The notes under the pieces were generated by a model. That model did not search any database, was not told the origin of the DNA, and saw only the letters and a program-made list of their open reading frames with translations. 32,569 bases of DNA, taken from NCBI GenBank assembly GCA_903918375.1, contig CAIXED010000046.1:1-32569 (forward strand), given 5' to 3'. Every line of letters begins with the position of its first letter. The stretch's first letter is position 1. Of the stretch, positions 1-32,569 are shown one piece after another. A program made the position numbers and the translations under genes. Source of the stretch: an uncultured Pseudomonadota bacterium. GTDB lineage: Bacteria; Pseudomonadota; Gammaproteobacteria; Methylococcales; Methylomonadaceae.

Positions 1-141
1 GTGTTGCAGGAAATCGTTCCATAGAACTTCTGCAATATCTGCCATCCCCATCGGTGCACCTGGGTGTCCTGAGTTGGCTTTTTGTACGGCGTCCATGCTA
101 AGTGCGCGGATGGCGTTCGCTAGGTCTCTACGCGAAGGCAT
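1..141 (-). CDS. tkt: Transketolase, N-terminal 47 codons (runs off left edge)
   Basis: Reading the minus strand from an ATG at 139-141 gives 47 codons that remain open to the window edge. The peptide carries the transketolase signature [17 protein letters not shown] at about residues 25-41, where the thiamine-diphosphate enzyme begins. Transketolase shuttles two-carbon units between sugar phosphates; in RuMP methylotrophs it regenerates ribulose 5-phosphate for formaldehyde fixation. A strong GAGGAG ribosome-binding site lies just upstream (about 147-154). It lies downstream of hps-phi on the same strand after a 182-bp gap that contains a hairpin, so it may have its own promoter or be read through. 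Only the start is present, so the full length cannot be judged. Identity is firm from the motif. Confidence 0.9.
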
Positions 142-283
142 GTTGGTCTCCTCTAATTTGTATTTGTGTGCGATGCTTATTGATAGAAACATCAAGCTGA
201 CTAAGGCTTGGTATCTGCAAGGACAACCATGCTATCGTTTTTGGACTGCGAAACGGTATGACCTTAACACCCAAACTATAATA

Positions 284-314
284 AACCTGTGACCATTTTT
301 AATGATCACAGGTT
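284..314 (-). terminator. Stem-loop downstream of phi
   Basis: AACCTGTGACCA at 284-295 pairs with TGATCACAGGTT at 303-314 (11 of 12 pairs) around a 7-nt loop. It lies 9 bp beyond the phi stop codon and before tkt. On the minus strand the bases after the stem are AT-rich without a clean T-run, so it may act as a weak or partial terminator, or as an mRNA 3'-end stabiliser, rather than a full stop between hps-phi and tkt. Confidence 0.5.
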
Positions 315-323
315 ACATACTGT

Positions 324-857
324 TTATTCTAAATTAGCGTGTCTTGCTCTCATGTCTTCTTCAGCAATACCTTTATCATGAATCATATGTGATACGGTCG
401 CTTCTAAGAACAGCAAGGTAGATAATTCAAATACGGTGCCCATTGGCATTCCTTTAACTTTGCCATATTGTTCATTTCTGCCAATTTGCAAGGTTAGTTC
501 AGCCAAATCACCAATAGTTGATTCATCTTTCGCTGAGATCAGTACAATTTTCGCACCGATTTCTTTAGCTTTTTTAGTAAATGCTACAAGTTGCTCTGTT
601 TCACCAGAACCTGAAATAACGATCAATAAATCGCCGGCTTTAATGCTTGGCGTTACGATTTCACCAACAACACTAACATCGTAGCCGCTATGCATTAAAC
701 GCATTGCGAAGAAACGACCAATCAAACCAGAACGACCAGCACCAGAAACAAAAATTCTTTTAGCTTGGTCTAAAATGGTAGTTAACTGTTGATCGTAATT
801 GTCATCAGTTGCTTCAAGAATACCTTTAATTTTGTCAAAAATTAATTGTTGATGCAT
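324..857 (-). CDS. hxlB: 6-phospho-3-hexuloisomerase (PHI)
   Basis: This 177-residue SIS-domain protein isomerises D-arabino-hex-3-ulose 6-phosphate to fructose 6-phosphate, the second step of formaldehyde fixation in the ribulose monophosphate pathway, in the cytoplasm. The SIS phosphosugar-binding features are visible: GAGRSGLIGRFFAMRL at about residues 39-54 and the phosphate-binding SGSGET at about 82-87. Length is normal for PHI. The ATG at 855-857 follows the hps stop codon by only 3 bp, so the two genes are cotranscribed and probably translationally coupled; only a weak GGCGG stands upstream. The pairing with HPS makes the assignment very secure. In methylotroph literature the gene is also called hpi or phi. 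Confidence 0.95.
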   Translation of the reverse strand: MHQQLIFDKIKGILEATDDNYDQQLTTILDQAKRIFVSGAGRSGLIGRFFAMRLMHSGYDVSVVGEIVTPSIKAGDLLIVISGSGETEQLVAFTKKAKEIGAKIVLISAKDESTIGDLAELTLQIGRNEQYGKVKGMPMGTVFELSTLLFLEATVSHMIHDKGIAEEDMRARHANLE

Positions 858-860
858 GAC

Positions 861-1508
861 TTATACCGCCGCAGCTTCAACCAATTCACGAATTTCACGA
901 GCTGCTTCTGCTGGAGATGCTGCACCGTAAATCGCTGCGCCAACTACGATAATGTTCGCGCCTGCTTCAACAACTTGTTGAACAGTTGATTGTTTAATAC
1001 CGCCAGCAACAGAAATTCTAACGTTTAAGCCCAAACGAGCTACGTCTTGCAAATCAGCGAATGGAGTTTGGCCAGCTGCTTGAGCGTCTAAGCCAGTGTG
1101 AATACCAACGATTTGAGCGCCTAATTTAACAGACTCTCTAGCAACATAGGCTTTGTCTTCAACGTTGATCAAGTCAATTTGAACTTCAGCGCCGTGTTTT
1201 TTAGCTGCTTTGATAACGCCACCGATAGTAGCCAAACCAGATACGCCCAATACGGTTACGATGTCAGCACCAGCTGCATAGAATGCACCTGCTTCGTATT
1301 CGCCAGCATCCATAGTTTTCAAGTCTACTAACAACAATTTGTCTGGGAAACGTTGTCTTAATTCATTAACCAAATTGATACCGTTGTATTTGATGCAAGG
1401 TGTACCAATTTCGAAAATATCGACATAAGGTGCTACTTGGTCAGCCAACGCAACTGTTTGGTTGAAGTCTAATGAATCCAACGCCATTTGAATTAATGGT
1501 CTTGCCAT
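861..1508 (-). CDS. hxlA: 3-hexulose-6-phosphate synthase (HPS)
   Basis: This 215-residue TIM-barrel enzyme of the orotidine-5'-phosphate decarboxylase superfamily condenses formaldehyde with ribulose 5-phosphate to hexulose 6-phosphate, the entry step of RuMP carbon assimilation. Visible features are EIGTPCIKYNG near residue 33, the metal/catalytic motif DLKTMD at about 62-67, and a C-terminal phosphate-binding stretch with VAGGIKQSTV and ANIIVVGAAIY. The length fits the stand-alone family, not an HPS-PHI fusion. The start ATG (1506-1508) has a GGAG ribosome-binding site about 8 nt upstream. It is the first gene of the hps-phi operon and has a candidate promoter at 1604-1633. It is also annotated hps or rmpA. 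Confidence 0.95.
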   Translation of the reverse strand: MARPLIQMALDSLDFNQTVALADQVAPYVDIFEIGTPCIKYNGINLVNELRQRFPDKLLLVDLKTMDAGEYEAGAFYAAGADIVTVLGVSGLATIGGVIKAAKKHGAEVQIDLINVEDKAYVARESVKLGAQIVGIHTGLDAQAAGQTPFADLQDVARLGLNVRISVAGGIKQSTVQQVVEAGANIIVVGAAIYGAASPAEAAREIRELVEAAAV

Positions 1509-1603
1509 GTGATGTGCTCCGAAAGTTTTTAATTTTTAGTAATAGCCGATTTGCGAACTGCCACAACCTGCTAGGCTTGTCACATACTTGTGATGCATCT
1601 GTA

Positions 1604-1633
1604 ACTGTAAGATAGAAATGGGATACATGTCAA
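1604..1633 (-). promoter_or_regulatory. Candidate sigma70 promoter of hps-phi
   Basis: On the minus strand, a perfect TTGACA (plus coordinates 1628-1633) is followed after 18 bp by TACAGT (1604-1609), 4 of 6 matches to the -10 consensus. Transcription would start near 1597 and leave an untranslated leader of roughly 90 nt before hps. This is inference from consensus only; strong expression of hps in RuMP methylotrophs fits a good -35 box. Confidence 0.45.
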
Positions 1634-1716
1634 TGCCTACTGATATAGCACCCATACAGGCTTGGACATATCTGATGCCGTAAAAACTTAGGAATTGTCG
1701 TTAACATATTATCCGA

Positions 1717-1753
1717 CAACAAAACGGGCCATCTTTCGATGAAAAATGGCCCG
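1717..1753 (-). terminator. Intrinsic terminator of the ComEA-like gene
   Basis: CGGGCCAT (1725-1732) pairs perfectly with ATGGCCCG (1746-1753) around a 13-nt loop. On the minus strand the GC-rich stem is followed by TTTTGTTG. It begins 12 bp past the stop codon of the 1766-2074 gene, so it separates that gene from the hps-phi promoter region. Confidence 0.8.
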
Positions 1754-1765
1754 CTATTTTGCTAA

Positions 1766-2074
1766 CTATTTTGTTTTTTTAGCAGGATCAGTTTTCTCTG
1801 ATTTTTTATCGCCTGCTGGAGCAGAATCCGCAAAAACAATATCTTTTTCGATCAATGCGATGGTTTTTGCACCAATTCCACTAACATTTTCAATATCTTT
1901 GACCGATTTAAAATCACCATGCTCAGTCCTATATTGAACAATGGCCGCCGCTTTTTTGGGGCCTATATTGGTTAACGACTTTGAAATTGTGTCGGCATCG
2001 GCTTTATTAATATCAACAGGTTCAGCAAAAACAGACCATGAGCAAAGCATTAAAATTGCAAAAATTTTTTTCAT
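1766..2074 (-). CDS. Small secreted helix-hairpin-helix (ComEA-like) protein
   Basis: The 102-residue product has a signal peptide (MKKIFAILMLCSWSVFA, probable cleavage after residue 17) and then one helix-hairpin-helix DNA-binding module: DINKADADTISKSL, IGPKKAAAIVQYR and VSGIGAKTIALI. This is the layout of the stand-alone ComEA-type proteins of proteobacteria, which bind double-stranded DNA in the periplasm during uptake. The tail after about residue 82 is lysine-rich and low-complexity. GGAG lies about 8 nt before the ATG at 2072-2074. It appears monocistronic, with a good terminator at 1717-1753. No other competence gene is in the window, so a role in uptake is family knowledge, not context. 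Confidence 0.8.
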   Translation of the reverse strand: MKKIFAILMLCSWSVFAEPVDINKADADTISKSLTNIGPKKAAAIVQYRTEHGDFKSVKDIENVSGIGAKTIALIEKDIVFADSAPAGDKKSEKTDPAKKTK

Positions 2075-2191
2075 AATTAGCTCCGTAAATTAATTAAATT
2101 TGCCTTGAGCACCTCTCAATCCATTTATCAAAAACTGATAATGCTCGCTAGAAAGACTAGTTCAGACTTTTAAATTTACAAGCTCAATAAA

Positions 2192-3163
2192 TCAATCAAC
2201 CTCGGCAATGACTATTGCTCTCACCGGCGCAGGTAGACCTTCACAAGTTAAAGCCTGATTATCTTTATCAAGAAAATCGCTTAACGAATGAAAACGCATC
2301 CAATCAGTGCTTCGCTGCTCTTGAATACTGGTTTTGGTCACATCAACCAAACGAATATTTTTAAATCCGCAACGCCGCATCCACAACATCAACAGCTCAC
2401 TACTCGGTAAAAACCAAACATTCCGCATTTGTGCATAGCGATTTTCAGGCACTAAAACCGTATTAATATCGCCATCAACGATTAACGTTTCCAAGATTAA
2501 TTCTCCACCTGGACGCAAACAGCCTTTCAATTCCAGCAAGTGCTCAAGCGGTGATCGTCGGTGATACAGAACCCCCATAGAAAACACGGTATCAAATGCT
2601 TTGGTTTCTGCCGGTACATCTTCAATACCTAACGGCAACACATAAACCGGCGCCTCACCATGCAGTTTACGAATCGCTTGAAACTGCATCACGCTCAACA
2701 AGGTCGGATCAATACCCAGCACTAACTTAGCGCCAGCACCATACATCCGCCAACAATGATAGCCATTGCCACAGCCGACATCCAAAACCAAACGATTTTT
2801 TAGCGACGAAATATGCTGACTCAGTCGATCCCACTTCCAATCAGAGCGCCATTCGGTATCAACGTCAATCCCAAATAATTGATATGGCCCTTTTCGCCAA
2901 GGATGCAAGCCCATCAAATTATCATAAAGCGCTTGGCGCTCAACCCCAGTCAAATCGGCTTCAGCACCAATCCTTACTTGAGCCAACAAATCAACATCAT
3001 TGGCAGCTAACCGAGGCAATTCTTCAACGATCTTCTGCCAACGCGGCAAATCACCGTGGGCTTGATTGGCAAACGCCCGTTCTAACTGACTAGGCAATAA
3101 GCTTACCCATTCACCGGCGCCAGCAACTTCTAAAGCTTGATACAAAAGCTGATAGTCAATCAT
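2192..3163 (-). CDS. cmoB: tRNA U34 carboxymethyltransferase CmoB
   Basis: This 323-residue SAM-superfamily enzyme transfers a carboxymethyl group from carboxy-S-adenosylmethionine to 5-hydroxyuridine at tRNA position 34, giving cmo5U, which widens wobble decoding. It contains LMGLHPWRKGPYQLFGI around residues 84-100, the Rossmann glycine motif LDVGCGNGYHCWRM near 128-141, and FSMGVLYHRRSP near 195-206, all characteristic of CmoB. Length matches the family (about 323). Its ATG overlaps the last bases of cmoA by 4 bp, so the pair forms one transcription and translation unit. No clear terminator follows it, only short AT-rich inverted repeats in the 117 bp before the ComEA-like gene. Confidence 0.95.
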   Translation of the reverse strand: MIDYQLLYQALEVAGAGEWVSLLPSQLERAFANQAHGDLPRWQKIVEELPRLAANDVDLLAQVRIGAEADLTGVERQALYDNLMGLHPWRKGPYQLFGIDVDTEWRSDWKWDRLSQHISSLKNRLVLDVGCGNGYHCWRMYGAGAKLVLGIDPTLLSVMQFQAIRKLHGEAPVYVLPLGIEDVPAETKAFDTVFSMGVLYHRRSPLEHLLELKGCLRPGGELILETLIVDGDINTVLVPENRYAQMRNVWFLPSSELLMLWMRRCGFKNIRLVDVTKTSIQEQRSTDWMRFHSLSDFLDKDNQALTCEGLPAPVRAIVIAEVD

Positions 3164-3888
3164 TTCAAGGCAATCATTGAAGCAAAATTAAAATACTGAA
3201 ACCAAACTTCAACACTACTAAATCCAACTTTGCTTAATCGCTGGCGATGCGTTGCAAATGATTCTGCAATCAATACATTTTCTAGTGCAGTGCGTTTTTG
3301 ACTGATTTCCATATCGCTATAGCCTTGAGCTTTTTTAAACAAATGATGCATATCCATTTGCAACTCATGCTGTTTATCATCATCAAAAGCCAACTTCTCT
3401 GACAAAATTAACAATCCACCCGGCAACAAGCCCTGCCAAATTTTCGCTAATAACTGCTCTCTGTCTTCGATGGGGATAAATTGCAACGTAAAATTAAGTA
3501 CGACCACCGATGCGTTGACAATTTCAATGTCGCGAATATCGGCGCACTGAACATCAATTTGGGCATTGGGAATTGCTTGCAAGCCTGATCGAAACCGACT
3601 CACCATCGCTTCCGAATTATCAACCGCTACAATTTGACAATTTTCGGCTTTGATTTGTTGACGCATAGCTAAACTGGCCGCACCTAACGAGCACCCCAAG
3701 TCATAACAATAACTATTGTCTTGCCCAAACCGCCCTGCTAACAAACCAATCGCTGAAATCATGGCACTGTAACCAGGCACCGAGCGCTGAATCATATCCG
3801 GGAACACATCAACCACAGCCTCATCAAAATTAAAGGCTGCAACCTGTCCCAATGGATTAGCGTAAATAGAATCTTTGCTGAATTGCAT
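3160..3888 (-). CDS. cmoA: Carboxy-S-adenosyl-L-methionine synthase CmoA
   Basis: CmoA makes carboxy-SAM from SAM and prephenate, the cofactor that CmoB uses on tRNA. The protein shows the Rossmann motif YDLGCSLGAASL, FDEAVVDVFPDMIQRSVPGY close to the N-terminus, and VVLNFTLQFIP, all hallmarks of the family. The frame stays open to a TTG at 3909, but I place the start at the ATG 3886-3888, giving 242 residues beginning MQFSKDSIYANP, which matches the usual length of about 245 and the usual short lead before FDE-VFPDM. The ribosome-binding site is weak. It overlaps cmoB by 4 bp. Confidence 0.93.
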   Translation of the reverse strand: MQFSKDSIYANPLGQVAAFNFDEAVVDVFPDMIQRSVPGYSAMISAIGLLAGRFGQDNSYCYDLGCSLGAASLAMRQQIKAENCQIVAVDNSEAMVSRFRSGLQAIPNAQIDVQCADIRDIEIVNASVVVLNFTLQFIPIEDREQLLAKIWQGLLPGGLLILSEKLAFDDDKQHELQMDMHHLFKKAQGYSDMEISQKRTALENVLIAESFATHRQRLSKVGFSSVEVWFQYFNFASMIALK

Positions 3889-3937
3889 AAAGATTGCCAC
3901 TGATTTCAAAATCTGAAATCAGCGGCTGAGATAAGGA

Positions 3938-4585
3938 TTAAGAGTGATTTTGTGCACTAAGCGCTTCATTGTTGCGCTTAGCTAATTGATCAATAACCTG
4001 CTGAAGCGAACCAGATTGCTCAACTTCATTTTTAAAGCTAGTTCTGTAGTTAGTCACCAAACTCACGCCTTCAATCGAAATATCGTAAACCTTCCAAGCA
4101 CCGTTGATATTATGCATCCTGTAATTGACTGCGATTGGCTGCAAACCTGGCTGCAAAATTTCGGTTTTAACCATCGCCTTTTTTTCGTTTTCTTCCTTAT
4201 TAACCGGCAAGAAACGCACAGACCAATCCTTAAATTCTACAAACGCTCTGGAATAAGTTCTAACCAGTAAAATTTGAAACTCTTTTTTAAAGTTATCTTT
4301 TTCAGCTGGCGAAGCATCTTTCCATAATTTGCCCAAAACTAATTGAGAAATCACATCAAAATCAACATGCGGATAAATTACTTCATTAACAAACGCATTA
4401 ATTTTGCGAAAATCTTGCGTAAAACCCGGCTCTTGCATCCGTACTTTTAATTTATTAGATGCATCTTCAATCGCAGTTTGCGGCTCAGCAAAATCTGCTG
4501 CAAACGCATTCATTGAAACCAACAAACCAGCACACAAACTAAAAACAACAACTCGAATAAAGGACATATAGTATTTACTTTTCAT
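3938..4585 (-). CDS. MlaC/Ttg2D-family periplasmic phospholipid-binding protein
   Basis: The product begins with an export signal (core VVVFSLCAGLLVSMNAFA) followed by a soluble domain with the MlaC/Ttg2-family pattern: helices before FVNEVIYPHVDFDVISQLVLG, KDNFKKEFQILLVRTYSRAF, and strands ending in WKVYDISIEGVSLVTNYR. MlaC ferries glycerophospholipids between outer-membrane MlaA and the inner-membrane MlaFEDB transporter. The frame opens from a TTG at 4693, but that would put 36 extra residues before the signal peptide; the ATG at 4585 (MKSKYY, 215 residues) or the one at 4567 gives a normal N-terminus. No other mla gene is nearby; it follows rsfS, so it may be a paralogue working with another complex. 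No gene symbol is assigned for that reason. Confidence 0.82.
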   Translation of the reverse strand: MKSKYYMSFIRVVVFSLCAGLLVSMNAFAADFAEPQTAIEDASNKLKVRMQEPGFTQDFRKINAFVNEVIYPHVDFDVISQLVLGKLWKDASPAEKDNFKKEFQILLVRTYSRAFVEFKDWSVRFLPVNKEENEKKAMVKTEILQPGLQPIAVNYRMHNINGAWKVYDISIEGVSLVTNYRTSFKNEVEQSGSLQQVIDQLAKRNNEALSAQNHS

Positions 4586-4689
4586 CAAAAAATTATCTAA
4601 CCTGTACCGAACATCCTCAAAATTGCAGAGCCGATACGCCAAAAATACAATCCTACTTATCTTACTATCAAAACCAAATCTGACAAACC

Positions 4690-5031
4690 TCAAACGTTAG
4701 AGTTTGCAGCAGGAACTGACCACAATTTTTCCAACTGATAAAACTCGCGAGCTTGTCCAGTCATAATATGAACAATCACATCACCCAAATCCAATAAAAC
4801 CCAATCAGAAACTTGAGCACCCTCTACCCCAAGTGGCATTACACCATTTTCTTTAACTTTTTCAGCAACATAATCAGATAGTGACTTAGCATGGCGAGCT
4901 GAAGTGGCGCTCGTAATTACCATATAGTCAGTAATACTGCTTTTATCGCCGACATAAAGGGTCACTATGTTTTCACCTTTGCGAAAATCTAATTCGGTTT
5001 CTACTAATTTAACTAATTCGTCAGTTTGCAT
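4690..5031 (-). CDS. rsfS: Ribosomal silencing factor RsfS
   Basis: This 113-residue protein belongs to the RsfS/Iojap family, which binds ribosomal protein L14 on the 50S subunit and blocks subunit joining during nutrient limitation. Typical features are DKSSITDYMVITSATSARHA near residues 28-47, the GVEGAQVSDWVLLDLGDVIVH stretch, and REFYQLEKLW near the C-terminus. Length is normal. An AGGA lies about 7 nt before the ATG at 5029-5031. It overlaps the end of nadD by 11 bp; nadD-rsfS adjacency is a widely conserved arrangement. Confidence 0.95.
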   Translation of the reverse strand: MQTDELVKLVETELDFRKGENIVTLYVGDKSSITDYMVITSATSARHAKSLSDYVAEKVKENGVMPLGVEGAQVSDWVLLDLGDVIVHIMTGQAREFYQLEKLWSVPAANSNV

Positions 5032-5674
5032 TCAATGTCCTGTCGTTTAAGGGTGCAGCTTGATAAAGTTGATGCTGCCTAATAAAAGCTAACACGGCAT
5101 CGGGCAATAAAAATTGCGGATTACCGTCTGTGGCAATAATTTGCCTAATTTGGGTTGCCGATATATCCAGCGGCGTGACCGCTTGAAAAAACAAATAACC
5201 GGCTGATTTAGCTGCCAACATCTCTCGCTGACTAACCAAGCGCTGTCGAAAAAACTCAGACTCGGGCTGCAAACTAAAATTAGGCCTAGTCATAACTACC
5301 AAATGCGCGTAATCAAATAATTGCTGCCAACGATGCCATTTTTCTAAGCCCAGAAAAGCATCGGCACCAATAAACAAGATGATCGATTGCTCCGGCATTT
5401 CTTGGCGCAGTGACCTCAAAGTATCAACCATATAAGATGGCCCTTCTCGGTCTAATTCTCGGCTATCAGCAATAAATCCCGCCACACCATCAATCGCTAA
5501 CTGCAACATTTCCATGCGCGTTTGACCTAAAACCTCGGGCTGCTCGCGATGCGGCGGCTGGCGACAAGGAATTAATCGCAATTGATCCAGATTAAATAAG
5601 GCTTGAACCTCTAATGCGGTTCGTAAATGCCCATAATGAATCGGATTAAATGTGCCGCCATAAACACCAATCAT
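5021..5674 (-). CDS. nadD: Nicotinate-nucleotide adenylyltransferase NadD
   Basis: NadD adenylates nicotinate mononucleotide to deamido-NAD, the penultimate step in NAD synthesis. The 217-residue protein has the nucleotidyltransferase fold signature GGTFNPIHYGHLR at residues 6-18, with the HxGH-type catalytic motif, and ISATQIR near the C-terminus, matching the conserved S/TxxxxR site. The start ATG overlaps the proA stop codon by one base, so translation is probably coupled; I see no separate ribosome-binding site. It belongs to the proA-nadD-rsfS run. Confidence 0.95.
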   Translation of the reverse strand: MIGVYGGTFNPIHYGHLRTALEVQALFNLDQLRLIPCRQPPHREQPEVLGQTRMEMLQLAIDGVAGFIADSRELDREGPSYMVDTLRSLRQEMPEQSIILFIGADAFLGLEKWHRWQQLFDYAHLVVMTRPNFSLQPESEFFRQRLVSQREMLAAKSAGYLFFQAVTPLDISATQIRQIIATDGNPQFLLPDAVLAFIRQHQLYQAAPLNDRTLNAN

Positions 5675-6930
5675 TACTGGCGAATATGGCCGCCGCCCAA
5701 CACAATAAATTTCAGCGAAGTTAGGCCCTGCAATCCAACTGGCCCGCGTGCATGTAATTTATCAGTACTAATGCCAATTTCAGCACCTAAGCCATATTCA
5801 AAACCATCAGCAAAACGGGTCGAGGCATTCACCATCACTGAACTCGAATCCACTTCACGCAAAAAGCGTCGCGCTAAGGTGTAATCTTCAGTAACGATAG
5901 ACTCAGTATGCGCTGAGCTGTATTGATTAATATGGGCAATTGCTTCATCAATATCGGCAACGATTTTGATGGATAAAATTGGCGCTAAATATTCCGTTTG
6001 CCAATCTTCTTCAGTCGCTCGAACACAATCAGGAATCAGCGAACAAGTTTTTAAGCAACCTCTTAATTCAACACCTTTTTCACGGTATTTTTCAGCCAAA
6101 ATCGGTAAAACTTGCCCTGCAATCGCTTCTGAAACCAATAAGGTTTCCATCGCGTTGCAAACCCCATAACGATGAGTTTTTGCATTAACCGCAATCGCTA
6201 CCGCTTTTTCAATATTGGCTTTCGCGTCAATATAAACATGACAAATCCCATCCAAGTGTTTAATCACCGGAATCGTTGCCTCTGCACTAATTCGCTCGAT
6301 AAGGCTTTTGCCACCGCGCGGCACGATGACATCAACAAATTCTTTTAAGGTAATCAATTCACCAACAGCCGCTCTGTCAGTGGTTTCAACCACTTGCACG
6401 GCTTGCTGAGGCAAATCTGCCGCAGCTAAACCTTGAGCAATACAAGCAGCAATCGCACGATTAGAATGAATCGATTCCGAACCACCGCGAAGAATACAAG
6501 CATTGCCGGCTTTCAAACATAAAGCCGCAGCATCAATCGTTACATTGGGACGGGACTCGTAAATAATGCCGATAACCCCTAAAGGTACGCGCATTTGTCC
6601 AACTTGAATCCCGCTAGGCCGATAACTTAAACCACTGATTTCACCCACTGGATCAGGCAAAGCCGCTACTTGCTTTAAGCCCTCAATCATCGCTTCAATA
6701 CGAGCAGGGGTTAATTGCAATCTGTCCAACGATGCGGCATCCATACCGTTATCTTTTGCAGCTTGTAAATCTTTTTGATTTTCAACCACCAAATCAGCAC
6801 TACCGGCAGCAATCGCCTCAGCAATACTTAACAAAGCACGATTTTTTTGACTGGTTTCAGCTTTGCTAATAGCGCGTCCGGCTTGTCTAGCCTGCTGCCC
6901 CAATTGCTGCATGTATTGTTTAATATCCAC
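5674..6930 (-). CDS. proA: Gamma-glutamyl phosphate reductase ProA
   Basis: ProA reduces gamma-glutamyl phosphate with NADPH to glutamate semialdehyde in proline synthesis. The protein shows [32 protein letters not shown], the region of the catalytic cysteine ([11 protein letters not shown]), [20 protein letters not shown] and a C-terminal [11 protein letters not shown], all typical of the aldehyde-dehydrogenase-fold family. No ATG exists at the expected N-terminus. I favour the GTG at 6928-6930 ([18 protein letters not shown], 418 residues), which aligns with the short lead seen in pseudomonad ProA; a TTG at 6936 is the alternative. proB is not in the window. It is the first gene of the proA-nadD-rsfS run. 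Confidence 0.94.
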
Positions 6931-7002
6931 AACCAACTACCCAATAGAGTGCAAAAAAGCCACATTATACCTGCAGAATCGGCTTTAGGCCCGTCACTTC
7001 AA

Positions 7003-8292
7003 CTATCGTTGTTTAATTTGGCCGGCATTGCCCAACCAAGCGATAGCCTTATCTACCAACCAAAACCGCGCAAACTCGTCATTTTTAACCACCGCATCCA
7101 AAAATGCCGAACTGACACTCGCTACAGCCGCAACCTGCTTATAACTTTGCTCAACATTTCGTCGCCCACGATCGCCGATTAAGCCTGCAATTAAACCCTC
7201 ATTGGCATGAGCATTTCGACGCCCTACCTGCGAACCGCCAAACTGCTCTTGATCCGACAATCCTCGCCGACCAGCCGCAAACCGCGAATTAACCTCTGAA
7301 CCCGCCAATACCTGATGTCCAGCACTTTGCAACATCAACAAATACTTACTACCCGCAGCCGCGTGTTCCCACAACGAAGTTCTAACCGAAGCCGAGCTGA
7401 TCGCATAAGGATCATTATCTTCCGTACCAGTCACCACCAATAACGGCAACTTAATCGCTTGAAACCGACTACGGACATTGCCTTTAGCCAAATTAACCGA
7501 TGGACTGATAGTAATTGCCGCTAAAGGCTTAAATTCGGGCGATTCAGGCAAAGCGCTATCAAAATTTTCACCAATCACGCCCGCCACGGTTTGCGCCCCC
7601 AAGTCATAACCAGCAATAATCACTTTCGATAAATCAACGCTTGCAAGTTGACCTAATGATTTACGCGCTTTCAATTGCTGATAAGCCCAAAACACCTGCT
7701 GCATACGCTGCTTTAAGTTATCAACCGCAAAATATTCGTGGCCTAAATAACGTAATTCACTGTTTTGAGCACTACGCGAAGGCCGTTGCAACTTCCCGCC
7801 AAACCAGCCTTCGGTTAACGATTGAGATTGCTCAACTTCATCCTCTGCTTCAAAACCATCCTCTCTCTCAAGCTCAGGATTGAGTTTTTTCATGGCCTCG
7901 ATTTCCTTCAGGGCCTGACCAATCAAAACTGGCTGCAAACTGAACACCGCATAACCGGCTTTTGCCCAAGTTTCTCGCCAAATTCGTCCGGCATTTGCAT
8001 CTTCGCCCAAGCTCGGTAAATAGATAATCAAAGGATAATTGCCTGCTGCGGTCGGCATAGTCATCATCGTATCTAATTGCACATGATCATGATTCCAAGC
8101 CACACGCTGACTATCAATTTCTATCTCTGCACCAGCAACATATCCACCTTTACTCTGTGTCTCAGCCAGTTTTTGCGTTTGAACTTCCACGCTGGGTTGA
8201 CTCGATCGCATAGCGCAACTCGCCAATAAACAACTGAAACCAGCAATCCAAAAAACTTGGATCAGCTTACGAGATTTAAAATGCGACAACAT
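7003..8292 (-). CDS. Alpha/beta-hydrolase-fold lipoprotein
   Basis: From the ATG at 8290-8292, with GGAG upstream, the protein is 429 residues. It starts with a lipoprotein signal (hydrophobic core then LASC, modified Cys26), so it should be membrane-anchored in the envelope. After a linker, an alpha/beta-hydrolase domain runs from about residue 70: strand NYPLIIYLPSLGEDA, nucleophile elbow AGYDLGAQ (Asp230 where Ser is usual), LPLLVVTGTEDNDPY (acid region) and SAGHQVL with His326. It resembles the platelet-activating-factor acetylhydrolase/dienelactone hydrolase class but I cannot give a substrate. Residues about 128-180 form a charged insertion. The upstream TTG/ATG lead from 8361 is unlikely because it would bury the signal peptide. 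Confidence 0.72.
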   Translation of the reverse strand: MLSHFKSRKLIQVFWIAGFSCLLASCAMRSSQPSVEVQTQKLAETQSKGGYVAGAEIEIDSQRVAWNHDHVQLDTMMTMPTAAGNYPLIIYLPSLGEDANAGRIWRETWAKAGYAVFSLQPVLIGQALKEIEAMKKLNPELEREDGFEAEDEVEQSQSLTEGWFGGKLQRPSRSAQNSELRYLGHEYFAVDNLKQRMQQVFWAYQQLKARKSLGQLASVDLSKVIIAGYDLGAQTVAGVIGENFDSALPESPEFKPLAAITISPSVNLAKGNVRSRFQAIKLPLLVVTGTEDNDPYAISSASVRTSLWEHAAAGSKYLLMLQSAGHQVLAGSEVNSRFAAGRRGLSDQEQFGGSQVGRRNAHANEGLIAGLIGDRGRRNVEQSYKQVAAVASVSSAFLDAVVKNDEFARFWLVDKAIAWLGNAGQIKQR

Positions 8293-8469
8293 GACTTTGC
8301 AACTCCGGCAAAAACAGGCAAGAAAAAAATGATTACTCACTAAATCAACAAAACTATGCAAACGATTTAGCAGAAAAAAGACATCAAGTCAGTTCAGCGA
8401 GCTTATATCACTAAACAAATCGAAACTATCGGAAGGAATTTTGGTTTAAAACCGAATTGACTAAAGCTA

Positions 8470-8493
8470 GTCGAGTCTAAAATAAGACCCGAC
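8470..8493 (-). terminator. Imperfect hairpin after rpmG
   Basis: GTCGAGTCT (8470-8478) pairs with AGACCCGAC (8485-8493) with one internal mismatch and a 6-nt loop. It lies 16 bp beyond the rpmG stop. There is no good T-run on the minus strand, so a terminator role is plausible from position but not proven. Confidence 0.35.
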
Positions 8494-8509
8494 AGCCTTA
8501 AAAAAGAAG

Positions 8510-8665
8510 TTATTTGATTTTAGCTTCTTTGTAGATCACATGTCTGCGAACAACAGGATCAAATTTTTTGATCTCCATTTTTTCAGGCATGGTTTTTTTG
8601 TTTTTTGTGGTTGTATAGAAATGGCCAGTGCCTTCTGTAGAAACCAATTTGATTTTGTCACGCAT
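8510..8665 (-). CDS. rpmG: 50S ribosomal protein L33
   Basis: A short minus-strand frame of 51 codons from the ATG at 8663-8665 gives [17 protein letters not shown], followed by a TTKNKK segment, [18 protein letters not shown] and stop, which is clearly bacterial L33. This is the zinc-free form: there are no cysteine pairs. An AGGAGAT ribosome-binding site lies 6-12 bases upstream. The gene follows rpmB by 11 bp, the standard rpmB-rpmG pair of proteobacteria. Confidence 0.95.
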
Positions 8666-8676
8666 TTTCTATCTCC

Positions 8677-8913
8677 TTAAACTTGTTGGCCGCGGCTACG
8701 CATATCAGCCAATACAGCATCAATGCCGTTTTTGTCGATAATACGCATACCTTTCGATGATACTCTCAAACGAACCCAACGGTTTTCGGTTTCAACCCAA
8801 AATCTGTGGTGGTGCAGATTTGGCGTAAAACGTCTTTTGGTTCTGTTCATTGCGTGTGAAACGTTGTTTCCTGTCACAGGACGTTTTCCTGTTACTTGGC
8901 ATACTCTGGACAT
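8677..8913 (-). CDS. rpmB: 50S ribosomal protein L28
   Basis: From the ATG at 8911-8913 the product is 78 residues, [20 protein letters not shown] at the start, then [19 protein letters not shown] and a [15 protein letters not shown] segment, which is L28 over its full length. The frame is open for ten codons further upstream, but this ATG has a GAGG ribosome-binding site at the right distance and gives the family's usual length. It is the first gene of the rpmB-rpmG operon. Confidence 0.96.
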
Positions 8914-8954
8914 GACTACCTCAGTGCGAGCTTTATAATTCAAATTAGCCGCGC

Positions 8955-8982
8955 TTTATACCAAAAATTCTTTTTCCGGTAA
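8955..8982 (-). promoter_or_regulatory. Candidate rpmB-rpmG promoter with extended -10
   Basis: On the minus strand TGGTATAAA (-10 hexamer TATAAA at 8955-8960, with an extended TG) lies 16 bp from a weak -35 TTACCG (8977-8982). Transcription would start near 8948, leaving about 35 nt before rpmB. Consensus-based only. Confidence 0.4.
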
Positions 8983-9054
8983 ATAACCAGCTTAAAAATA
9001 AATTTGATAGAATTTTATCATCTCATTCGTTTTCAAATTAAAAACAGGACTTTA

Positions 9055-10005
9055 ATGACTATCAAGCTCGGTATGGTGATGGATCCCATCAGCCAAATCA
9101 ACATCAAAAAAGACACCAGCTTTGCAATGCTTTTAGAAGCCCAAGCCCGTGGTTGGGAGCTGCATTACATCGAACTTGACGATTTATTTTTGAGCAACGG
9201 CCAAGCTTACGCCCGCACCCGCAGCCTAGAAGTACAGCGCGACGCCAACCAATGGCACCGTTTTACCGGTGAACAACAAATCGCGTTATCCGAGCTTGAT
9301 ACCATCATCATGCGTAAGGACCCGCCGTTTAACCAAGAATACATTTACGCCACCTACATTTTGGAACAAGCCGAACGCGAAGGGGTTTACGTCGTCAACA
9401 AACCGCAATCGCTCCGTGATGCCAACGAAAAAATGTTCACCGCTTGGTTTCCACAATGCTGCACTGACACTTTAGTCGCTCGTAATCCACAAAAAATCCG
9501 TAATTTTCTTCAGCAACACAAAGAAATCATCCTCAAACCACTCGACGGCATGGGCGGCGCATCGATTTTTCTAGTCCGCGAAAACGACCCTAACCTCAGC
9601 GTGATTTTAGAAACCATGACCGAACACGGCCAACGTTTCATCATGGCGCAAAAATATCTACCGGCCATTAAAGACGGCGACAAACGCATATTGATGGTCA
9701 ACGGCGAACCTGTACCTTACTGCTTGGCGCGAATTCCTTCCAGCGGCGAAAGCCGTGGCAACTTAGCCGCCGGAGGGCGTGGCGAAGGTCGTCCATTAAG
9801 TGATCGTGACCGCTGGATTGCCGAACAAGTCGGCCCCACTTTGAAAGCCAAGGGTCTAGTGTTTGTCGGTATTGACGTCATCGGCGACTACCTCACCGAA
9901 GTCAACGTCACCAGCCCAACTTGTGTACAAGAACTGGATAAACAATTTGGCCTTAACATCAGCGCACAATTGATGGATCACATCGAAGCCCATTTACAAG
10001 CATGA
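9055..10005 (+). CDS. gshB: Glutathione synthetase GshB
   Basis: GshB joins gamma-glutamylcysteine and glycine using ATP to make glutathione. The start ATG at 9055 (MTIKLGMVMDPISQI) is preceded by AGGA and gives 316 residues, the normal length; the frame open from 9004 would add a non-conserved lead. Visible parts are the N-terminal substrate domain with MRKDPPFNQEYIYATYILE, the ATP-grasp region with ILKPLDGMGGASIF, then RILMVNGEPVPYCLARIP, a glycine/arginine-rich loop (AAGGRGEGRPL) and VGIDVIGDYLTEVNVTSPT. It heads the plus-strand operon gshB-tonB-yqgE-yqgF-pyrR-pyrB-pyrC', the same order as in pseudomonads. Confidence 0.96.
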   Translation: MTIKLGMVMDPISQINIKKDTSFAMLLEAQARGWELHYIELDDLFLSNGQAYARTRSLEVQRDANQWHRFTGEQQIALSELDTIIMRKDPPFNQEYIYATYILEQAEREGVYVVNKPQSLRDANEKMFTAWFPQCCTDTLVARNPQKIRNFLQQHKEIILKPLDGMGGASIFLVRENDPNLSVILETMTEHGQRFIMAQKYLPAIKDGDKRILMVNGEPVPYCLARIPSSGESRGNLAAGGRGEGRPLSDRDRWIAEQVGPTLKAKGLVFVGIDVIGDYLTEVNVTSPTCVQELDKQFGLNISAQLMDHIEAHLQA

Positions 10006-10829
10006 TGACGGTTTTGACACCTGAATTTAATTCAAACACGGTTCAGAATAACCGTTTATTGGCGGCAATTTTAATTGCCGCCGCCGTGCATTGTTTATTG
10101 CTATTGATTCGATTCGCACCGCCCGAAGCGCCAAAAAGCAATCAATCGATAGACATAAGCCTATCCTACAGCGCCAGCAAACAAGCACCCAAGCAAGCAC
10201 AATTTCTCGGCTCAGAAAACCAACTAGCCAGTAGCGATAACACGCCTCAACCGCGAGCTAATCCAAAACCAGAAAGCTCAGCTTCACAGCAAAAACCATC
10301 AACCAGTAACAAAAAAATCATCAGCCAACCCGAATCGGCTGCGCAAATTACTAAATCACCTGACAGCGCCAGCATCGAAAATCGCCCCCTACTGTCAGCC
10401 GATATATTGCAGCAACAAATCAGCCAAATAGGCGAACGCTATCGGGTCAGTCAGCCAAGCGCCCAAGACAGCAAAATCAAATTTGCCAACGCGGTCAGCA
10501 CCCACAAATACCTTGCCGCCCAATATGTCAAAGACTGGGAAGACAAAGTCGAACGCACTGGTAACTTAAACTACCCCGAAGCCGCTCGTAAACTCGGTGA
10601 GTCGCAAACCTTAACCATGGATGTCGGCATCAATCCCGACGGCAGCATTTACAGTATGCGGATTGTAAAATCCTCAGGTAACCCCGATTTAGATGAAGCC
10701 GCCAAACGGATTGTCAAAATGAGCGCACCGTTTGCCGAACTACCCGCAGAACTACTGCAAGAAGTGAATGTCTTGGTCATTACCCGCGTTTGGAAATTTT
10801 CCGACGAAACCGGCATGACCACCCGCTAG
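10002..10829 (+). CDS. TonB-family protein (energy transducer-like)
   Basis: This 275-residue protein has a single N-terminal membrane segment (about residues 19-39), a long proline/serine/glutamine-rich periplasmic linker, and a C-terminal TonB domain containing YPEAARKLGESQTLTMDVGI, SSGNPDLDEAAKRIV and a final ITRVWKF. TonB-type proteins couple the ExbB/ExbD proton motor to outer-membrane receptors. No exbBD lies here. Its position between gshB and yqgE matches the pseudomonad tonB3-type gene, implicated there in surface motility and pilus assembly rather than iron uptake. The ATG overlaps the gshB stop (ATGATGA), so 10002 or 10005 could be the first codon. Confidence 0.85.
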   Translation: MMTVLTPEFNSNTVQNNRLLAAILIAAAVHCLLLLIRFAPPEAPKSNQSIDISLSYSASKQAPKQAQFLGSENQLASSDNTPQPRANPKPESSASQQKPSTSNKKIISQPESAAQITKSPDSASIENRPLLSADILQQQISQIGERYRVSQPSAQDSKIKFANAVSTHKYLAAQYVKDWEDKVERTGNLNYPEAARKLGESQTLTMDVGINPDGSIYSMRIVKSSGNPDLDEAAKRIVKMSAPFAELPAELLQEVNVLVITRVWKFSDETGMTTR

Positions 10830-10846
10830 CCCAACTAGGTATAACC

Positions 10847-11413
10847 ATGATCGAAGCCAGCTACCTTAATAACCAATTTTTAATTGCCATGCCCAGCATG
10901 GATGACCCACATTTTTCACATACTGTGACCTATCTCTGTCAACACACAGACGATGGCGCACTAGGCATTGTGATTAACCGACCGACCGGCATGAAATTAG
11001 GCGAAATTTTTCAACAAATCGGCATCAAAACCGACCTTGAAGAAGTATCAAATACCCCTGTGTTTGCTGGCGGCCCTGTGCAACAAGAACGCGGCTTCGT
11101 GATTCACAGCCCTTGCGAACAACATTGGGATTCCAGCATCACCACCGCTGACAATATCACGCTCACCAGCTCCAAAGATGTACTAGAAGCCATCGCCCAA
11201 GGCAAAGGCCCGAAAAACTATTTAATCGCCCTCGGTTATGCCGGCTGGAGCAAAGGCCAGTTAGAACAAGAAATGATTGAAAACACCTGGCTGAACACAC
11301 CTTGCGGGGAATCCATCATCTACCACACCCCAATTAACGAACGCTGGAACGCTGCCGCCAAACAACTTGGCATCGATATTAACCGCTTAACCACTGGCGC
11401 TGGTCATGGTTAA
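10847..11413 (+). CDS. yqgE: YqgE/AlgH family protein (UPF0301)
   Basis: The ATG at 10847 (MIEASYLNNQFLIAMPSMDD), preceded by AGGT, gives a 188-residue protein with the full AlgH/YqgE pattern: FSHTVTYLCQHTDDGALGIVINRPT, VFAGGPVQQERGFVIH, and ALGYAGWSKGQLEQEM. Length matches the family. The precise biochemical role is unknown; in pseudomonads the homologue AlgH affects alginate and virulence regulation. It ends overlapping yqgF by 8 bp, and yqgE-yqgF linkage is conserved across proteobacteria. The frame extends upstream into tonB but that lead is not conserved. Confidence 0.93.
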   Translation: MIEASYLNNQFLIAMPSMDDPHFSHTVTYLCQHTDDGALGIVINRPTGMKLGEIFQQIGIKTDLEEVSNTPVFAGGPVQQERGFVIHSPCEQHWDSSITTADNITLTSSKDVLEAIAQGKGPKNYLIALGYAGWSKGQLEQEMIENTWLNTPCGESIIYHTPINERWNAAAKQLGIDINRLTTGAGHG

Positions 11414-11858
11414 ACGCGATCCCTTGGCTGCCAAATTAAGCAGCGATACTTACCTCGGCTTTGACTTTGGTAACAAAAAAATCGGCATCGCCGTCGGCCA
11501 CGCCACCACCGCTATCGCCAGCCCGTTGCAAACTTTACGCTCACCCAACCAAGTACCGGATTGGGTCGCCATCGGCAAATTAATCGAGGAATGGCAACCG
11601 CTCGGCTTAGTGGTCGGGCTTTCCAAACAACAAGACGGTTCTGACAACATCGTCACGCCGCGAATGCAAAAATTCTGCCGTCAGCTAAATGGCCGTTTTA
11701 ACCTACCGGTCCATCAAATCGACGAAACCCTCACCACCTTTGCCGCCAAACAATTGTTATTTGATGACCTAAAAGTCAGTGCTGGTAAACTATGGGCTGT
11801 TCAAGACCAATTAGCCGCGCAAATCATTTTGCAAAGCTGGTTTAATCAAAATACCTAA
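11406..11858 (+). CDS. yqgF: YqgF/RuvX family RNase H-fold nuclease
   Basis: The 150-residue protein has the RNase H-like fold of YqgF/RuvX, annotated as a putative pre-16S rRNA nuclease or Holliday-junction resolvase. The acidic catalytic positions are visible: LGFDFGNKKIGIAVG near residue 17, the GLVVGLSKQQDGS segment, QIDETLTTFAA, and the C-terminal AVQDQLAAQIIL with an Asp. It starts at an ATG that overlaps yqgE by 8 bp and is followed 2 bp later by pyrR. Confidence 0.93.
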   Translation: MVKRDPLAAKLSSDTYLGFDFGNKKIGIAVGHATTAIASPLQTLRSPNQVPDWVAIGKLIEEWQPLGLVVGLSKQQDGSDNIVTPRMQKFCRQLNGRFNLPVHQIDETLTTFAAKQLLFDDLKVSAGKLWAVQDQLAAQIILQSWFNQNT

Positions 11859-11860
11859 CT

Positions 11861-12379
11861 ATGCCAACCAACAATCTCAATATTGCCAGCCTGTTAGACC
11901 AACTGGAAACCGCGATACGCCAACAAATTCAACAACGCCAATTACATAATCCGGTGCTGATTGGTATTCACAGCGGTGGTGCCTGGATAGCCAAGCAAAT
12001 TCATCAACGCCTTGGCATTCAAGAACCTCTAGGTTTATTAGACATTACCTTTTACCGCGACGACTTCTCGCAAATTGGCATGCACCCCAAAGTGAAAACC
12101 AGCCAATTGCCGACTCACTTAGAAGGCCGCGACATTATTTTGATTGACGATGTGTTTTACACAGGCCGCACCATCCGTGCCGCGCTCAATGAGATTTTTG
12201 ATTATGGTCGCCCAAATCAAGTGCTATTAGCGGTATTGATAGAACGCAACGGCCGACAAATCCCGCTACAACCCGATTGCGTCGGTGGTCAAATCAACTT
12301 ACCAGCGGGTCAACGCATCAAACTGACAGGCCCAGAACCGTTGGCAATCCACATTCAAAACACTGCTTGCCCCGCTTAA
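11861..12379 (+). CDS. pyrR: PyrR bifunctional regulator / uracil phosphoribosyltransferase
   Basis: The 172-residue protein belongs to the type I phosphoribosyltransferase family. The PRPP-binding motif DIILIDDVFYTGRTIRAAL lies at about residues 90-108, and the N-terminal HSGGAWIAKQI and LDITFYRDDF stretches are typical of PyrR. In Gram-positives PyrR binds pyr mRNA; in pseudomonads it sits directly before pyrB-pyrC' and is thought to regulate pyrimidine genes. I saw no obvious attenuator before it, as the gene starts 2 bp after yqgF without a clear ribosome-binding site, so it is probably translated by coupling. Confidence 0.94.
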   Translation: MPTNNLNIASLLDQLETAIRQQIQQRQLHNPVLIGIHSGGAWIAKQIHQRLGIQEPLGLLDITFYRDDFSQIGMHPKVKTSQLPTHLEGRDIILIDDVFYTGRTIRAALNEIFDYGRPNQVLLAVLIERNGRQIPLQPDCVGGQINLPAGQRIKLTGPEPLAIHIQNTACPA

Positions 12380-12382
12380 ACC

Positions 12383-13348
12383 ATGACTCGACATTTACAA
12401 CTCACCGAATCCGGCAAGCTCAAACACTTTCTGACTATCGAAGGCTTGAGCAAACCATTACTCACTGAAATTCTCGACACCGCAGAATCGTTTGTCGATA
12501 TGTCAGAGCATCAGGTAAAAAAAGTGCCTTTGCTGCGCGGCAAGACCATCATCAATTTGTTCTTTGAAAACAGCACCCGCACCCGCACCACCTTTGAATT
12601 AGCGGCGACCCGCTTATCCGCCGACGTGCTGAACATGAACATCGCCACATCAGCGACATCCAAAGGCGAAAGTTTGCTCGATACCATTCGCAATCTGGAA
12701 GCGATGCAGGTTGATATGTTTGTGGTACGCCATGCGCTCAGCGGCGCGGCACACTTTATCGCCCAACAAACTGCACCGCATATCAGCGTTATCAATGCTG
12801 GCGATGGCCAACACGCTCACCCAACCCAAGCCATGCTGGATATGTTCACCATTCGTCAGCATAAAAAGCAGTTTGAAGGCTTAAAAGTCGCCATCGTCGG
12901 CGATATCCTGCATTCTCGTGTCGCTCGTTCACAGATTTTGGCACTGAACACTTTGGGCGTTACCGATGTCCGCGTGATTGCCCCAAAAACCCTACTCCCC
13001 GCCGATGTCACCAGCATGGGCGTCACCGCTTTACACGATATGAACGAAGGCTTAAACGATGTCGATGTGGTTATCATGTTGCGCCTGCAAAAAGAACGTA
13101 TGAACTCAGCATTTTTACCTAGCGAAAGCGAATATTTCCGCTGCTTTGGCCTAAGCGAAGCCAAACTTAAACACGCCAAAAGCGATGTGATTGTCATGCA
13201 CCCTGGCCCGATTAATCGCGGCGTGGAAATTGCCTCCAGCGTTGCCGACGGTTCGCATTCGGTGATTTTGCAACAAGTCAGCAACGGCATCGCGGTGCGA
13301 ATGGCGGTGATGTCAATGGCGATGCAAAGCCAAGGCGGTGCAGCATGA
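12383..13348 (+). CDS. pyrB: Aspartate carbamoyltransferase catalytic chain
   Basis: PyrB condenses carbamoyl phosphate with aspartate, the first committed step of pyrimidine synthesis. The 321-residue protein has the carbamoyl-phosphate loop [16 protein letters not shown] at about residues 54-69, [24 protein letters not shown] and [12 protein letters not shown]. Length fits the class that forms a complex with inactive dihydroorotase-like PyrC', as in Pseudomonas. No pyrI regulatory chain is present. Its stop overlaps the start of the next gene by 4 bp. Confidence 0.96.
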
Positions 13349-14634
13349 GCAGTCTATTAATTCGTAACGGCCGCATCATTGATCCGGCTAACAACATCGA
13401 CCAAATCGGCTCATTAAGCATCAAAGACGGCAAAATTACCGAGCTACTCAGCGCCGACAGCAACGCAACAGCCGACACCGTGATCGACGCCAGCGGTCAA
13501 ATCATCTGCCCCGGCTTTATTGATTTAAGCGTGCGCTTACGCGAACCGGGTCACAGCCAAAAAGGTAGCATCGTCAGCGAAACCCGCGCCGCAGCAGCAG
13601 CCGGTGTCACCTCGTTATGCCTACCACCGGACACCAAACCAACTATCGACACCCCAGCGGTGGTTGAGTTTATTAAAGACAAAGCCGAAAAAGCCGGCTA
13701 CCCGCAAGTTTATATGTTGGGCGCACTCAGCCAAGGCTTGGCCGGTAACGACCTCAGCAATTTATTTGCCTTAAAACAAGCGGGCTGTATCGCAGTCAGC
13801 AATGCCGGCAACTCGTTAAACAATCTGCTGATTTTGCGTCGGGCGATGGAATACGCTGCCACGCACGATTTATTAGTGATTTACCGCGCCAACGAAACCT
13901 CGTTAAGCGGCAAAGGCTGTGCTCACGAGGGCGCAGTTGCCAGCCGTTACGGTTTACCGGGGATTCCCACTGCCGCCGAATCGATTGCCTTAGCACAATG
14001 TTTAGAATTAGCCGAATTAACCGGCTGCCGTTTGCACATCAGCCAAATCAGCTGCAAACAATCGGTAATCAAACTGCAACAAGCCAAAAAATACGGCTTA
14101 AAAATCACTGCGGATGTTGCGATTCACCAATTGCATCTCACCGAAAACGATGTGATTCCGTTTGATAGTAATTACCATGTGATTCCACCATTCCGCAGCC
14201 AAATCGACCGCCAATATCTGCGTGACGGTCTTGCCAATGGCACTATCGACGCGATTTGCTCTGACCACCAGCCGCATGACTTAGACGCCAAACTCGGCGC
14301 CTTTCCTGAAACCGAAGCAGGGATTGCTTCACTGGAAACTTTGGTACCGTTGATGCTGGAGTTAAGCCAACAACACGGCATCGCTTTAAATCACGCCATC
14401 GCCAAACTCACTCAGCAACCCGCCAATATTTTGGGCTTAGCGGCGGGCACTTTAAGCATCGGCCAAGCTGCTGATGTTTGTGTGTTTGATCCCAATGCTA
14501 ATTGGCAAGTGAATCGTCAAAACTGGCATAGCGCTGGCATCAACACCCCATATTGGCAGCAAAATTTACGTGGCCGTGTCACTCATACGCTTCAAGCGGG
14601 GCAATTAAGTTTTAAACTTGAGAACCCGCAATGA
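13345..14634 (+). CDS. pyrC': Inactive dihydroorotase-like subunit PyrC' (PyrX)
   Basis: The 429-residue protein has the dihydroorotase/amidohydrolase fold: an N-terminal composite beta-sandwich ([14 protein letters not shown]), [43 protein letters not shown] and a C-terminal [13 protein letters not shown]. The metal-binding HxH after PGFID is replaced by Ser62 and Arg64, so the dinuclear zinc site cannot form in the usual way. This is the state known for Pseudomonas PyrC', which is needed structurally for PyrB assembly and is not itself an active dihydroorotase. A separate active pyrC should exist elsewhere. The gene overlaps pyrB by 4 bp. Confidence 0.9.
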
Positions 14635-14933
14635 TGCAGCGTTTATTGTTGCTGGCGGCATTGCTGACATTAGCCGCTTGTTCACGCGACTACAGCCCAG
14701 AACCACAAGCGACTGGCGAACAAATCTTTCAAGCCACCTGTGCTGAATGCCATAAACCGGCTAACAATGGCAGTTTGTTTAGCTTAAACGCCGAAAAAGA
14801 CAATCTTGCTTATCTGAATCAGAAAATTAGCCAAGGTTCATGGCTAATGCCAGCGTTTAAACAATTCAGCAGCGACGATTTAACCAAAATCAGCACTTAT
14901 GTCATGGAACACAGCGATATTGCTGAACAATAA
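14631..14933 (+). CDS. Small cytochrome c lipoprotein
   Basis: The 100-residue product starts with a lipoprotein signal ending in LAAC (Cys17), so it is probably anchored to a membrane and facing the periplasm. A single covalent haem site, CAECH, is at residues 37-41, and Met73 in WLMPAF is a likely sixth ligand. This is a minimal class I cytochrome c, an electron carrier or sensor. Its ATG overlaps the pyrC' stop, which places it at the end of the pyrimidine operon; any link to dihydroorotate oxidation is speculation. The LOG-family gene follows 2 bp later. Confidence 0.87.
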   Translation: MMQRLLLLAALLTLAACSRDYSPEPQATGEQIFQATCAECHKPANNGSLFSLNAEKDNLAYLNQKISQGSWLMPAFKQFSSDDLTKISTYVMEHSDIAEQ

Positions 14934-14935
14934 AC

Positions 14936-15640
14936 ATGACCACCAACAATAACCATCAAAACCATAGCGCTTACGGCAGCATGATCGGCGATCTTAAAGC
15001 CGATCAATACTGGCGAATTTTCCGCATCTCCCACGAATTGACCGAAGGTTTTGAACAACTGAGCAATTTGCCAGAAACCGTGTCGATTTTTGGTTCTGCG
15101 CGATTGCCGATTGACAGTTATTACTACCAACAAACCGTGCAATTGGCAGAGCGTCTAAGCCAACAAGGTTTTGCGATTATGAGCGGCGGCGGACCGGGGA
15201 TTATGGAAGCCGCCAACAAAGGTGCCAACCAACAAAATCAAATCTCGATTGGCCTAAATATCGAGCTACCGAAAGAACAACACCCCAATCCTTACCAAAA
15301 TCTATCACTCAACTTTCGCTACTTTTTCGTCCGTAAATTAATGTTTGTCCGCTATTCAATCGGCTATGTTTGTATGCCCGGCGGTTTTGGTACTTTAGAT
15401 GAATTTTTTGAAGCATTAACCTTAATGCAAACTCACAAAACCTGCCGCTTGCCTTTAGTGCTGTTTGGTAGCGAATTTTGGCATGGGCTAGTGGATTGGA
15501 TTAAAACCCGAATGCTGGAATACAGCACCATTTCCCACGAAGATTTGGATTTAATCACCGTCACCGACGACCTCGATGAAGTAGTGCGGATTATGATTCA
15601 GCAGCGAACTAATAACCCTAATAATTGTCCTGTTCCCTGA
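14936..15640 (+). CDS. LOG-family protein (TIGR00730-type nucleotide phosphoribohydrolase)
   Basis: The 234-residue protein has the two signature motifs of the LOG family, SGGGPGIMEAANKGA at about residues 83-97 and PGGFGTLDEFFE at about 148-159. Family members hydrolyse nucleoside 5'-monophosphates (classically cytokinin ribotides) or resemble lysine decarboxylase by fold; the bacterial role is usually nucleotide breakdown. It follows the cytochrome gene by 2 bp. The next gene, moxR, starts 33 bp later with its own ribosome-binding site. Confidence 0.9.
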   Translation: MTTNNNHQNHSAYGSMIGDLKADQYWRIFRISHELTEGFEQLSNLPETVSIFGSARLPIDSYYYQQTVQLAERLSQQGFAIMSGGGPGIMEAANKGANQQNQISIGLNIELPKEQHPNPYQNLSLNFRYFFVRKLMFVRYSIGYVCMPGGFGTLDEFFEALTLMQTHKTCRLPLVLFGSEFWHGLVDWIKTRMLEYSTISHEDLDLITVTDDLDEVVRIMIQQRTNNPNNCPVP

Positions 15641-15673
15641 CAAAAACTTGTTTTAATCGAAAAGGAATACACC

Positions 15674-16645
15674 ATGACCGCAGCGCAAACCGCCTTACAA
15701 GCGCTTAAATCACAGATTAACACCCAGATTATTGGTCAAGACGTTCTAGTTGAACGGATGTTGATCGCTTTATTAGCCGATGGCCATTTATTAGTTGAAG
15801 GCGCACCGGGCTTGGCCAAAACCCGCGCCATCAATGTGCTCAGCCAAGGCATAGACGCCGACTTTCACCGCGTCCAATTCACCCCCGATTTACTGCCCGC
15901 TGATTTGACTGGCACCGATATTTACCGCCCCCAACAAGGCAGTTTTGAATTTCAAAAAGGCCCGTTGTTTCATAATTTAATTTTGGCCGACGAAATCAAC
16001 CGCGCCCCAGCCAAAGTGCAAGCTGCCTTATTGGAAGCGATGGCAGAACGGCAAATCACGGTGGGCAAAGCCAGCTATCCCCTGCCCGCCTTATTTATGG
16101 TGATGGCAACCCAAAACCCGATTGAGCAAGAAGGCACTTATCCCTTGCCAGAAGCACAGCTCGACCGGTTTTTGCTACACGTCAAAATCGACTATCCCAA
16201 TGCCGCTCACGAACAAGCGATTTTGCATTTAGCCCGCGCCGAAGCCAAAGGCCAATTGCAAACCAAACCGCAAACCATCAATAAAATCAGCAGCGAAACC
16301 ATTTTTGCAGCGCGTCAACAAGTCCTAGACTTGTACATGGCCGAGCCGCTAGAACAATATTTATTACAAATCATCCTAGCGACACGCAACCCAGCGGTTT
16401 ATGGCGAAGATTTAGGCAAATGGATTCAATACGGCGCCAGCCCTCGCGCCAGCATCGCCCTTGATCGCTGCGCCCGAGCCAAAGCTTGGCTGCAACAACG
16501 TGATTTTGTTGATCCGAGTGATATTCAAGACTTGGCTTACGATGTGCTGCGTCACCGTTTAATCCTGTCTTACGAAGCCGAAGCGGAAGGCATTACCAGC
16601 GATGAAGTGATTAAACAATTAATTGCCCGAATTGCGGTGCCTTAA
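15674..16645 (+). CDS. MoxR-family AAA+ ATPase
   Basis: This 323-residue cytoplasmic ATPase has Walker A GAPGLAKT at residues 43-50, Walker B ILADEINRAP, and the sensor stretch MATQNPIEQEGTYPLPEAQLDRF, diagnostic of MoxR. MoxR proteins act as chaperones for assembling envelope or metalloenzyme complexes with DUF58 and VWA-domain partners. An AGGAA ribosome-binding site precedes the ATG. DUF58 follows 5 bp downstream as expected, but the further members of the usual cluster (VWA, TPR, BatD) are not in the window. The name originated from methanol dehydrogenase maturation; here the specific target is unknown. Confidence 0.93.
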   Translation: MTAAQTALQALKSQINTQIIGQDVLVERMLIALLADGHLLVEGAPGLAKTRAINVLSQGIDADFHRVQFTPDLLPADLTGTDIYRPQQGSFEFQKGPLFHNLILADEINRAPAKVQAALLEAMAERQITVGKASYPLPALFMVMATQNPIEQEGTYPLPEAQLDRFLLHVKIDYPNAAHEQAILHLARAEAKGQLQTKPQTINKISSETIFAARQQVLDLYMAEPLEQYLLQIILATRNPAVYGEDLGKWIQYGASPRASIALDRCARAKAWLQQRDFVDPSDIQDLAYDVLRHRLILSYEAEAEGITSDEVIKQLIARIAVP

Positions 16646-16650
16646 ACGCC

Positions 16651-17562
16651 ATGACAGCCAAAGCCCATGCCGCCAATGACCGCTTGGCGATCAGCTTAAA
16701 AACCCTGCTCGGCCTCGCTCAACCAGCCACCGGCTTACAGCGCCAGCGTCGGCAAATTAACGCCCAGCAATCCGGTCAATATTTATCGCCACAAAAAGGT
16801 CGCGGCATGACTTTTGACGAAACCCGTTTGTACCAAGCCGGTGATGACGTCCGCCGCATCGACTGGCGCGTCACCGCCCGCACCGACAAACCGCACAGCA
16901 AAGTCTTTAAAGAAGAACGCGAAACACCGTTATTTATTGCTGTCGATTACCGCGCCACCATGCAATTTGCCACTCGCGGCGTGTTCAAATCGGTACAAGC
17001 AGCAAAACTAGCCGGAGTGTTAGCTTGGTCAGCCTTACAACAAGGCGACCGCGTTGGTGGACAGATTTTTAGTGAAGAAGGCTGTCAGGAACTCAAACCA
17101 CAAACCGGCAAACCGGCTTTGTTACGGTTTTTTAATGCCTTGGTCAATCCACAATTAATCGCCACCAACAGCGGTTTGGAACACAGCTTAACCCGTTTAA
17201 GACACCACGCCCGCCCCGGCAGCCAAGTGTTTATTCTAAGTGATTTCCGCGGCCTAACTGCCAATGCCGAGCAACATCTAGCGCAATTGAGTCGGCATTG
17301 TGATGTGGTTTTGATTCAGATCTTCGACCCGCTGGAAGCGCAATTACCAAACAAAGGCCGCTACCGATTTACCGACAGTTTGCGCGATTTGCTGATCGAT
17401 AGCGCTGATAAACAACGCTTGGCTGACTATCAACAACGCTTCCAACAACGGCAGGCACATTTGAAACAACTGTGTCGAAAACTGCGGATTAGCTGGTTAA
17501 GTTGTAGTACGGCTGAGGAAGTGGATGGGGTTTTGAGGGGGTTGAGGCTGCGTCAACTATAG
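16651..17562 (+). CDS. DUF58-domain protein (MoxR partner)
   Basis: The 303-residue protein carries the DUF58 hallmark GMTFDETRLYQAGDDVRRID with WRVTARTDKPHSKVFKEERE about residues 51-90, followed by a VWA-like fold (PLFIAVDYRATMQF; QVFILSDFRG). DUF58 proteins are nearly always encoded next to moxR and are thought to help in complex assembly. It starts 5 bp after moxR. The C-terminus looks complete. Immediately downstream, the sequence character changes to the islet of RT fragment and rhuM instead of a DUF4381/VWA gene. Confidence 0.9.
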   Translation: MTAKAHAANDRLAISLKTLLGLAQPATGLQRQRRQINAQQSGQYLSPQKGRGMTFDETRLYQAGDDVRRIDWRVTARTDKPHSKVFKEERETPLFIAVDYRATMQFATRGVFKSVQAAKLAGVLAWSALQQGDRVGGQIFSEEGCQELKPQTGKPALLRFFNALVNPQLIATNSGLEHSLTRLRHHARPGSQVFILSDFRGLTANAEQHLAQLSRHCDVVLIQIFDPLEAQLPNKGRYRFTDSLRDLLIDSADKQRLADYQQRFQQRQAHLKQLCRKLRISWLSCSTAEEVDGVLRGLRLRQL

Positions 17563-17603
17563 ATAAAACATGATTAAATCTAAATTACAAAGGCGGAGCG
17601 GAC

Positions 17604-17750
17604 ATGGATGAGATAAGTACAGAAAAAATACACCGCAAATCAATCATAGACCTTTCCAATACCGATGCTCTTGAGTTTCTGTTAAAAACAGAAAGCTATA
17701 GCAGTGCAGAACTACCACCCTATTTTGTTTTTGAGGGATATTCCGCATGA
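17604..17750 (+). pseudogene. 48-codon ORF resembling N-terminus of a defence-type reverse transcriptase
   Basis: A short frame from the ATG at 17604 (GGAG 5 bp upstream) encodes 48 residues containing KSIIDLSNTDALEFLLK, ESYSSAELPPYFVF and the C-terminal EGYSA. The pattern of an S-x-x-x-A-x-x-FLLKxESY segment followed by LPPYF recalls, from memory, the N-terminus of bacterial DRT/UG-type reverse transcriptases that act against phages. No RT catalytic domain (YxDD) follows: the frame stops in an ATGA overlap with the rhuM start. I read it as either a remnant left by deletion, or a real small protein coupled to rhuM. The similarity is recalled, not computed, so confidence in identity is limited; that the frame is open and well placed is directly seen. 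Confidence 0.45.
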
Positions 17751-18775
17751 CCATATCAAATTCAAACAACCTGCTAATTCGTAATTCCACCACGGAATTC
17801 CTAATTTTCACGACTCAATCCGGCGAACAAAGCCTCGAAGCTCGCTACGAAGATGAAACTGTGTGGTTGACGCAAAAACTGATGGGTGAACTGTTTAGTG
17901 TCGATGTCCGCACCATCAGTGAACACTTGAAAAACATCTATGAGGCTGAAGAACTCCAGAAAGAGCCAACTATCCGGAAATTCCGGATAGTTCAAACCGA
18001 AGGTAATCGCGAAGTAACACGCAACATTGATTTCTACAACCTCGATGCCATTATCTCGGTCGGCTACCGCATCAACTCGATCCGAGCCACACAGTTTCGC
18101 CAGTGGGCCACTAGCGTATTACGCTCATTCACGATTAAAGGATATGTGCTAGATAAAAAGCGCATAGAAAATGGCGCCTTTCTCGGTGAAGATTATTTCG
18201 AACATTTGTTATCCGAAATCCGCGAGATTCGCCTCAGCGAGCGCATGTTTTATCAAAAGATAACTGATATTTACGCGACAGCACTTGACTACAACCGCAA
18301 CGCCCCAACCACTAAACGCTTTTTCGCTAAGGTACAAAACAAATTACATTACGCTATCCACGGCCATACAGCCGCCGAGTTAATCATTAATCGCGCTGAT
18401 AGCAACAAACCACAAATGGGTCTGACTTCATGGGAAAAAGCACCGGACGGCAAAATTGTTAAGACTGATGTGGTTATCGCTAAAAACTACCTCAACAAAG
18501 TGGAACTGGAATCTTTAGGGCGTATCGTTAACGCCTATCTCGATCTCGCAGAAGACCGCGCCAATCGTAAGATTCCGATGACCATGGAAGACTGGTCAAA
18601 ACGACTAGACGCCTTTCTGGAATTCACCGATCGTGAAATTTTACGCGATGGCGGCAAGGTTTCAGCCGAACAAGCCAAAGCTTATGCTGAAAGTGAGTTT
18701 GAAAAATACCGCATCATTCAGGATCGTTTATTCGAAAACGACTTCGACCGTTTAATTAAACAGATCGAGGAATAG
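17747..18775 (+). CDS. rhuM: RhuM-family protein
   Basis: The 342-residue protein has the RhuM family pattern: a Bro/KilA-like N-terminal DNA-binding-type region with DETVWLTQKLMGELFSVDVRTISEHL (about residues 36-62), IRKFRIVQTEGNREVTRNIDFYNLDAIISVGYRI, and RATQFRQWATSVLRSF, and a helical C-terminal part. RhuM was first named in Salmonella pathogenicity island 3; it is common in genomic islands and near restriction-modification or defence loci, and its function is unknown. The start overlaps the preceding small ORF (ATGA) with GAGGGATATTCCGC before it. It is bounded downstream by the unrelated convergent wrbA. It was probably acquired horizontally. Confidence 0.85.
   Translation: MTISNSNNLLIRNSTTEFLIFTTQSGEQSLEARYEDETVWLTQKLMGELFSVDVRTISEHLKNIYEAEELQKEPTIRKFRIVQTEGNREVTRNIDFYNLDAIISVGYRINSIRATQFRQWATSVLRSFTIKGYVLDKKRIENGAFLGEDYFEHLLSEIREIRLSERMFYQKITDIYATALDYNRNAPTTKRFFAKVQNKLHYAIHGHTAAELIINRADSNKPQMGLTSWEKAPDGKIVKTDVVIAKNYLNKVELESLGRIVNAYLDLAEDRANRKIPMTMEDWSKRLDAFLEFTDREILRDGGKVSAEQAKAYAESEFEKYRIIQDRLFENDFDRLIKQIEE
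17968..17992. repeat. Perfect 25-nt palindrome inside rhuM
   Basis: AACTATCCGGAA (17968-17979) is exactly complementary to TTCCGGATAGTT (17981-17992), separated by a single A. It lies in the codons for the conserved IRKFRIVQ motif. Twelve perfect base pairs with a one-base centre is a typical operator or recombination-site geometry and would be unusual by chance in a coding region. Confidence 0.75.
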
Positions 18776-18806
18776 GTATTAACGTGAATCCTTAAAACCC
18801 AAAACC

Positions 18807-19759
<953 letters not shown>

Positions 19760-19791
19760 GGTTTACTGGCCTGTGAATCGAAACAAGCCGT

Positions 19792-19797
19792 TATAAT
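19792..19797 (+). promoter_or_regulatory. Consensus -10 box before hldE
   Basis: A perfect TATAAT stands at 19792-19797, 35 bp before the hldE start, giving a leader of roughly 28 nt. No good -35 hexamer is found at 16-18 bp, so it is only a moderate candidate. Confidence 0.35.
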
Positions 19798-19831
19798 AGC
19801 ACCCTGTTTTTACAAACCCGCGTGTAAAGCT

Positions 19832-21262
19832 ATGCAATTACCGAATTACGCCAACGCTCGTGTCTTAGTGGTCGGCGACTTAATGTTAGACCGTTATTGG
19901 CACGGTGCTACTTCCCGAATTTCCCCCGAAGCCCCGGTTCCGGTGGTTCATGTTAAAGACAATGAACAACGCGCTGGCGGTGCTGGCAATGTGGCGTTAA
20001 ACATTGCCGCTTTAGGCGCTAAAGCCTCGTTGCTGGGTTTTGTCGGTCAAGATGAACCGGCGCAAGCGTTGGAAGCTTTGTTAAAAGACGCGGGGGTTTT
20101 GTGTTTATTTGAAGCGATTGAAAACTACCCGACCATCACCAAACTTCGGGTAATGAGCCGTCATCAACAATTAATACGTTTGGATTTTGAAGATGGTTTC
20201 CACGCTGTCGATAGCGATAAATTGCTACACAGTTTTCATGCCGAATTGATGCAATCGCAAGTGGTAGTTTTGTCTGATTACGGCAAAGGCACCCTCAGCC
20301 AAGTGCAAAACTTCATCAAACTGGCCAAGCAAATGAACAAACCGGTATTGGTTGATCCTAAAGGCAGCGATTTTTCGATTTATCAACATGCGACTTTAAT
20401 CACCCCCAATCTCAGCGAATTTGAAGCGGTGGTTGGTCGTTGCGCCGATCAACAACAAATCGTTGAGCGCGGTTTAAATTTAATCGCGGAACATCATTTA
20501 GAAGCTTTGCTAGTCACTCGTGGTGAACACGGCATGACTTTACTCAGCCAAGATCAAGCACCGCTACATTTACCGACCCATGCCCGTGAAGTGTTTGATG
20601 TCACCGGTGCTGGTGATACGGTGATTTCCGTATTAGCCGCCAGCTTGGCCGCAAAGAAATCACTGGCCGAAGCCACGCAATTAGCCAACATTGGCGCAGG
20701 CATCGTGGTTGGCAAACTCGGTACCGCAACGGTTAACACCGAAGAATTAAACACCGCTTTGCACGGTTCACGCGCTGATCATCAAGGGGTTTGCAGACTC
20801 GACACTTTATTAGCACAACGCCAAGCCGCCAAACTAGCGGGTGAAACAATCGTCGCTACCAACGGCTGTTTCGACATCCTCCACCCTGGCCACGTTCGTT
20901 ATCTGCAACAAGCTAAAACCTTGGGCGACCGCTTGGTGGTATTGGTCAATAGCGATGCCTCGGTTCAACGCCTAAAAGGCCCACAACGCCCAGTCAACAA
21001 GCTGGATCACCGTATGGAAATGCTGGCAGCGTTGGAATGCGTGGATTGGGTGGTGGAATTTGAAGAGGACACGCCAAAAGAAGTCATCGACCAATTATTA
21101 CCGGATATTCTGGTCAAAGGCGGTGATTACACCGATATTACCAGCATTGCTGGCCACGAAAGCGTGCTGGCGAATGGTGGTGAAGTGAAGATTTTGTCAT
21201 TTATTGAAGGGCATTCCACGACTTCGATTATTCAGACCATTAAGGATAAGAGCGGACATTGA
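19832..21262 (+). CDS. hldE: Bifunctional heptose-7-phosphate kinase / heptose-1-phosphate adenylyltransferase HldE
   Basis: HldE makes ADP-D-glycero-beta-D-manno-heptose precursors for the LPS inner core: the N-terminal PfkB-type domain phosphorylates heptose 7-phosphate at C1 and the C-terminal cytidylyltransferase-like domain adds AMP. The kinase half shows [43 protein letters not shown] and [14 protein letters not shown]; the transferase half shows [20 protein letters not shown] and [10 protein letters not shown]. The ATG at 19832 gives 476 residues, the same as typical bifunctional HldE. The frame is open upstream to 19739 but that would overlap arsC. Both halves are intact. The organism therefore has heptose-containing LPS. 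Confidence 0.96.
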
Positions 21263-21273
21263 ATTGAGTAAAC

Positions 21274-21311
21274 TTGTTGGCGCATTCGTTTTACGACCAA
21301 TGCGCCAACAA
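21274..21311. terminator. Bidirectional terminator between hldE and bor-like gene
   Basis: TTGTTGGCGCATT (21274-21286) pairs perfectly over 13 bp with AATGCGCCAACAA (21299-21311) around a 12-nt loop. It lies 11 bp after the hldE stop and 8 bp after the end of the convergent lipoprotein gene. The flanks are A/T-rich rather than a long T-run, but the position and perfect stem favour a shared terminator. Confidence 0.7.
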
Positions 21312-21319
21312 ACTAGCAA

Positions 21320-21613
21320 CTATTTAGAGCAATAAACTCGTGCTATTCTAGGTGTATAAATGCCGGCTGTTACATTTGCGAGTAAAACGTCGATAAATGT
21401 CTGCTGAGCTTCTACTTTTATAATTTTATTAGCACCACCACAAATTTCTGCCGCATTCATTGTTTTGCTTTGGCCTATACCACTAACAAAAAAAGGCTGT
21501 CTCTCTTCTTTTGTTGGTGTTGACGCACTTGAACTAGGGTTAATCTGGAAGGTTTGAGTAGCGCAACCACTAAGCATTAAAGCGATTGACATAGATAAAA
21601 CTAGGTTTTTCAT
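21320..21613 (-). CDS. Bor-family lipoprotein
   Basis: The 97-residue product starts with a lipoprotein signal ending LSGC (Cys17). The mature part, QPFFVSGIGQSKTMNAAEICGG followed by KIIKVEAQQTFIDVLLANVTAGIYTPRIARVYC, matches the Bor/Iss family over its whole length. Lambda Bor and ColV Iss are outer-membrane lipoproteins linked to serum resistance, often carried by phages and plasmids. Here it is alone on the chromosome with an AGGA ribosome-binding site and no phage genes beside it. The mature domain keeps two conserved cysteines (in EICGG and at the C-terminus). Confidence 0.88.
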   Translation of the reverse strand: MKNLVLSMSIALMLSGCATQTFQINPSSSASTPTKEERQPFFVSGIGQSKTMNAAEICGGANKIIKVEAQQTFIDVLLANVTAGIYTPRIARVYCSK

Positions 21614-21836
21614 ATTCTGGTCCTGTAGTAAAAATCAACGTAAATCAAACAGCCAATTACTTTGAACACTAAGGTTAATGCAAAAACTAACCTCAAAAGT
21701 AAGCGGCGAGTCGCAATTTAATAGCACTTGTCTTTATTGTCCAATCTTTTCGGTGTCAGACTGGTTTTGACTACATCACGAGTAATATCAAATACAATAC
21801 TTGCCAACCAAAAGCCATCTAAAAATCAGCTTAACC

Positions 21837-22694
21837 ATGAATCATTTAACCGACCGCCTTCAACAATACTGGATTCTCGCTCGTTTCGATAAACCTATCG
21901 GCATTTTTATCTTACTCTGGCCTACTTTGTGGGCTTTATGGATTGCGGCGGGCGGGATGCCTGATGGGTTGACCTTGCTAGTGTTCAGCTTAGGCGTGAC
22001 TTTGATGCGCGCCGCCGGTTGTGTGATTAACGACTATGCTGACCGTGATTTTGATCCGCACGTTGACCGCTGCAAATTACGCCCTATCGCAGCGGGTAAA
22101 GTTAGCCCAAAAGAAGCTTTGGTCGTGTTCGCGGTGTTGTGTTTAACCGCATTTGGCTTGGTGTTGCTGATGAATGGCTTAACCATAGCCTTGTCATTTG
22201 TCGGCGCGTTTTTAGCCGCCAGCTATCCGTTTATGAAACGCTTTACCCATTTGCCACAAGCTTATTTAGGCGCAGCGTTTGGGTTTGCTGTGCCGATGGC
22301 GTTTGCGGCAGTGACGGGCGAGATTCCTCTCGTCGGCTGGATTTTGTATTTGGCGGTGCTGTTGTGGGCGCTGGTTTACGACACTATGTATGCAATGGTC
22401 GATATTGAGGATGATTTGAAAATTGGCGTCAAATCGACGGCGATTTTGTTTGGCAAACGGGTGCGGGAAATTACCTCCAGTTTGCAAATTATCATCATGG
22501 CTTTATTAATTAGCGTTGGCTGGATGCAGCAATTGGCTTGGCCTTATTACGCGGGTTTAGCGGTGGCCTCAGGGTTTTCGATTTACCAACAAATTTTGAT
22601 TTTTAATTTCGACAAGCCCAAATGTTTTAAAGCCTTTTTGAATAACAACTGGTTTGGTTTAGCGGTGTTTGTTGGTTTAGTTTGCGCTTATTTG
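21837..22694 (+). CDS. ubiA: 4-hydroxybenzoate polyprenyltransferase UbiA
   Basis: UbiA attaches the polyprenyl tail to 4-hydroxybenzoate in ubiquinone synthesis, in the inner membrane. From the ATG at 21837 the protein is 286 residues, rich in membrane helices, with the prenyl-diphosphate motif NDYADRDFDPHVDR at about residues 65-78, and the second Asp motif VYDTMYAMVDIEDDLKIG near 186-203. KPIGIFILLWPTLWALW near the N-terminus is typical. The frame upstream to 21801 is not conserved. The stop codon (22695-22697) is directly followed by the ATG of the radical SAM gene. ubiC is not adjacent; the 220 bp before ubiA hold nothing I recognise. Confidence 0.95.
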
Positions 22695-22697
22695 TAA

Positions 22698-24200
22698 ATG
22701 GCTAGCATCGTTATCACCACTCTCAATGCCCGTTATATTCATACGGCATTTGGCTTGCGTTATCTGTATGCCAATTTAGGCGAATTGCAGCATCAAACCG
22801 AGTTGCTGGAATTTAGTATTAATCAGCGGCCGATTGAAATTGCCGAACAGTTATTACAGCAACAAGCCAAGATTATCGGTTTTGGGGTTTATATCTGGAA
22901 CGTCGCCGAAATCAGCGCAGTGGTGGCGATTATTAAACAAGTCGCACCGCAGATTTGTATTGTTTTGGGTGGGCCAGAAGTGAGCCATCCACCGGATTTA
23001 CCGGCAGTTGCCGAGTTAGCCGATTACATTATTACCGGTAACGGTGAAATTAGTTTCCCCAAGCTATGCCAACAATGGCTGGATGCTCAAGCGCCAGCCG
23101 AGAACATCATTACCGGCGAAGCGGCGGCTTTATCGGCACTCGCTTCGCCCTACCCTTTTTACACCGACACCGACATTCGCCAGCGGATTACTTATATCGA
23201 AGCTTCGCGCGGCTGTCCGTTTAAATGTGAGTTTTGTTTATCGTCTTTGGACGCTACCGCCAAGCCGTTTCCACTGGAAGCGTTTTTACAGGAAATGGCG
23301 GTTTTGCATCAACGCGGAGCGCGGCATTTTAAATTTATCGACCGCACTTTTAATCTAAAAGTCGATACCAGCGTGGCGATTTTGGAATTTTTCCTCGCGC
23401 GGTTGAGTGATGATTTATACCTGCATTTTGAAGTGATTCCCGATCATTTGCCGGAACGTCTGAAACTAGCGATTCAGCAATTTCCTGCGGGGATGTTGCA
23501 ATTTGAGGTGGGGATACAAACTTTTGATCCTGACATTCAACAATTAATCAGCCGCAAACAAGACAACGCTAAAACTAAAGATAATTTGCGCTGGCTACGG
23601 GAATATTCGCAAGCCCATATCCACGCGGATTTAATTGTTGGTTTACCGGGCGATACGCTGAGCGGTTTTGCTGACAGTTTTAATCAATTAGTCCAGTTAA
23701 ACCCACAAGAAATCCAAGTCGGGATTTTAAAACGCTTACGCGGCGCACCGATCAACCGCCATAGCGACCATTATCAAATGCGCTATGACCCTAATCCACC
23801 GTATTCGGTACTCAGCACTCGCAACATGGATTTTGCCACCCTGCAACGCTTGAATCGCTTTGCGCGTTATTGGGATTTGATTGGTAACTCGGGGCGGTTT
23901 AGTGGCAGCCTGCCGCTGATTTTTGCTGATCAGCCTTTTGAACGGTTTTTGCAGCTCAGTGATGCGCTGTATGTTTTAGCCGGTAGCACTTGGAAAATCG
24001 CTTTGAAGCGTTTGTTTGAATTGGTGTTTGTAGCGATGACTGATACTTTGCTGATTTCAGCTGCCGATGCGGAAACGGTATTAGCGGAGGATTTTCAGCG
24101 TAGTAGTGAAAAAGGTAAGCCGACATTTTTACAAAAAACCGACAACGAATCGGACAAGGTTCGAGTCGCGAATAAGCGTCAAAGACAGCTATTAGTCTAA
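22698..24200 (+). CDS. B12-binding-domain radical SAM protein (DUF4080 type)
   Basis: The 500-residue protein has an N-terminal cobalamin-binding-like Rossmann domain (about residues 1-135, with GGPEVSHPP and a TGNGEISFPKL segment) and a radical SAM core whose iron-sulphur motif CPFKCEFC is at residues 173-180 within EASRGCPFKCEFCLSS. A C-terminal domain follows with GILKRLRGAPINRH and YSVLSTRNMDF, recalled as the DUF4080 type. Such enzymes often methylate or rearrange carbon centres, but the substrate here is unknown. It begins immediately after the ubiA stop, suggesting translational coupling. Length is normal and the domain set looks intact. Confidence 0.87.
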   Translation: MASIVITTLNARYIHTAFGLRYLYANLGELQHQTELLEFSINQRPIEIAEQLLQQQAKIIGFGVYIWNVAEISAVVAIIKQVAPQICIVLGGPEVSHPPDLPAVAELADYIITGNGEISFPKLCQQWLDAQAPAENIITGEAAALSALASPYPFYTDTDIRQRITYIEASRGCPFKCEFCLSSLDATAKPFPLEAFLQEMAVLHQRGARHFKFIDRTFNLKVDTSVAILEFFLARLSDDLYLHFEVIPDHLPERLKLAIQQFPAGMLQFEVGIQTFDPDIQQLISRKQDNAKTKDNLRWLREYSQAHIHADLIVGLPGDTLSGFADSFNQLVQLNPQEIQVGILKRLRGAPINRHSDHYQMRYDPNPPYSVLSTRNMDFATLQRLNRFARYWDLIGNSGRFSGSLPLIFADQPFERFLQLSDALYVLAGSTWKIALKRLFELVFVAMTDTLLISAADAETVLAEDFQRSSEKGKPTFLQKTDNESDKVRVANKRQRQLLV

Positions 24201-24209
24201 TTTTTTGCC

Positions 24210-24239
24210 GTTATGGATTGGCAAGATCCAATCCATAAC
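24210..24239. terminator. Perfect 12-bp hairpin between convergent genes
   Basis: GTTATGGATTGG (24210-24221) pairs perfectly with CCAATCCATAAC (24228-24239) around a 6-nt loop. It lies between the radical SAM gene (plus) and the SIMPL gene (minus). A T-run (24200-24206) precedes it on the plus strand rather than following, so it is a terminator by position with imperfect T-tracts. Confidence 0.6.
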
Positions 24240-24251
24240 TAACAAAAATCA

Positions 24252-24953
24252 TTATTCGACAATTTTAAATTTCACCCGTACTTCTTGCTCAAAGCGGATG
24301 TTTCGGTTTTCCAATAACGGCGTTTTCGATTCAATATTAGGTGCAGCGGCATCAGATAACATTCTGGCCGAAGCATAGATGGGAAACTCGCTACGTTGAT
24401 CATCAATCAATAACGGCTTACCTAATTTAAACCCCGATTGACTCAATAAGCCAACTGCCTTCTCTTTCGCATCCAAATAAGCCAACCCACGAACTTTGGT
24501 TTTGTTCTCGGCATTATGGCTACTGATTAAGCCGTTGATATTAAATGCGGTAGCGCCAGCTTCTACCGCTTTTTCTCTTAAGCTATCGATTAAATCAAAG
24601 CGACCAAAATCGAAGCTGTACTCAAGATTAAAGACATTTTGTTGCTGTTTACTATCGAAATTTTCAGCATCGAGATGAGTATTGGAATTTGTCAGCGCAG
24701 CTTCATCAATACCGAAATTTTTGAATACCTCTTTTAGTTTTAACCCGACTTGATAGCCTTTCGCTTCAGCTTCTTTGGCGGTTTTTGCGGTGATTCGGGC
24801 ACCAATAGTTAGCGAAGCGGCATCAGCTGGCACAATAAGCTCAGCATGACCAGTGACATTAATCACCGGCTCTTGGTGATGCTCCCTGTCTTCGGCCAAT
24901 ACAGAATTGCTTAGCAGAATACTTAGAAATAAAAGCCATTTATAGTTAGTCAT
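24252..24953 (-). CDS. SIMPL (DUF541) domain periplasmic protein
   Basis: The product of 233 residues starts with a signal peptide (MTNYKWLLFLSILLSNSVLA) and continues with the SIMPL/DUF541 pattern: VINVTGHAELIVPADAASLT, AKEAEAKGYQVGLKLKEVF, LDAENFDSKQQQ, and a final ENRNIRFEQEVRVKFKIVE. E. coli YggE of this family is linked to oxidative-stress defence; its molecular activity is unclear. Two ATGs exist, 24959 and 24953; I chose the second because GATGAG lies at proper spacing before it. Upstream extension to 24995 is not supported. It is monocistronic, facing the terminator at 24210-24239. Confidence 0.83.
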   Translation of the reverse strand: MTNYKWLLFLSILLSNSVLAEDREHHQEPVINVTGHAELIVPADAASLTIGARITAKTAKEAEAKGYQVGLKLKEVFKNFGIDEAALTNSNTHLDAENFDSKQQQNVFNLEYSFDFGRFDLIDSLREKAVEAGATAFNINGLISSHNAENKTKVRGLAYLDAKEKAVGLLSQSGFKLGKPLLIDDQRSEFPIYASARMLSDAAAPNIESKTPLLENRNIRFEQEVRVKFKIVE

Positions 24954-25083
24954 AATCATCTCATCTGAAAAATAGGAATTAACACACCCAAGCAATTTGG
25001 CGTATTGAGCTGGATTATTTGGCTTGTAGCTTAGCGGATGCTTAGGGATACGCTGTGCCGAGGCAACACAGCGTGTAATCTAA

Positions 25084-25114
25084 TCAAAAACGGTGCAATA
25101 AAACTTATTACACC
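25084..25114 (-). terminator. Intrinsic terminator of speE
   Basis: On the minus strand, GGTGTAATAA pairs with TTATTGCACC with one mismatch (plus positions 25092-25114) and the stem is followed by GTTTTTGA. It starts 17 bp past the speE stop codon. Confidence 0.75.
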
Positions 25115-25130
25115 ATTTTATCCAACCGAT

Positions 25131-25979
25131 TTATTTAGCAAATGCCTTTTTAAAAAACTCTGGCATTGCCAAGCTGGCTTTGTGGATTTCGCTGTTGTAA
25201 TAAACAGTTTCAAAGCCTTTATTAGCCGCATCTTGCTCACGGAATGGCGCGAATGCTGATTTACTAGCCATAGTCGCGCTCCACCAGCCTGATGGATAGA
25301 TGCATTGTGGGAAGAATACCGTTTGGTGGTGGTTAAAACCGGCAACCTGCATTTCACCGCGCATTTCGGCCAAAATTTTCATATGCAACAACGGTGATTC
25401 GCTTTGTTGAACCACGATGCCGTTTTCAGTTAAGGCTTTGAAGCAGTCTTTATAAAATTCCGCGCAGAATAAACCTTCGGCTGGGCCGACTGGGTCGGTG
25501 CTATCAACGATAATGATGTCGATGCTGTTTGGCGCGGCGTCTTTGACCCATTTGATACCGTCGATGAATTTCAATTCAGCGCGTGGATCGTTGTTAGATT
25601 CGCATAATTCTGGGAAATAGATTTCGGCTAAACGCGTCACACGCTCGTCGATGTCGATTTGCACAGCGCGTTCAACGCCTGGGTGTTTTAACACTTCACG
25701 CAAAGTACCGCAGTCACCACCACCGATAATTAAAACGTTTTTAGGATTTGGATGGGTGTACAGCACAGGGTGGCTGATCATTTCATGGTAAAAGAAATTA
25801 TCACGAGTAGACACCATGGTGCAGCCGTCGATGACCATCAAATTACCGAAGTGCTCAGTCTCGTAAATTTCCAAAAATTGAAACTCCGATTGTTCTTCAT
25901 GGAGTTTACGTTTGATTTTTAACGAGAAGGCAGAGCCATCAGATTCGAGTGGTTCACTAAACCATTGTGCGTCAAGCAT
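25131..25979 (-). CDS. speE: Spermidine synthase SpeE
   Basis: SpeE transfers an aminopropyl group from decarboxylated SAM to putrescine. The 282-residue protein shows the polyamine synthase set: LMVIDGCTMVSTRDNFFYHE, the SAM-binding IIGGGDCGTLREVLKH near residue 85, QIDIDERVTRLAEIYFPEL, and VDSTDPVGPAEGLF with the catalytic Asp. Length is normal. GAGGA lies about 8 nt before the ATG at 25977-25979. It is divergent from speA with a 60-bp (or 81-bp) shared promoter region. speD and an agmatine-to-putrescine route are not in the window. Confidence 0.95.
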   Translation of the reverse strand: MLDAQWFSEPLESDGSAFSLKIKRKLHEEQSEFQFLEIYETEHFGNLMVIDGCTMVSTRDNFFYHEMISHPVLYTHPNPKNVLIIGGGDCGTLREVLKHPGVERAVQIDIDERVTRLAEIYFPELCESNNDPRAELKFIDGIKWVKDAAPNSIDIIIVDSTDPVGPAEGLFCAEFYKDCFKALTENGIVVQQSESPLLHMKILAEMRGEMQVAGFNHHQTVFFPQCIYPSGWWSATMASKSAFAPFREQDAANKGFETVYYNSEIHKASLAMPEFFKKAFAK

Positions 25980-26012
25980 GAGTAATCCTCAAAAAGTCAT
26001 ATAAGTTTCATC

Positions 26013-26020
26013 ATTATACT
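26013..26020. promoter_or_regulatory. Overlapping divergent -10 boxes of speE and speA
   Basis: The plus-strand string ATTATACT contains TATACT (26015-26020) facing speA and, on the minus strand, a perfect TATAAT (26013-26018) facing speE. Neither has a strong -35. Polymerases could not occupy both at once, so the two genes may compete for one site. Confidence 0.35.
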
Positions 26021-26060
26021 TTAGAATTTTGCACTCTTTATGACAGTAGCCGGAGCATTC

Positions 26061-27887
26061 GTGCAAACACAACCATGGTCGATTGAACAATCAAAACAAC
26101 TGTATGCCATTCAGCAATGGGGTAATGGTTATTTTTCGATCAATAACAGCGGCCATGTTTGCGTTAAACCGCAAGCCAATTGCGCCACCGAAATTGATTT
26201 GTTTGATGTTGCACAAGCCTTGAAAAACAAAGGCTTAAGCTTTCCGGTACTGGTGCGTTTTACCGACATTCTGCGTGATCGTATCCAACAATTGCAGCAA
26301 GCATTTGACGCTGCTCGCAGCACCCATCATTACCAAGGCCATTACACGCCGGTTTATCCGATTAAGGTCAATCAACAAGGCCATGTCGTTGAAAGCATCG
26401 TTGGCGCTGAGCATATTGGCTTAGAAGCCGGAAGCAAACCGGAGTTATTAGCGATTTTGGGCTTGGCGAAACGCGGCGGCACCATTGTTTGCAATGGTTA
26501 CAAAGACCGTTTGTATATCCGCATGGCCTTGATGGGTCAATTGATGGGCTTATCGGTGTTTATCGTCATCGAAAAACCGTCTGAGCTGGAATTGATTCTC
26601 GAAGAAGCTGAAAAATTAAAGGTTAAACCGTTGATCGGTTTGCGGGTGCGCTTATCGACCATCAGCGCCGGCAAATGGCAAAACAGCGGTGGTGAAAAGT
26701 CTAAATTCGGCTTACACGCCAGCGAAGTTTTGCAATTAATCGCCCGTTTGAAACAAGCAGGTATGGTGGATTGTTTGCAATTGATGCACTTTCACATGGG
26801 TTCACAAATTGCCAATATCCACGATATTAAAGTCGCGTTAAAAGAAGCTAATCAGTTTTATCTGCAACTACGTCAATTAGGCGCCAATATCACCACCGTT
26901 GATGCTGGCGGCGGTTTGGGGGTTGATTATGACGGCAGCGGCTCGCGTCGCGAATGCTCGATTAACTACAGCATGGCTGAATACGCTGAAAACATTGTCC
27001 GCAGCTTTGCTGAATTTTGCGCGGAACATCAGCTACCACAACCCAACATCATCACCGAATCGGGTCGAGCCATCACCGCTCATCATGCGGTATTAATTAC
27101 CAATGTCACCGAAGTCGAAAGCTTGCAAACGAGCGCCTCACCAGCGGCATTAATCAGCGCCAATATCACCGAAGCCTATCACAACGCCCAATTCGATATG
27201 GCCGAAGCGCGGACTCAGTTTGTCCAAGGCGATTTGTCTTTACCCGAATTAGCAGAGGCTGAAAAACATTACGTTAGCTTGTGCCAGCAAATTCAAAATG
27301 CGCTGAACATCAATAATCACCATCACCGTGAAATTCAGCAAGAGCTAGATGAAAAACTCGCGGATAAAGTGTTTTGCAATTTTTCCTTGTTCCAATCGAT
27401 GCCGGATATTTGGGGGATTGAACAGATTTTCCCCATTTTGCCGATTCATCAATTAGAGCAACAACCCAGCCGCCGCGCGGTATTGCAAGATTTAACCTGT
27501 GATTCTGATGGCCGCATTGATCAATATGTCGATCACCAAAACATCAGCCACACCCTGCCCTTGCATCAAATTGATGATAACCAAGATTATTTGATTGGCT
27601 TTTTTATGGTTGGCGCTTATCAGGAAATTTTGGGCGATATGCACAATCTGTTTGGCGACACTCATTCAATTAATGTCGAATTATCGGCGGACGGTTATCA
27701 GTTCAGCGATTTCATGGCTGGTGAAAATGTCAGCGAATTGCTGGATTATGTCCACATCAACACCGAACAATTGAAAGCCGCTTATCAGCAAAAACTCGAT
27801 GCCAGCGGTTTAAGCACCGAGCAAAAACATAGTTTCGCCCAAGAGCTATTAAACGGCTTAAATGCTTATACCTATCTGGAAAAATAA
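26061..27887 (+). CDS. speA: Biosynthetic arginine decarboxylase SpeA
   Basis: SpeA decarboxylates arginine to agmatine with pyridoxal phosphate, the first step to putrescine and spermidine. The protein shows YTPVYPIKVNQQGHVVESIV with the PLP lysine, SGGEKSKFGLHASE, MHFHMGSQIANI, VDAGGGLGVDYDGS, ITESGRAITAHHA and DLTCDSDGRID, all typical. The frame opens with ATG 26040, but no ribosome-binding site precedes it; a GTG at 26061 has GGAG five bases upstream and the protein then has 608 residues starting fMet-QTQPWSIEQSKQLY. Both give a length slightly under most SpeA (630-658), the shortening being at the N-terminus. It is divergent from speE, joining the polyamine genes. The dehydrogenase gene begins 3 bp after it. 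Confidence 0.94.
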   Translation: MQTQPWSIEQSKQLYAIQQWGNGYFSINNSGHVCVKPQANCATEIDLFDVAQALKNKGLSFPVLVRFTDILRDRIQQLQQAFDAARSTHHYQGHYTPVYPIKVNQQGHVVESIVGAEHIGLEAGSKPELLAILGLAKRGGTIVCNGYKDRLYIRMALMGQLMGLSVFIVIEKPSELELILEEAEKLKVKPLIGLRVRLSTISAGKWQNSGGEKSKFGLHASEVLQLIARLKQAGMVDCLQLMHFHMGSQIANIHDIKVALKEANQFYLQLRQLGANITTVDAGGGLGVDYDGSGSRRECSINYSMAEYAENIVRSFAEFCAEHQLPQPNIITESGRAITAHHAVLITNVTEVESLQTSASPAALISANITEAYHNAQFDMAEARTQFVQGDLSLPELAEAEKHYVSLCQQIQNALNINNHHHREIQQELDEKLADKVFCNFSLFQSMPDIWGIEQIFPILPIHQLEQQPSRRAVLQDLTCDSDGRIDQYVDHQNISHTLPLHQIDDNQDYLIGFFMVGAYQEILGDMHNLFGDTHSINVELSADGYQFSDFMAGENVSELLDYVHINTEQLKAAYQQKLDASGLSTEQKHSFAQELLNGLNAYTYLEK

Positions 27888-27890
27888 ACG

Positions 27891-28766
27891 ATGAAAGTGG
27901 GTGTAATTGGTTTGGGTGCAATGGGCACCGGTATGGCGCGGAATTTAGCCAAAGCCGGCTTTTTAAGCGGCGTTTATAACCGCACCAGTGCCAAAGCCGA
28001 TGATTTAGCCAATGAGCTGGCGATTACAGCTTATGCAACGATTAGCGACTTAGCCGCCCATGTTGAGCTGATTATCAGCTGCGTTTCAGCCGATGCCGAT
28101 GTCTTGGAAGTGGTTGATGCGATTGCCAACAGCGGCAATGCCAATTTGATTGTGGTTGATACCTCAACGGTCAGCCGCCAAACCGCTCAACAAGCAGCGA
28201 AACTATTAGCTGAACACAAGATTGGCTTTTTAGATGCCCCGGTTTCTGGCGGTGTTGAAGGCGCTAATAAAGGCACTTTAGCGATGATGGTCGGTGGCGA
28301 GATCGCCATTTTGGATCAAGTTCGCCCCGCATTAGAAGCTATCTCTGCTCGCATCCTACATTTAGGTGAGCATGGCGCTGGCCAAGCTTGCAAAGCAGTT
28401 AACCAAATTATGGCAGCTGGCATCAATCAAGCAGTTTGTGAAGCCTTAGCCTTTGCCGACGCGCAAAATCTGGATTTAGCCAAAGTGATTGAAGTGGTAT
28501 CGGGCGGAGCCGCTGGCAATTGGTTTTTGCAGCATCGCGGCCAAACCATGAGCCAAGACCAATTTAATCCCGGTTTTAAACTGGCCTTACACCATAAAGA
28601 TTTACTGATTTGCCAACAAATGGCACAACAAGCCGAAATCCCCAGTCCATTGACCGACACCACTTTGGCCGATTACGCGCAATTAATGCAGCAAGGCCAC
28701 GGCAACGAAGACATTTCGGCTTTATTTCGATTAAAACGTAAAACTCCCCCACGAGGAACGCAATGA
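27891..28766 (+). CDS. 3-hydroxyisobutyrate-dehydrogenase-family NAD(P)-dependent oxidoreductase
   Basis: The 291-residue protein has the N-terminal dinucleotide-binding loop [21 protein letters not shown] (GLGAMG at about residues 7-12), the substrate motif [19 protein letters not shown], and [12 protein letters not shown] with the catalytic lysine. Members reduce 3-hydroxyisobutyrate semialdehyde, tartronate semialdehyde, glyoxylate or succinate semialdehyde, and sequence alone does not tell which. In a methylotroph, tartronate semialdehyde or glyoxylate reduction is a reasonable guess. It lies between speA and ugd and overlaps ugd by 4 bp. Confidence 0.87.
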
Positions 28767-30082
28767 AAATTACAGTATTTGGCAGCGGTTATGTTGGTTT
28801 AGTCACGGGGGCTTGCCTCGCTGATGTCGGAAATCAAGTGCTGTGCATGGATGTTGATCCACGCAAAATTGAGCAACTCCAACAAGGCATCATTCCAATT
28901 TATGAGCCCGGCTTGGAAGAGATGGTTAAAGACAACCAAGCGGCAGGACGATTGTCGTTTACAACCGATGTTAAACAAGCGGTCGATTTTGGTTTATTCC
29001 AATTTGTCGCAGTTGGCACACCGCCTGATGAAGACGGCTCGGCTGATTTGAAATATGTATTGGCGGTGGCGAAAAGCATTGCCGAACACATGAGCGATTA
29101 TAAAGTGGTGATTGATAAATCCACTGTACCCGTTGGCACTGCGGATAAAGTCAAAAACGTGATTAGCCAAGTGTTAGCCGAACGCGGTGAACAATTAGAG
29201 TTTGATGTGGTTTCTAACCCTGAGTTTTTAAAAGAAGGCTCGGCCTTAGACGACTTCATGAAGCCCGACCGTATCATCATCGGTACCGATAACCCTAGAA
29301 CCGCCGAGTTACTGAAAGCCTTGTATTCGCCATTTAATCGCAGTCGTGAACGGGTAATTACGATGGATATTCGCTCAGCAGAACTGACCAAATACGCTGC
29401 TAATGCAATGCTGGCGACCAAAATCAGTTTTATGAACGAATTGGCAAATTTAGCAGAACGTTTGGGTGCCGATATTGAACAAGTGCGTCACGGCATTGGT
29501 TCTGACAGTCGAATTGGTTACAGCTTTATTTACCCAGGCTGTGGTTATGGCGGCTCGTGTTTCCCGAAAGATGTCAAAGCCTTGGAGCGCACCGCTCAAG
29601 AAATGGGCTACCACGCCGAATTATTGTCAGCGGTTGAAAACGTCAACGACCGCCAAAAACAGCGCTTATTTGAAAAAATCAGCACTCATTATCCGCAAGG
29701 CGTCAAAGGCAAAGTGTTTGCCTTATGGGGCTTGGCGTTTAAACCCAATACCGATGATATGCGTGAAGCACCGAGTCGGGTGTTAATCGACGCATTAACT
29801 GCCGCTGGTGCTATCGTCCAAGCTTACGATCCCGAAGCATTGCATGAAGCGCAACGGATTTTTGGCGAAAAAACCGGTTTGGTTTTGTGTGACAAACAAG
29901 CCGATGTCTTGAATCAAGCCGATGCCTTGGTCATCGTTACTGAATGGAAACAATTCCGCAGCCCTGATTTTGAGCAACTGAGTCTACAGCTGAACGATAA
30001 AGTGATTTTTGATGGCCGCAATATGTATGAGCCGAAGGTCGTTAAGCAGGCGGGGTTGGATTATTATGCGATTGGGCGATGA
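28763..30082 (+). CDS. ugd: UDP-glucose 6-dehydrogenase
   Basis: Ugd oxidises UDP-glucose twice with NAD+ to UDP-glucuronate for capsule, LPS or exopolysaccharide. The 439-residue protein has the Rossmann loop [18 protein letters not shown] at residues 7-24, [33 protein letters not shown], and the catalytic cysteine segment [14 protein letters not shown], plus [18 protein letters not shown] in the C-terminal domain. Length is standard. GAGGAA precedes the ATG and the start overlaps the previous gene by 4 bp. I saw no polysaccharide gene cluster around it. Confidence 0.95.
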
Positions 30083-30139
30083 TTGCCAAATCCCGCCTAA
30101 ACGCTAGTCACTAATAAGCCACATCCAATTCATTTTATC

Positions 30140-30189
30140 GAGTGCTGGAATCTTCAATGAAAATTCCAGCTCCCACCCTCTAAGCACTC
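30140..30189. terminator. Hairpin region between ugd and the convergent exported-protein gene
   Basis: GCTGGAAT (30144-30151) pairs with ATTCCAGC (30163-30170) around 11 nt; an alternative pairing joins GAGTGC (30140-30145) with GCACTC (30184-30189). The two stems overlap and are mutually exclusive. It lies between convergent gene ends, so a shared terminator is likely, though T-tracts are poor. Confidence 0.45.
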
Positions 30190-30192
30190 AAT

Positions 30193-31956
30193 TTAATTGG
30201 CCGCAGGTTGCGTCTCCGATTCTTTTTTAGTTGCTGGCTGAGCAGCTGGCGGCGTACTTGTACTACTACTTGCACTTGGTGCGCTTGAGCTTGCTGATGA
30301 CGAACTAGATGACGGTGTCGAGCTTGGACTACTTGACGATGGCATACTGGATGACGGCGAAGACATTGAACTGCTTGAGCCACCTGATGAAAATGAGGAT
30401 GAGCTGCTAGAAGATATGCTCGATGATGGCGCTGACATTGAACTATTTGATCCACCTGATGAAAACGACGATGAACTGCTAGACGACGGCAAGCTTGGCA
30501 CACTTGAGCTGGAGGACATGCTCGTTGATGGCAAACTCGGCATACTTGAGCTTGAGGACATACTGGACGATGGCTCCGATATTGAACTGCTTGAGCTACC
30601 TGATGAAAACGACGATGAACCGCTAGACGACGGTAAGCTTGGCACACTTGAGCTTGAGGACACGCTCGCTGATGGCAAACTCGGCATACTTGAACTTGAA
30701 GACATACTGGATGATGCTGGCACCGACATCGAAGCGTTTGAACTGCCTGATGCCGCCGATGATGAATCACTAGAAGATGGCGAACTAGCGATTGAAGACC
30801 CGCTGGCAGTCGGTGCTGAAACCGAACTACTTACACTAGGCGACGCTGTCATTGATGAACCGCTAGATGAAGGCAAACTGGGCATACTAGCGGGTGACTG
30901 AGCCGTATTCGATGTTGCAGTTACAGCGCTGCTATTTACGGCATCAGGCTTGGCAGTCGCGGGAACAGATTCTGTGTTCGCAACCGGCGGTAATTTCAAA
31001 TTCTCTTTTTGTGGTTCGCTTGCTAATCCTGCCGCTTGAGGATGACGATGAGCATGATCGCTATTTCGATGCGGTTCTGCCATATTGCTCACCGGAGCTG
31101 AGCCGCCAGTATCCACCTGTGATGGATTAGCATTTGCCGAACTTGCTTGATCACGCATATGAGAATGATGCTCCTGATGCCCGATATGATCTCGATGATG
31201 ATCGACATGCGGCTCCCGCTGATTGAAAGCCTCTTGAGCATGATGTTCATGGCGCTCACCTTCCCGACCATAATCATGTCTCTCTTCACGATGTGGCGCG
31301 GGTGCTGGAGGCGGTGGTGCTTGGTATCTACGCCCATATCGACCATCTGATTGAAAACTTGGTCGGAATTGAACCGTCGGATAACGGTTGTAAACAGGTC
31401 GATAATCATTGCTGGTGATAGTGCCACTACTGCAGTCATTGGCGGGATAACATTCCTGCTCATCGGTTTGAATTTCGCTGGCTCTCGGATCCAATAATTC
31501 TGTAAGCAGCTGATCAACAATAGATTCGATGCTCGTTAGCCATTGGCTTTCGGTATCAATCGCTTGTTCAACACGACTGACCGCCAAAACATTTTTGCCA
31601 TAGCGTAATTCGGCATGAACGGTCAGTGTTTGATCCTGATAAGCCAAAATAGTGGTATTCAATTTCAGCCGAGCGATCTTTTTCTCGGTTTGCAGACGAT
31701 TTTGCTGAGCCAGTTTTTTATACAGGGTATCGGTCAACACCGCCGTTATATCGCTATGGGTATTAGGTGGCACAACATTAGCCGCCATAGTGACCGGTTC
31801 AACAAACATTTTAGCCTTAGCAATCAAGCTAAATTCCAAGCGCTGTTGTTCGGTAGTGGGAATGGTTTGACTATTAGCCGCTGGTGATACCAATGCGAGA
31901 TTAATCAATAATGCGGCAGCTAAACGAGTGCTTGCGAAACGGTTGGGAATGTCCAT
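30193..31956 (-). CDS. Exported protein with histidine-rich centre and serine-rich repeat tail
   Basis: From the ATG at 31954-31956 (GGAG upstream) the protein has 587 residues; the open lead to 32013 would hide the signal peptide. Order: signal peptide (core ALLINLALVSPAANS, about 14-29); a folded-looking domain about 35-160 with alternating strands and helices (ITAVLTDTLYKKLAQQ, LTVHAELRYGKNVLAV, ESIVDQLLTELLD); a Cys pair at 169/175; a proline run near 214-220; a His-rich stretch 222-305 with 17 histidines, 13 within 222-266; then a Ser-rich tail from about 355 to the end carrying repeats of SSSSSMPSLPS and SSSSSVPSLPSSS. No known family was recognised. The N-terminal domain resembles envelope assembly-type modules by character only. 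Metal binding is suggested by the histidines. Confidence 0.72.
   Translation of the reverse strand: MDIPNRFASTRLAAALLINLALVSPAANSQTIPTTEQQRLEFSLIAKAKMFVEPVTMAANVVPPNTHSDITAVLTDTLYKKLAQQNRLQTEKKIARLKLNTTILAYQDQTLTVHAELRYGKNVLAVSRVEQAIDTESQWLTSIESIVDQLLTELLDPRASEIQTDEQECYPANDCSSGTITSNDYRPVYNRYPTVQFRPSFQSDGRYGRRYQAPPPPAPAPHREERHDYGREGERHEHHAQEAFNQREPHVDHHRDHIGHQEHHSHMRDQASSANANPSQVDTGGSAPVSNMAEPHRNSDHAHRHPQAAGLASEPQKENLKLPPVANTESVPATAKPDAVNSSAVTATSNTAQSPASMPSLPSSSGSSMTASPSVSSSVSAPTASGSSIASSPSSSDSSSAASGSSNASMSVPASSSMSSSSSMPSLPSASVSSSSSVPSLPSSSGSSSFSSGSSSSSISEPSSSMSSSSSMPSLPSTSMSSSSSVPSLPSSSSSSSFSSGGSNSSMSAPSSSISSSSSSSFSSGGSSSSMSSPSSSMPSSSSPSSTPSSSSSSASSSAPSASSSTSTPPAAQPATKKESETQPAAN
30436..30723 (-). 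repeat. 144-bp tandem repeat in the serine-rich tail
   Basis: Two near-identical 144-bp (48-codon) units stand in tandem: the string GAAAACGACGATGAAC recurs at 30461 and 30605, exactly 144 bp apart, with flanking bases also conserved. A related half-unit is offset by 72 bp (GACATTGAAC at 30363 and 30434). The coding unit runs SSSMSSSSSMPSLPS, then SSSSSVPSLPSSS, then FSSG. Such repeats expand and contract easily. Confidence 0.85.
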
Positions 31957-32276
31957 GCTATTTTCTCCAGCGTTAAACGTTGATTCGGCTACCGCTAAAT
32001 AGACACTCAGCATCAGCCAATGAATTTTGACTATAAGCCTCGCTATGAAGACTTATGGTTAATCAACCTGATTTGAGGCGACGTACTTACCAACCAATCA
32101 GGCTGGTGCACTATCTAACCTAGCGCTTAAGTTAAGCTTAACAATAAGAAGGATTGAAAAATCTGTGCTACGCAATAGATGGCGGCCCATCAGACTTACT
32201 GAGTATTCAACACCTTGCAATACTGTAGTATCCTAGCAATAGCATTAAGAGATTAAACAATACAAGGACTAGGAAC
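31957..32276. other. Intergenic region upstream of the His/Ser-rich gene
   Basis: About 320 bp without a gene. It holds a short inverted repeat, CCTGATT (32067-32073) with AATCAGG (32096-32102), and ATACT-GT-AGTAT (32219-32230). It presumably carries the promoters of the flanking genes, but I found no hexamer pair I would trust. Confidence 0.5.
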
Positions 32277-32441
32277 ATGGCATCAATCACATTCGACACA
32301 CATAAATTTGTACGCACTCTTAAAGCTGCAGGTGTACCGGAAAGTCAAGCAGAGGCCATTTCAGATGCCTTTAAAGAAGCACAAGGCGAAGCCGAATTAG
32401 CGACAAAGCACGATATTAATGATTTAAAACGGAGGGTATAA
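32277..32441 (+). pseudogene. DUF1640 (CCDC90-like) gene, 3'-truncated by IS
   Basis: The ATG at 32277, with CTAGGAAC upstream, starts 54 codons beginning ASITFDTHKFVRTLKAAG, then ESQAEAISDAFKEAQ and ELATKHDINDLKR, then RV and stop. This is the N-terminal half of the DUF1640 family, small coiled-coil proteins that usually continue with a longer coiled coil and a C-terminal membrane helix; these are missing. The break falls at the GGAGGGTATAAATAATTTTG string that looks like the end of an IS256-type element, so the stop codon is probably supplied by the IS. Function of intact bacterial members is unknown. Confidence 0.7.
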
Positions 32442-32569
32442 ATAATTTTGTGTAAACGGTCACTTGGCAGGAAACTGTCGTTACTTTGCGAGGAATAGAA
32501 ATGACCGACACAAAATCAATCCCGACCGACCTGATAGATGCCTTATTGTCAGGTTATAAAAAACCCGAA
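32431..32569 (+). mobile_element. Left end of an IS256-family insertion sequence (partial)
   Basis: The AT-rich string starting GGAGGGTATAAATAATTTTG and containing TGTGTAAACGG (32449-32459) resembles the terminal inverted repeats of IS256-family elements, which carry TGTGTAAA near the end. A transposase start follows at 32501. The right end and the target duplication are outside the window, so the exact boundary (32431-32450) is inferred from where the DUF1640 homology stops. Confidence 0.65.
32501..32569 (+). CDS. IS256-family (mutator type) transposase, N-terminal 23 codons
   Basis: The ATG at 32501 with GAGGAA upstream opens a frame to the right edge. The peptide MTDTKSIPTDLIDALLSGY continues KKPE, a beginning seen in many IS256/mutator transposases. 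These DDE enzymes move the element by a copy-out mechanism. Only the very start is visible, so it cannot be judged whether the enzyme is intact. Confidence 0.75.
   Translation, partial: MTDTKSIPTDLIDALLSGYKKPE

Follow-up and report, generated by a model that had tools for sequence, protein, structure and literature searches.

A short accessory islet in the genome of an uncultured Methylomonadaceae bacterium joins the beginning of an Abi-P2 type reverse transcriptase (RT) gene to an intact rhuM gene, and we consider it likely that two things together account for it, a relic islet and a RhuM protein that reads a palindrome within its own gene. Judging from how rhuM sequences vary across the family, the RhuM N-domain very probably binds this DNA site inside its own gene, with autoregulation as the simplest use it could have. 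The islet lies in a window of 32,569 nucleotides, the whole stretch of DNA that was analysed, and its features are listed in Table 1. The palindrome is a result beyond the first-pass annotation, which had covered the small open reading frame (ORF) and rhuM.

Table 1. Features of the islet, with positions in the window.
Feature	Position	Strand	Basis or remark
Accessory islet between convergent DUF58 and wrbA genes	17563..18828	.	Empty site in G001 and G003
13-residue open frame MIKSKLQRRSGHG, whose end overlaps the beginning of the RT fragment	17570..17611	+	Sequence reading, weak
48-residue ORF, N-terminal Abi-P2 type RT fragment	17604..17750	+	Homology span 17631-17735
Codon of Tyr40, aligned with DNA-priming Tyr61 of Abi-P2	17721..17723	+	7r08 alignment
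rhuM, intact	17747..18775	+	PF13310, 342 aa, under purifying selection
Codons for residues 52-59, the putative recognition helix in the N-terminal helix-turn-helix	17900..17923	+	Covariation, leave-one-out 0.901
Perfect 25-bp intragenic palindrome AACTATCCGGAAATTCCGGATAGTT, proposed RhuM binding site	17968..17992	.	Centre 17980; repeat scan
Inner half-site ATCCGG, the part predicted by the recognition helix	17972..17977 (mirror 17983-17988)	.	
wrbA 3' end, with codons that derive from the insert	18807..18828	-	G033 comparison

The islet and its truncated reverse transcriptase gene

The 48-residue ORF and rhuM lie where the first-pass annotation had placed them, in an ATGA overlap. The islet bounds that it gave, 17563-18806, fit the interval from the DUF58 stop (17562) to the wrbA stop (18807), but the right edge lies slightly farther on, since the letters of wrbA diverge from those of the close relative G033 at about 18828, within the last wrbA codons. 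DUF58 and wrbA adjoin in convergent orientation with an empty gap in 2 of 36 congeners (G001 and G003), while in the window they are about 1.27 kb apart; in the remaining listed congeners they are far apart or on separate contigs, and G009 is without a wrbA match. The DUF58 end in the window is much like that of G009, which with G033 is among the nearest relatives and where sequence reading places a small histidine-rich ORF at the corresponding position. In G033 the ends of DUF58 and wrbA adjoin nirD/nirB-like parts (L117:1-353 and L119:3541-4089; sequence reading), so this gap may accept inserts of different kinds. Around the islet (16500-19800), nothing in Rfam reached the gathering score, and the promoters and terminators found in 17400-18950 (2 and 2) equal the numbers seen in shuffled sequence (2.1 and 2.2), one of the two terminator-like sites being the rhuM palindrome itself. 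Elsewhere in the window, a 30-nt inverted repeat with 12-bp arms (24210-24239) sits just after a gene ending at 24200 and is terminator-like.

The small ORF had been thought to recall the start of a defence-associated RT, and running the profile search proposed for it against RT families confirms this and allows the fragment to be named as Abi-P2 class. The PADLOC AbiP2 profile (PDLC03744) matches peptide residues 10-44 with its positions 3-37 of 489 (E 8.2e-9), and a custom profile of seven AbiP2-like RTs gives the peptide 33.9 bits, compared with 7.1 for the best of 20,000 shuffles; no RT match was returned from Pfam or NCBIfam. When all PDB chains were searched up to E 10, Abi-P2 itself (7r08, E 0.051) was the sole sequence listed, with its residues 31-64, including the priming Tyr61, aligned to peptide residues 10-43. 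The RT start on a named genome contig (L002) is 53% identical to the peptide over 34 residues. The peptide has the PxYxxF of the N-terminal fingers, whose P, Y and F are invariant in RT alignments, as well as the priming tyrosine. According to the accessible text of PMC9508834, the Tyr61 hydroxyl of Abi-P2 is required to prime DNA synthesis.

In contrast with Abi-P2, the 48-residue fragment is without the entire palm and helical domains. Its homology ends three or four residues past Tyr40, ahead of the RT palm, and neither a palm with its YxDD-type catalytic motif nor the helical domain is included in the genome's AbiP2 match; no second AbiP2 piece was detected in the genome at E 0.01, where profile positions 3-37 of 489 are the only ones present. 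The fragment stops right after its priming-type tyrosine (window 17721-17735), which is probably a coincidence, although the ORF may conceivably be an orphan priming peptide. The 13-residue frame that overlaps the RT start may be the remnant end of an upstream gene that has been lost, and the geometry of this overlap resembles that of DUF4391 and the RT in locus L139.

Two readings of the islet had been offered at the outset, a decayed defence locus and a functional two-gene unit of the ORF and rhuM. The ATGA coupling and plausible ribosome-binding sites (sequence reading) speak for the second, yet the peptide was found in 0/60 relatives (E 0.01), and the proposed survey of other rhuM loci for the same short ORF upstream recovered it at none of the 29 scanned, which came from the best-scoring of the 75 rhuM-bearing genomes among 369 of the class. 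Because the ORF does not recur in relatives or at rhuM loci, the two-gene unit is unsupported. Across the class, an N-terminal RT profile has strong matches in just 4 of the 369 genomes; two of these matches are full-length RTs, a third is a frame-shifted RT, and the fourth is the window. Three further matches near E 0.007 are short and are probably due to chance. Moreover, all six plasmid records that match the peptide are annotated as RNA-directed DNA polymerase, no match was found in phages, and the peptide breaks off before the palm, so that we regard a functional two-gene unit as extremely unlikely. The other reading, decay of a former defence locus, is supported. An AbiP2 RT is also split into several frames in genome G379 (L116:7165-8671), with the N-terminal piece again forming a separate frame, here of 53 residues.

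The 48-residue ORF therefore looks like a relic rather than a partner of rhuM. An Abi-P2 type RT gene would have lost everything beyond about its first 44 codons through a presumed deletion within the RT locus, and the break would join what is left to the intact rhuM gene, although the order in which parts were lost can only be conjectured from the surviving sequence. The ORF would now be at most a translated leader for rhuM, and the islet as a whole would be a relic of restriction-modification (R-M) cargo. Alternatively, the join near 17736-17746 may be chimeric in this 82-contig assembly.

Restriction-modification operons as a setting of both genes

Abi-P2-like RTs and rhuM both ride within R-M operons. 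The type III operon of L139 (3975-15559) comprises a SNF2 helicase, DUF4391, a full AbiP2 RT (E 7.3e-204), Mod, RhuM and Res, with the RT and RhuM on one strand and Mod alone between them. A complete Abi-P2-like RT also lies in a type I R-M operon in L114 (4244-15455), where it overlaps hsdS by ATGA and is followed downstream by two more genes and then hsdR (names partly by sequence reading). Among five plasmid RT loci, R-M genes lie beside the RT in three and are absent from two. Abi-P2-like RTs without R-M genes include that of L122. The genome's second rhuM gene (L113:3884-9088) is part of a type I R-M operon in the order hsdM-rhuM-Fic-further gene-hsdS and has its own palindrome, CAGTTATCCGGAATTTCCGGATAACTG; used as a DNA query, this gene gave no match in E. 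coli. On a Selenomonas plasmid, hsdS, rhuM and an R-like helicase follow one another consecutively, while R-M genes are absent around a Parabacteroides rhuM. The flanks of Mod resemble cargo slots, holding a gene with a DGQQRLTT motif in L179 (GmrSD/DUF262-like, sequence reading) and a hypothetical gene in L177.

A deletion inside such an R-M operon would yield the observed islet. That the parent was specifically an L139-like type III operon, deleted from RT codon 44 to rhuM, is a tentative reading that we find somewhat doubtful. L139 has the RT and RhuM on the same strand with only Mod to be removed between them, and the overlap upstream of its RT start is similar in geometry. However, neither a trace of Mod nor a DUF4391 tail is recognisable in the window (sequence reading), and L139 is the sole RhuM-bearing locus of the 21 RT loci checked, which include ten of 22 viral loci. 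In addition, the occurrence of Abi-P2-like RTs in the type I operon of L114 and without R-M genes in L122 leaves the particular parent operon unfixed.

An association of RhuM-like genes with R-M loci, their fusion to DOC domains and a proposed toxin role were reported in 2013 in the accessible text of PMC3710099. The R-M embedded toxin-like genes of that text resemble those described here in both respects, the placement in R-M loci and the DOC fusions, whereas neither an RT partner nor an internal site is mentioned in it.

A palindrome inside rhuM that follows a putative recognition helix

The gene downstream of the RT fragment encodes RhuM, as had been annotated: its product matches PF13310 with E 4.6e-113 and 377.1 bits compared with a cut-off of 33.7, and the match to the RhuM family (PF13310, PADLOC PDC-S05) is full-length. 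Identity to the nearest homologue, L054, is 0.82/0.90/0.46 by codon position. A biochemical function of RhuM was not found in the literature located. The N-domain has a putative helix-turn-helix or winged fold, called purely from its sequence pattern, and no relative of solved structure turned up (best chain E 0.37).

The palindrome is present in all 87 rhuM genes counted, in register in 83 and shifted by 8 nt in four. These genes were extracted by alignment from 90 loci, of which 89 had matches; 88 of the 95 matches spanned the region, and L203 was dropped for an alignment gap. Counting the ten pairs that lie 3-12 nt from the centre, 53 of the in-register genes have all of them, 24 nine, 5 eight and 1 seven, while the four shifted genes have 11-12 of 12 pairs. 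The same codons are palindromic in other rhuM genes, often with different letters. A scan of 936 centres in 39 genes singled out codon 78, with a mean of 9.28 pairs compared with 5.26 at the next best centre.

For the wobble test, the four shifted genes were left out, giving 83 genes with 69 distinct stems (the tree described below used all 83). At distances 3, 6, 9 and 12 from the centre both partners are wobble positions, and 258 of 276 such pairs match across the 69 distinct stems, compared with 75.9 expected (sd 7.1, maximum 101) from 2000 synonymous resamplings. Since the matches so far exceed those in synonymous redraws, the constraint acts on the nucleic acid, beyond the amino acids. 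When 82 distinct rows of 54 nt are aligned without gaps, 96.6% of cells are paired compared with 65.0 (sd 1.1) in shuffles, and covariation is 0.902 compared with 0.276, with slid versions of the palindrome scoring 0.05-0.20. Two of the five measures fell within the shuffle range, namely pairs changed on both sides (equalled or exceeded in 106 of 500 shuffles) and further pair types (in 497 of 500).

Such complementarity could in principle belong to a hairpin of the rhuM mRNA through which decay or translation is controlled: it is near-perfect and at a fixed place, and a stem of 10-12 bp with a small loop would fold well. However, G.U accounts for only 8 of 820 stem cells, all at two of the ten pairs; the remaining eight pairs have none, though most of them switch between A-U and G-C types. 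This rarity of G.U points to double-stranded DNA rather than RNA. An RNA hairpin would also leave unexplained why the inner letters track the recognition helix of the protein, as set out below, and we judge it very unlikely.

On a protein tree that omits the palindrome region, 156 inferred changes replace one Watson-Crick pair by another, and 27 produce a mismatch (G.T in 5 cases). Double changes outnumber single ones by 165 to 26, whereas sliding the partner by one codon gives 106 double and 193 single changes. This preponderance of double changes would suit a mutational process, such as template switching that perfects quasi-palindromes, keeping a functionless palindrome in place. Such a process does not, however, predict the coupling to residues 52-59, and the palindrome has a sharp edge, with the outer pairs at distances 11 and 12 matching in 69/69 stems. 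Furthermore, in the one control examined, the palindrome at 10061-10082 of the window, which belongs to an ordinary gene, pairing is 9/10 in the two nearest congeners and erodes to 3-8 of 10 in 16/16 more distant ones; with the gene itself, these congeners make up 19 of 30 loci (L243-L261). Maintenance by mutation alone is consequently a most improbable account, even more so than the hairpin.

The letters of the palindrome vary with one short part of the protein. Across 79 genes and 288 protein positions, the five positions that co-vary most with the inner six letters are 56, 59, 54, 55 and 58, all within VDVRTISE, the expected recognition helix; the C-domain position 268 ranks sixth, followed by 52 and 53. 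With the C-domain removed, residues 36-68 correlate with the inner letters at a partial Mantel r of 0.33 (maximum 0.09 in 300 permutations), compared with 0.09 for residues 15-35, 0.08 for 87-110 and 0.04 for 111-149. The outer four letters track residues 87-110 instead (0.32), and a wing could lie within this stretch. The nearest neighbour on residues 52-59 predicts 90.1% of inner letters in leave-one-out tests, compared with 64.2% for the C-domain, 67.3% for residues 87-110, 53.2% for residues 36-51 and 41.3% for random pairs, although related genes are not independent, so that permutation tests and leave-one-out values make the result look somewhat more certain than it is, with the held-out set described below and the wobble test least affected. 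Several tendencies of a code can be read, each with exceptions: T/S56 together with E59 goes with CGG beside the centre, N56 for the most part with AAG/GAG, K/R59 with TCC/GCA, and V54/K54/R54 mostly with AT/GT/TGT.

The rhuM genes L168:6001-7017 and L162:6001-7008 are alike save around the helix and the palindrome, as if a cassette had been swapped. Their proteins are 95% identical outside this region and their DNA agrees at 882/1008 over the whole gene, whereas beside the palindrome identity drops to 68/100 and 64/91, in a block that includes the upstream helix-turn-helix-like stretch; three palindrome pairs differ, each on both sides. From this comparison, genes seem to trade the cassette in one piece.

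Within the genome, a search allowing up to 2 mismatches placed the 19-nt palindrome core in the two rhuM genes alone, and no dispersed operator was found elsewhere at this threshold. Among the scanned loci of at least 3 kb, two (L174 and L057) have additional look-alike sites when up to 7 mismatches are allowed. The former (L174:2118-2142) is a near-copy of that locus's own rhuM palindrome, with 2 mismatches, about 4 kb upstream of rhuM and outside the listed ORFs of 60 aa or more; in the latter (L057:1265-1351), two look-alikes with 3 and 7 mismatches lie upstream of rhuM. An integron attC site, prompted by the AAC/GTT ends, was considered and set aside. A helix-coupled palindrome within genes of the RhuM family is not described in the accessible portions of PMC3710099, PMC6529018 and PMC5771137 or among the literature matches listed.

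As would be expected of a repressor with a palindromic operator, the site co-varies with the recognition helix, and palindrome letters that follow this helix are the mark of a site for a symmetric dimer of RhuM. We propose that the N-terminal, possibly winged helix-turn-helix of RhuM binds, as a dimer, the palindrome of about 25 bp in its own coding sequence, which is placed about 20 codons past the recognition helix. RhuM on its own gene would limit expression, a negative autoregulation through an internal operator or roadblock, although the direction of regulation is a guess and neither a promoter nor a second operator site is established. The regulated and putatively toxic effector, borne by R-M operons, would be either the RhuM C-domain or Fic.

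A proposed reader and its site shared with RhuM-Fic genes

Twenty genes match RhuM over the N-domain only, and these were held out of rule building. The palindrome is in register in 19 of the 20, which keep 8-10 of 10 pairs. An alignment gap led to the exclusion of the remaining gene, L238, which looks like the shifted type. The fixed-register count is preferred here, as a free-centre search in the 20 genes is weak, with resampled genes reaching 8/10 in 20% of draws. The rule trained on residues 52-59 of RhuM correctly gave 91.8% of inner letters in the 19 held-out genes, compared with a baseline of 36.5%. The Fic core motif is present in 15 of the 20, and Fic was found in all seven scanned by Pfam. 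In the accessible text of PMC6529018, RhuM-Fic/DOC fusions such as BifA have the N-domain in common with RhuM and differ in their C-terminal domain, which is Fic; the palindrome counts given here come from genes other than that of BifA.

We lean towards the view that the N-domain of RhuM and RhuM-Fic is a self-contained cassette of reader plus operator with a partly readable helix-to-DNA code, exchanged as a block like a specificity domain and allowing toxin-like genes to regulate themselves wherever they are inserted in R-M operons. Reader and site would change together in one short segment, and the module would then work in whichever operon it lands; because both share this segment, control would travel with the gene. 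Intragenic operators are known, as in lac O2, a repressor site within a coding sequence. The rhuM site is similar in lying inside a coding sequence, but it lies within that of its own reader domain and changes together with the helix across about 100 genes.

The coupling of helix and palindrome gives a concrete and cheap test of the role of the N-domain in RhuM, a 'virulence' family, and candidate binding sites for rhuM or rhuM-fic genes can be read straight from sequence. The family also offers a natural data set of reader and site pairs for learning helix-turn-helix recognition rules. Finally, the finding suggests how rhuM-type genes could reside in R-M operons while lacking dedicated control regions.
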